A DNA stretch of 64,000 bases. Origin: Thermothelomyces thermophilus ATCC 42464. Taxonomy: Eukaryota; Ascomycota; Sordariomycetes; Sordariales; Chaetomiaceae. Positions 1-64,000 of this stretch are shown here, piece by piece (position 1 is the stretch's first letter; each line of letters starts with the position of its first letter). The translations under genes and the position numbers were made by a program. Below the pieces are notes generated by a model. It was not told where the DNA came from and made no database searches. It worked only from the letters and a program-made list of their open reading frames with translations. The stretch spans positions 2,728,001 to 2,792,000 of the forward strand of contig NC_016473.1 in assembly GCF_000226095.1 (NCBI RefSeq). Direction: 5' to 3'.

Positions 1-2644
1 GCGCCAGTCAACGGATTGACGTGGAAAACGACGCTGACAGTCAGTCGGTCTTGGTTCGGAATGAGCGAGCAGACCTCTCCCGACAGCTTTGGCGGAAGAA
101 GTGCGCAGAATCGGTTGACAAGGTGAACTGCAGTGCCGCGCTTCTTTGCCTCGCGATCCAGCAGCGAATTAGGTTTGACAAAATGAGTAACATCTGGCAC
201 GTGGATGCCAATCTCGATCTTGCCATCAGGCAAAGTTTTGACGTGAACACCATTTCCAAGCTCGGCGGAACCGTTCAAATCGAGAGTGAAGACCTTCTCG
301 TCACGGAAATCCCTTCGAGAAGAGATGGCAGCCTCATCCTCCTTGGCTATCGTCCAGTCCTGGAGGCCTACGCTGCGCAGAACGGCCTCGGCGAACTCGT
401 CCGACGAAAAGTTATTGTCTCGGAGGAGGGCGTCTGTCTCAACCTTGATATCACCCATTTTCCCAAGCTTCTCGACCAGGGTACCGAACGGGTGCAGTGA
501 AGTAATGGGCCAGCGCTTGATGCAAGCCACGAAAATCTGATCGGCGTATTCTTGGTGCTTCTCAACAAAGTCGCGAGGAGCCTGCTCCGTCGGAATGGCG
601 ATTAGGGGGACACGCTTGTCTGTCGGCTTGAACCAGACGATCTTGGGCTTCTCTTGTGTGCGAGACTCCGGCTGCCGCGACACGCCGCCGTCGCGTGCAG
701 CTCGCTCAGCCTCCTGCTTCTCCTTGGTTGCCTGGCTGCTAGGACGGAGGAGACCCAGCGTGCCAGAGAACATCTGGCCCGCGACGCGCTCAATGACGGC
801 AACGATGTGGCCGGCGTAAAGAGGTTTCTGCTCATCGCTGATCTCTTCCTCCTCAACAAGGAGCAGGCTCTGGCCCTCAACTTCAACGTCATCGTTCTTC
901 TTCTGAGTGGGCCGCTGCCTGAGACTGCCACGGCGGCGAATTCCACCATCACCTGCGCCGTTATCGTCACCGTTGCCGCCAGCCTGGCCAGTGCCAGCAG
1001 TAGATCCGGAACGCGTATCAGTGATGTCCTTGCGTTTCTTCTTCTCCTCTTTCTCGCGTTTCTGGGCCCAGACCTCATCAACATCGAGGAGCTCAACGGC
1101 GACAAGATCTCCCTCGAGGGCACGGTTACGGTCCTTGCTGCCGCAGATGAAGATGTCGGCGTCAAGAAGACCATCCTGAGTCGAGACGTACGCATCGCTC
1201 CTGTTCTTCTTGTTCACTCGCAGAATGCCAGAAACAAGTTTACCATCAGCCAGGAGAGCGGGGAGCGAAGCCTGCGGCAAGTATGGGGTAAAGAGGGTCT
1301 TGCGCTGCTGCTGCTGCTGCTGCTGCTGAGACGGCTGGGCGCCCAATTGGGGAGCATGCTGGCTTGCCTGGAGCCCGGCCAGGTGCTGGCCATTCATGGA
1401 CGCAACCTGGAGAGCTTGCAGCTGATTGAGCTGCATGGGATTCAGCTGCTGGGCGCCGTAAATGTTGGGAATCATCATCTGGCCAGGGAGCTGCATCAGC
1501 TGAGGTTGGCCTGGATACTGGAAACCTCCCATGTTTGAGATGGACTGGTGGTTGACGGAGCTCCGGCTACGGTGGCCCGGCTGGAACCCCTGATTCTGAG
1601 CGGCACCGGTCTGGTCCTGGGCTTGGTTCTGACCTTGCGTGCGCCAGTTGCTGTCAAAGTTGCGGGACGAAGTGCGGACATGACCGCCACCAGCACCACG
1701 GCGGGGGAAGTCACCGCCAACAGCCATGCTCTGGCTGCGACCATGACCGCCGCGCCCGCCGCGGAAAGACGGAGCCGGTGCAGGGGTACTCTCGGGGCTC
1801 GCCTCCTTGTCCTTGTCCTTATCCTCCTGGGTTTCAGTGGAGGTCGAGGCACCGGGAGCAGGGAATTGAAAGGCAGAGGTGGTGCGCTTTCGCTGGGCGG
1901 CCTCGGCGGCCTTCTTAGCGTCGGCTAGAGCCAAGGAATGACGCCTCTGATGGCCGCCTCCAGAGCCGCCGCCGCGGCCGCCACGAGTGCCAGCATTCTC
2001 ACGACCTTGCCCCTGAGAGTTTTCAAAATTGCCAAAGGCAGATCCGGAAGCACCAGACGATGGTGCAGGCGGTGGGCCCATGCCCATGTTAGGGAGAGCC
2101 GACTGATTACGGCGATGTGACATCGGTTGTGTTGGCGGAGCCAAAGCCACGTTCTGCTGCGGAAGCTGGGTCGGGAACTGATAGCCGGCTTGCGGCGACA
2201 TGTTGGACATTGCCTGCAGCGGGTTGTAACCTCCAGCGCTAATGGCTTGGCCCGGCAGCATGCTCATTTGCTGGTAGGTCGCCTGGAGCTGGTGTTGCTG
2301 TTGCTGCAACAGCTCAATCTGCTGCTGGATTGCCAGCTGTTCCACTGTTTAGAGGGCTCCTGGTTAGCTACCTTCCTGTAGTTCATGTTTGGGAAGCGAG
2401 AAACCATGGAAAGCCGGTTGAGCGTCGGGCGAGCCGCAGCGACCACGTCATGATAAGATCAAAAGGCAAAACGACACAGGGAGATGGCAGACGGCGATCT
2501 ACTGGCGGGATTCGCAAACATACTCATCAATGGGGTCAACTCCGACGGGCTTCTGCGATGAGCAATGTGCAGCCGGCGCCCAGCGGGCCCGGGAACACCT
2601 CCAGGCTGAGGCTGCTGTTGGTGCTGCTGCTGTTGTTGATCCAT
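1..2644 (-). CDS. ssd1: SSD1/GUL-1 family RNA-binding translational regulator (N-terminal part, runs off left edge)
   Basis: About 820 N-terminal residues are present; the C-terminal catalytic-like RNB part lies beyond position 1. Exon 1 is 2644-2524 (40 codons plus one base), a GTATGT intron follows at 2345-2523, and exon 2 runs from 2344 to the edge without a break. The first residues contain a basic RRLHIAHRRSPSEL stretch typical of the family; then comes a long low-complexity Q/G/S-rich region with Q8 encoded at 1305-1328. Cold-shock-like OB folds follow (around 'LLADGKLVSGILRVNKKNRS' and 'RDFVEKHQEYADQIFVACIK'). In the family these proteins bind mRNAs of cell-wall genes, are kept active or inactive by Cbk1-type kinase phosphorylation of the N-terminus, and have an RNB domain that has lost nuclease activity. 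The identification comes from strong remembered similarity; the truncation is only the window edge. Confidence 0.93.
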
Positions 2645-4144
2645 TGCGGCGGTTGTTCCTCAACAGGCGGCAAGAGGGAGAGCAGCGCAGATCGATCGGG
2701 TCGAAGAATGCACGTCGAGTGCGAAACAGAATCTGTTCGAATGCGTTTGCAGGAAGCAATGGACCAGGCGTTGTGTGTCTTGTCGACAGACGAGACGTGG
2801 CTGTTTTTGTTGGATGTTTGAGTTCTGCGGAGTCGTTGCTCGTGGACGAATTCAGGTGCTGAACAATTACGAGCCCAAACTGGTTAATGAAAGATTGAAA
2901 AAAGTCAAGAGGGAACGTCACGAGGGATGGGCTTGATGGCGGAAAGTTGGATGCCGAAAGGCTGGGGGGGAGGGTTGCGGGTTGAAGGAGGGTGCGAGCA
3001 AGGAGGAACTCGAAGATGATGACGATGTATGGAGGCCAGTGGGATGTGCAGTCGAGCAAGATGGGAAGGATGCTCCAGGATGGCTCCGTGCCCAGCAGCC
3101 CAGGGTGACAAACGCTAGCGGTTCGCCCAGCTACCGAAAGGGAATAGGAGTGGGGCACAAACCCGCACAGCTAAACCCGACCGAAGCTCGCAGCTCAAGG
3201 CTGCGGATGCAGCGTGCTGAAACTCCTTCTCTTCTGTGACCGCATTCTTGCATATACGAATTTGGATTACGGTTTCTGTCAATTAACTCCCCAATATGCA
3301 AATGAAGAGATCCGCGAGACAGGTCGCCCTACAGCTCCCCAGAAAAAGACGGTCCAAAACGACTTTGGGAACGACGACCTAGTAGCCTCCGTGGACACTC
3401 AGACCGACTTTGCCAGGGCGGGGTGCAGAACCATTCAGGGGTCCAGTGTCCACACTTCCCAGGTCAACAGGAGGTATTCGTATTTGATTCTTGCCTACCA
3501 CAACGCACCGGATGCCCGGGAGGGGGGGGAGGGGGGGGGGCAGCGCAATCGAAACGGGCGATGATGTAGGATTTAAATTTGATTTGTGGTGTCGCGGCGA
3601 ATCAATCTGTGGTGTAAGACGAAAGAGTATTCAAAAGTACATACATACATCCTAGGCCAACGGCGCTGTCGTCAACCACCGCTCGACAGCTTGTTCGTGA
3701 CATGGGTCCGTAACACCATTGAACCATCTTGTTTCGTGCCACAGCGAATGGATATGTTCATCACGGCCAGACAACATATCCACTTCACCAGTTAATGTCT
3801 GGTGCAAAGAACCCCAGACTGCGGTGAGAGGACTCGAGTCTCTCCTTGGTTCTTAAGCAGCAGATTTACTTACAATAGGGTTAGGGTTGCCATGACTGAC
3901 TTGTATGCAATGTGCGACGGATCCAGCAAGTGTTCATGGGCAAGCTGCAGGAGCGGCAAGCAGCAGCCCGCGGCAGACGCCGGAGGGTGAACATAGCGGG
4001 ACTGAGCCCCAATTAAATTGGAACAAACGAATCCAGACATCCCAGTTGTCCGCGACGCCTTTAACAGCCGCGACTACGAGACCGCGCCCAGGGATATGGC
4101 CCAATAAACACCATACGAAAGTTAACGGCCCCACGAATCCGACA
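2645..4144. other. 1.5-kb divergent gap between SSD1 and GLE1
   Basis: No convincing gene. It should hold both promoters and the SSD1 leader. It contains a G-tract at 3518-3540 and a telomere-repeat-like TAGGGTTAGGGTT at 3876-3888. The GLE1 reading frame is open back to an ATG at 3905, but that stretch is not conserved-looking and is probably leader. Confidence 0.6.
3876..3888 (+). promoter_or_regulatory. Telobox-like TAGGGTTAGGGTT upstream of GLE1
   Basis: Two telomere-type repeats lie about 260 bp before the GLE1 start. In other eukaryotes such boxes are bound by Myb/TRF-type proteins in promoters. Similar boxes occur at 37794-37802 and 52286-52297 in this window. A regulatory role is inference. 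Confidence 0.4.
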
Positions 4145-5808
4145 ATGGCAGGCTCGTCTCCCTCGCGCGGGCAGAGCCACCATTGGGGGACCGCAAGCCC
4201 CCAACGAACAGTTCTCGAAGAGATTCTGGGAGACGACCGGAACTCAGAAGCGCGCCATAGAATCCTTCTCGAGGCGGCAAAGAGGGAACACGAAAGAGTC
4301 CGGGCGGAAGCGGAGAGGGTATACAGGGAACAACTGCAGAAGGAAGAAAGGCAGCGTCTCCTCGAGGCGCGGCGGAAAGAGGAGGAAAGAATTAGGCTCG
4401 AGGAAGAGCTTGCTGCTGATCGCGCGAGATTGAATGCGCTCAAAGCGAAGAAGATTGCGATACCTCCGCCGCTGCCAGAACCCGAACCACCCGCTGCACC
4501 AACAGTCAATGGGAAAGCATCCTCTCCACCGCCATCCGACAATAATGCTCCTACTCAAAGCACCGGGGCGACAGCGCAAAATGTTCCAGTGACCAAGCCA
4601 TCTGCTGCGCCCATACAGGCGTCGACTCCAAGCCAGTCTCCTGCGACAGTGCCGAACAAAGCTCCAGAGCCCCAGAAACCCGTGAACTCAGTCCCGGACG
4701 TCAACGGTCTTTCCAAGAGCACGTCACCAGCAGCCGGCGCGCCCTCCACTGCTGAAACAACGCGCCCGACTGCTCCGCCACCGACGCAGGCTCGCCCCGA
4801 CAGATATGCAGAGATTCATCAAAATCTCAAAAAGCTGCGGAAATTTATGGCTGATCAAGCCAAGACAAATCCGGCCCTGAAAGGAAGGATGGGCGACATG
4901 CGGCGAGAGATTCGCAAATCCGTTGGTCAGCTCACCGTCACCCAGGGGGTCGCCGGGGTCAACAAAGTGCAGGTATGTGATTCCGTGACTGATCTCATCA
5001 ATTAAGGTTGCTGACCGGCATTCCGCAGCAACAAACCATTCTCAAACTGCTACGAGAGGCGATGTCGAACCAGGTACAGTCACAGCTGATGGACCCCAGC
5101 AACTTCGTTCTGGAGCCGAGGGACCCAGTAGAGGGGGCTGCGCACAACGAGCCCGCTCTGCCATCAATCTTCCTCTACCTTATCAACGTTTTCGCAAAAG
5201 CGGCCATCTCCCAATTCATCAACGAGTCCGGCGCGCGGCCGGAGACGGCAGATCCCGTCGGTATTTGTGTTGCCGCGACCCTCTCGGAGCCAGAGTTTCT
5301 CTGGCGCGGCGCATCGCTGATAGATATCCTGCTTGCTAAGCTCCGGATAGTATGCCCGGTGCTCTTCGGCTACCGGGGCAGCGAAAAGACGGAGCAGGGC
5401 AGGCAGAGGTTGGGCTGGTGGAAGGACAACGGCCGGTGGGTGCCAGAGCAGCAGCACATGGATCGCATGACCGGTCTAGGGGCCGGCTTCGCGGCAATCT
5501 CGCTTCGAAATTTTGCCATGTCCAAGAAAACAAACCCATACCCACCCCGGGAATACTGGGCGGCCATGGCCCGAATCGTTAACACACCGTCCGCGGAGAT
5601 ATCCAACACGCAGTGCGTCGTGTTGAAGGCCATGGTGGAGGGCTACGAGCAGAAGTTTATTGAATTCTACGGGAATGCCGCCGTCGAGGCTTTGCGGACC
5701 GCGTTGATCGAATTCCCGGCCAGAGCGCCGCAAAAGTCGGCCGCGGTGAATTCATTAGAGGTATTGGCCAGGTCACTGAAGCGGGATACGGGCTTGGTTC
5801 TTGGATAA
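4145..5808 (+). CDS. gle1: GLE1, nuclear pore mRNA-export factor
   Basis: Exons 4145-4972 and 5029-5808 with a 56-bp GTATGT...CAG intron give 535 residues. GLE1 sits on the cytoplasmic face of the nuclear pore and, with inositol hexakisphosphate, stimulates the DEAD-box helicase Dbp5 during mRNA export. The N-terminal half has a long charged coiled coil (roughly residues 20-105, rich in E/R/A) followed by a proline-rich linker. The C-terminal part from about residue 220 is the helical GLE1 domain (for example 'GLGAGFAAISLRNFA' and 'YWAAMARIVNTP'). I chose the ATG at 4145 (MAGSSPSRG) from the usual fungal N-terminus; an in-frame ATG at 3905 would add 80 residues of doubtful sequence. Convergent with TLG1. 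Confidence 0.92.
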
Positions 5809-6123
5809 AGCGCAGGAATTGCGGTATGCAAAGGCGCATCAAAGATGGAAATGTTACCTCTGGTGCCGGGGTTGATCTGACACTTGGTCATATCCGCATT
5901 GTTGGACCAGATAGACGTACTCACAGAGGTTCTGGGAATATGCCACGCGCTGCGGCGCATCCCAGCCGTGGCTGTTGTAGATACCCGACATTCAATCTAC
6001 CAAGACAAAAGACAAAACCCGAACGCCTAGTTGCGACATTATCGTCTGTCTACACTCCAACCGTAAACGGTATGCCCCAACAAGCCTCGTGCACCAATCC
6101 GGTAGCCAACCATACCCAGACCC
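5809..6123. other. Convergent 3' gap GLE1/TLG1
   Basis: 315 bp between two stop codons. Only 3' UTR and polyadenylation sequence is expected; I see nothing else. Confidence 0.5.
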
Positions 6124-7017
6124 CTATAATACCAGGAGCAATATCAACAAAATTATCAAAACCACGATCAGAACCCCTATACAGCAACTGCTCAACCGAT
6201 CCTCGTTCCTCCGTATTACGTACTTCAGTTTCTCCATTCCGGTTTGCAACCTGCCCTCGACACGGTTGGCGAGATGGTCCACGACCTCGAGCATCTCCAC
6301 CTGCTCGTCCAGCTCCCGTCCCATGTCGCCGGCCTGCCTTCGCAGATTTCCCACGGTCTGTAAGACTCCATCCAAGTGCTCGTCCTGCTCTCGCATCAGG
6401 ACAGCCTGCTGCTCGCGTTCAAACTCGGCTGCGTAGTCATTGATACCCCCGGTGCCGTCGGTCTCCCCGTCAGGAATGGCAAAGGACGACGGGTCTGGGA
6501 GGTCGTCGGCACCGCTCCCTCCTCCTCCTCCTCCTCCTCCAACCGTGCCTTTCTGACCGCGGCGCGTGGCGGCTGCCGTGCCAGAAGAGGAAACCTTGGC
6601 CAGCTCCTCGCGCATATCGTCCACCTCGCCGCCGACCTCCTGCACGAGGCGCTTGCGACGCGCGACCTCGGCGGCCGAGAGTCCATACTGCGCCGGGTCG
6701 GACTCAGCCACCCGGACGGACTCGACGAGGTCGGCGAGGTCCTCGGCGAGCGAGGCGATGGAGGACTCGAGGTCGGACCGTGCCGAGGCGAGTTCCGGCG
6801 ACGTCGGGGATGTCGCGAGGGAGCGGATTCGCAGGTAGGAGGTGAAGAGGGAACGGGCCGTCTGGAGCTGGGTAAGGACGTCCCTGTTCGGTTCGGACCG
6901 TTAGTTTTATCTTAGTCACCAACTGGAAAGCGAGAGGATAACCGGGGAAAGTGTGGGAAGAAACACTCACTGCTGCACCTGGAGGAACGGATCCTCCTCG
7001 TTCGTTGAGGACATCAT
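6124..7017 (-). CDS. tlg1: TLG1-like Qc-SNARE (syntaxin 6 family)
   Basis: Exons 7017-6971 and 6883-6124 with an 87-bp GTGAGT intron give 268 residues. The protein is a late-Golgi/endosome t-SNARE acting in retrograde transport. Seen in sequence: an N-terminal helical Habc-like part (QDVLTQLQTARSLFTSYLR...), a variable glycine-rich linker with a run of glycines (about residue 145), a SNARE heptad region (about residues 185-245, 'QDEHLDGVLQTVGNLRRQAG' onward) and a C-terminal membrane anchor (CCIGVLIVVLIILLILLLVL). Two adjacent in-frame ATGs (7017, 7014) are possible starts. Divergent from cyclophilin B, with a 554-bp gap. Confidence 0.92.
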
Positions 7018-7571
7018 TCCCGCGCCGTGATCGGTCACGCGATTGGACAGACTGACGCATTAACAAGCCAGCATCCGAGCATGTCGCCAGACGCTGTTTG
7101 AGAGAGCTAAAGACAAGGGTTGAGCCGTCGAAATTCCGTGTTTGTTTTTTTTGCTTCCCTTCCAGATGACGTTGCAGCCACAGAGGTGCCCTGGCGACAG
7201 TGTGGTTCCGTATCAGAAAATACCTAATAAGTTGACGGTTGGGGGTGTGTTTAGTATAGCGAGCCTACCGCGGCGCTTGCCCTTCGATTGCATCCACTGC
7301 AGTAGGGTGTTTTGCCGCCGTTGCTTGGTTGCGCGCTGTGCCCCGCAGGCTCGAGGTTCTGCGGCCGTGGGCCGCACTGCAACCCCCCCTGTCATCCTCC
7401 CGCTAACCGTCTCGGGGGCCTTGTTGAAACGTAGCAACAACCGTTGGCACTGGCTTTATTTTCGCCGCTGTCCCGGGTTACGCTACTCCAATTGATTTTC
7501 TTCCAACCTGAATCCATCACCGAAACCCTCTTTCCAGCCTCGAATTCGCCGCCAGGTCTCTGAAAACCAGG
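7018..7571. other. Divergent promoter region TLG1/cyclophilin B
   Basis: 554 bp shared upstream region. It has a T-run at about 7144-7151 (pyrimidine-rich, common just upstream of fungal starts). No gene recognised. Confidence 0.5.
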
Positions 7572-8713
7572 ATGTTCAGCGTCAAGCACCTCTTTCTCGC
7601 CGCCTCCGTGATGGTGGGCGCGGGCGTCATGTTCGCGCAGCCAGTTGCGGCCGCGAAGGGTCCTAAGATCACCCACAAGGTCTACTTCGACATTGAGCAC
7701 GGTGACGAACCTCTGGGGCGCATTGTCCTGGGTCTGTATGGCAAGACCGTCCCTAAGACGGTCGAAAACTTCCGCGCCCTGGCTACGGGCGAGAAGGGCT
7801 TCGGCTACGAGGGTTCCACCTTTCACCGTGTCATCAAGAATTTTATGATCCAGGGTGGTGATTTCACCAACGGTGACGGTACCGGTGGCAAGTCGAGTAT
7901 GTTTCCCGCCCCGAATTATACCGATGTATGCGATTGGTGTCCAGCTCGAATGCTGACGGAGACGGGTTGCAGTCTACGGCAACAAGTTCGAGGACGAGAA
8001 CTTCAAGCTCAAGCACTCCAAGAAGGGCATCCTCTCCATGGCCAACGCGGGCAAAGACACCAACGGCTCCCAGTTCTTCATCACTACCGTTGTCACCTCG
8101 TAAGTTCTCCGATAAGCCCAGGCGCCTTTTTATCTAGTTCGTTCGTTGACGCAAGGGTCACAGTTGGCTCGATGGCCGTCATGTCGTCTTTGGCGAGGTC
8201 CTCGAGGGCTACGACATCGTGGAGAAGATCGAGAATGTCGAGACCAAGCCGGGCGACAAGCCGGTCAAGACCGTCAAGATCGTCAAGAGTGGCGAGTTGG
8301 AGGTTCCTCCGGAAGGTATTCATGTGGAGCTTTAGAGGCTCCTTTTCTAACTCGTGCCTTGTCCCCATTCCCTTGACACGGTTGTGGATATTACGAAGTA
8401 AAATACATATGGCACGAATGAGCTGGTTGCAGCAGTATCAACCTGGATCTCCTCGAGTGTCAGAGACAATGTGCTGATCGTTGATTCTTCCCAACCCTCA
8501 TATTCAGACATCGATGGGCATGAAGGCGGGCCAAATGTGGCGTCCGGCGCAGACGAGCCAGCAACTGGTGCTGCTGGCGAGATTGAAGATGACTGGTCTT
8601 TCCTGGTCAAGATGGCTCTCATGGGAGTCGCCGTGGCGGTCATTGCGGCCTGGCTGCGGTTCTCGAGGGGCCAAAATCGTGACATGGTTGGTTTTGAGAA
8701 GAATCGTGCATAA
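7572..8713 (+). CDS. cypB: Cyclophilin B, ER peptidyl-prolyl cis-trans isomerase, with two possible C-termini
   Basis: Exons 7572-7896, 7973-8099 and 8164 onward. A signal peptide (residues 1-27) precedes a full cyclophilin domain with catalytic Arg86 ([15 protein letters not shown]) and the [12 protein letters not shown] segment, so proline isomerisation in the secretory pathway is expected. Read straight through, exon 3 stops at 8335 (207 aa, tail GIHVEL, resembling an HDEL-type retention signal). A further intron, 8316-8507 (donor GTATTC, branch-like CTGAT, acceptor TTCAG), keeps the frame and joins GAA-G to an exon ending at 8713. That form replaces the tail with an acidic linker and a single membrane span ([20 protein letters not shown]). 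Both forms read cleanly. Exon boundaries 1-3 are secure; the fourth exon is well supported by frame but its donor is weak. Confidence 0.9.
8316..8507 (+). promoter_or_regulatory. Alternative last intron of cyclophilin B
   Basis: Retention leaves the stop at 8333-8335 and an HVEL tail. Removal fuses codon GAA-G to 8508 and opens the frame to 8713, adding a transmembrane anchor. The donor GTATTC is weaker than its neighbours' donors, which fits inefficient splicing. Inference from frame and motifs only. Confidence 0.6.
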
Positions 8714-8787
8714 ACCGTAGACAAGAATGTGTAGGATGAGTTTCAAGAATCCAAGTGCTATGGAGGCGAATCTGGATGCTGTTTCCC

Positions 8788-8826
8788 GGGGGGGGAAGGG
8801 GAGGAAGGGGGGGAAGGGGGGAGGGG
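8788..8826 (+). repeat. G-tract cluster (quadruplex-capable)
   Basis: Several G-runs of 4-8 separated by AA or A lie between cyclophilin B (tail exon) and TRM112, on the sense strand of both. It could form a G-quadruplex in DNA or in a read-through transcript. The function is unknown. Confidence 0.6.
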
Positions 8827-8974
8827 GCATTACAAGTCGCTTCGTTAGATGCAAGTGACCCCGTTTCAGGCATCTCTGATTTTTTTCTTTCGTGAGCATC
8901 AACCATGCAAAGCCAAGGGTAGTTCGATCTGGCTTCAAACCACTTCCCAACAGATAACGATAAACACATTCAGA

Positions 8975-9498
8975 ATGAAAGTTCTTACACTAAACTTTCT
9001 GACCTGCGCGGTCAAGTCCTGCAAGACCTCGGCTGACTCATTTCCGCTACATCCCAAGGACGCGGAACTAGTTAGCGACGATGTTGAGCTCAACCCTCAG
9101 TTGTTAGTCAACCTACTGCCCCGCCTTGATTGGAATGCCTTGCGGATCACTTCAACAGAGGCAAGTCTTTTCACACTTTTGAAGCCTCCCTGGATTCCGG
9201 AAGTTGTTTTCAACAACCTATCATTTGGCTTCGCCAAAACAACTCGTCTCTTGTTTTGTTCCGCTTCATTACCGCGCCATCTCTCACTAACTTCCCGCAG
9301 CTCGGCTTTCCACAACTCCCTGAGCAACCACCTACTCCGGAGGAACTCCAAGCCGATGAGAAGATGCTTAAAGACCTGCACACGTTGCTCATGGAGACCC
9401 AGATGAGTGAAGGCAAGCTGGTATGCGGGCATTGTGGGCATGAGTATGCGGTACGGGAAGGTATCGCAAACTTCCTACTGCCGAGCCACCTTGTATGA
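8975..9498 (+). CDS. trm112: TRM112, methyltransferase activator subunit
   Basis: Exons 8975-9160 and 9301-9498 give 127 residues, the normal family size. TRM112 is a small zinc-binding scaffold that stabilises several methyltransferases acting on tRNA, rRNA and release factor eRF1. Seen: the N-terminal MKVLTLNFLTCAVKSC start, a central helical insert, and the zinc-ribbon end with CGHCGHEYAVREGIANFLLP and terminal PSHLV. The intron 9161-9300 begins GCAAGT and ends CCCGCAG with a CACTAAC branch site, so it is a GC-AG intron; no GT donor gives the conserved junction (TE/LGF). Downstream of cyclophilin B on the same strand, convergent with BIG1. Confidence 0.92.
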
Positions 9499-9836
9499 GT
9501 GAGATTGGTCTGGGCGGCTTGTTCGCATGGAAGTGCAAAGGTCATTTCATTAGGTGCCAGTCACGGAGAAATTTGGGTGGCTTGGCTCACGGCGTTCACG
9601 AGGATGATGTTGTCGAATTTATGAGCTTTATGTCAAAGGGGCGGTTATCAGCTTTGGTCATAAAACCACCACAATTACAAGGGATAACCACAAGTCCTAT
9701 GAGATATGATTCAGACACCGATATTGCAACCATGCCCAAGCCTAAAAAACAAACTCCAGCCCATGTAGCTATGCTACAGACAACCCAGGAACCTGCCCCA
9801 TCTACCGCCACGATACAGTCTCACAATCGCACTAAT
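9499..9836. other. Convergent 3' gap TRM112/BIG1
   Basis: 338 bp between stop codons. No gene or structure recognised. Confidence 0.45.
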
Positions 9837-10891
9837 CTACATCTGCTTCTTTTGAGCAGCAGGGCCCATCTCTTTGTCGAACGCACCATAAGACACCTGG
9901 AGGCTTGCAAGGGCCTTGAGCCCGACGCTCAGGATGGAAAGAAGAACAGCCAGCACAATAAAAGACATGAAAATGCCTAGTCCCCGAATTAGCAGCCCAA
10001 GATTGGTAGAAGCTCTGAACAGGACGACACTTACCCGGAGTGAAGAACTGGTACTTCTCAAACAGAGGCAGGTTGTTGGTCGACTTCGAGCTCTCTCGCA
10101 CCAAGACCTCCAGCGCCTCTCCAGACCAGCGCTTCAGATCTATGTGCACCGGCTCGCTAAACTCGGGCTCGTAAGCGTTGAACTCGTTGGGGTCAGAGTA
10201 CACCATGACGGTATAATCGTCTCCCAGATTTTCGAGCAGCTTGCCCAGCTCATAATCTGTCGCCCACTCAGTCAGCTTTCTTCAGCCCGAGGGAGGAGAT
10301 TGGCGCCGGCGGCCAGGAAAGACATACCGTTGTCCCCCAGGATGTCGTCTCTCCCCTTGTCCTCGCCGTCCCTCGGGGAAGCAGCGGGCAGATGCCTCAG
10401 CTCAAACCTCTGCACACTCACATCCTGCTTCCTCCCCTCACACGCGTCGTTGATGTACTCCTCCAGCGCCTTGCCCGACAGCTGGCCAATGACCTCGGCG
10501 ACGTCCCAGTTGCTGTTGTTTTCGTCGCTCTCCACGGCGCTGCAGAGATTAGGGAGGCGGCAGGACCTGCTGCCGCCGCTGCTACCGTCGCGGATGTCGG
10601 CGGCATGTAGGTTGGGCTGTGAGACGAGGACGTAGCGACTGCTCGGGCATGACGATAGCAGGGATTTGGCTGTGGTGAAAACTTGGGAGGCGGTCTGCAG
10701 TTGCGGGGTTGAAGATGGTGTGCGAAGTCTGTCGATGAGTGTCAGCGCGTTGATTCAGTTAGGAGCAAGTTGGCCGGGGCGCTATCGACATACTTGGCTG
10801 TGGAGAAGAGGATGAATGGTGACGAGTCGGAAAAGGCCTGCACGTGTGGTACCGTGCAGGCTAGTAATGCTGCTGTTGTGGTGAGCTTCAT
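9837..10891 (-). CDS. big1: BIG1-like ER membrane protein (beta-1,6-glucan / V-ATPase assembly family)
   Basis: Four exons, 10891-10794, 10728-10328, 10256-10035 and 9976-9837, with introns of 65, 71 and 58 bp, give 286 residues. An N-terminal signal peptide (MKLTTTAALLACTVPHVQAF) precedes a lumenal domain. A C-terminal membrane span (GIFMSFIVLAVLLSILSVGL) is followed by a short tail ending in a run of the type FDKEMGPAAQKKQM, which is characteristic of the family. Yeast BIG1 is an ER membrane protein needed for beta-1,6-glucan synthesis; related proteins (Voa1/ATP6AP1) help assemble the V-ATPase. Shares a 269-bp divergent promoter with RRP17. I am confident of the family, less of the exact role here. 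Confidence 0.85.
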
Positions 10892-11160
10892 GGTAGCAGA
10901 GTTGATGATGCCGAGCTGTTGCGTCGGCGGCGGTAATGGCGGTTGGTCGGTACACGAGTTGCGTCGCGATACCAGGAGGAGCTCTTGTTGGCTTGGATGA
11001 TGCGGCCCCAGCCAACAAGGAAGAGTGGGGCGGTGAAGGCCGGCAGAAACCCCGATAAGCCGATGGGCTACAACCGTATGTACAGGGGTTATCGGAAATT
11101 TACAGGCCCCCTCCAGTCTGAGAGACGCAGCCAAGTGCAAGACCTGGCACAAGTTCAACA
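10892..11160. promoter_or_regulatory. Compact divergent promoter BIG1/RRP17
   Basis: Only 269 bp separate the two start codons, so core promoters and leaders of both genes must be packed or overlapping here. No specific motif is claimed. Confidence 0.5.
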
Positions 11161-11879
11161 ATGTTTGCACAACCGAGGATACGAAAGACGGCACCGCCGC
11201 CGCCAAAGAAGAGGAAGGTATCCCATGCGATTGAGGAAATTACCTTCGACAAAGCCGCTCGCGCGGAGTATCTTACGGGGTTCCGCAAGCGGAAGCAGGC
11301 GCGGATCAGGCATGCGCAGGAGATAGCGGAACAGAAAGCGCGGGAAGAGAGGATTGCGATTCGCAAGCAGGTAATTAGGTTTTTTTTTCCCCTTTTGGGG
11401 AGAGGGTCATACTGGCTCGTATGCTAATCAACTTGTTACAGATCAGAGAAGAGCGCAAGAAGGCCGTTGAAGATCACGTCCAGGCGATCAACAAAATCCT
11501 CCGGGAAGCCGAGTACGCGGGGACAGCGGATCAGAACGAGAAGGACTCCGAGGATGAGTGGGGAGGGTTCTCAGACAATGACGTTGCTGAGCCGCCGATT
11601 GACCTGGAGGAGGAATACATCGACGAGGACAAGTACACAACGGTCACCGTAGAGGCAGTCAATGTTGATCGTGATGGACTGCATAAACCCGAGCTCGGGC
11701 ATCCCTCCGACGGCGAGGAATCTGGGAAAGAGGAGGGTAGCGCAGAGCAAAACCTGCAGAAGGACGAAGTTAAACGTCCAAAGGAGCCCAAGAAGAAGAA
11801 AAAGAAGTTTCGGTATGGAAACAAGATTGAACGAGAGTTGGAAGCGCGGAAACAGAGGGCAAAGAGGAGGAAACGATAA
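11161..11879 (+). CDS. rrp17: RRP17/NOL12 family ribosomal RNA-processing protein
   Basis: Exons 11161-11370 and 11442-11879 with a 71-bp intron (CTAATCAAC-type branch) give 215 residues. Yeast Rrp17 is a nucleolar 5'-3' exonuclease acting in 5.8S/25S rRNA 5'-end maturation. Seen: the conserved N-terminal block ([20 protein letters not shown], about residues 24-43), a long basic coiled coil ([20 protein letters not shown]), an acidic middle ([20 protein letters not shown]) and a lysine-rich nucleolar-type tail ([20 protein letters not shown]). The start ATG at 11161 matches the family N-terminus. Confidence 0.9.
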
Positions 11880-12124
11880 TAATGCAGTTCAGCCCAAGGC
11901 ATTCCTTTAAAAGCCCGTCGTCACGAACCACTCCACACAACCCGGTTGGACAAGGAGGGGAATGTGGTCTCAGTGTTTCGCAACACTTTACCTGGACAGT
12001 GCTAAACGGCTGATACACCTCCAATCCTCCTCCATCGATGTGAGATGCCACACGTAAATATCTCGAATCCGTGCTAAAGAGATCGACGCAACGAAACCCG
12101 CATTCCGGCCAAGAAGCGCAATGC

Positions 12125-12893
12125 TTAGATGGTGTTGATCTCGTTCTGGAAGTCCTCCAGCTCCTTCTGCACGGCGGCGTACTTCCTGGCCATCTCCTCG
12201 TATTTGGCCTCCCACTGGTCGCGCTCCTGCTCGAGAGCCTGGACTTTCCGCTCGAAGTGCCCAGCCTTAACATCGGTCTGCCGCAGTCTGAGAAAGAGGC
12301 GGTCAGTAAGCGAGCTTGGGAGGAGTGGGGGATCTGCGCCGCAATCTTACTTCTCGTTGGCCTCCCGCAAAGTACGGTCTGCTTCCTCGGCCTCTTCCTC
12401 GAGAAGTTGGAGCCTTCGAGTCAGCGTTTCGTTCTGGGTTCCGTGCTGCTGGCCTTCACTGGCGGCGGCCTTGAGTTCCTTGACTTGAGCTTCGAGTTTG
12501 TCTACCTCCGCCTCAAGCACATTGTTCTTGTGCGTAAGAGAAATGATCTCCTGCTCCTTCTGCAGGTTCTCCTGCTCGAGCGTCTTGACTTTGTTCTGGA
12601 GCTCCTCAACCTTGCTGGCCGACTCCTCGGCCTCCAGGCGGAGCTGGTTCATTTTCTGCGATGCGTAACATCTAGTCAGCAACCCGAGCCATCTAACAAC
12701 CAGCACAAAAACAAGATGTGAATCGCATCTACCACCCGGAGATGCCAGATTCGTAGCGCCAACCCATCGAAAGGCTCGTCGCCGTGACGCGGTGCGCAGC
12801 ATCACCTCTTGAACCCAATGGTGGGGCCAAACAGGGGTCCAGCTCAGTTCCGGAGAAAAGGGGCAGGCAACTCACCTCCTTGATGCGATCCAT
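12125..12893 (-). CDS. tpm1: Tropomyosin
   Basis: Three exons, 12893-12876 (only six codons, MDRIKE), 12655-12351 and 12287-12125, with introns of 220 and 63 bp, give 161 residues, the usual size for filamentous fungi. It is an uninterrupted alpha-helical coiled coil (heptads from KMNQLRLEAEESASKVEELQ through EEEAEEADRTLREANEKLRQ) that polymerises along formin-made actin cables and is needed for polarised growth and the contractile ring. The tiny first exon is followed by a donor GTGAGT and a long first intron. Convergent with RRP17 and divergent from the securin-like gene. Confidence 0.94.
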
Positions 12894-13389
12894 TTTGTCG
12901 TCGATGGCAAGTATCAGAAGGGACTCGAATTACGGAGCAGATTAGCGGCTTCAGCTAGAACACGGTGGACGAGATGTCGCAGGTCGTGGTTGGAGGTTGG
13001 GGGTTTGGGTGAAGAAGAAGTCGGTGGATGCGAACGGGCAGGTGTTGGTGGAGCTAATGAAGACCAGCAGGCTGCCCCTCATCAGAACGGCGGTGTTTCC
13101 ATTTGCTGCGGCGGGTCGGTCGCAAGTCACTTGTCTGATTGACCAGAGCCGTCCGGCTAATGGTGGGGTTGCTTGCAGCTGGGGCGCCAGTTGCTTCGCA
13201 AGACCCGGGTTGCTGTGCCAACGCGACACTAGTCAGCGCCCTTTCCGAAACGGGCCCAACCACGCGCCGCCGCGATTCCTGTTCCCTGTGCGTTGAATTG
13301 ACCAATCTGCAGCACCCAGGACTGGTCATCCACTCTTTGATATCGACACGGAACTGCCATCTGGGAGGCTATCCCAGAGTCTCGCAGCG
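12894..13389. other. Divergent promoter region tropomyosin/securin-like gene
   Basis: 496 bp; no gene recognised. Leaders of two genes tied to cell division start from here. Confidence 0.45.
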
Positions 13390-14800
13390 ATGCTGGCCGC
13401 TCATCACGACCAGGAAAACATCTACACCCAACAGGCCACCGCCTCGAAGCAGCAATTGCAAGCCAAGACCCCCGGAGTTCGCTACCCGAAGACCCCCCTC
13501 AAGGTTCCGCTTAACGACGAGAACAAGAATCACGGGTTTCAGGGCAAAGGTGTTTTACAGGGTAAAGGGCACAATGAGAACACTCTCACAGTTGGTAAGG
13601 GAGCCGACACCCTCGGCAAGTCTGGCAAGATTGGGATGGTGACGCCGGCCGGTGAGTCCTTCCACGCCCGGTTGATTGTTTCTTTCCTAACGGAACCCAG
13701 CTCCAAGAACTGGCCGTGCGCCTCTCGGAAACAAGACCACCAACGCGAAGGCCAGGGCAACACACCAGACTCCCGGGACCAAAGCCGTCGCCCGCGACCT
13801 GGAAAAAAACGCCTCCAAGCCAATTGCCATTGTCAAGCCGAACCCCTCTGCACCCCAGGCCGAATCTTCGAAGCTTGCGGTCCATACCGACAAGGATCCA
13901 CTTAAGGAGGAGGATATTGAATACGCCCCACCCAAGCCGAAGGATCTCCCTTACGAATCCGACGTATTTCCCGACGGTGTCTTGACCTTTGAGGGGTTGA
14001 AGCCCGAGAACTTGTTCAAGGGCTACTACCAGTATTACTTCAACCGCGTGGACGACGAAGGCAAGACAGCGGTGGAGCGGGACATGGAAGAGCGGCAGAA
14101 GCGAAGCTTTGAGCGTGGTGAAGAGCAGATCCGGAGGGACATGGACGAGTTTATATGGAATGTCGGCGACATTCCCGAAGGCAAGAATCTGTTGAAACAA
14201 AACGTCGGGGTGCCATCTGGCGCCACAGCGACATTCGGCAATAAGGTGACGCGTTTGGCGCCCAAACAGCCGTCGACGCTCGCATCCAGGAAAGCAGCAG
14301 CCGCTCTGGCAATGCCCGCTACCTCATCCGCCGTTTCGCAAGCGAGGTCGACCAGGACAGCCGCTCCTTCTGCCGCCAAGGCACCGACAAAAGGATTTCT
14401 GCTGCCAAAGCGGAAGCCCTTGCAACCGGTCTCCCAGCCCACCACCATTCCGGTCCGGGAACGGGCGCCTGCCGTCGCAGCTTCGCGCAGCACTCTAGGG
14501 TACAACAAAGGCCGGTCGGTATCCTCTGCTGTCAACGGAACCAGCAGCGCCGCGACCGCCCGCCAGCTCCAGGGCCAGGCAGGTGGCAAGCCTCGCACAT
14601 TGGTGCGATCTGCCAGCACAGCATCCTCCAGCTCTGATACCACCATCACACCCGCCCGTTTCGCCCAGTCATCAGAGACGAAGAAGCCGGATTTCCTGTC
14701 CATCTTCGACGGGGAGGACGAGGAGGATACCTTGGGCGGAGGAATGCCGCCCATGGATGATGACAATGATGATTTCCAGCTGACAGTCAAGTTTGAGTGA
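13390..14800 (+). CDS. Securin-like protein (Pds1/Cut2-type separase inhibitor candidate)
   Basis: Exons 13390-13651 and 13701-14800 with a 49-bp intron (TCCTAAC branch) give 453 residues. I know it as a conserved ascomycete protein without a firm name. Three features suggest securin. There is a canonical destruction box RAPLGNKTTN at residues 93-102 (RxxLxxxxN) and a KEN-like 'DQENIY' at residues 7-12. The motif DIEYAPPKPKDLPYE at 159-173 resembles the pseudosubstrate of yeast Pds1 (DIEIAPQ...LPY), which plugs separase. The rest is disordered: a basic N-terminus with TPGVRYPKTPLKVPLNDEN, a middle with LKPENLFKGYYQYYF, and an acidic C-terminal end (DGEDEEDTLGGGMPPMDDDN). Securin would hold separase inactive until APC/C destroys it at anaphase. 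The function is inference; the gene model is solid. Confidence 0.8.
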
Positions 14801-15935
14801 AATGGGGGTTGGGACAGGATTATCACTATGCGGGAAAGTCCGCAGGCGTTGGGTTCAGGGCGTTATCGAAGTTGTAGACATATTCTTCTCCTATTCTTGG
14901 TCGGAAATGGTTTCACACTCATGGGAGGCAGTCGTCCCTTTACGTCTTTCTTTTTCGTTAGCAGCAATTCACTAGGAGCCGCAAGCCGTTGTTCGAACTG
15001 TCAGCGAGCAGCGACTGGATAGGCGCGGTGGCAGCGATAGCGGGAGAAGCAGAAACCAAAGGCATTGCTTCGTTATTGATTGTGTTATTAAGGATGAGTT
15101 ACACATCGGTTAGGTGCGATATCGAGATTGGACAACCAAGCAGTTTGTGTCGGCTGTGGCGTGAATCACTTCGGTTTTTCTTTCTTTTTCTTTTTTTTCC
15201 GGCAGTCTAGTGCATGAAGCTGTTAATCTGTACTTGATAGTCTGCAGACGCCTCCTGTACTCCGTGACATACGGATTACAGTGTGTACTTGTACATACAT
15301 ACAGTACATTGTTGGCGAAGGTCAGTGTAATCCGGACTATGTAAGGTACCTTGTGGAATCGTCAAGATGCCGCAACAAGACAGAAGCCCCTCATTGGGTG
15401 ACGCAAGCTCCCCCAGCCTCCTTTTCATATTCTCGGTCTCCATTCAAGCCACTGCACATAAGCATTGAATGGCGCCCGGGCCACCTTGGCACTGGCAACG
15501 CCAACCCAAGTTGGGTTTAGCGACACAATGGCAAGTCGCGACTTCACACGAGCTGGCGGATCCTTTAACTCTCAACTTCAATCAAGGCCGGCAGATACGC
15601 TCAATCTTTGATTTGGGCTCTTGGAGCCTCTTTTCTCTGAACAGACCAAAAAGTGACGATTGTCGCGCACATCCCCACCGCATTGTGGTGCCTTTTCCCT
15701 TCTCTTTTCTAACGCTCAGCCGCTTTTGCGACCGCTCTTAACCCACGGCGCAGCCCTGCGACGGGCCGCTTTGCTTGTCGGCAGAAGCCTTGTCGCGTGC
15801 ACGGCACATGAATCGTCCTGCATCCACCGCAGCCCAGATCTGTCGACCCCCAATGTATCGGGACTCCTGTCATCGCCGGAACTAGAAACCATGGTTGGAG
15901 GATACTGGGAGCGGTACTAGTCACCCCTTCTCGCC
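14801..15935. other. 1.1-kb gap before SET1
   Basis: Same-strand spacer with the 3' end of the securin-like gene and the SET1 promoter/leader. Pyrimidine-rich stretch at about 15173-15200 and short TACATACATACAGTAC repeats at about 15292-15307. No gene recognised. Confidence 0.45.
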
Positions 15936-18900
15936 ATGACTCGTCCAGCTGGTGCGAGTTTCGCCCAGTTTTTCCCTGACGCGCCCCGGGAACGCGAGAG
16001 GGCGAGAATGAAAGCGCAGGAATCCCCGTCGGCTCACCCTGGCGAAGCCAATCAACAGCGCACCCCCCTCAACCCTTCGGCGTCTTCTCATAGTGACGAA
16101 GGGCCTCGTACTGGCTTCGCATCGAGATCCCACCTCAATGGCACCGGTCCTCATACTGCACACCCTCCGACGGAAGACATCGAGTCGCTCACCGGAGATA
16201 CGATCAACACCGGCGGGTCGGCCAGCTCCCATACCAGCGCAAGCTCCTCGGTCTTTAGTGCTGCGGCGCGGCCGAGCGCACCGGGCGCTGTGAAACTCCC
16301 ACATACCCAACCCACCCCGCCTACCGCCATCACCTCACCGTCGTCATACCTATCTACAACTGTCCCTGCCAAGGCGCAGCCGACCACTCCTTGCCGTGCC
16401 GACGGAGTAGAGGGACCCGTACCGATGCCTAGCGGATCTGTCCCTGACGCCCCGGCTATCGAACGCGTGCCTGCACGAGACCCCTCTCGCTCGATCAAAT
16501 GCGTAAAGCGCACGTATGATCCTCTTCTGGATACATCGCTTTCCAGCTCCGAGAAGAGAAAGGCGAAACCGATATACAAAGAGTTTGGATTGGTATGTAC
16601 ATATGCTTGATAATCTCACACTGAGGGGGGAGCGTCATCTCGATTCTGAGTCAGTTGGCTAATGCTGTGCATAGGACGACGAAGATGACGCTCCCCCCTC
16701 AGATCCCCGCCTAGCAAAAGGCGGTCGGCTCAACTACATCAATGTCGACTTCCACCTTCCGAAGGCCCGGTTGCGCCATGCGCCCTACAATCTCAAGCCG
16801 TACAAGTATGATCCGAAGACGTCTTGCGGGCCTGGGCCTCCCACCCAGATCGTCGTCACCGGGTTCAACCCCCTGATTGCGTTCTCCAAGGTTACTGCCA
16901 TCTTTGCCTCTTTTGGCGAGATCGCCGAGAGCAGCAACAAGATGCACCCAGACACCGGGAGTTACTTAGGTTTCGCTACCTTTCGTTATCGGGATTCGAA
17001 ACCACACCGCTCACGTCCGTTCCCGATCTCCGCTGCCGACGCAGCGCAGCGCGCCATTCGAGCCATGCACGGGAAGCGGATAGAGGCCAACACAGTCCGT
17101 GTTGAGTACGATCCAGAGGGCAAGAAGAGCTCCCGCATGCTGGAGGAGGCCCTGAAGAAGGAAAATGAGGCGTCGCACAATGCGGCCGAGCCGAAGATTC
17201 CCACGGGCCCAAAACCCAAAGACATCATTCCCGGCCCCCCTCCGACCGCGCCCAAGGGCCCTGCGGCGCACCGTGGTAGCCTAATCAATGTCCAGGGAGT
17301 CTGGGTGCCGAAGCCGAGGCTGGATACAATCATCGAAACTGAACCCATCGCGAATCAACTCAAGCACGACCCGTACATATTCGTAGCCCACGAGCATGTC
17401 CCCGTCATGCCGACCACCATCGCCCATATGAAGCGGCGTCTTAAAACGTTCATGTTTGAGGACATTCGGGCGGACAGGACGGGCTATTATATTATCTTTC
17501 GCGATTCGGGATTCGGCCGCTCCGAGGCCGAACGATGCTTTCGGTCAGCGAATCACACCACTTTCTTTACCTACACCATGGTCATGGACCTCCACGTCCA
17601 CGGAACCCTCGGCAAGGCGTCACGTCCCGTCGATACTCGGCGGCGTAGTCGCACCCCAGACCGGAGACACGGTGAGGACACCCGATCGTATCGTGAACAT
17701 GATCGCAGCAGGCGCGAAGAAGAGCGGGCAAGGCGCGAGGAAGAGCGAGCCAGGCGCGAGGAACAAGAGCGTCGCCGGCGGGAGGAAGAAGCGGACCTCG
17801 AGGAGGAGAAGCGACAGCGCGCCAAGAACTTTGACCCGGTGCTGGAGGCCACCGACGTGGTTCTGCGCGAGATGAAGGAACAGCTGATCAAACACATCCG
17901 TACCAAGATCGCGGCACCGGCGCTCTTCAACTTCCTCGACCCTGTCAATCACATAGCCAAGCGGCGCCAGCTAAACCTCGAAGACCCCCAGAACGCCGGA
18001 CTTCCCCCTATCTTGCTTGATGACTTCGAGGACAGGTCTCCGGTTGGGACTCCGAATTCCAGGGCAGATCCCATAGAACGGCGAACCGCCCGTCTCGACG
18101 TGTCCACCCTGCCTCGTATCCGCAAGGTCAAGAATGCCGGACTGAATGCGCGAAAGCACGGCTTCAACGACCCATTTGCGCGGAATCGGCCCGCCGCCAG
18201 GCGCACAGCCTTCCGGTCTCTGCATTACCGGCTGAGGAGCGACAGCGAGGGCGAGTCCGATGATGAGGCTGAGAATACGACGCTGTTCGGCAGAGACACG
18301 GAAGAGCCCGAGTCTCGACCTCGGAGCCGGATGAGCTCAGATTTTGAGGCCGAAAAAGACGAGTTTGCAACCTGGGGACCTGGCGAGGATGACTCCATGA
18401 CGGAGGCCAGCTTTGCGCTGGGTGATGGCTCCGGGCTACCCAAGAAGCGGAAACTTGACCTTCAGGTCGAAACGGCCATCAAACGGCAGAAGAAGACAGA
18501 CGAGGAGCTGTTCGGAATCACCATTGACCGTATCGAGACCGAGTTTCCGTCGAGGGAAGCCTCCGAAGACACCTTGGTTCGCGATGCCGAGGCTGCTGAG
18601 GAGAAGGACACCGACGGCTCCCGATTGCCGACACCTTTACCTCAAGGAGCCAAGGCCAGGAAGAAGGCGCCCGCCAAGCCCAAAAAGAAGTCCAAGAAGC
18701 AGCTCTTTGAGGAGAGGGAAGCCCTCAAACGGCAGCAGCAGGAGATCTACGAGAGGGAAGCGGAGGCCCGGCGGTCGGAAGATGTGGACGAGGCCAAACC
18801 GACGCCCGAGTCGGAGGCTGAGCTCAAGAAACCCGGAGCGGAAGAAGAGAAGGCAGATCTGGACGAGAATATGTATCCATCAGAGAAAGTTTCGGCTCTC

Positions 18901-19954
18901 GAGCTTCCACAGGATTTCCGGTTCGATGTGGCAACGTTGGAGGAGCTGGCGCTCGGAGAGGCCGATCAGCCAGATCTTGCAAAGCTCCAAAAGAAGTTTG
19001 GTCGTGGGAAGCTCGAAGACCCTGAGCTGTGGTTGTGGAGGCGGAACCGCATCCGGGAGCTGAACTCGGCTGACGGGACGTCGAAAAATCCGGTTCGCAT
19101 TGAGGGCTACTATGTCCCGAACCCCACTGGCTGCGCCCGAACCGAAGGAGTCAAGAAGATTCTCAACTCGGAGAAGTCCAAGTACCTCCCCCATCATCTC
19201 AAAGTCAAGAAGGCCAGGGAGGAGCGTCAGGCGCAGAACGGCAAGAGCGCAAAAGATTCTGTTCTGGCCGCGGCCGAGGCCGCCCGACTGGCAGCCGAGA
19301 GCCTTGTCGCCAAGGGCAACTCGCGCGCCAACCGTGCAAACAACCGCCGGTTCGTCGCCGACCTGAATGACCAGAGAAAGACGCTCGGCCAGGATTCGGA
19401 CGTCTTGCGGTTCAACCAGCTCAAGAAGCGGAAGAAACCGGTCAAGTTCGCGCGATCGGCGATCCACAACTGGGGCCTATACGCGATGGAGAACATCCCC
19501 AAGGACGACATGATCATCGAGTACGTGGGTGAGGAGGTTCGGCAACAAATCGCCGAGCTTCGGGAGCACAGGTACCTCAAGAGCGGCATCGGCAGCAGTT
19601 ATCTCTTCCGAATCGACGACAACACCGTCATCGACGCGACCAAGAAGGGCGGCATCGCGCGGTTTATCAACCATAGCTGCATGCCCAACTGCACGGCCAA
19701 GATCATCAAGGTGGAAGGCAGCAAGCGGATCGTCATCTACGCGCTCCGAGACATTGCGCAGAGTAAGTTTCCGCCTCCCCCCCTCTCCCATCTTGCGTGC
19801 ATTTTTGTCATATTGGACACGTCGACTGACACCAGTCATCAATTGAACAGACGAGGAGTTGACGTACGACTACAAGTTCGAGCGCGAGCTTGGCAGTACA
19901 GACCGCATCCCCTGCCTGTGCGGGACGGCCGCGTGCAAGGGCTTCCTCAACTGA
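15936..19954 (+). CDS. set1: SET1, histone H3-Lys4 methyltransferase (COMPASS catalytic subunit)
   Basis: Exons 15936-16592, 16675-19762 and 19851-19954 give 1282 residues. It catalyses mono- to trimethylation of H3K4 from S-adenosylmethionine within COMPASS. Domains: an N-terminal disordered part; an RRM at about 278-366 ([20 protein letters not shown]...); the Set1-associated fold at about 440-530; a charged R/E-rich coiled region (residues about 560-610); an N-SET-type region near 1110; and a C-terminal SET domain at about 1142-1282 with [20 protein letters not shown], the [11 protein letters not shown] motif, an ELTYDYKF segment and a post-[16 protein letters not shown]. The start [13 protein letters not shown] matches family N-termini. 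Oddity: intron 1 and the start of exon 2 contain a perfect 20-bp inverted repeat (separate entry). Confidence 0.96.
16621..16702 (+). promoter_or_regulatory. Predicted hairpin spanning the 3' splice site of SET1 intron 1
   Basis: Positions 16621-16640 (in the intron) and 16683-16702 (in exon 2) are exact reverse complements over 20 bases, including a run of six G paired with six C. The 42-base loop holds the CTAAT branch-like site (about 16660), the acceptor CATAG at 16670-16674 and the first exon bases. A stem this GC-rich should be very stable in the pre-mRNA and could present or hide the splice site. The complementarity is seen directly; any role is inference. Confidence 0.7.
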
Positions 19955-21298
19955 GTGCCGGGACAGTTCCTGCCAGCCATACATACCTGCCTTAGAACCT
20001 GTAATGTTTGCCTGTTTGTGTTACCACTACACACTTCACGGGACTACCTTGTTTGGCGGCTTGCGACGACCTTGGGGGCCCTGGGGTTAGGAAAGCCGTT
20101 GCGATGTGTGTTCGGCCGCGCGCCGGATCAGGTCTAGGCGAGCTTGCTTGCAAGGTGACCGTGGCCCGGAAAGAGTACCGGGCGTTTCAAGTAATTTACA
20201 CTGCCCCATGCGGAGTAACGAAGGGAAGGATTCATGGCCGCGCCTCCGTGCGATTGAATGCAGGATGACGGGAGGGAGTGAGTGCCGGTTGGGCAGGTGG
20301 TGATTTGTCTCTCTTTTGCCGCCCATCTTGAGTCGAGGGGCGGCAGAACGGAGGAGGCTTGCTGACTAGACGGGCTCCGATTTTGATCAGCGGAGTATCC
20401 ACAGCACAATTTTACCACGTAGTCTTTTCCACATGTTTGGTTGATGGTTGTTGTGCTTGGATTGTGTGGTTGTGGGTTGAGAAACCAGGCACCTCTCACC
20501 TGGGTGGGCTGTCGAGCGACTGATGAACCCTTATTTACTGTACATGGCGTTGGTGGACGGGGGAAAAAGAAACGAGAGAGAGTTGAGTTCGTCGGTCATG
20601 TAAAGCATGTTGGTGTTTGTGTGTGGCTTAGATGGTTGACCTGTACTGGTAGACCGGTTGAGGTGATCTTCATAGTATCTTCTGATAGACTCGGCAAAGG
20701 TGAAAATTGCCTTGGACGTTTAGTCCGTCCTTGTCTGAATGGTCTAATAACTCTTGGGCTAATTAAAGAATGGACCGTCCACTCAACGAAGAATCCCAAG
20801 CGCATTCTTCCCGTGAGACTGCGCGAGAGCACCCGACATTGAAGCCCAGGCCTCCGCAGGCATCAACGTTGGTCGGTGGTGGAGGGCTAATTACCTATTA
20901 CGAATACCTATTAGGGTAGGGTGCGGATCATTTGGAGGTTGGCACCAACGAGTTCGTGATGATGCTGTTCTTTCTTTGTTCTTTCTTTTTATTTTTTATC
21001 TTGTTTTTAATTCATCTTTCCCCATTTTCCCGTTCCTTTCTTTCTTTTTCTTTTAAAAAAACATTGCAAGTGACATGGCCAAGTTCTGTAAATGTTCTTC
21101 ACAGGGACTGCTTTCGTTTCTGTTCAGCCATACGCAGTCACCCTGGAGAATCTGACACTTTACGAACTATCTTGGCAGGCATCAAGCCTTCGTCGTTGAA
21201 CCAACGATGCGGCACAGACTCGGCTTTGATTTAAGCCACTCCGTACATACGTGCGTTGTTTCGCTTGCCGAGAACTGATGGCAACAGTAGCAGCCGAA

Positions 21299-21392
21299 TG
21301 CTTCCCTACATATGACCTAGGTAGGGAAGCAACGACCTACCTTAGCCTACCCTGGTAGGTAGGTACTTACTTCACTTAGCTACCTACCTACC
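21299..21392. repeat. Inverted repeats of CCTA/TAGG type
   Basis: An 11-bp stem pairs 21299-21309 with 21321-21331 (loop 11). A 12-bp stem pairs 21354-21365 (GGTAGGTAGGTA) with 21381-21392 (loop 15). Both are exact. They lie about 0.8-0.9 kb upstream of VMA1. Confidence 0.75.
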
Positions 21393-21524
21393 TTAGAAAG
21401 TGAGGCAAGAATACTCCCTAAGGTATTCCGCACTTGCTAATGGTAGCGAATGCGTGCAGTTTCGTGCATGTAATAATGAGGGTTCAGAGGATAAACACCC
21501 TGCTTACGCTACATACCTACCTAA

Positions 21525-21564
21525 GGTATGTATGTATGTAGGTAGGTAGGTAGGTAGGTAGGTA
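21525..21564 (+). repeat. TATG/TAGG tetranucleotide microsatellite
   Basis: About three TATG units run into about six TAGG units. Immediately downstream, GTACAGTAC (21562-21570) and GTACTGTAC (21583-21591) form another exact inverted repeat. Confidence 0.8.
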
Positions 21565-22210
21565 CAGTACATACCTACAATGGTACTGTACTTGACTTCC
21601 CCTGCCCAGAAACCACTCAAAAACATCCGGAGCGGGACCAGCGCCATGGAACCGAAAGACAGTGCGTATGTACGCCCCCGTCTCTTCAGCAATCCGTTCC
21701 CAGGTTCCTATTGAACCGGGCCGCTTGGCTGATGGCGCATGCAAACCTAGATGAGTGCTACTGATTCGACCGTCACTCTGCTATCGCACTTCGCGCGCGG
21801 ATTAATCGGTGCCTTGAATGCAGGTGGGATTGCGGCCGCGTTTGAGGGCGCGGCCGTCGCTAGTTGACCTGTTGGTTCGAGCTGGAGGCGGCACTGGTAG
21901 CCAGTCTCGGTCGGCGGGCGACCCGCCGCCCACAGCACCCGCAAAAGGAACGCCCGCTGCATCATCGCCTCCACTCTTCTCGGCGGGCACCGCCCCGGGA
22001 TCCCACCGGGACCTGGAGCTTCTCGCTGGCGTCCTGGAACAAGCCGCAAACCTCCCACTTCCACCGTCGCCCGACATACCACCCCTCTGCGCGTCTGCCC
22101 CGCCATCGCCGACGCCCATTCCGAACAGCAACCCTTCGATTGTCATTAACCCTGCACCTGCATCTGCTCCCTCCGACGCCGCTGCCACTGCAATTGCGTC
22201 GTCGCCCAGC

Positions 22211-24658
22211 ATGGCCCCTGTAAGCTCCCACGCTGCCTACCTGCCACCCGCATCGTCCGCACTCGACGTGGGCTCACCGCGCTGATACACGGCATCGTCA
22301 AACAGTCAAAGACGGACGGCGACAAAGATGGATTCCAAACAGGTATGTCTCGGCAGAGCTTCGCGCGCCCGTGGCGGCCCTGCAGATTTACTGACGGTGC
22401 AAAACCAGGCAAGGTCTACTCGGTCTCGGGGTCAGTCCAAGCCAGTCCCTCCGGCCACACGGTTCGCCGGCGAAAGCTAACATCAGCCCCCCTCTCTGCA
22501 GACCCGTCGTCATCGCCGAGGACATGGCCGGCGTTGCCATGTACGAGCTGGTACGGTTTTCGACAAGCTCGCCGTACCTTGAGAGTGCGAGGCTAAGCTT
22601 ACGGTGAAACAGGTGAAAGTGGGCCACCATCAGCTCGTCGGTGAAGTCATTCGGATCAATGGCGACCAAGCGACCATTCAGGTATATGAAGAGACAGGTA
22701 CGGCCGCCTCCCGACGTTCTGGGCTTAATCAACCCTCCCCCCCCCCAAACCGAAAGTGCTGACACCGCTCCACGCACACAGCCGGTGTTACAGTCGGCGA
22801 CCCCGTACTGCGGACCGGCAAGCCCCTGTCCGTTGAGCTCGGTCCCGGTCTCCTAAACAACATCTACGACGGCATCCAACGGCCGCTGGAGAAGATCTCG
22901 ACCATGGCCAAGAGCATCTACATCCCCAGAGGCATCGTCGCCCCCGCGCTGGACCGCGAGAAGAAGTGGGATTTCACCCCGACCATGAAGGTTGGCGATC
23001 ATATCTCGGGCGGCGACGTGTGGGGGACGGTTTACGAGAACTCGTTCATTTCGGTCCACAAGATCATGCTTCCCCCGCGGGCTCGCGGCACCATCACCAG
23101 GATCGCCGAGAAGGGCAGCTACACAGTCGTCGACAAGCTCCTCGAAGTCGAGTTCGACGGGAAGAGGACTGAGTACCCCATGATGCACTCCTGGCCCGTG
23201 CGGGTGCCGCGCCCGACCACCGAGAAGTTGTCTGCCGACCAGCCCTTCATCGTCGGCCAGCGCGTGCTCGACGCCCTCTTCCCCTCCGTCCAGGGCGGCA
23301 CCGTCGCCATCCCGGGCGCTTTCGGCTGCGGCAAGACCGTCATTAGCCAGTCTGTCTCCAAGTTCTCCAACAGCGACGTCATTGTCTACGTTGGTTGGTA
23401 CGTGTTTAAACCAACGACTTTTGTTCTATCCCTTGCCCTTCTGGCCCCCCTCTTCTTCCTTCTTCTTCCCTTCTCCTCTCGGCTGTCTCAAGGGAGGAGG
23501 ACCCTTCGCTTTCTTTATGAGACTGTCTAGACCGAACAGCCTGCTGACTTGATCCCTAGCGGAGAGCGTGGTAACGAGATGGCCGAAGTGTTGAAGGACT
23601 TCCCGGAGCTCACTATCGACATCGACGGCCGCAAGGAGCCCATCATGAAGCGCACCACTCTCATCGCCAACACTTCCAACATGCCCGTCGCTGCACGTGA
23701 AGCTTCCATCTATACCGGCATCACGGTCGCTGAGTACTTCCGCGACCAGGGCATGAACGTGGCCATGATGGCCGACTCGTCCTCTCGCTGGGCCGAAGCC
23801 CTGAGAGAACTCTCGGGTCGTCTGGGAGAAATGCCAGCGGACCAAGGTTTCCCGGCCTACCTCGGTGCCAAGCTTGCCTCATTCTACGAGCGCGCCGGCA
23901 AGGTCCAGGCCCTCGGCAGCCCCGCTCGCGAGGGCAGTGTCAGCATCGTCGGCGCCGTATCCCCGCCCGGTGGTGACTTCTCCGACCCCGTCACGTCCGC
24001 CACCCTCAGCATCGTGCAGGTCTTCTGGGGTCTAGACAAGAAGCTCGCCCAACGCAAGCACTTCCCGTCCATCAACACCTCGATCAGCTACAGCAAGTAC
24101 AACATGATGCTCGACAAGTGGTACGAGAAGAACCACCCGGAGTTCCCGCGCCTGCGCGACCGTATCCGCCAGCTGCTGTCGGACTCGGAAGAGCTCGACC
24201 AGGTGGTGCAGCTGGTCGGCAAGTCGGCCCTGTCGGACCCGGACAAGATCACGCTTGACATGGCGACCCTGATCAAGGATGACTTTTTGCAACAGAACGG
24301 CTACTCCGACTACGACCAGTTCTGCCCCCTCTGGAAGACCGAGTGGATGATGAAGCTCATGGTGGGCTTCCACGACGAGGCCCAAAAGGCCATCGCCCAG
24401 GGCCTCACCTGGGCCAAGGTGCGCGAGGCCACCCAGGAGCTGCAGTCCCAGCTGCGGAGCCTCAAGTTTGAGCTGCCCAGCGAGGGCGAAGAGGTGATTT
24501 GCAAGAAGGTACGTTTTTCCCTCTTCTTCACACCTCGACCCCAGCTCGAATAATGAAGCATCCCTCCCGATATGACAAAACGGCACTGACGAGCGCAACA
24601 GTATGAGGCCATACAGCAGGCCATGATGGACAAGTTCGCCTCGGTTGTGGACGAGTAA
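22211..24658 (+). CDS. vma1: V-type proton ATPase catalytic subunit A
   Basis: Eight exons: 22211-22219, 22306-22342, 22409-22430, 22502-22550, 22613-22697, 22782-23397, 23560-24508 and 24602-24658. Together they give 607 residues, the length of the Neurospora protein. Subunit A hydrolyses ATP in the V1 sector to drive proton pumping into vacuoles and endosomes. Seen: the P-loop GAFGCGKT at 246-253, the GERGNEM segment, the non-homologous A-subunit insert ([20 protein letters not shown]), [11 protein letters not shown], and the C-terminal [18 protein letters not shown]. No intein is present at the P-loop/catalytic region where yeast VMA1 carries one. The first four coding exons are only 9, 37, 22 and 49 bases. 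All junctions keep the frame and the conserved protein. Confidence 0.96.
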
Positions 24659-25339
24659 GGACGTGTAGAGGCGTGCATTCGTGTAGAGTAGGCAGAGGAA
24701 GGACAAGAAAGGTTGCTGGATGACATAAAATTGGCATTTTGCATGCTGCATGGCGCGTGCCTCTCTCGTCTAGCTTGTTGTCAGGTCGTCTGCGGCGGTC
24801 CCAGTGGGTTTTAGGTGGTCGTCTTGATTTGTCGTTTCCTCCCGCTTGGTTTCCCCTTCCTTGCTGTGTCACTATCGGTGGTGCATTCGGGAACAATCGT
24901 TCGATAGAGCCTTGGAGGTATCATTTGAATCTTGTTCGTTCGCCCGCCGGCGAGTCTTGCTAAGCGATGATAAAGGCCGTGCTCCCCCGAGGCATGTGTA
25001 TCAGAGAAGCTGGCTGTCATGCATTGTTCGACATTGTGAATCAGGTGATAATATTGACATCTCTCATTCATAAGATTCATCTAGTCATTATCATTAATCC
25101 TCCTGGATCAACATCCGACTTTGCCGGCCCTCGATCTGACGATACAGAGGGAATAGAACACCGAGCCACCCGTCTGGTCTGTGTACCGGACTCGTAGACT
25201 CGAATTATTCGTACCGAGTTTCGTCATACCAACAGCAACGCTAACAAACCGGAACCATGAAGCCAACAAAGGTTGGATGTCGCATCCAACTCTTATTTCG
25301 TTCGAAATCTTGTAGACAGAAGAGGACTCGACCGTTTCT
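24659..25339. other. Convergent 3' gap VMA1/DUF4048 gene
   Basis: 681 bp between stop codons, A+T-richer than the flanking coding DNA. No gene recognised. Confidence 0.45.
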
Positions 25340-26969
25340 TCAGGCCGTCTTCTCGCGAGCCGCAGCAGCCGCAATCTCTGCGGGAGAAGACAGGCTGCGC
25401 TCCCATTCCTTCATGAAATCCACCGCTGACCGCTTGATGTTGCTCGGCGACAGCTTGTTCAGCGCCTGGGGCAGCAGGTCCTCGAGCTTGCTCGGGCCGG
25501 CGGCTGCCGGGGGGGAAGGAGAGCGCGCGGCACGAGGTTTAGAGAAGCTCTTCTTACTGTGACAGGTAAAGCATCAGTATGCGGGAAGATTAAAAGAAGA
25601 ATAAGAGAGAGGGCGGGGGGACGGGCGGGGCGTACAGAGTCGCGTTCTCGGTCTCGTCGGCGTCGGCGCGCTTCTCGGGAACGGAGGGAATGATGTCACC
25701 GTTTACGGTGGTGCCGCTCCAGCGCGGCGAGGACGTGCTTGGACTATCCCAGTTGGACCAGTCATTGTCGTCGTACGAGTCGATGGTCAGAGGAGTCCAG
25801 GAGAAGCGCTTGGTGGGGCGCGTGGTGGCGTCAGTTTTAGAGCGCCGGACGGCGCTGGACCGCGAGGATCCGCGCTCGTCGTTCTCCAGTTGCTCTGTTG
25901 TCTCTGACGCCTTTGTTGCCTCGTCAAAGGCGGATTGCACTCGCGGCCGCGAGTTGGCTGAGGCGCGGATGGTGTCCTGATCGCTGCTCCCGGTAGCCGC
26001 GGACCTCATGTTGCTGTCCCGGCTTCGCATGTATGTGCCCTGGCCGGTAATGGGCTCGTCACCCACTGTTGCTTGGCGAAGGTCCTCCATGAACGTCCAC
26101 AGCCCAGTCTTGAGGTCCTCCGCGAGCTGCTTCACTCCGGTCGTCTGTGTTGACCGTGCCGCCGCCCAGGTTGCTCGCTTGGCGAGGTGAGTGGGTGCGG
26201 CCGGGGCATAGCGGTTATCGGACCCGAGCTTGCTGCTCCCAGGCTCGTCATCGTTGGAAGAGAAGGTACCGGTTGGCTTCGTCGGAGACAACAGGGACAG
26301 AGTCCGCGTGTGGCTCCCGGTGAACACTCGCCTTCTGCTCTTTTCAGGAGCCGGCTGCTGGTTTTGCTGAGTGAGGAGCGCCTTTCTTCTGTCCAGCTCG
26401 ATGCTGCGTCGGATTGCAGTTTCATCCTGCAATTCCGCTGCGGGCCCAAGGCCGGCTAAGGGCTCAACATTTCGCCGATTCGCCCGCTTCTTGTACGCCT
26501 CGTGGGTCGCCCATTGCCTTTTCAGCCGTGCAAGGTCAGATTCGGCACGGTTGAGCTCCTCCTTTAGTTCCAGAACGCGGCGTTCCTGCGCTGCTATCGC
26601 GGTAATAAAGTCGTTTGGATCAACCGGGGACATCACAGCAGGAGTGTCGAGGGGGGTTGGTGGGAACGCGGATGATGTGGCAGAGACCGGAGCCGTCCGT
26701 GAGGGATAGGCGGTAGCTGGCACAATGGGTAACGTGAGGGATAGCCTGTTTGTGTTCCGAGATGCCGTGGAGGCGGAGCGCACGGAGCGTGTTTCAATGA
26801 GGTCGTTCATTTGAGAAGCGGGAGACGATAGAGGATCGTCGGGAAACCGCCGCGGCTTGCTATCGTCCCGGCTACCCCCACGATTCGGGTGATGCCGCTC
26901 CTCGGGGGTGGAGGCACCGTCGCGCATAGTCTGATCCGTACTTCGCTGAAGGAGCACCATTTCGTCCAT
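25340..26969 (-). CDS. DUF4048-type conserved fungal protein
   Basis: Exons 26969-25636 and 25556-25340 with a 79-bp intron give 516 residues from the ATG at 26969; an in-frame ATG at 27266 would add 99 basic, poorly conserved-looking residues. The function is unknown. Seen: a conserved block (QMNDLIETRSVRSASTASRN, then LSLTLPIVPATAYPSRTAPV), a coiled coil (FITAIAAQERRVLELKEELN), a central segment LKTGLWTFMEDLRQATVGDE, a serine/charged disordered part, and a conserved C-terminus in exon 2 (LEDLLPQALNKLSPSNIKRS, then SAVDFMKEWERSLSSP). The layout suggests a scaffold or adaptor, which is speculation. Convergent with VMA1, divergent from the Crb2-like gene. Confidence 0.85.
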
Positions 26970-28504
26970 GTCTTTGAATTCCCTCGGATCACGGCGAGCT
27001 GTCTTGGCTCGCTTCGTTGCAGTGTTAATCGTGTCAAAGGAGTGTGAGGTCTTGGGCAGGATCCTTCGCCGGCGACCGGGCCTTGCGAGGGTGGCGAGTG
27101 AGCGTCGGGGTAGGCAGTGTGTGAGGAGGGCGGCGTGATGACGGGTCGTTCTTCTGGCGACGACAGCAGCCTTGTGGGAATTGGGCGAGTGGGCGTCGCC
27201 TGCGTTGAAAAGAGTGTTGGCGCAAGCCGAGACGAAGCAGATGCGCAGCAGGACCGAGGAGGTCATGGGAAAAAGAATGGAGCAATTCAGGCCGAGACAA
27301 CGGCGGGTGGAAACCTCATCTCTCCCGATTCATGCAGACCCTGGTTGTGATTGGTGAAGGCGCCCCTGACCGCTCGCTGAGCTAGGGGGTTTTCTGGGGG
27401 GTTTCTTGGGGGAACGGGGTTTGGCTGGATTCGGTCCCCGGTAAGCGTGGGTTGCGTGGGTCCAAGGGCAACAAGGGCAACAGGGTCCGTCAGCTCGTCG
27501 TTTCGTCGTTTCGTCGTTTCGCTGTTTCGTTTCCTTGCTGATGGGTCGCTTTTGTTGACGATGCTTCCCTGGGCGTTCAGGAAGCGAGGCCGGGGCAATT
27601 CTCGTCAATGCCGCCAGAGGCAGAACGATCGTAGTGCGAGAGCTCCCTGTGGAACCACCAGGAGCCGCTCGTAGGGCACTGTGGAGGAAGAATCAGAGTA
27701 TCGCAGGCTTGCTGCTTCAGCTGCCCGAGGATTTCGATCTGAGAGAGTGACACAGGTCAGGGATCGTGTGAAATGTTGCTGAAATGTTGCTGGGAAATTC
27801 CAGGACTGGAGGCGGGAGGGGGATCTCCAAATAGAAGGAACCGTCATTTCGGCCTGCTCCGCAACTGCATCTGAATGCCACGACAACCCGCAAGGGCCAC
27901 CAAAACAGTCGCAAGAGGAAGCTGGCGAGAGACCCACGTCTCAAAAGGTGCCTTTCATCTCTTCATCAGCCTTGCATTGCCCCTTTGTTATTACGGAGCA
28001 ACGCAGGATCAAATAGAGTACCCGGGGAGACATGCAAGGAAATGCGCTACGCCGATAATTGGCTTTGTTGAAATTTTTGATGAGAATCGTGGCCGTTGCC
28101 CCTCGAATGGACAAAGGAATCCAAGAAGACCGCGCGGGAGCTGCAGGTTGTCGCCTGCCCTGAGATCCAGGAGCTCCAAGGTCTAGCTGCTTTTGCAGGG
28201 TTACCTACCTACACAGTAACTAGCCCGTACCCTGTGCCAACGCCATCGCCTCCTCCGAACCTTTGACTGAAACATCACGTGACAGCGCGTTCAGGTCGCG
28301 CCTGCCCGGAGCAGAGTGAGAGAGCCGGGAGAAATCGAAGATGGGGGGACCAAGCACTTTCAATGTTGGATGCAGACCAACTTTGACTTTCTCACCCAAA
28401 GAATGTACTTTTTTTTTCTCATGGTCATCATTCTTTTTCTAGCACTAACTCAGGGAGCAGTCACTAATTGCTAATCTGGCGGCAGACAATGCCGCCAGGC
28501 ATCG
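26970..28504. other. Divergent gap DUF4048 gene/Crb2-like gene with small tandem repeats
   Basis: About 1.5 kb. It includes an 8-bp repeat tract (GTCGTTTC units) at 27495-27530 and an 11-bp tandem duplication at 27770-27791. The right end holds a 10-codon upstream ORF at 28489-28521. No other gene recognised. Confidence 0.5.
27495..27530 (+). repeat. Tandem 8-bp repeat (about four GTCGTTTC units)
   Basis: Three near-perfect copies and one variant in the divergent promoter region. Confidence 0.75.
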
Positions 28505-31500
28505 ATGACGGACTGCATTGACAGTGCGATTGCGGCGCCTTTGAAAATGCCGCCCAAAACTTCACCGCAAACCGAGGAATCCGTGCTAGACGGGGCCAAT
28601 GAGTCGCAAGACACCCTGTTGGTGGCGCATAGGCTCATGATGGACTTCGGTGTCGGCCTGGTAAGGACGGTTTCAGCACCCGGGGACTTGGCCACGCTGA
28701 TGATTGGACGCTGTAGAGGAGCACCTCTCCTGCACCAGGAGAAGCGATATCCCTCCCTTCTCCCAGTCGAAGCTGCCCTCCCAGCGACGCAGCCGGGAAA
28801 AGCAGTAAGTCCGATTTTGAGGTTTGCTTCCTTTCGCATCTTCTTAACTTTAATGACTAGGTCCAGAGCCGTTTCGCTTCCGCGCCGATACGGAAGAGGT
28901 GAGTTACTTCACACGGTTTTGACCTAGTCCAACTACACGAAACCACCCCTGCCTCGACCTGCCTCTGTGTCGAATCATGGATGCACTGACCAGCTCCATC
29001 AGACGCGGGGTACGCGCTTCGAAATCACCGAGCAACGTCGGCGTTCGTCGGTGCCAGAGTCCCAAGACCTTGGTCTTCCAAACGGTGTTTTGCGTGCTCA
29101 TGTCCGACCAGACTGGGATGCTCAGAATGAGAGCGACGCTGCGGGCCACCTGAACCTCCCCGACACCTTTCCCGTTTCGGCCGCGATTGACGGCGTTTCG
29201 CGGAGGAGGATCATGGACTCGACCCAGGCCTCCACTCAATCAAACGCTGGCCGCAGCTACGACAAGTATTACCAGCCTCTATTGCAAGGTCACGTAGCGC
29301 CCAAGGAACCGGAACCCCCCAAGAGGAATTCCCCGGAACCACGTGACGTGAATGGCGAAGACACTGGTCTGACGTTCGATTTTGCCAACACCGTTGTTAC
29401 CGCTAAGGCCGTCTCCCCGGCTCAGGACGACTCTGGGCTTGTGCAATTCGGCAATCTTGCCCACTCTCAGCATGCAACTTCGCAGAAAACAGAGTCCCCA
29501 ACCCAAGATCTGCCGGAAACCCCGGCACCGCCTCAGAATCCGTTTCGGCACAACCGATCCGAGCTTCTTCCAACATCACAACTATTTCGAGGGACGCAAT
29601 CCTCGTCTCCAGTTAAGCATGCCAGCCCTACGTCGTCACGACCCTCGCCGGTTGACTTCCCTGGCGATACAATCTCTCCGAAGCCCGTCGTGTCATCACC
29701 ATTGAAGGCTCGTGGCCTGCGTTCTTCACCCACCAACGATATCCTATCAAGCCCGGATGTTCTTCCGGGCACCCTTTCTTCAAGGTTAAATGACAGAGCT
29801 AGCAGCCCGGAGAATACCGCCTCGACCGAGAATCCCGTTGTCCCAGAGTCCTCTCACGATGGGCTTGCCAGCAAGTGGTCGGGTCACCAACCGATGACTT
29901 CATATGAGCCAATGCACAAGTCTCAAGAGCGGCGGTCAACATCCGTGACTGGGACCGACCTTGTGAATTCTGAGGACGAGGACTCGCACGACTCCATATT
30001 GAGACGGAGAAGAGCAAAGCATAAAAAGGAAGCAGCTCTGAGGCAACTGACTGCCATTACCTTCCCGCGACCGACAAAGCCGGAGGACGTAGAGGTCCCC
30101 GCGACAAGTCAACGTAGGCGAACAAGTCAGGCGGAGGCATATGTCCGATCTTATGACCATGAGCCGATAACTCAGTGCTCCGGAACTACTGAAGCCCAGA
30201 CAATGTCTCGGCAGAATCGTCCGCAGCCTGTGAAGAATCAGCCTCAGGTGGACGAAGACTCGACTCAGTCGGACGTAGAAGATGAGGCAGTTTCCGCTAG
30301 CAATCCGATAGCGAGCATGCTCCTTGAGCGTACGCAAACGTCAACCATGTCGGGCCCTCTAGCTGCCCGAGGCGCCGACAACGAAGGCACGTCTAACGGA
30401 GACGCCATCCCGGAGACGAGTCCAACCGGCAAAATCCTCAACACCCTCCCGGCGATAGCACCGTCCAGCGAACCTGCTCCGTCAGCAGTCGGGTCGACAG
30501 GAGATTTTCGGTCCTCTCCGCCAGCGTTCAGCACAAGGTCCCGAAAGGGCAATGGCGGAAGACGGTACCAAAGAGTGCCAAGTTCGTCCTCGACTCTTAG
30601 TGATCTAACATCAACACCTCAGCTTCCGTCTAGCAATTACCTTGGGAGTGCGAGCACTGCTCCGCCGGATTCTCCAACAGGGTCTACCATAGCGGCCAGC
30701 TCTTCCCCAGCCGCTGCTCAGACAAAGAGACGCGATGCGCGAGGGCGACTGCCAGTAATCAAAACAGGTTCAACTGAAAGCCTCAGACAGGCGGCGAGGG
30801 TAACTCGGAGGGGTTCTAATTCGACTGATGAACTTGCGCGATCAATATCCGGAACGCCGACGTTCGAGCAAAGCTTGCGCGTGTCTCGGATGTCTACGTC
30901 CAGATCAGCATCGCGGTCGGGAGGCGGTGTCATGAAACCGCCGACCATGCGAGACCAAAAATTGTTTGACAATATGGCGTTCGCCATATCATTTCAATCA
31001 AGAAAGCCCGGCGAGAGCAACGATCAGTACAAATCCCGGGTGGACTTCTCAATCGCGATCCAAAAACGGATCAAACAAGCCGGCGGCAGGATCCTAGAAC
31101 ATGGCTTCGACGAGCTTTTTGAGCCCTTGTCCTTGGAGACTCCATCCAGCAGCCCTGCGTCAACGCCTGACGCAAAAACTGAGATCAGCCTCACCCCCGA
31201 GGGCCGTAGGACGGGATTCACCGCCCTGATAGCTGACGGGCATTCTCGCAAGGTCAAGTACATGCAAGCACTGGCCCTCGGATTGCCGTGTATTGCAGCC
31301 CGCTGGGTCACGACTTGTCTCGAGAGGAACGAGCTTGTCGACTGGACGCCCTACCTCCTCTGCGCCGGCCAATCGGCCTTCCTCGGTGACGCCATCCGGT
31401 CTAGAAGCCTCTCGCCGTACGACGCTTCAACAGCCAGCCTCGCCGATATCATTGGGCGGCGCGAGAAGCTGCTAGAGGGAAGCAGGATCCTCGCCGTGGT

Positions 31501-31843
31501 GAAGAAGTCCCTGGAGGAGAGAAAGATGGCCTATGTCTTCTTGGCGCGGGTGTTGGGCGCATCCTTAACGAGGGTCCATAGTGTCGAGCAGGCAAGGGCA
31601 GAAATAAAAGCCGCCGATGAAGGCGGGCAGCCGTTTGATTGGGTGTACGTGGATGGAAAACCGGATGAGGAGGCGCTATTTGCTAGAGGGTCAGTGGGCG
31701 GCAAGAAGAGGAAGAGGGCGGGATCGGTAGCAAGTTCGGCCGTAGGGCCTCCCATGAAGAGGATTCGAACGCTTAGCGATGAGTTGGTGATACAAAGTCT
31801 TATTTTGGGAAGGCTTATTGAGGAGGGAGAGATGAATAGCTAA
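28505..31843 (+). CDS. crb2: Crb2/Rad9-type DNA-damage checkpoint mediator with C-terminal BRCT region
   Basis: Exons 28505-28660, 28717-28804, 28861-28898 and 28994-31843 (introns 56, 56 and 95 bp) give 1043 residues. The start could instead be the in-frame ATG at 28547. The N-terminal three quarters are disordered and rich in SQ/TQ sites (ESQD, STQASTQS, ATSQ, TQSD), as expected for a substrate of ATM/ATR kinases. From about residue 750 the BRCT region follows (KLFDNMAFAISFQSRKPGES, GGRILEHGFDELFEPLSLET, LPCIAARWVTTCLERNELVD). It ends with the conserved tail KRIRTLSDELVIQSLILGRL. Family members recruit Chk1/Rad53 to breaks. I do not see the Tudor domain that 53BP1/Crb2/Rad9 usually carry before the BRCTs. 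Divergent from the DUF4048 gene. Confidence 0.85.
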
Positions 31844-33162
31844 GTGGGAATGTGGGCTTACGTCGGTACATGTCAAGGAAAGGAGGCTCTGGGGCATGGA
31901 ATTGGGACTCAGCAGGGCGAGTTGGGATATCACGATGTGGGCGGGCAGGCTTCGCATGTATGAGTAAGACGACTGGAAGGAAGCGGAATCCGAGGATACG
32001 ACAAGCGGCGTTATTTAGGTACAGTCTTGCCAAAGGAGCATGCACTCTTGGTTCAGAGGAATCTGATTTATCAAGCCACTGCGGGACACCTCTAGGCAAA
32101 GCGCCCCTGTTAGGTGGACACTTGGGCATAGCCGCTGGGTCATCTGAAACCCAAGAGACGGGAACAACGGCCGGATCTATACGAGAGCGCCAGACGAACG
32201 TCATATCGCCCAGGTGCACCGAAGCTCAAAAACCCTTTACACCTTCCTAGCAGTCGTGAAGAGAATCCAACAATCGGTTCGATAAAACTAACCCTCCTCG
32301 ACTTACTCTTTCCAACAGAATCACGAAGGAACAGTATGCCTCTCATGTCTCGCCATGATCACTCATCGGACCGAGTCTGAGACGTCTGAGACCGCCGGCA
32401 CAAGTGAGGCAAAGCTCGAACTCGGTTTCGTCGACTCACACTGACAGCAAGCTGGTCACGGCGTTGATGCTGCTACAGATAGGGGTTGAAACCTGGTTCG
32501 TTTGTGGCTCAGGCTCCCGACACCAGCTGCAGTTCACTCTGCTTACATGGCGAGAAACCATCGTTTTTTAAACAACCGGCTGTTCGAGGGCTCCCGAGAA
32601 GCCACCAGGGAACCCTGAAGATGAGACGTTTAAAGATTTCCATTAGAACTGCGGAATACAGACAAGGACAAAACAACCCTCTGTCTACCTCCACGCTGGA
32701 TGACCAATACATTGGAGAACCCAGTGTGTCCACATGCCGGTAATGTGGCCCTCCATTGCTCTCCCTCGACCTCGGGAGGATGTACGAAGTATTTTCAAGT
32801 CGCAACTCCCAGCCGCGCCACGCCCAGTGCTTGTGGCAATGCATGCCGTCCCTCTCTCCCTCCCCAACAGCTGGGTCTTGTCCATCTCTGCCGTTTCGCA
32901 TAGTTACAAAGGGAAAAAAACATAACGAGAGATGAGTCTCGAACGATTCTCTAAATCCTTCCTAGGGTTGGCAGTGATAATCGGATCTGTCTGACCCTGT
33001 GTGAAAATGCCTCGTCCGACTCGATTTGGTAGTGTCGGTGGTTGAGTTTGCCTGGATGTTCGGAGCTCCTCGCTCTGAGGAAACCGCAGGGGTGTCCTGC
33101 TGTGGGTTCCCTTGGCAACGCGGCAAAATCCTCATTATTGGTCCACGGTGGCCAAACAGACG
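31844..33162. other. 1.3-kb convergent gap Crb2-like/TEM1
   Basis: Unusually long for a convergent gap here. Short frames on both strands lack conserved-looking sequence, and I find no tRNA-like box. It could hold a non-coding transcript. Confidence 0.45.
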
Positions 33163-34292
33163 TCAGCAGGATTGGTAAATAAGCAGCGGTTCCCCAACAT
33201 TGGTGATTTCGGGAATGGTGCATTTCAGGTCAAAGGCCTTGGAGAGCACGATCTTGAAGATCTGGTGCGGGTCAGCAAGGTTCAGCAACTGACAAGCATG
33301 GTCGACGTACCTTTTGTACGTTGATGCTGTGGCTGGTACTGCTGAAGATCAGTGATGCGCGCATCGCTTTTGCAAACCGCCGAGCCTACCGCACCGTTAG
33401 TCAGTAACTAACACTCGAAACTAAGGACGATTCGGGAAGTCCCCTTATCCGGTCATACCTGGTTTGAAATTTCTTCTTGCTCCTCGCGCGACAGGTTGAC
33501 GAAATGATCGTACTTTGTCCCCACAAGAACGGGGATAGCCGTCTTGTTGAAGCCCCGTCCCTGGCGATACCACTCCTTGATGCTGTTCAACGTGCTCTTC
33601 CGGGTAAGGTCAAACATGAACAAAATGGCCACCGCGTCGTTGCACACCAGCGGAAGCATGTTAACGAACTCGCGCTGGCCGCCCAGATCCCAGATGCTGA
33701 AGGTGATTTCGGTGTTCCGAATGCTGATCGTTTTTTCCATGAAGTTGACGCCCAGGGTCTGAATGTAATCTTCATCCCAGCTCCCTTCGACATACTTCAC
33801 CATCAGACTTGTTTTCCCGATCTGAGCATCACCCACCATGCCGACCTTGATCACCACATGGTTGCGCCCAGGATTTTGCGCCTCAGTCTGTGGCCCATTG
33901 CTGCCCGCCCTTGACGCCTGATCCGCGCCATAAGCCGTACCCTGTCCCGAGAGGCCGGATGGAGGACGGGATATCGCGGGCGCGGAGACTGGCGGCGTAG
34001 CGTATCGAGCTGTCAGTTCGCCGTCCACGTTATCGGCTGGGTATTGGGTAGGAGCCGAGCTGTTTATGCTGCTGGGATCGGCAGGCTGTGACTGAACCTG
34101 AGGTTGGTCATGGTAGCCGTTGTGTTCGTGCATGTTGTGTTCCGGTACTGCCTGGTGCGACTCGCTCTCCAATCCACCCAGAGTATCGTCGTGCCCATCA
34201 GGCCCATCAGCCGGCAGAGGGGCAGGGGCCGGAGCACTCGAGAGATCGGAGGCCTCGGCGGGAGTAGGGGCTATGGCCTGCTCTTGCTTCAT
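33163..34292 (-). CDS. tem1: TEM1/Spg1-type septation-initiation GTPase
   Basis: Exons 34292-33459, 33385-33311 and 33261-33163 (introns 73 and 49 bp) give 335 residues. It is a Ras-like GTPase that starts the septation/mitotic exit network from spindle pole bodies. The GTPase fold begins near residue 146: G1 GDAQIGKTS (154-162), switch I around [10 protein letters not shown]3 WDLGGQREF (201-209), G4 GTKYD (258-262) and a C-terminal G5-like SSTSH. A 140-residue disordered N-terminal extension rich in P, S and Q precedes it, as in other filamentous fungi. The frame stays open for about 100 codons upstream but has no ATG, so 34292 is the natural start. It lacks a CaaX box, as Spg1 proteins do. 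Confidence 0.93.
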
Positions 34293-35803
34293 GATGTCCA
34301 CGCTGCCACAGCCGTAGGTGATGGGCTGGAGCGCCCGACGAAAGTTGGGAAATATCCAGGTTCTGGAGATGACCGAGGTGCGATGATGGACGGGATCTCG
34401 AACGATCGACGTCCCGTTCCTGGAAGCGCCAAGGCCGACAAGTACTGTGTAGAGCTCGTGCACGGATGGCCTTCGTCTGATGAGGAGGGGGTTGAGCGTA
34501 ATGAGACGGAGGAATCGGGCTGGCGGGCGGGGTGTCAAGCTTGGGCTTGCCAAATGGCGATGTCGAGGAATCCCGGCCGAGGGGTGATGGCAGCTGAAGC
34601 TCACCCGTCGTAGCGCAGTGGGCGATTGGATGCGGAGCCGGGCCGGATCGATGGGCCTTCTGTCACGCTGCCTTCTCTCGTCTCTGTCTGTGTCCCGCCA
34701 GCTGCTCTCGCTCGGTCACCCGGCCCAGGAAGGACTGCGGGACGGTCGAGTGCGCACTCGAGCACTGGTCGGATCTGCTGATGGCAATCGGAAAGTAATA
34801 AAAATGCTGGAACTGCGCGACGTTCGAGCGTTGTGCCTCGAACTTTGAATTGGCAAGCAGGCGGCAGAGAAGGAACCTTATCGAAGTCGCTACGGAGCTG
34901 AGTGGGCAGGCTGAACCCTCAAGTGACTTACCACCACAGTTAGGTGTGCCCGAAGTAGTGTACTGTACCCACCCTGCCCGGGATTGGTGCCACGGCAGGG
35001 GGGCAAGTCCCGACTGGAGCAGCCACAGCTCTCTAACATACACTAGGCAGTTCGTGGTTTGCTGTAAATGGTTTGCAGCACGTCATGCAACGCGTTCATC
35101 CAGAAACGCGACGCGAATTAATGGCATGACAGCTGAGAAAGGCATGCAGTTCCCTTGTGGCTGTATTTTGGCAGTGCACTTTCAATTTTGTGGGCAGTTG
35201 CGGAGGAGGGAGCTGCTGTGCAATCAGACACACCCAAGGTAAAACAAACAATCTCATATCTGAACCTTTACCACTCTTGACTGCTGGCACTCGTCCTACT
35301 ATCGAAACAGGATATCATACTTTTGTATCTCAAAGATTAGGTGCTTTCCTGGGACGGGTATAGAGTCTTCACGCAGAACACGACGAATTATTTACGGAGA
35401 ATGGATGATGGGAGCAACCAAGTACGCAGCATACGTGTTAAATGCACTCCGTACTTTTTAAATACACAGAGCACACACCCGGGCAGCAATGGAATTCGGC
35501 CCTCCTGGGCGCGGGGTCGCTCCGGTCCCCATCCCGACGTGCTGTCATAGGCTCCATGGTTACATTGTGGGAGGGTCCAGAACCAGAAAGCTTGAAAGTT
35601 TATGTAAGCTCGGCACCTCGGCCCCCCGCCCGGGCTGTGACTGGTTGGCAGTCAACATTTCAATTACTGGCCGGCGATTGCCGGGCGCTCGGGGCAGATC
35701 TTTGCGCCTCGACAATCGGCGGCGTCATTCGATTTCACTGCCCTAATCCCGCGTCAAGCATCTGTAGCTACCACTCTCCCAGCAACCTCCCACATCTTCT
35801 GCA
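34293..35803. other. 1.5-kb divergent gap TEM1/GCV3
   Basis: Promoter region of both genes. It contains a GTACTGTAC motif at 34960-34968. No gene recognised. Confidence 0.45.
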
Positions 35804-36381
35804 ATGGCTTCAATTGCTCGGTGCTTGAGGGTCGCCCGGCCCACGGCTTTCTCTGCCGTTGTCAGGAGCTCGGTTTCCCGCGGCGTCGCCGCCCGCTCCT
35901 TTTCCGTCACCGCTTCGAGTGAGGATGCCCCAAGATAAGCCTATCTGAAGTGATCGCTGCTGACCGATTTCGAGATGCCTTAAGGAGATATACCAAGGAA
36001 CACGAGTGGATCGATATCTCTGCCGACAAGAAGACGGGCGTCGTGGGCATCAGCGAGTATGCCGCCAAGCAGCTGGGCGATATCGTCTACGTTGAGCTGC
36101 CCGAAGAGGGCAAGGAGGTAGGGGCTGGCGACGCCATTGGCGCCGTCGAGTCCGTGAAGAGCGCTGCCGACATCAACGCCCCGGTTTCCTGCAAAATCAC
36201 GCAGGTCAACCTGGTGCTGGAGGAGAAGCCGGGCACCATCAATCAGGTTGCCGAGGACGACTCGCACGGCGGCGGCTGGATTGCCAAGGTCCAGCTCACC
36301 GAGCAAGGGTTGAAAGAGTTTGAAGAGTTGCTGGATGATGCTGAGTACGAGAAGTTCACCGCCGAAGAGGGTCATCACTGA
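35804..36381 (+). CDS. gcv3: Glycine cleavage system H protein, mitochondrial
   Basis: Exons 35804-35918 and 35975-36381 with a 56-bp intron (CTGAC branch, acceptor TTCGAG) give 173 residues. The H protein carries the lipoyl arm that shuttles the aminomethyl group between the P, T and L proteins of glycine decarboxylase. An N-terminal mitochondrial presequence (MASIARCLRVARPTAFSAVV..., with an RSFSV cleavage-like site) precedes the lipoyl domain. The lipoyl attachment site is Lys100 in ESVKSAADI, with the family motif YVELPEEG upstream. The junction TAS/NALRRYTKEHEW was the only one keeping the frame. Convergent with HEM3. Confidence 0.94.
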
Positions 36382-36733
36382 AGGGTCCCCTCCCGGCAGT
36401 TGTGGATTACGGTGGGCAAGGCTGGGAAGGGCAGGGCGTTGAAAGCGCTGGGGTCATGGTTTTCTCGGACAGTTCAACCTGATAGACGCAGGGGCCTAAA
36501 AAGGATTTGTACAAACATGGCCACTGGGGCAACCGGGATTCGGTTTCGAGCATTTCAATTCGAACGGGCGTTCAACAGGGGGCAATGACAGATCGTGACA
36601 CAGACAGAAGCCGCTCTCAACGGCTGCTCCAGGGAGCAAGATAAAAGCCAGGAGTTGACGAGCGGAGAGAAGATAGCACGTTTCAAGACCATCGCGGTCT
36701 CTTGGCTACTACGGTACACAATCTACCTTTTTA
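36382..36733. other. Convergent 3' gap GCV3/HEM3
   Basis: 352 bp between stop codons; nothing recognised. Confidence 0.45.
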
Positions 36734-37777
36734 TCATGCGTCGCCAACCTTCAGGGCCGCCCCTGATGCCCGCCCTTTGTTGATGTCGTCCAATATTTGT
36801 TGTGCTCCCATCCCGGCCAGTTTCCGGGCCAGCTCCTTGCCCATAGCCTCCGCCTGCGCGAGACTGTCGATCTCCTCTATCCTCTCGCCATCGACAGACT
36901 GGCTGCCATCTAGACTCACCACCACCGCTCGGAGGCGAAGTTTCCTCTTCTTCTGGCCGGCCTCTTCCTCTTCTAGCCACGCCGTCTCCACCCCAATTGG
37001 CACGCTGCATCCGCCCTCCAGCGTCCGCATGACACTCCGTTCCGCGAAGCACGCGATCATGGTGGGAGTATCCTCCACGGCCTTGAGCAGTTCCTTCATC
37101 TCCTGGTCGTCCTCCCGCACCTCCAAACCCAGCGCCCCCTGACCGACGGCATGCAGCAAACCACCGCCCTCGGTGTTCGAATCGAGGTACTGAGCAATCC
37201 TCTCGCCAAAGTTTAACCTTAGCAGGCCTGCGGCAGCAAGAATGATCGCATCGAACCCTTCCTCATCGCATTTCCTCAAACGCGTCTCGATGTTACCCCT
37301 CACATCCCGGAACACCAGGCCGGGATACTTGCTCCTCAGCTGGGCCGCCCGGCGCACGCTGCTGGTCCCGACCACCGCCCCCTGCGGCAGGTCCTTGAGC
37401 GTCTTGAATTTCCCCGCCTCCTGGTGCGCCTTGCTGAAGACGACCACGTCCCTCGGGTCCTCGCGGGCGGTCACGCAGCCCAGGACGCAGCCGGCGGGCA
37501 GCGAGGTCGGCATGTCCTTGAGCGAGTGCACGACGACGTCGAGCTCGCGCGACGCCAGCTTGGCCTCGAGCTCCGACGTCCAGAGGCCCTTGCCGAGCGC
37601 GGGCAGGGGCGTCGTCTTGTCGCGGTCGCCCATCGTCGCCATCGCGTGCACCTCGAAGGTCAGGTGCGGGTGGGCGCGCTGGAGCGTCTCGATGACGAGC
37701 TCGGTCTGGCGCAGGGCGAGCGCCGAGCGGCGCGTGCCGACCTTGATGGTAGTGCGGGGGGCGCTTGGGGTGGCCAT
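36734..37777 (-). CDS. hem3: Porphobilinogen deaminase (hydroxymethylbilane synthase)
   Basis: Single exon, 347 residues. It joins four porphobilinogen molecules into hydroxymethylbilane, the third step of heme synthesis, in the cytosol. Seen: KVGTRRSALALRQTE at the N-terminus, the VVVHSLKDMPT motif (81-91), the GTSSVRRAAQLR segment (137-148), RGNIETRLRK (160-169), and the cofactor-attachment Cys257 in EGGCSVPIGV, which binds the dipyrromethane primer. Length is as expected for fungi. The ATG at 37777 is preceded by a CCCTAACCC box on the coding strand (37794-37802). Confidence 0.96.
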   Translation of the reverse strand: MATPSAPRTTIKVGTRRSALALRQTELVIETLQRAHPHLTFEVHAMATMGDRDKTTPLPALGKGLWTSELEAKLASRELDVVVHSLKDMPTSLPAGCVLGCVTAREDPRDVVVFSKAHQEAGKFKTLKDLPQGAVVGTSSVRRAAQLRSKYPGLVFRDVRGNIETRLRKCDEEGFDAIILAAAGLLRLNFGERIAQYLDSNTEGGGLLHAVGQGALGLEVREDDQEMKELLKAVEDTPTMIACFAERSVMRTLEGGCSVPIGVETAWLEEEEAGQKKRKLRLRAVVVSLDGSQSVDGERIEEIDSLAQAEAMGKELARKLAGMGAQQILDDINKGRASGAALKVGDA

Positions 37778-38559
37778 TGTGGACGGGGGTGGTGGGTTAG
37801 GGAAAATTCTCGAGGCCCACTGTTGGTTCTCTCGTTCGGAATTGGGGACCGGTTGATCAATATCAGGTTGAAGTTGGTTTGCTGAGGTGGTCGCCGGAGG
37901 AAGGAATCAATTGGTCGCCCCCGCTGCAAAAGAGAGGTAACGCAGTGCCGATGTTGGATATCGCGATGCAATGGACGGGGGGGGGGGAGGGGGGGGGCAG
38001 TGGTTTCGGATTCACGGCGGGGCAGAGTTTTGCCGCTGAGGTTGCGCGAGATCATGGCTGGAGTGGGAACGCGGGGGCGGGGTAATGGAGTTTGACTAGG
38101 TACAGTACTGTACGGACTACATACATACAACAGCACAGGTCCGGCCAAGAAGAGCCCTCTAGGACAATTCAAGCTTTATTAGGGGAGAACTTTGATAAAC
38201 AGACGAAAACGGCGTCTTTTCTCAATTTAGTTATTAATTTCTGTTGAAAATTACATGCCTCTTCTTTCCGCTGTGCGAGATCCAAAACATGTTTGCACAG
38301 GACCATCATAACCAATCCTTCGGCCGGGACTTGCACAAAGCTTTGCCAAGACTGCCCATGTCCTGACAGATCGAGATGCTTGTACGGGATACAGCTTGCT
38401 CAAAGGAATGACGAAGGGTGGGCATTCCGTAACAATGGCCAGAGAACATTCCTCAATCGACTAGTAAGTTGTTTGAAGCTGCACAAAATATTCGGAAGCT
38501 CGGTTGATAGTTTTGTTCGCGAATATCCAAGCGTTGTTAATTCTCGATTTGTCAAACCG
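37778..38559. promoter_or_regulatory. HEM3 upstream region with telobox, G-tract and GTAC palindrome
   Basis: Includes GGGTTAGGG (37794-37802, + strand), a G-tract of about 21 bases at 37977-37997, and the perfect 14-bp palindrome GTACAGTACTGTAC at 38100-38113. The right part is the 3' region of the next minus-strand gene. No other gene seen. Confidence 0.5.
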
Positions 38560-39209
38560 TTAAGGGCCTTGCGAATTGGTACCCTCTTCAGCTTGCTGGA
38601 TGTGAGGTTAGAATGGTCAAAATGCGACCACTGATGGACTCTCGCCACTCGCTTACCTCAGGAGAGCTGTTCGTTTGGGAGGTCGCTGCGAGAGCCTCGG
38701 TTGAACTCGATTCGGGCGGCGTTGGGGAGTCTTCTACATTGCTGCTGCTGCTTGAACTTGTGGGGTTGACGTTTTGGGTCTTCTGAATGCCTTCCTCAGC
38801 TTTGGCTGTGGTGTCAGGTTTGATACTGGCCGCAGACTTGTGTTCTTTTGGAGCAGGTTCTGAGGACTGAGCATGAACCTCTTCACCGTGCCTAGGCTGT
38901 GCATCGCGGCTCTTGCTTCGAAGATAAAGCAGACCCGGAATCGTGACTGCAACAGCAGCAACTTGCCTGTACAGATCGGGCCCCAACAAATGGTCAGTTC
39001 CGGCCTAAGAATGTCACTGAACAGAAATATATTGCTTGTAACACGACGCCATCGTAAGCTTACCATGGTGTTTCATTGGATTCCGCAATGCGCTCTTGGA
39101 GACTAGCATAGCCTCTCCTACCAGCAATTTGTCCGAGCGAAGAGGGCCGAGAAAAGCCGCTGGTTAGCCGAGCACTCGGTCGAAGCAGCGAGCGTTTGCC
39201 TATAATCAT
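38560..39209 (-). CDS. Small predicted mitochondrial single-pass membrane protein, function unknown
   Basis: Exons 39209-39064, 38966-38657 and 38595-38560 (introns 97 and 61 bp) give 163 residues. I do not recognise a named family. The N-terminus (MIIGKRSLLRPSARLTSGFS) is basic and hydroxylated, with RRGYAS like a mitochondrial presequence. The hydrophobic span PWQVAAVAVTIPGLLYL begins exactly at the exon 1/2 junction (TG/G for Trp). The remainder is a polar, Ser/Pro/Glu-rich disordered tail. Splicing intron 2 (GTAAGC donor, TTCTAAC branch, CCAG acceptor) gives the tail ending EQAEEGTNSQGP; retaining it gives a different short tail ending at 38588. Similar short proteins with an ETPW-VTIPG core exist in other fungi, from memory. 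Confidence 0.75.
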
Positions 39210-40418
39210 GTTTCGTAGCTGGTCTGGTGTCTCGGGAAGGCTCAGAGCTGGGTTCTGGCAGTTCTGAGAGACAGTTGTGAACCAAGTCTTGAACTGGGCC
39301 TGGGGGGGGGTTATAACATGGATGGGGATGGAAGGTTGGGGAGGAGTCCAGTGACGTATTTCGCGACTTAGAATCCACGGAGTTCAGGTAGACGCATCAC
39401 TAGCCAAAGCTTCTTCCAAATATCCTCCCTATTTAACGGCTACTCGTCCACTCCTGGACGACAGATGTCCGAATGAAGTGTTAGCAACTCTCAGGGTGCC
39501 ATCATGTCAGGCAAGCATCGCGCAGACACCAGAATGCAGATCATAGGCACCACTTCCCGCTCACGTTGAAGGGACCCAAGTCTGGTAGCGGGTCCGCGTG
39601 GTTTTCCCACTTATTGGAATCCTCCAGACTGGAGTCACACTACTTTACATTCCCCGTGCGCAATACGTAGTTCGTATCTAAGGTAGTTCTTTCAGAGCCG
39701 CCAACTTAGGTGAAGTGCTAGTGCGAAGTTGCCAAGGCGAAAGCACACTATTGCGAAACGCTGCGTATTAATCAACTCACTCAACAGATAACTCATTGAA
39801 CTAACTGAATCTGGTACAAAAGCAACGTATCTCCATGCAGTGCCTCGCATCCAAGCTTGTGTGGTGTTCTGCAGGGACTTGTACCCAGTATTCCATAGCT
39901 CCGTACAGAGTATTACCGATTACTCCGTGGCATGGAGGCTGAAAGAACCCACTTCAACCCCGCAGCCCCACCTGAGCTTCACTTACGCTTGCCCCACAGG
40001 AAGGAAGTACGGAGTAGGTCTCCCCACATCGCAATTGCACCTTGAGGCTGCCTGATATCGGTGGGAGGTGCAACGGCGAGAGCAACGGGAACCGACACCA
40101 ACAACCGTCAACAGTCAACAGCGAAGGTATTCCCAACACAACAGCTGCTGGGCCAGTGGAGGAAATCCCCTGGTATTTCAATTCTTTTTATTCGGGGTTG
40201 TTGGCGTGGTCACATGAGCTTCTAAAACCTGACCTGGTATTGCTGCTTGCACCCCGCAGGTAGGTCTGCCGCTCCTTTAGACGTGGACGGAACAAGGCGT
40301 ATTTGGACCGCTGACTGCGAATCTATGCTTTCACCAGAGAGGCATCACTGTTCGTCTCTTAGATTACTGGATAATCATCAAATCGTGATATCTGCGTCGA
40401 TCCTACCCATCAACGATC
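39210..40418. other. 1.2-kb divergent gap before CAND1
   Basis: Promoter region; G-run at 39302-39311. No gene recognised. Confidence 0.45.
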
Positions 40419-43400
40419 ATGGCGACTACCCTCCCGGCAAACCCGACCCCGCAGACGGTCAGCCAGCTTCTGACCAAAATCACCGACGTCGACCCCGACT
40501 TCCGGTTTATGGCTCTCAACGATTTACTCACGGTATTCAACACTGCGAAAAACGACTTCCTGAATCACGACTTCAATACGGCGGCTCGGACCGTCGACCA
40601 TGTTGTCCGCGCGCTGGACGATCAGAACGGCGAGGTTCAGAACCAGGCGATAAAATGGTAAGATGAGCCAACGATAAGAGTCGTTTCTTGGGAGTACTGG
40701 CGGAGTCTGACCTTGTCTTGCAGTCTCGGCCCTTTAGTCAAGAAGGTCACCCCGCAATTAATCGCTCCGATGATGGAGAAGCTCTGCAGCCTGAAACTGA
40801 AGAATTCGGTCGACAACTCCATCCCATCCATGGCGATCAGAGCCGTGGTAGAGGCTTTGCCTCGCCCAGTGCCTGGCGTGGCGCCGTCCAAGGAGGTCAA
40901 CGAGGCATATTCTAGTCTTAGCCGCGTGCTTATTCCGCGCTTTCTTGGTCGTGCCGGCCCACCCGGCAAGTCCAGCCCGGGTCTACTCGACCCCGAAGAT
41001 CCAAATTCCGATTCCGTCGATGTACTCATTGAGGTAGTCCGGTGCTTCGGGCCCATGCTGCAGTCGTTTGAGATTGAGGCCCTTCATAATGCCGTCGTTA
41101 CCATTCTTGAGAAAGACAGAGGCAACTCGGTGGTTAAAAAGAGGGCAGTTGTTGCTATCTCGATGCTCGCCCACTATCTTTCCGACGAACTGCTCTCTGC
41201 TTTCATCAAGCGCGTTTCCGGGGTATTGGGCCAGTTGCAGCTGAAGGATTCCACTCGCCGACTTTACATCACGGTCCTAGGCTCCATGGCTCGGTCCATC
41301 CCTTACCGATTCGGGTTTCACCTTGCGGAGTTGGCACCTTTGGTTCTCCGCGTTTTGAGCGAAGAGGAGCTTCAGGCACAGCTTGAGGAGATCAACGAGG
41401 GCGGAGGGGCGACCCTCGAGTTCAACGAAGTTCGCGAGGCAGCACTAGTCGCCTTGGAAGCCTTCCTTTCGTCGTGTCCGACACAAATGCGTCCCTTCAC
41501 AAACGAAGCCATCGATGCCTGCCTCCGCTACCTGAAGTACGATCCAAACTATGCGTTTGACGAAGACGAGGAAATGGAAGACGAGGAGGAGGACGAAGAC
41601 GAGTTTGAGGAAGATGACGAGTTTGAGGCCGCTGGAGGCTTTGATGACGATGACGACGCGAGCTGGAAAGTTCGGCGGTGCGCGGCTAAAGGGCTGTACA
41701 CCATTATTTCGACCAGGAGCAGCGGCGACCTCCTCGATAGCGGGGTGCTCTACGGCACTGTGGCTCCAGCCCTGGTCAAAAGGTTCAACGAGCGAGAGGA
41801 AAACGTTCGTCTTGAAGTGCTCTCTGGAATGTCGCTCCTTGTACGGAAGACTGGAGAGGGAGTGCTACCCCAATTCTCCGCCGACGGTGTGCAGAGCGAG
41901 TACCTGAACCAGCCACCTGCCAGTCGGAAGCGGCGGCGCCAAAGCAGTGCCGGCGGCCCTTCCCCTTTTGGCCTCTCCTTGGACCCAACGACTTTGTCCG
42001 GCACCGGCCTCACTTCACCTACTAAGGAAAAGATTCCGGCAACTGGCCCTCGTGCCGAGCTGGCTAGACTGACCCCAGCCATAGTCAAATCCCTGACCAA
42101 GTTGCTCAAGGGCAAACTCATCCCGACGAAGCAGGCATGCATCAAGCTCCTGGACGATATAGTATGCGTGCAGTGGGGCGGTTTAGAATTATACTTCGAC
42201 CTGATTGTCGATCCTGTCATTGATGCAATCAAGCCATCGAGCGCTGCATCTACCTCTGCGTCTATGTCATCTACAGGCGGCGGTGCTTCTGCAACTGCCA
42301 CTACTCTCAGGATTGAGGCGCTTCGTCTAACCAGCGACATCTCAAAGAAACACTCGTCAGCCGTCCTGCAGCCTCACCTGTCTAAAATCGTCGCTGGCGT
42401 TGTTTCAGTCGCTCATGACCGTTTCTATAAGATCTCGGGAGAGGCCGTGCAGACTGCCGAGGAGCTGATCAAGGCTATCACTCCACCACGGTCTCGATCC
42501 ACGGCCCAAAACTTCAAGAATGAGCTCCAGAAGCTGTATGATATCGTCATCGATGGGGCGACTGCCAACGACGCGGACGCCGAGGTTCGTCAAAAGGCGA
42601 TCCACGCTCTCGGTACACTGTTAGCTCAAACAACCGGCACGGAGGGATCGGCTCTTTTACCTGATGAGAAGCGCAAGGCTTCGCTTACCTGCCTTCTCGA
42701 GAGACTGAAGAACGAGACGACGAGGCTAGCTGCCGTGCGCGCCATCGATACTGCCGCCGCGATGTCAGCGGATGCTGTTCAGTTCGAGCCGCATTGGACC
42801 CGCCAGGTGGTTGTTGAGCTGGCATCCCAATTGCGAAAGTCGAATCGTGCCCTGAGAGGATCAAGTGTCATGGCACTGAAGCATCTTACCTTGTCGCCCG
42901 CTACCAAAGGTGCCCTGGATGAGGCCACCGTGCGGACAGTCGTAGATGCGCTGACCCCTGTGATCAACAACAATGATGCTCAGCTGCTTGGCCCCGGCCT
43001 TCTTGCCCTGGCTCGTCTTACCCAGGACATGCCGAGCATCGTTCTGAACCCGCAGCTCATCGACGCTCTCTGCAGGTTGCTCCAGACCACTGTCGTTGGC
43101 ACGGTTCTCGATTCTCTGTTGGTTCTGGTCACCCAGGCGGGGCAAACTGGGCACGGAAAACCTCTGATGGGGGCGTTCCTCAAGGATGTCGGTGTCGGAG
43201 GCGACCCCTCGATTGTCGGAAAGGTGATTGGAACACTTCTGGTGGCCAGCGGTGATTCCGCCGGAGTCACTCTTGACAGCTTTGTCCAGGAAATCGAAAA
43301 CAACTCGTCAGACCTGACTCGAAGAAGCCTTGCGCTAGCTGTCATTGGCGAAGCTGGGTTGCGCCTCGGCAACAGATTCCCAATTCCACCGACATTATTC

Positions 43401-44666
43401 CTGCAGCAGTTCAGCAACGAGTACGACAAGGTGACACTCGCCGCGGCTGCCGCCCTTGGGCGGGCTGGAGCGGGTAATGTCTCTGTTTACCTGCCAGTAA
43501 TCTTACAGTCAATGCAGCAAAAGGGTGGCAGGCAATACATGCTTCTACAGTCGATCAAGGAAATTCTCCAGCAAGTTGCCGTCTCTTCAACCAACATCGG
43601 CGAGTTCTCTATGTCGATCTGGGAGCAGATACTGGCGGCCAGCGAGACCGAGGACAACAAGGCGGTTTGTGCTGAATGCGTTGGGCGAATGGTTATTATC
43701 GACCCAAAGACGTACATGCCCAAGTTGGAGGTTAGTTATTTGTCACTCAAGCCAACGATGTCTTGCTGTGCTAACACACCAGTAGTCCTTATTCAAGAAC
43801 ACCTCGGTTGCTCTAAGAGCCATCGCAGTCCAGGCTCTCCGGTATACCTTGCCAGACGACAACGATGCGTTCGATGCATATCTCAGGAACTCTCTTGTTG
43901 ATCTCCTCAAGATCGCGCTCGGCGATAACGAGATGGAGATTCGGCGCCACGCCATGTCCACGCTCACATCAGCAGCGCACAACAAGCCCGAACTGGTTTT
44001 GGCGCACCTCAACCACTTGATGCCGTTTGTGATGAACGAGACAGTAATCAAGCCAGAGCTCATCCGCGAGGTGCAGATGGGCCCATTCAAACATATCATT
44101 GACGACGGCCTGGAAGTGCGAAAGGTGCGTAGGCGCGTCCTCGTGGTCTCGGTATCCTGCTAACGTACTGTGCTTAGGCGGCGTACGAGACTCTCTATGC
44201 GCTGATGGAGACAGCCTTCTCCCGTGTGAGTATTATTGATCTCTATGACCGTATTGTTGCCGGCCTCTCCGACGACAATGACATCCGCGCCCTCTGCAAC
44301 TTGATGGTCTCAAAGTTGGTCTACCTCGACCCTGATGAGACTGTCCGGCGACTCGATTCGATCGCCGAGGGCTTCCGGAAAACCTTGTCTCATAAGCTCA
44401 AGGGCAACGCCGTCAAGCAAGAGATTGAGAAGCAAGAGGAGGCCAACAAGTCAGTGCTACGCCTCACGCTCCTGCTTGGGGACAAGCTTAACAAGAGTGC
44501 CCTCAACACGACCGGGGCTCAAGCTGCTGCTGGTGCCGCCGCCGGGTCGAACCAAGTCTGGACCAGCTATTGGGAGTGGGTCAATAGGGACTTCGCAACC
44601 CAGCTCAGGAGCATCAGAGATGAGAGCAAGGCTGTCGATCCGGCAGATGATGCCTCCGCTCCATAG
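40419..44666 (+). CDS. cand1: CAND1/TIP120, cullin-associated NEDD8-dissociated protein
   Basis: Exons 40419-40657, 40724-43730, 43786-44124 and 44178-44666 (introns 66, 55 and 53 bp) give 1357 residues. CAND1 wraps un-neddylated cullins and exchanges F-box/substrate-receptor modules of SCF ligases. The protein is alpha-helical HEAT-repeat throughout, opening with QLLTKITDVDPDFRFMALND. An acidic insert lies near residues 380-415 (DEDEEMEDEEEDEDEFEEDD), and a low-complexity linker follows around residues 490-530. The C-terminal TIP120 region (KPELIREVQMGPFKHIIDDG and AAYETLYALMETAFSRVSII) is intact. The acceptor of intron 2 is the second of two overlapping AGs; using the first would create an immediate stop. 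Confidence 0.94.
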
Positions 44667-45014
44667 GGAGTACCTTGCTGGTGCTGCACGATCCAAAGTT
44701 TGCACGAGACTGGTTCAGACCCGGCAAATCGTTGCCTAGCACAGGCTGATCGAGGGCTTGAACGGGACAGTTTGATGACTGGTCAGGGGTTAAGTTCCGA
44801 GCTCGTGTTGCGGTAGGTTACTGCCGGACCTTCTTCGCTCGGAATACCGCTGGCACACATACAAACCCCGGTGATGCGAAGGATGCCAAACAAGGATTAG
44901 CTTAGCGAACGAGAAAAACAAACGAATTGATATTCGGCGAGACACAATGATTACAAGATTAAGCATTACATATCCCTTCCGGCCCACTCCTGACTCGGGT
45001 TCTCCCAGCACTGC
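44667..45014. other. Convergent 3' gap CAND1/ERG7
   Basis: 348 bp between stop codons; nothing recognised. Confidence 0.45.
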
Positions 45015-47421
45015 CTAAACGACAGTCTCATCAGGGTACTTGTGCGCAAACATACCCAAGGCCTTCATGGGGAATGTGAACTTGTAGTTGGGGTACGAGA
45101 TCATGCAGCTCTTGTTGAAGACGCCCTCGATCGCCTCCTGCAGCCACTCGCCGTTAGGCTGCTGGCGCTCCATGAGAAGCTTGATGCCCTTCATGATGGG
45201 CTTCTTGTCGGGGTAGTTGGCCTTCATCAGGCCAATCAGAGCCCAGGCCGTCATCACTACTTGTGAGCCCGTGGGGTGCTCGACGTATTCCCCTGTTTCA
45301 CATGCCTATTGATATTATCGTTAGTTAGCTTGGGCTGCATCCTAGAGGGGGTGTATGATGGAGAGGGAAATGGTTCTCACTCTGTAGTGTTCTGACCAGC
45401 CGCCGTCTTCTCGCTGTTTCGAAATGAGGAAATCGCAGCCACGCTTGGCGTGGGAACTATTTTCGTAGGTCTCCCCGATGCTGGCGAGGCTCTCGAGGGC
45501 GAACATGGTCGCGTAGGTGAAGCAGATGCCCCAGCTGCCGTACCACCCACCGTGCGGCCGTTGGTTGGTCTTGATCCAGGCCACGGCGCGCTCGATGAAG
45601 CGCTCAATCTCGCGGGCACGGTACTCGGGCCAGTGCTTATGGAAGAGGGAGAGTGCGGTCACAACGGCGGTCGTGCACTCGGGGTATTCGTACTCAACCA
45701 TGATCCTGCCGAAGACTTCGGCAGCGTTGAGCATCTCCATCCAGGGCCCCGCGCGCGGCGGCTCGTAGGACGAGCAGCTACCGTTAGGATTCTGGTAGGT
45801 GAGGAGGGTGTCGATGGCATCAAAGATGCGTTGGTCGTCGATCAGCGTTGGAAAGCCGGGGGTCTTTTGCAGGATAATGACGGACTTCAGGGCTTCGGAG
45901 ACACAGTCGCTCACGGCGTATCCTTGATCCTTGTTGCTGAACGCCCAAGCGCCCTTGCGCTGCTGGCGGTAGCACTTGTCTTGGTCCTCTACGTTGTCAC
46001 GAATTTGTTGATCGTCGAGGAACTCGAGCGCCTTGAGCAGCATGGGCCTCCAGCGCGGGTCCTCGGTCAAGCCCGCGTCCATGATGGCCTGGATGGCGAA
46101 TGCCGTATCCCAGCACTGCACCCCGTTGGTGCCGTTGGCGAGAAGACCCTCGTCCTTCACCCAGAGGAACTCGTCCGAGCGTTCTTGGTGCCTGCGCACG
46201 GCATACGAGTCCGGCCCATCACGCGCGTAGAGGCAGACAAGATTCATAGGACCGGATACGGTGGCAAGGTCCAAGTGGTCTGTGTTCTTGTTCTCCATCT
46301 CAATCAACTTCATAACCCAATCCTCGGCCCTGTCGACGAGGGGCTTGACTCGGAAGTAAGGCCTCCAAATGTTGGCGAGGAACCAATTGATCATGTTCAG
46401 CAACCAGGACTTGGGATGGTAGTTGTCTCTCGGGTGGATTGTGTTGCGGTGTGCTGCCCAGTTGATCTTGTCCCAGTCCTCGACGAAAAGTTCCTTGCGA
46501 AGTGAGCGGATGACGTCGGTCTCCTCGGCCGTCCATCGCCTGGACCAAAGGTAGCTCATGGGCAAGAAGACCATTCGGATGTGAATCCACCATCTCCACG
46601 GCGCAAAGGGGACCCAGTCGGGAAGAAGCCACAGCTCGGGAGGCACAGGGTTGACAATGTCCCAGTGGGCAACTCCTAGGACCGCGAGCCACCACTTTGC
46701 CCAATGCGGCGCATGGGTTGCACCCCCCAGCTTGTGCAGCGTAGCGCGGGCTTTCACCATCTTGGGGTGATCAGCATCCACGCCGACCAGCCGCAGCACT
46801 GTGTAGTTGAGAGCCGTTCCGAACACGGAGGTCTCGCCTTCGATGTGCAGACCCCAGCCACCATCCTCCGGATGCGCACGGGCAAACAGGTAATTCTTGA
46901 TCTCGGTGGCGTAGTACCAGGGAATCGGCGTCTTGGTCACGTACCACGAGATGACGATGCAGGGGAGGAGGAACATGGGACCGCCATACTCGCACCCCCA
47001 GTGGCCGCTGGGCAGCTGGAGCTTCTCAAAGAACTCGAGGCCGTTTCGGACGGCGTCGAGTGGCTTCTTGGGCTTCGGAAGATCTGGGAGATCCTAGCAG
47101 ACGTTACGAGTTAGTACCCCTCGGAACACGACGGCAAGCGGACGACGCGCTCACCAGCGGCAGGCCCAAGAAGTACTTGTCGGCGTAGGTTTGCGGCCAG
47201 GCCTTGGCGGCTTCGTCGTCCTCCAGATAGCGCCAGGTGTGTCTGCCGTGATCATCTCGCAGGCGCCATCGTGAGTAATCGGTCTTCTCTTCGAGCGCCG
47301 GCCGCTGCTTCTTGACTGCGTGGTCTGGATCACCAGCGTTGCTGGATCGTTTTCTGGTCGAGCCCTGTTCGAGGAGCGGCTCTGTATCGGCCGTTGCACC
47401 GTTGGCCTTTCTTCGTGCCAT
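45015..47421 (-). CDS. erg7: Lanosterol synthase (oxidosqualene cyclase)
   Basis: Exons 47421-47155, 47093-45381 and 45305-45015 (introns 61 and 75 bp) give 756 residues. It cyclises 2,3-oxidosqualene to lanosterol at the ER/lipid-droplet membrane, the branch point to ergosterol. The catalytic Asp485 lies in VSDCVSEAL, the fungal counterpart of DCTAE. Several QW repeats are visible ([65 protein letters not shown]). The N-terminus is basic and disordered (ARRKANG...KRSSNAG). Divergent from SPO11 with a 533-bp gap. Confidence 0.96.
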
Positions 47422-47954
47422 TTTCCAACAGCTACTCACTGCTAGGAATGTTGGCCGCAGGGTTAAGGAGAGTGGAAAGCTCGTGAGCTTTCATATGCTT
47501 TTTGTCCTTGGGTCGCATATCCCGAACGAGGAGATCTCTCGTCGGAGGCAATCCGTGCTCTGCAACTTAATTCGCCAATCAGATCGGACGGACCATGCCC
47601 CCAATCATCCGTTCGGATCACTTCCGACCCCTGCCGATCGGCCTGGGCAAAAACCGACGCGAGGCCCTGGAGCTCAGGCAAACTAGTCTAGGCTACTTGA
47701 TCCTGACAATGGAAGGAATGATCATGGATGAGAGAGGGATTTGAGGTGTACTTGCCGCAAGTAATTGATTCGAGAAATTTCTGCCTGCTTTAATGCACAC
47801 GCATCATTTGATTTGACGTAGCATAAACCTTCGCTTACGGAGTACACAGTAACCCTCCCACCGAGCAACAGCTGCGGACTACCCTGCTCTTCAACACGAC
47901 TGATTATTTGACCCGACTTACAAGTACGACGTTGCCAAAAACGGAAGCACAAGG
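47422..47954. other. Divergent promoter region ERG7/SPO11
   Basis: 533 bp shared by a constitutive sterol gene and a meiotic gene. No gene recognised. Confidence 0.45.
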
Positions 47955-49699
47955 ATGCTCTCGGCATCAAGGGCTCAACAGAAACCCGCCAACAACACCC
48001 ACATCCCGCACCCCCATTCCAGACAACCCTCGTCGGTATCGTTTGCCGCGGAATCCGATTTAGTACAGATTCCTTTCGGGTCCCGAACCTCCGCGCTCTC
48101 GCGGATTGAGGAATTGCTGGAGTCGATCGTAGACGCAATCACCCATGACAACGAGCTCACCATCCCTTATGAAACTGTTCGCTCTTCTCAAAACGGGGCC
48201 GAATTTGAGCCCCAATTTGGATCCGATCGCGTGGCAAATGTCGTCAGATTTCCTGGGCGGACAATACAAGAGGTCAAAAAGTTTGGTACGAGGTAACGAT
48301 GTTCAGTACGCTGCAAGCCACGTGCGCTAACTTTTCTCCCCGTCGTTCTAGAGGCCCTCTTCCGCATCATTGAGATGTCACACGAGGCCCTCCTGTCAGG
48401 AAAGTTGATTACAAAGAGGTGATGTCTCTTGTTCCCTCTCTCTTGGTCTTGCTGGCTCACCACAGCGTGAGCGCTGTATAGGAATATTTACTACCAAAAC
48501 CCCGAGCTATTCAAATCGCAAAGCGCGGTCGATGACATGGTTGATAACCTCGCCTTTACTTTAGGTGTTGGTAGGGAAGATTTGAACATTGTGAGTAGAT
48601 TAGCGCATGTGCTGCCCTGGTCTCTTGTCCCGAGACGTTGCTAATGTATTCTAGGTGGCAACAGCCAAGGGCCTCATTTCCGGGCCGATTGACCTCATAC
48701 TCCGTGACGGATCCATCCACAGCTGCGATTCAGCAAGTGATACGGTGCGTATCCAGCATAAGGAGGCGGGTGTGCGCGGCTGATTGTAACAGGGGATACT
48801 GTTACCATCGGTCAACCTGATAACCAAGATCAACTTTGGCCTCATACGATGGGTCTTAGTTATTGAAAAAGAGGTATGGTAACTCAGTCGGCCAGCCATG
48901 ACCGTGTTGCACTATTGGCTAATGACGCAAGGCAACATTTCGGACGCTGGCTGCTGCAAAGTACTCCCGCACGTCTCGCGCAGGACAAGGGATTCTTCTG
49001 ACAGTAAGCCGATGCACGGCCAAGGTCGTTCAAATATCACTGGGACTGACTGGATGTTCAACAGGCAAAGGGATATCCAGATCTCGCAACTAGGCGTTTC
49101 CTATTTCTTCTTCATAGCGTTCGACCAGAGCTCAGTTTATTCGCCCTGGTTGACTTCGATCCCCATGGGATTGCCATTATGCGGACGTACAAGCATGGGA
49201 GCCAGCGCCTGGAGCATGAGCAGAACGCAGCAGTACCGTGTCTACAGTGGCTTGGCCTTCACAGTGGGGACGTTATAATGAACTTGCCCGCAAAGTACCC
49301 TTCAGCATGCGACAGCATCCAGAATCAGGACAGCCAACAGCCTGCGAGTCAAGAATCTGCAGAGTACTTAATCTCCGGTGGGTCGACTCCTCCACCACAT
49401 GCAGTCTTACGTAGCTAAATTCATAGTAAGATTCGCGAAGAGAGAAACCGATGAAGAGAGCCAGACATAGCAAAGAGCAGGAATCAAGCGAATCAATCAT
49501 CCCCCTAACCGAACGAGACAGGAAGAAAGCAGTCCAAGTAATGCGTGAGATCTGGAACCCGGGGAACATGACCGAGGAGGGGGCCGACCAGGTGAGGGAA
49601 TTGCAGCGCATGTTGATGTTGAATGTCAAGGCCGAAATACAAGCCGTGGACAGCTACGGCGACATCGCTAATTGGTTGGACGGGAAGCTGAGCGTGTAA
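47955..49699 (+). CDS. spo11: SPO11, meiotic double-strand-break transesterase
   Basis: Eight exons: 47955-48285, 48352-48418, 48482-48590, 48655-48744, 48793-48873, 48932-49003, 49065-49377 and 49431-49699. They give 443 residues. The topoisomerase VI A-like enzyme cleaves DNA through a tyrosyl linkage to start meiotic recombination. Seen: the catalytic region NIYYQNPELF with Tyr137 as likely nucleophile; the ATAKGLISGPIDLIL 5Y-CAP/Toprim entry; metal-binding Glu in VIEKEATF (224-226); and the D280-x-D282 pair in VDFDPHGIAI. The last intron (49378-49430) was placed by frame and gives DSREEKPMKRARH; its acceptor TAAG is the least certain. The C-terminus LTERDRKKAVQVMREIW is conserved. All active-site residues are present, so the gene looks functional. 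Confidence 0.93.
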
Positions 49700-50283
49700 T
49701 TAGTTTTCGTCCGTGACAGCAGGCCTACTTCTCATAGCCGTAACCTTGACTAAATATACGGCCTTTCTACATCCCGGTTCACCTCGAGAATGACGCACCA
49801 GTTAAGACGCATATCTTGCCTAGGACGGCTCGGTCGCAAACTCGGTGCTACAGCACGTCGCTGGTGCTGCAGATCTGGTCAGACGTGTGACAAAGGGGCC
49901 GGCGTCAGGTGAGAGAAGCATTACAGTCACATAGTCAGTTGCATAACATACATTTTCACTACGTTCTATCACTCGAAAAGAAAAAAAGTTAACAATTCTT
50001 CCCTGAAGTTGATTTGAGAACTTGTATCCGTAATTGCGCCTCCCTGGTTGGGATATTAATTTAAAAGAGCCTTCTTAAGGGGGTACAGTGCGGAGAGGGC
50101 ATAGAGAACGCCGCACTGTTTGGGCGAAAACTCGACCGCCAAAAATTTCAAGTGGCCGTGATATCAGTTTTAGGCCAGATCCTCACTTGGCACTGTTCAA
50201 TAACTGTGAGAAACACAAAAGCAGAAAAACGTCAGGGTCAAATTTCTCTCACTTCTTAATAAAGACATTCACCGACCAACACA
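49700..50283. other. Gap SPO11/YAR1-like
   Basis: 584 bp, A+T-richer, same-strand spacer holding the SPO11 3' end and the next promoter. No gene recognised. Confidence 0.45.
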
Positions 50284-51128
50284 ATGGCGCCTCAGTTAAG
50301 CGAAGACGAAATTGATGACCTTCTATATGCAGCTCGAACGGGCGACAAGGATGAGCTCACAGGTCTGCTGTCGTCGCTGGCCGAGCGGGAAAAGGTGACT
50401 CCCGCCAAGCTTCTCATAAGCGCAAAGGACGAGGGGAAGTCGACATGCCTTCACATGGCCGCTGGGAATGGCCATGCCGGTAAGCGTCTATTTTCTCTTT
50501 GCCTCTTTTCTTGGCCTTTTATAATCCCCCCCTTCGGTTCTCTCATCATGTTACTTCTCATAAGTATTTTCATCAACCACTCTCCCAACTCGTCCAACGC
50601 CGTCCAATGACTGTATCCGTCCCGTCTTTTCTCTGACACATGCCTACCACACACACACATATAGACATCGTCGCCCTCCTGCTCAGCTATTTCCCGCCAG
50701 CAGCAGCGGCGGCGGCGGCGGAGGATGAGGAGAAGAGGAAGCAGAAGCAGGCCTTTCTGGACGCGCCCAACGAGTACGGTAACACGGGCCTGCACTGGGC
50801 GGCGCTGGGCGGGCACCTGGCGGTCGTGAAGCTGCTGGTCGAGCACGGGGCGTCGGTCGCGCTGGCCAACGATAAGAACTACGTGCCGCTGGACTTGGCC
50901 AGCTTCGGGGACAAGTTTGACGTGGTCGACTACTTCCTCTCCCAGAGCGGCGGGATCGAAGGGGAGAACGCCGCGGTGGGCGGGCTGGAAGGCGACATGG
51001 AAGGGGTGTCGGTGGAAGGAGGGGAGGGGGAGGAACAAGTTGGAGTGGAAGGGGAAGAGAAGGGAAAGGGGAAAGGGAAAGGGAAAGAAACTGACAAGGA
51101 GGTGGAGGAAGGAGGGAAGTCAGGTTAA
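50284..51128 (+). CDS. yar1: YAR1-like ankyrin-repeat protein
   Basis: Exons 50284-50479 and 50665-51128 with a 185-bp intron ending in a CA repeat give 219 residues. Yeast Yar1 is a small ankyrin protein that chaperones ribosomal protein uS3 (Rps3) until it joins pre-40S subunits. Seen: an N-terminal helix (EDEIDDLLYAARTGDKDELT), repeats around TCLHMAAGNGHADIVALLL and GNTGLHWAALGGHLAVVKLL, and a third around NKNYVPLDLASFG (residue numbers about 50-155). A polyalanine/acidic insert interrupts the second repeat, and a very charged G/E/K tail (about 160-219) follows. The assignment to YAR1 rather than a generic ankyrin protein rests on size and N-terminus. Convergent with NTM1, 112 bp apart. 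Confidence 0.8.
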
Positions 51129-51240
51129 AAAGAAAATGTGTGATGCAGGTCATGGTCATGATGAGTTTAATTCATATTATGTGGGCAGCAAAACAGCGAT
51201 GCAAAGGGTTGGTTGGGTCTTTTTGAAAGGCGGGTGACTT

Positions 51241-52135
<895 letters not shown>

Positions 52136-53082
52136 GGGCGTAGTGCGAAGTACCCGGTGCGGACGGTGCACACTGCAAATGTTGAGGGCTGGTGTGATGG
52201 GGTAATTACAAACCGAGAGAGAAGGTTATGCAGCTTTAAAATGGGTTCCGCTCTTACCAGAGATCGTCCAATTAACGGCAGAAAGTAGGGTTAGGGTCCT
52301 GTGTTTCAGCTTCAAGTTCTCTTTTCAACGTCCCTTTGTTACAGCACATACGTCCGTACTTACTACTTCGACTAGCGAGGTAGGTCAGGCATGTATTGAT
52401 TACATAAATCAGGTGCCCTAATTAGGTGTCTATGTATGTGCTCGTGATCCGTACACTCGAGTCGCACCTGCCTCCTCTGCACACAATGTAATGCTGGCTG
52501 CTAATAAATCCTTGTAGCGCATGCCTAGTATTGCCCATGTAACGAATTCCTTTGCCTCCAACAATTAATAACTACAGCTTCTGAGCTGCAACTAATAGAC
52601 TTCGCCATGGCCGCACAACAAGACATCCTTGTTTCTCTTACCCGATCAGTGACCCCAATTACGACTTAGGATTGCCTATGAATCACAGATTATATGTTCT
52701 GAGAAACTTGATCAGGCGAGTTTACTTTCCAGTTTTCATTTCTGGGATGTGACGTTTGAGCAATATCGATCTTGAGCACAGCGAACTTGAGGTGACGGCA
52801 AATATTAATTATTACGCCGCGTGGAAGCTATGCGACCCTGATGCAAACCGTCTCATCCAGACTCTCCGATTCGAAGGCAACCCATACCGGTACATGGCAT
52901 ATTCGTCAACTGCAGAAATTTTTCGGCATGATTATGTCAAGTCTCCCCGAGAATGTTCAGGAGCTCTTTTCTTTCCCTTCCTCGGCTTCCCGTGTCGGGC
53001 TTCCACGAATTTCGTCCCGGGCCTAATTATTAACTATTAATTAACTTCTGCCAACAACCTGTCTCCCGTAACAACCCCTTTC
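52136..53082. other. Divergent gap NTM1/zipper-protein gene
   Basis: 947 bp, A+T-richer. It contains ACCCTAACCCTA (52286-52297, read on the minus strand). An open frame at 52756-53040 has no conserved-looking sequence and I do not call it. Confidence 0.45.
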
Positions 53083-53856
53083 ATGGTGGCTGTGCCACAC
53101 AACTGTTCCAACATGGAGGACATGACGGAGAACACCAGTATCGACTGCAAGTTCGAAGCGCTGAAAAGGGAGAACGAGGATTTGAGGTGGGAGAATGCGG
53201 CGCTCAGGGAAGAGACGGCCAAACTCCGAGCCTCGACCCATCAGTTGCGCTTTTCCAGCTTACAACGATGGACCTCCTCTTCTACCGTACCTTCCTCAGC
53301 ATTGACCGAGAAGTCGTACATGAAGCCTACAAGAGCCTCTCGTTTCCGGCAGGCCGCGGGGGGCCCGGGCAACGGTTCCGATAATAGTGCCCGCCACGCC
53401 GGGATTACTACGAAGCGAACACCTAGCTGCAGTGTATCCCCAGCCGCCAGAGGAAAGCAACAGAGACGACAGGCCGAGCTGGACCAAGACACCTACAAAG
53501 GTGAAAGCGAAGTTAGCGCGTCGGTGCCTCGCTACATGAAGCCCACCGCCGCCAGCCATCTGAAAAGGTGTGGTCCTCAGCCACCACCTCGTGAGACTCC
53601 TCAGAATCGCAAGCAGCAGCAGCAGCGCCAGAAGCAGTCGCTTTTCAGAGGCCGCACGTCGCCCTCTGCGCTCGACCACCCTCTCTGGCAGAAACTGCAA
53701 AAGCGGACGAAACAGCCGGTGGTGGCCCGCGGCGGCCAAGATTCCGCTGCCGCATCGGCATCCCCATCATTACTTGCGTCATCGATAGGTAGCCGTGACA
53801 CGGTACTCGCTGGTTCGACCGTCGCCGAGAACTCCCCGGCATCTTCAACAACTTGA
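53083..53856 (+). CDS. Leucine-zipper protein of unknown function with repeated YMKPT motif
   Basis: One exon, 257 residues, not recognised. Near the N-terminus a perfect five-heptad leucine zipper runs from FEALKRENEDLRW (leucines spaced exactly seven apart, about residues 27-58), but there is no basic DNA-binding region before it, so it is not an ordinary bZIP. Two copies of a short motif follow, SYMKPTRASRFR and RYMKPTAASHLKR. The rest is disordered, basic and Q/S/P-rich (Q-rich NRKQQQQRQKQS). Some alternative frames are also open here, so the model is less secure than its neighbours. It may take part in a dimeric scaffold; that is inference. Confidence 0.6.
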   Translation: MVAVPHNCSNMEDMTENTSIDCKFEALKRENEDLRWENAALREETAKLRASTHQLRFSSLQRWTSSSTVPSSALTEKSYMKPTRASRFRQAAGGPGNGSDNSARHAGITTKRTPSCSVSPAARGKQQRRQAELDQDTYKGESEVSASVPRYMKPTAASHLKRCGPQPPPRETPQNRKQQQQRQKQSLFRGRTSPSALDHPLWQKLQKRTKQPVVARGGQDSAAASASPSLLASSIGSRDTVLAGSTVAENSPASSTT

Positions 53857-55096
53857 CATGCGCATGCGATGCTCAATTCGGAGGCATGGCGACGCCCTTT
53901 GTAGTCTTGCGTAAGACTTGATTTCTTGCCTTCGAGACAGATTCCCGACTTCCTGGGACTGATCGCTGTCACAAGCACACGACTTCGTGGCAAGTTCGGT
54001 CACTGCTTGCATAGCGGAACAGTTTTGCTGGACGGTGGCCTCGAGGAAAGAAACGAGGAACAACTAGTGAGTCAGTCTGTCTCTACGATCACTGGCTTGG
54101 ACAGATGCTAATGATCCATGGCATATAGGAATGATGTATCGCACAATTATACGCAGCCACATTAGAGACTACAATCAAGAGTATTCATAGACTATTACAG
54201 GACAAGCAGATGACTAGTGTTCCAGTGTTCCTTCTCCTTCAAGCACCTTGAACGAAGCCGTGTCCTACTCGGCTTCTAAGCTCCAGCTCTATCTCCAACC
54301 TTAACAGGCCATCAAAAAGTGACGGATGCGCACGCTCAGCTGAGGTGAATCATTATTAATTAGAGAGGGCTTCCGAAGAAGACGGCCAAACATATTGGCA
54401 GAGATTCAACTATACACACTTATCATTCAGGTGAGGATTTGTCCGTCAGAAATGTTGAGTGCGCCGATCCCAAAGAAAAAAAGTATTTATTATTATGGCA
54501 ATACGCCGAGCCCTAGAAAGCGCAATATTTATGCGACAACATTTGGAAGAGAGAACGAAGGTGTCAAAACATAATGATTAATAGCCAAGACTTTTGCTAG
54601 CAACACGCAGTATTAATCAACCAACTTGACACATCAAAGGCTTCTGAGACCCCGGCACTCACGGGGGAGAAGTCAGGTGAATGGCGATACTAAAGAATTG
54701 AAAAAGGCATCGGGTCAAGGGGAGCCTGAGTAAGAAGAGCACGGAGTACGAGCAACGAAGTTTCACATCTGGGTACAGCTATCGTAGCCCGCTCCCGGAA
54801 TTATCCCACCAGTAGGAAACTCGTCCGCAGATCCTTGACCAGAAGCATCCAGCTGGGTAAATCGCCTTAACAAGCTGTAATTATCAATACTTCGTGGCGG
54901 AACCTGGACTCTGGCTAAATCGCCTCCATCGTCCCTTGAGCCAAAATAATGAACATCCGCCAAAAATGCCACCTTATAGCCACCTCGAAACCCCAAGCTC
55001 AAGAAGGCCAATTGCTTGTTTCCGCCACACCGGATCCGAGGTCGCGCTGCCTTCTTTGTCGACATCTACAAGGGCGCTGCTCAAAACTTGTCGGCG
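53857..55096. other. 1.2-kb A+T-rich gap
   Basis: No convincing gene. Short frames on either strand look random. It separates the zipper-protein gene from the secreted hydrolase gene. Confidence 0.45.
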
Positions 55097-56606
55097 ATGA
55101 TGTCCCTCGCTCGCTGGGCAGCTGTTGCTGCTTCGTTGCTCCTGTTATCCCCTAGCACCCTCGCTGTTCCCACGCACGGAAATGGCAAGACGACGCGGGA
55201 TGCCGTCTCGCCTCGAGCAGACGACGACTGGCACTGGGTAGCCACATGGACATCCATGCCGCAGCTGGTCGAACCGAACAACATGCCTCCGGCACCCTTT
55301 GTATGTCTCTGAGTTCTTTTGCTCCCTTGAACGAGCACACCAGCAGGATGACGGAACTAAAAAAACAGCACAGACCGGCGGCGGTGCCGTGTTCAGGGAC
55401 GCCACCCTGCGCCAGACGGTTCACCTGTCCATCGGAGCCGAGCGCCTACGTCTGCAGATCAGCAACACCTTCGGCGGTAGCGACCTGCCCATTACCGCGG
55501 CCACCATCGCCCTGCCCCAGGGCGGCAAGGCTGGAGTGGCGGCCATCGATGCGTCCACTGTCAAACCGCTGACATTCAACAACGGCTCGTCCTCCATCAC
55601 CATCCCGCGAGGCGAGGTCGCCTACACGGACCCGATCGACTTTACCGTCTCCCCGCAGGCCAACATCGCCGTCTCGATCTACTCCCAGGCGGGCCAGTCG
55701 GGAAGCAGCATCACGGGACACCCGGGCAGCCGCACGACGTCGTGGATGCAGTCGGGCAACCACGTCGACGCAGCCAGTCTTTCCGGCTCCACCACGAAAC
55801 ACTGTAAGTGCACCAACTCGTAATCAGCCCCCTCCTTTATTTATATATTTAAAGCAAGACGACACGACACTGGTTAACATTGTGTTCCCTCACCTCCTCC
55901 TCTCCTCTTTTCCCTACAAACAGGGTACTTCCTCTCGGCCGTGGAAGTCTGGTCGCCACCGACGACGGGCGCGTTTGTGATCCTGGGCGATAGCATCACG
56001 GACGGGCGGGGCAGCACCGACGACGGCAACGACCGGTGGCCGGACCTGCTCCTGGCGCGCATGCAGGCCGCCGAGGGCGGCGGCAACCTGAGCCAGGTCG
56101 CCGTCGACAACCAGGCAGCGGGCGGCAACGCGGTGCTGTCCGGGGGGCTGGGGCCGACGCTGCTCTCGCGGTACCGGCGCGACGCGCTGCAGGTCGCCGG
56201 GGTGCGGTACGTCATGATCTTCGAGGGAGTCAACGACATCGGCAGCGGGCCGGCCGACGCCGGGTCGCAGGCCGGCATCGGCAGCCGGCTGCAGGACGCG
56301 TTCGCGCAGATCACGGCCGACTGCAAGGCCGCCGGCATCAAGACCATCGGGGCCACCATCACGCCCTTTGGCGGCAATGGGCAGCCGTACTCGAACCCCA
56401 CTAGGGAGCAGACGCGCGCCCAGGTAAACGAGTGGATTCTGAACAGCGGGACGTTCGACGCGACCGTCGACTTCGCCTCGCTGGTGGCGAACCCGGCCAT
56501 CGCGAGCCAGCTGGCGCCCCAGTATGACGGGGGCGATCATCTGCATCCGAACGTGGCGGGCTACAAAGCGATGGCGGACGGATTTCCCTTGGACGTCTTT
56601 GAATGA
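55097..56606 (+). CDS. Secreted GDSL/SGNH hydrolase
   Basis: Exons 55097-55300, 55374-55803 and 55924-56606 (introns 73 and 120 bp) give 438 residues. A signal peptide (ARWAAVAASLLLLSPSTLAV) is followed by an N-terminal beta-rich part (about residues 50-210, RQTVHLSIGAERLRLQISNT) that resembles the module found before fungal SGNH domains. The catalytic domain begins at FVILGDSITDG (Ser235), with GVNDIG as the third block and Asp416/His419 in GGDHLHPN as the acid and base. It should be an extracellular esterase or lipase; the substrate is not predictable. Two adjacent ATGs (55097, 55100) could start it. Convergent with the P450 gene. Confidence 0.9.
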
Positions 56607-56937
56607 GCGGAGGATGATGGAAGAAGGTGAAAGGGGGGAATAAGTTGTGGCAGCGAGGTGCCTGAGGGGTTGAAGGTAGTGGGAACGAGCATGGAAGCAG
56701 AAAGCCGTGATAATGGGTAGATCTAAACGAAAATTGAAGAGGAAAGGGAGCAAGAAGAATCAGGGAGTGGCTTGTTGGTCAACCGCGGTGATATTCTGAC
56801 GCATGCAGCTCTGCATCTAGCAATGCACTGGACTTGGCACTTCGGCTTCGAATGGAGGATGGGAAGGGCAAGACGATGCTACACACACGTCAGACGCTCT
56901 GATCTTAGCTTGGCCACGGGCCTGCTGGGGTTTACAC
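56607..56937. other. Convergent 3' gap hydrolase/P450
   Basis: 331 bp. It may include the true end of the P450 gene: another frame here encodes CPSHPPFEAEV (about 56835-56870, minus strand), like the usual P450 tail. Confidence 0.4.
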
Positions 56938-58825
56938 TTACGCTTGTCCCCTGAAAGACCACTCAGGTTCAAAAGGGGCGGGTTCGCCGTCTTCTCCCAG
57001 AGGCCAGCCAATTTCGAGAGTGGCAAGCACCGTAGCCAGCATGATAAGGAGGCTGTTCTCAGCTAGGTGCCTGCCGACGCAGATGCTGCACACCGTGGCG
57101 AGTCAGCTGTTATCGGCGCCCTAATTAACACTTTTTAACGGGGCTACGCACCGTCTTCCGAACCCAAAATTTCCTACTGGGAAGGGCTCATTATTTCCTC
57201 CCTGGTCCTTTGGAAGGTACCTCTCCGGCCAGAAGCGGAACGGTTCGACGTAGACGGACTCGTCGTGGTTCATGGCCCAAACATTCGGGTATACAATGGT
57301 CCCCTTGGGAATGAACATGCCGTTGTAGACATCACCTGCAACGCTGGCGTGGGGAATCCCAAGGGGAGAGAGCGGGTTCATTCGGTAGGTCTCCTGCAGG
57401 ATAAGGTTGGTATATCGTAGTTTCGGCATGTCGTCCCAGTCTGGCAGCCTGTCGTGGCCGACAACACGGTCGACCTCCTCCTGTGCCTTGCGCTGGGCGT
57501 CAGGATTTTGCATCAAGTAGAGAACAAAAAGCATCAACGTAGCCGTTGTCTGCAGGAAGGTAAGCGCTCCGTTTGGATCTATTTTCGAATTCTTCCAACT
57601 TACAGTGTCATTGCCGGCAATGACGATTGTTGCTGCTGCGCCTTTGATGTCTTCCACATCAAATTCATTGGGTTGTTGGTTGATGGCATTGTCATTCCGG
57701 ATTTGCATCTGAGTGTGGACAAAGGAGTTGTTGTTCGCACCCGAACGCTGAGAAGGCGGTCAGCTGATGTATGTGAACTGTTGACGCGAGCCGTACCATT
57801 GTCTCCAACGACGCCTCGAAGGGAATGCGCGTAAGCTTCTCAATTGCCGGCCGCCAGGTTCGAGCATAGCGTAATCGTTCCATGAAGGGAAGCCAGTCTG
57901 GCAGGTAGCGAGCTGCTACGCAGGATTAGAAACAGGTGTGGCCCCGTTCGGCTTAGCTCCAGTACTCACTCGCGGGAAGGCGGTCCATGATGGAACTAGC
58001 TGGAGCCCCCGATTTGCCAACCGCGGCGGCAGTGTCCTCAGCCATCTGGATCCAGGGGCTTTGGGGGCCCTCCACCTCGAGTCCGTAGGCGATCTTGAGC
58101 ACGATAGCCGCCGAGAACCGTCTAACGGCTCTCAGCCAGTTTTCAGGGTCGTCAACCATGCCTTTACAGCAAGAGTGTGCTTCCCTCCTCTGCATCGCCA
58201 TGTAGTTTCCGACCTTCGATTTGGTGAAAGGTGGTTGCAACACCCTCCGATGAAGCTGATATTTCGGGCCCCAACGAAGCCAGGTGAGGGTTGGGGACCA
58301 ACCCATTCTAATCGCAGTTTAGTTTAGTGTGTGTTCGGGGTGCAGGAGATTCAGGCGCAGCATACTCCTCAAACATGACGAAGCGGGGACGGTCCGCGTA
58401 ACTCGCTCCTCGCTTTTCAAGCAGCTCAGTTGCCGCCTCAAGGCTGTTTAGGACGATCCATTTTGTCCCAAAAGCGTGGAAGTAGAGGACGTCTGTTTCT
58501 GTCGAACAAAGTTCAGCAAACATGCATCAATCAATATTAGTTCTTGGGACAGAAGGGAAGGAGAGCCACAGCCAGCCTTGTTGTCATCGTACTTACTGTA
58601 CTCTTTCGCCCACTTGGCGTACCGCTTGAAGGCGGCATCATCAGGAACAATCCGGTAATGACCCAGTAGAGGCTCGGAGGGTGGACTGGGCGGGAGTGGT
58701 GGTGTGCCCTTCTTGGATGGCCAGAGCATGCGGCCCAGGGCGAAGAAGACGATGGCAGCTAGCCCCAAGACGGTGGTACTGATGGCTAGGTCGAATGTAC
58801 CTAGCTGTGCAAGCTTGGTTATCAT
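56938..58825 (-). CDS. Microsomal cytochrome P450 monooxygenase
   Basis: Seven exons: 58825-58597, 58498-58366, 58307-57970, 57915-57797, 57747-57604, 57549-57152 and 57085-56938. They give 502 residues. The N-terminal anchor (ISTTVLGLAAIVFFALG) is followed by a PPLPPSPPSEP hinge. Seen: the I-helix AGNDTTTATL, the K-helix ETYR in LQETYRMNP, the PERF-like FWPERYLPKD, and the heme loop FGFGRRICVG with Cys456 as axial ligand. It resembles fungal secondary-metabolism P450s of the OrdA/CYP64 kind, but the substrate is unknown. The model stops at TAA 56940-56938 just after FRGQA. A GTAAGT overlaps that stop, and the expected SHPxPFEAEV tail follows in another frame, so the last residues are uncertain. 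Confidence 0.88.
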
Positions 58826-60460
58826 GGCGCCCGAGATCAGCAGACTCTAGCTGCTAACACTGTGCGTGTGTGCGTGCGCGCGCAAAGGCACCAACAGCCG
58901 ACTTTTGTTCAAGGTTGCAACGGATGATTTCTTGAGCGTTTGCTTCTTGATTATAGGTGCTTGGAAACCTATATAGGTACTCTCCCAAATACAGATTATA
59001 TCATGCAGGCGATGATCGATGCGGGGAATCCGGGCAGGGAACCGGAGATAACGAGGGCCAGGAGTTGCCTGGTGCGATTTGAGAGCGCTTAGTCGTGGCC
59101 GTTGCACCTTCCGACTTCTGGGTATTAATTAGATTTACATTTTGTGTGTACATACGGTCCGATCCCATCCTCACGCTGGAGCGAAGGATCAGGATATCTG
59201 ACCACGTGTTGGCCTCGAGGTGCAGAAGGTATGTAACCACGGAGCGCTGCGAGTTGCTGATTTGAGCGCCCATTCATGGGAGACGCTGACCTACTTGTAA
59301 GCTGCAGATCCCCGCAGTCCCCGCAGCTCTGATTGCTGCTTGCTGTCCGAGGCATCTCTTTGTGGGCAGACCATTCCCAAGCTCCCGGGGAGGTCCATGC
59401 AACCATCGGAAAGCTCCTTTGCTCATGCACAGGATCAAGTACATACGTTATCCAACTCCGTGTACAGCAGTCCTTTGTTTGACGTCAAGGAAGGGAAAGT
59501 GAAACACTTACGCCTAAAGTGGAAAGACTGGATGTATACACCCTAGGTATGTACACTACATACGGATATCTCGCTACATAGAGATTAGAGGTAGACGGAT
59601 GTGTAGGTAAGTATATTTTACAGAAAACTTTCCTGCTGTTTGTGGCCTGTACTAATGCGAACTGGTGACAGATGTATGTACGGATTACATACAATACCTC
59701 TTATCATGCGTCTGGTTCGATCGAAGCAAACGCGCTAGCGCTGCCATGGTGTGCGGTGTGCTGCCCGGTTCGGTGAGACCACCAAAGCAAGGCCGGGTAA
59801 GACCGCGCAAGGAACGTTGGAAAATTTCCGGTTCGTCCCCCCGACGCATCACGAACTGATGTTTATCGGTATACTCTTGGACTTCGGCGTCCTTGGTGAT
59901 TGCCGTTAACTAGACAGCGACAACCGTGTCGGGATTACAGGCACTCAAGGGCTATAAGATCATAAAGTATTTGGCTCTCCAGAGTACTGCAAGAAGTTCA
60001 GGTGCCGTCAATTCTCAAATGAGGTTACGCAAGAAACTGGGCGAGAATTCGATGACCCGCCTGTCTGGTCTCGGGTTGTTTGCCATGGCACCCGACCCCC
60101 TGGGCCAAGGAAGCTCTGACGCTAGCTAGGAAGCTCTGACGCTAGCGACCTTTTGGGGGGGATGAGCTGCCCCTGTCCGAGGGTGGACCTCCCCACGGTC
60201 ATGCATTGGGGGTTGCGCGACCCCAGAGCGCGTTTCTGGGCATCTTTCATTTCTGCAGGCACCTCCCAATTTTCGACCTTGTACATAATTGTTTCCTTCG
60301 TCAACAGCGAGCTCTTCGTGAGCAGTTTGGTCCGCTCTTTATCTCCCACACAGCACACGACGCGCCACCAAATCCCTCGCACCGTTGTGCAAGCACCGGC
60401 CCATCCGCTCGTTCCCGGTCCTTCCTCTGCGCCCGTGCTGCACCATCGGTTACCGTCGCA
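58826..60460. other. 1.6-kb divergent gap P450/proline-rich gene
   Basis: No gene recognised. A 20-bp tandem duplication lies at 60109-60148. A bundle of weak repeats of TACATAC/GTATGTA type occurs near 59540-59700. Confidence 0.45.
60109..60148 (+). repeat. 20-bp tandem duplication
   Basis: Units 60109-60128 and 60129-60148 differ at a single base. It lies about 310 bp upstream of the proline-rich gene. Confidence 0.9.
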
Positions 60461-61288
60461 ATGCCCACCAAAGGCCACCACCGCAAGCGGTCGTCCGTCG
60501 ACCGGGTCATTGATCTGCTGGCAGATCTCGAGGAGAGCCAGATCGCCCTCCTTCTCGACGACTTGAACCACACCACCTCGAGCAATGTTCCTGTATCAGA
60601 AGCCATTCAGCTCTTCGAGCAACATGCGAGCAAATCCAGGAGGAAGTCCTGCCGCTCCCCGTCTCCAATGAGGACGCTGGAGGCCGAGCTCGAGCGACGT
60701 CACAGCAAGAGAGTCTCTTCAAGGATCTCGGCCGTGCCCGAACAACGGGCTCGGTCCAAGACACCCGCTTTCCAGCCGCCGCCAGTCCCGCAGGAACGGG
60801 CGGCATCGTCGTCGCCGCCGCCACCGCCGTTGTCGCCGCCCACGCCGCCGGCAGTGTCCCCCGTCATTGACCGACCACCCTCCCCCCATCACCCATTGCC
60901 GACAATCCCTCCGCCTGGGTCAGCCGAAAGCCCCAAGACCTCCTCGGGGCCACCACCAGCGCCCCGGCCTCGTTCGTACAAGAGGATCAGCCGACCCATG
61001 ATCCTCTCCCCGACCGCCACAGCCGAACTTCATCAGCTCCTCCTTGCCTTCTTCAACGAGACACCAGTCTCGCCCGCTTCACCGTCCACCACCGCCACCC
61101 CATCGCCCACAACACCGCTCTTTGGCTTCTCGCATTCGCCGTTCGCCGAGATCGAGTCCGAACCCAGCACTCCTGGCCTTGACCTACTCGAGCCTTCCCC
61201 GATACGGACCCCTAGTTTCTCGGGCGGACGAAGTCTCAAGCCGATGCCCAGCATCGGCAGCATATTCGAGGCTTTCAAATCGCAGTAG
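60461..61288 (+). CDS. Proline-rich disordered protein, function unknown
   Basis: One exon, 275 residues, not recognised by name. It starts MPTKGHHRKRSSVDRVIDLL with a short helical block (residues 10-40, LADLEESQIALLLDDL). A Ser/Arg-rich segment and a long proline tract (PPPPPLSPPTPPAVSP, about 125-170) follow. The C-terminal part contains LSPTATAELHQLLLAFFNET and ends MPSIGSIFEAFKSQ. The conserved-looking ends and disordered middle suggest a scaffold that binds SH3/WW-type partners, which is inference. It is open without introns and codon use matches its neighbours. The ATG at 60461 is the first good in-frame start. Confidence 0.7.
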   Translation: MPTKGHHRKRSSVDRVIDLLADLEESQIALLLDDLNHTTSSNVPVSEAIQLFEQHASKSRRKSCRSPSPMRTLEAELERRHSKRVSSRISAVPEQRARSKTPAFQPPPVPQERAASSSPPPPPLSPPTPPAVSPVIDRPPSPHHPLPTIPPPGSAESPKTSSGPPPAPRPRSYKRISRPMILSPTATAELHQLLLAFFNETPVSPASPSTTATPSPTTPLFGFSHSPFAEIESEPSTPGLDLLEPSPIRTPSFSGGRSLKPMPSIGSIFEAFKSQ

Positions 61289-62569
61289 ATCCTTTCTTGT
61301 CATTCAGTTTTTTTTTTGTAGCATTAGCAAGCGTTGACGGTGTACGATAGGGGGAGGTGGGGAGATCGGAAATGATATCCGAGCGGCCAAGCTCTTAATT
61401 GTATTAATTAAGCATTCGACGCCGCGGCTTTCTCTAGCATTCTCGACGAAGTTTGTTTGCATCACGTCAGGCTCGCGCCTCTTCTTAGATAGCTATTAGC
61501 TGTTCTCCTTTCAGAAGCTCATTCTGAGTCTGTTATTCAAATGCAAGATTCGTCGTGCCTCATTTGTGGCCTCAGAATCAAGAAAAGTGTCTCTCTTCTC
61601 GAAAAATCATGCTCAGAATCATGCTCAATTTCGATACCCTTGAGCTAAACATGGTGGCAGATAATGGAAACAACCCAGGCCACATTCAGAGCGATGACAT
61701 ATATAATACCGACGACATATGCGTGAGCCCAGTTATTGCCGGACAGCAATCGTCGACACATCTAAATGCACTATTAGCAGATAACTATAAGAATAATAAT
61801 AGGGAGCATTGGAATCAAACCGGCGCGTCAGACACAGAGTCAACTCCATGCGCACGTAACAAGAGCCGAAACAAGAAAGAAGAGTGTTGAATCAACAAAA
61901 TCAAATCCAAAATATATTTCTTTCCCCTTCTAATCAAGACAAGTAGGTAGAGTCCGGCGCACAGAGGTGCCTGTGGTCGTACAGAGGCACAATCAGCCCT
62001 CTCTAGTAGGGCGTTAAGAGAGGGCGTTAGAGGAGAGAAACTCCCACCCGGCGCTTCAAATATCATCACAAAAGGGGGGCGGGGGGCGGAAGGCCATTCC
62101 GGCCCGCATTCAACCAGCTGCATCACATGCATTCCATGTCCGGATCGGGATATCGAACACCTTCATGAGGGCCAGTAATTACTGCTCGTACTGTTGGTGA
62201 AGTCAAGGAGGGCTTTGATGATCGCTCCCGTGTGCCCCTAAGAGACAGGATCGACACTCGTGGCCAAGGCCCTTTGGCTATATTTGAGCGTGCTATTGCC
62301 AATGCTATTATTGTTCGAGAGCTATTCAAAGAGGCTTGATAGACAAGGGGAATCCCTGGCCACACACGAGGAGCCAGCCCGTATTTATTATATCCAACTC
62401 ATAACTGTACGGCGTAGGTTGACGAATCCATGGGTATAATCCTCTATGTTCATGGTGTTACAATATTTCTACAATCCCCTCTTTCCAATCGCTACTCCGA
62501 CTGTTTCGGTTGGGATAATACTCAGTCCGTGGTACTGTTGATGAAGGTTCCATACTGAACCTGTGGTGG
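61289..62569. other. 1.3-kb A+T-rich convergent gap
   Basis: No known gene. A short + strand frame (about 62172-62339) reads TARTVGEVKEGFDDRSRVPL then ends at TGA; it looks more protein-like than chance but I recognise no family. No element boundaries or terminal repeats were found. Confidence 0.4.
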
Positions 62570-64000
62570 TCAAAGTGCACCGCCCAGAAGCTGCACGATC
62601 GTCATGGCAATGCGGACCTTGATTCCCACCCGCCTGTCGGCCTTGGCAAAGTCATCCCTCGTGACAATGCTCGTATGCTCTTGCAGCCACCGTTGCTCCT
62701 CGCCAAGGCGCTTCTTCAGCCCCTCGTTCTCTGTAACAATCATGGCGTTGGCTTCCAGGTCGAGCGAGTAGCTCCGCTTCGTGTAGTTGGAGCTCCCAAT
62801 CAGGCTGATGGACGGGTCCTTATTCCCAGGCAGGGTTACCCACAGTCCCTTGGCGTGGTAGGTCCAGCCACCTGGCTCACCGACGGTGCCTTTTCGCCAT
62901 TCCCGAAGGACTGTCGAATCCTCACGCTGGTGCTGGTGGACGGCGTGGACGAATCGACGCGCAAGCAGAGTGTAGGCGTCGGGGAGAAGCCCGGATACAC
63001 CTGGTGACTTGTAGAAGCCGTTGGCATATGGCGACGCGGTGATGACGGTATTGTTATGGGATTGGGTGGAAAGCAACAACTGGGTAAGTGACGGCTCAGG
63101 GTTGAAGTAGCCTGCAGTGAATGTCCATGACGAGTCGGCGTATTGGGGTAGAGCCAGCGTTTTCAGCACGTGCGTAACCGCAGGGAGCTCGGTTGATGTG
63201 TCTGGCAACAGCAGCTGCGAGAATTGAGACAGCAGATAGACCGAGGTGTCCCTCTTCTCCAACGGAGTGGCGTCGTGAGAAGTCAGGGGCGCCATCTTGG
63301 GCGAGATAAGTCCAGCCAAGAGAGAGGTCGACTCCTTGACGAACTGCTTAGGGTCTTGAAGGGGCGATGGGGCGACGTTGTCTTCCGGCCATACCAATTC
63401 GAAGCCCGCCTGCGATTGGGATGGCTGGACCAGGAAACTCAGCGACGAGACGGCATCTTGAAGACTGGCGAAGTACTCGGTAACATCCTTGGAGGAGAAT
63501 AGGTGGTAACGGTCTTGGCGGTTCGTGAAGTAGTCGCCGGATAAGTTGGCGCCCGAGAGGATTATCTCATCATCGAAACCGTACAGCTTCATATGCTGCA
63601 GACCCCAGCCTTCATTGATCCGCTTCGGAACGTACTTCTTCCTCAGACCGGTGAGGTTCGGCGTGTGGTACATACGGATCTCTACTCGGTCGGGGCCGAA
63701 CTCGGCGACTAGAGGGGCTAACAACGACGCGCATGACGGACTCGGGGCTTCGCGGGTTCCCCGCAGGGCGTCGGTCAAGATGCTGAGCCGAAGCTCGGGC
63801 TTCGCGCGCAGAGCTTCTCGCAGGGTGGCGATCTGGGCAAGTCAGCCGCGTGTTGAAGCTGGTTGGGCCCGTGGCGAACACAAACCAGTTCCTTCTCCGA
63901 CTTGCCAATGTACAACGTCGACAAGAAGATGCGCCTCTCGGCACTGCGAATCTTGGCCTTGAGGGTCTCGTAGAACTCGGCCGGCGACTGCAGAACCTGG
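62570..64000 (-). CDS. pgs1: PGS1, CDP-diacylglycerol-glycerol-3-phosphate 3-phosphatidyltransferase (C-terminal part, runs off right edge)
   Basis: Exons 63832-62570 and, upstream, 63886 to the edge (in frame, starting within codon QVLQSPAEFYETL), joined by a 53-bp intron with donor GTTTGT. About 458 residues are seen; the N-terminus and its mitochondrial presequence lie outside the window. The enzyme makes phosphatidylglycerophosphate, the committed step to cardiolipin, in the mitochondrial inner membrane. Two phospholipase D-type HKD motifs are visible: HMKLYGFDDEIILSGANLS and HAKGLWV...SLIGSSNYTKRS. ILTDALRGTREAPSPSCASL and RINEGWGLQ are family blocks. The family end (IVTRDDFAKADRRVGIKVRI) is complete. 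The unusual donor was chosen because it restores the conserved junction KEL/IATLREAL. Confidence 0.94.

Follow-up and report, generated by a model that had tools for sequence, protein, structure and literature searches.

The first intron and the second exon of SET1, the H3K4 methyltransferase of COMPASS, are linked by a perfect 20-bp hairpin that is almost certainly a conserved functional RNA structure. Comparison with relatives makes it very likely, as far as sequence can tell, that the hairpin is an old pre-mRNA structure kept by selection. It quite probably acts on the splicing of intron 1, and the explanation that we favour overall, with fair confidence, is that of an old, selected hairpin serving as a brake or gate on this intron. 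Structural control of SET1 splicing had been proposed by a sequence-only reading of the same DNA; the structural half of that proposal is well supported as conserved, and the effect on splicing is one that we infer.

In the window (the whole 64-kb stretch of DNA analysed here), SET1 lies on the plus strand and is predicted to have three coding exons, a model read from splice signals and homology. Exon 1 (15936-16592, MTRPAGASF...KPIYKEFGL), placed by its sequence and by homology of the joined protein, would be followed by an 82-nt intron in phase 0 (16593-16674), which has a GTATGT donor and a CATAG acceptor and whose position matches that in spliced relatives. Exon 2 (16675-19762) was assigned from its reading frame and homology, SET_assoc, N-SET and SET domains being found on the close relative P0001; beyond intron 2 (19763-19850), exon 3 (19851-19954) was placed by splice signals and homology. 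The joined protein is 98% identical over its full length to P0001, a SET1-like protein of Thermothelomyces heterothallicus. When intron 1 is retained, the reading frame stops after five intron codons (VCTYA). Exon 2 also contains an imperfect 21/24-bp tandem repeat (17710-17791) coding for an Arg/Glu-rich stretch. Upstream of SET1 lies a 369-aa reading frame (13691-14800), for which Pfam gave a sub-threshold DIX match alone and which is reminiscent of a fungal securin.

The intronic arm of the hairpin (CTGAGGGGGGAGCGTCATCT, 16621-16640) is the exact reverse complement of the exonic arm (16683-16702), with 100% identity over 20 nt, just as the sequence-only reading had stated; its description of a 42-nt loop holding a branch-like site and the 3' splice site proved equally accurate. 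The branch-like sequence is GGCTAAT (16657-16663), with the branch A assumed at 16662, and the 3' splice site in the loop is the CATAG at 16670-16674. Counted from these signals, the exonic arm covers positions +9 to +28 of the 3' splice site and +21 to +40 of the branch A. It is coding, as had been claimed, and comprises the last base of a Glu codon, the codons of DDAPPS and the first base of an Asp codon. The intronic arm read in frame gives EGGASS, at intron codon 11, and 20 nt separate its end from the stop in the branch site (16640-16659). Two near-repeats, ATCTC-ACA-CTGAG (16613-16625) and ATCTC-GATT-CTGAG (16637-16650), overlap the ends of the intronic arm.

The earlier judgement that such a repeat is very unlikely to arise by chance was borne out, as every other perfect inverted repeat in the window (loops of up to 200 nt) is 14 bp or shorter. 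Under the same loop limit, the remaining inverted repeats of 13-14 bp all belong to a tract of four-base repeats (GGTA/CTAC type, in both orientations) downstream of SET1 (21354-21564). In 60 third-order Markov simulations of the 64-kb window, the longest inverted repeat reached 14 bp, and 20 stretches of the same contig (200 kb) held one of 16 bp (AT-rich, with a loop of 187 nt), one of 15 bp and none longer than 16 bp. A search of the 38.7-Mb genome that allowed up to 3 mismatches returned the two arms and at least two other sites, both with 3 mismatches. The RNA from 16553 to 16742 folds at -77.3 kcal/mol (z = -6.66), and none of 200 shuffled sequences was equally stable. At 37 C, 17 of the 20 stem pairs have a probability of 1.0 and two of 0.98-0.99, with the innermost (16640-16683) at 0.48; the isolated 20-bp duplex is worth -43.2 kcal/mol at that temperature and -35.8 kcal/mol at 50 C. 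A scan of 15900-20000 against Rfam found no family at the hairpin, its sole hit being a sub-threshold dauA match (E 0.43) on the minus strand elsewhere in the gene.

The age of the structure was judged from relatives compared as proteins, a comparison that covers amino-acid changes. Exon 1 is joined to exon 2 in 86 of the 120 SET1 relatives listed, and in these 86 the residues before DPRL are most commonly DDAPP or DDVPP; the exceptions are DDTPP, DDDPP, DDPPP, DDASP, NDAPP and one-residue shifts. The named species among these relatives are presumably Sordariomycetes. The exonic arm is under coding constraint, so the intronic arm would be the partner that follows. An intronic arm was first found in the annotated protein of Triangularia setosa (P0046), which has 17 more residues than its relatives, reading as intron 1: KEFGL is followed by VCTPDTHILEGGASSCC and then by EGQDDAPPK, with EGGASS at intron codon 10. 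The gene model of P0046 seems to use a donor within the intron and is probably wrong. Within P0046, the intronic arm can pair with the exon over 20 nt, one of the pairs being G-U. A search with residues 166-205 of P0046 alone gave three candidates and no relative beyond P0046 itself.

A profile search with exon 1 yielded 231 proteins at E <= 1, of which the best 120 are exon-1 frames running into intron 1 (from jgi, lgn, ena and ncbi). For each intron tail we asked if the bases allowed by its amino acids can hold the reverse complement of Asp-Asp-[Ala/Val/Thr/Ile]-Pro codons, using an 11-nt pattern of whole codons in any of the three frames and tails of at least 12 aa; 15 of the 120 tails were shorter and were dropped, leaving 105, and donor sites were placed by hand for P0150, P0154 and P0239. 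A stretch compatible with pairing was found in 101 of these 105 tails from the best 120 of 231. Shuffled tails fitted 6.5 times on average and 11 times at most in 100 rounds, exon-1 stretches of the same length gave 0/105 in every control, and the reversed, complemented and sense patterns gave 1, 2 and 2 matches, respectively. The tails share ancestry and the shuffles ignore kinship, so the figure of 101 measures conservation rather than independent events. Matches fall in all three frames (44, 42 and 15, as in RGERHL, GSVIL and GGASS), which rules out a conserved peptide and shows that it is the nucleotide sequence that is conserved. A single long intron tail, that of P0046 in the EGGASS frame, was part of the query alignment (A1) and could have favoured this frame; it is the rarest among the matching tails (15/101).

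The 11-nt pattern had been shortened from 13 nt after a first result in which the differences of several misses were confined to the outer end of the pattern. That earlier test used looser base-by-base matching and tails of at least 14 aa, and 78/90 tails fitted it, with a shuffled mean of 5.1 and one match among the exon-1 controls. Its reversed control pattern matched 9/90 tails but 28/90 exon-1 stretches, and loose patterns can therefore fit conserved coding sequence. The four tails that do not fit the 11-nt pattern are P0158, P0159, P0160 and P0237; the first three are related to each other, and the exon that would match their tails reads Gln- or His-Asp-Ala-Pro, not Asp-Asp-Ala-Pro. The carriers of a compatible arm that have names are Chaetomium tenue (P0126), T. 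setosa (P0046) and Xylariales sp. AK1849 (P0187). In a midpoint-rooted exon-1 tree of the 86 full proteins and the 120 frames, 67 frames form a strongly supported clade (0.998) with no named protein inside it, which may be another class, perhaps Leotiomycetes.

These results do not bear out the recent inverted duplication of exon sequence that had been offered as the other source of the repeat: it fails because a compatible intronic arm is present in 101/105 usable tails, many of them from frames with only 38-46% identity in exon 1 to the nearest named SET1. Absence of the arm in close relatives was likewise not found among these tails, although the very closest, T. heterothallicus, T. fergusii and Corynascus similis, are represented by spliced proteins, which do not show their introns. 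A recent template-switch insertion, under which the ancestral intron would have been 58 nt long, was dropped as the cause of the present-day repeat once P0046, and after it 101/105 tails, had shown the arm.

Most tails allow more than one residue at the variable position of the exon and are uninformative; signs of covariation come from two informative lineages, at the level of amino acids. The tail of P0211 is compatible with Val alone, and DDVPP is the exon sequence of P0097, the nearest relative with a name (77.5% identity in exon 1). The tails of P0140, P0152 and P0182 fit Thr or Ile only and group with P0054 in an exon-1 clade (support 0.995), in which P0054 alone has a known exon 2, reading DDTPP; by plain BLAST, an Ala protein ranks first for P0182 (50%). 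Other tails disagree with their nearest protein, at lower identities than that of P0211: those of P0149, P0153 and P0175 fit Val or Ile only and the nearest named protein, P0008, has Ala (54-63% identity); that of P0155 fits Thr only and the nearest protein has Ala (49%); and that of P0135 fits Ala only, with Val in P0022 (64%), which would make a G-U pair.

Three frames span both arms, so that the arms can be compared within one sequence, many of the pairs being allowed rather than forced by the amino acids. Pairing is possible over 21 nt with one G-U in P0121 and over 26 nt with no impossible pair in P0154; P0138 also reaches 26 nt, at the cost of one mismatch and with one G-U. When the intron half of these frames was shuffled, 0/300 shuffles reached the observed score in each case. 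P0132, P0143, P0149, P0155 and P0175 were too short to score both arms and were left out.

The position of the arm relative to the splice signals is also shared. Forty-nine matching tails end in a Gly-stop that can mostly be read as GGC-TAA, and in 38 of the 49 this terminal stop lies 20-21 nt beyond the intron motif. On the strength of these 38 tails, the side of the branch site can be read as the fixed side of the stem. The outliers, at 38 and 90 nt, are stops other than the branch site; with both included, the stem-to-stop distance has a standard deviation of 10.2 (n=49), and the distance from the 5' splice site to the arm is then the tighter of the two in the same tails (6.1). Across all 101 tails, the 5' splice site lies 16-63 nt from the arm.

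According to the explanation that we favour, the intronic arm would pair with the opening codons of exon 2, leaving the branch site displayed in the loop, in most cases some 20 nt away from the stem. The folded stem would slow spliceosome activation or exon ligation, and opening of the stem would let splicing go ahead. As splicing parts the two arms, the stem could be effective only until intron 1 has been removed, the step of removal included, or in RNA that stays unspliced. RNA that retains the intron would yield a product ending at VCTYA and lacking the RNA-binding and SET parts; a gate of this kind would thereby determine how much of the H3K4 methyltransferase is made.

A brake or gate on intron 1 is the most likely role of the stem because the exonic arm covers the landing places of Prp2 and Prp22, as judged from footprints on human and budding-yeast spliceosomes rather than on that of this fungus. 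In the excerpts of PMC10208982 drawn on here, Prp2 is placed about 26-34 nt downstream of the branch A, a side on which human branching requires a minimum of 32-34 nt; in those of PMC7935899, the Prp22 peak lies at 10-25 nt of the second exon. The same excerpts of PMC7935899 report that a stem-loop cut Prp16 crosslinking while splicing still proceeded, and that a stem-loop between the branch and the 3' splice site was no appreciable hindrance to splicing. The stem in SET1 need not be a brake, then, and the chances that its net effect is inhibitory or regulatory rather than helpful seem to us about even. More tentatively still, and with some doubt, we suggest a new way of gating splicing, in which the exon folds back on its own intron and locks the landing pads of Prp2 and Prp22 in a duplex but leaves the branch site accessible in the loop. 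Binding of U2 would then be possible, and activation would wait until a cellular signal opened the stem, possible openers being temperature, a helicase or the Set1 complex itself. If this were true, the constraint would be old enough for filamentous fungi of several orders, perhaps classes, to share it, and it would tie the opening codons of exon 2 of SET1 to an intron.

The stem could instead help the accurate splicing of intron 1, by masking a competing downstream AG and exposing the branch site in an open loop. The stem does begin exactly at an AG (16683-16684, within the AAG at exon +8 to +10, which is perhaps a Gln codon in relatives), the branch site is predicted to be unpaired with a probability of 0.97 at 37 C, and cryptic 3' splice sites of budding yeast are enriched for stems, going by the excerpted text of PMC12350175. 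However, 20 bp far exceeds the length needed to mask one AG, and the authentic AG is already the first after the branch site. The predicted fold also runs counter to this role: the 3' splice site is mostly paired with other loop bases (unpaired 0.21), and the AAG to be hidden is masked only in part (unpaired 0.36). We consider a helping role unlikely.

It is also improbable that the hairpin serves autoregulation, with Set1 or its complex binding it through the RNA-recognition region and blocking the splicing of intron 1 when Set1 is plentiful. SET_assoc and N-SET are found on the close relative P0001, an intron stem-loop precedent exists in RPL22B (in the part of PMC4838235 that we cite), and excerpts of PMC5492175 and PMC5654745 describe budding-yeast Set1 as an RNA-binding protein strongly bound to SET1 mRNA. 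Both of these papers, in the same excerpts, nevertheless tie the binding of SET1 mRNA to co-translational assembly, and one of the two calls binding to nascent transcripts not sequence specific; a contact between Set1 and the SET1 hairpin would be purely hypothetical.

Template switching may have been the origin of the intronic arm, the near-repeats ATCTC..CTGAG that flank the arm being a possible trace of it. That template switching during replication both made the hairpin and has gone on transferring changes from exon to intron, with no function involved, is a different matter. Excerpts of PMC8794818 and PMC8604942 indicate that the process makes perfect inverted repeats and can maintain their arms. 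Against such upkeep, the 200 kb sampled from the genome hold no other perfect inverted repeat above 16 bp, and mutation cannot by itself explain an arm in 101/105 tails over distant fungi, nor a spacing of 20-21 nt in 38/49. We regard it as very improbable.

Even less credit can be given to the idea that the intron keeps a sequence motif, for example a protein site GGGGAGCGTCATC, which matches the exon only by coincidence. The core of the intron is alike in most tails, and common descent could be enough to preserve it. The match is nonetheless the reverse complement of the gene's own codons, also within single frames, and the Val-only tail of P0211 and the Thr/Ile-only tails of P0140, P0152 and P0182 are in line with the exon found in the named protein nearest to them. 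A small RNA overlapping the splice site, cut by Dicer from the perfect 20-bp stem, is the least probable reading, as such a stem is short for a Dicer substrate and a common spacing to the branch site would not be expected.

A perfect, deeply kept stem between an exon and an intron, with the branch site inside it, is an unusual and readily testable case of RNA structure constraining coding sequence, and the SET1 hairpin is a natural substrate for learning how spliceosomal helicases cope with structure at their landing sites. A counterpart is known from edited animal genes of the GRIA2 type, where a coding exon is likewise paired with an intron copy of its complement. These exon-complementary sequences serve editing by ADAR, an enzyme family that to our knowledge is absent from fungi, and their position relative to the branch site differs from that in SET1. 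Among the matches listed in our literature search, a hairpin in SET1 intron 1 was not named and control of SET1 dose at the level of splicing in filamentous fungi was not described.

The closest kinds of stem are known from budding yeast and from humans. The zipper and downstream stems of budding yeast (excerpts of PMC12350175) are, like that of SET1, fungal pre-mRNA stems at defined positions relative to the branch site and the 3' splice site, and some occlude cryptic 3' splice sites. They lie within the intron, whereas the SET1 stem has one arm in coding exon and both the branch site and the 3' splice site in its loop; a zipper stem lies between the 5' splice site and the branch site, and the 3' arm of SET1 lies 9-28 nt past the 3' splice site. 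In RPL22B, as described in the available part of PMC4838235, a pre-mRNA stem-loop controls the dose of the gene's own product, which the hairpin may also do in SET1; the RPL22B stem is inside the intron, has a demonstrated binding protein and belongs to a different class of gene, while the SET1 stem spans exon and intron. Conserved complementary regions of human genes (excerpts of PMC8052449) are likewise near splice sites and show compensatory changes. The search for them was confined to introns and 10 nt of exon, and they tend to avoid branch points, whereas SET1 has a short perfect stem that reaches 28 nt into the exon and keeps the branch point inside its loop. What is new in the SET1 hairpin, among related stems that were already known, is this exon-intron arrangement enclosing the branch site.
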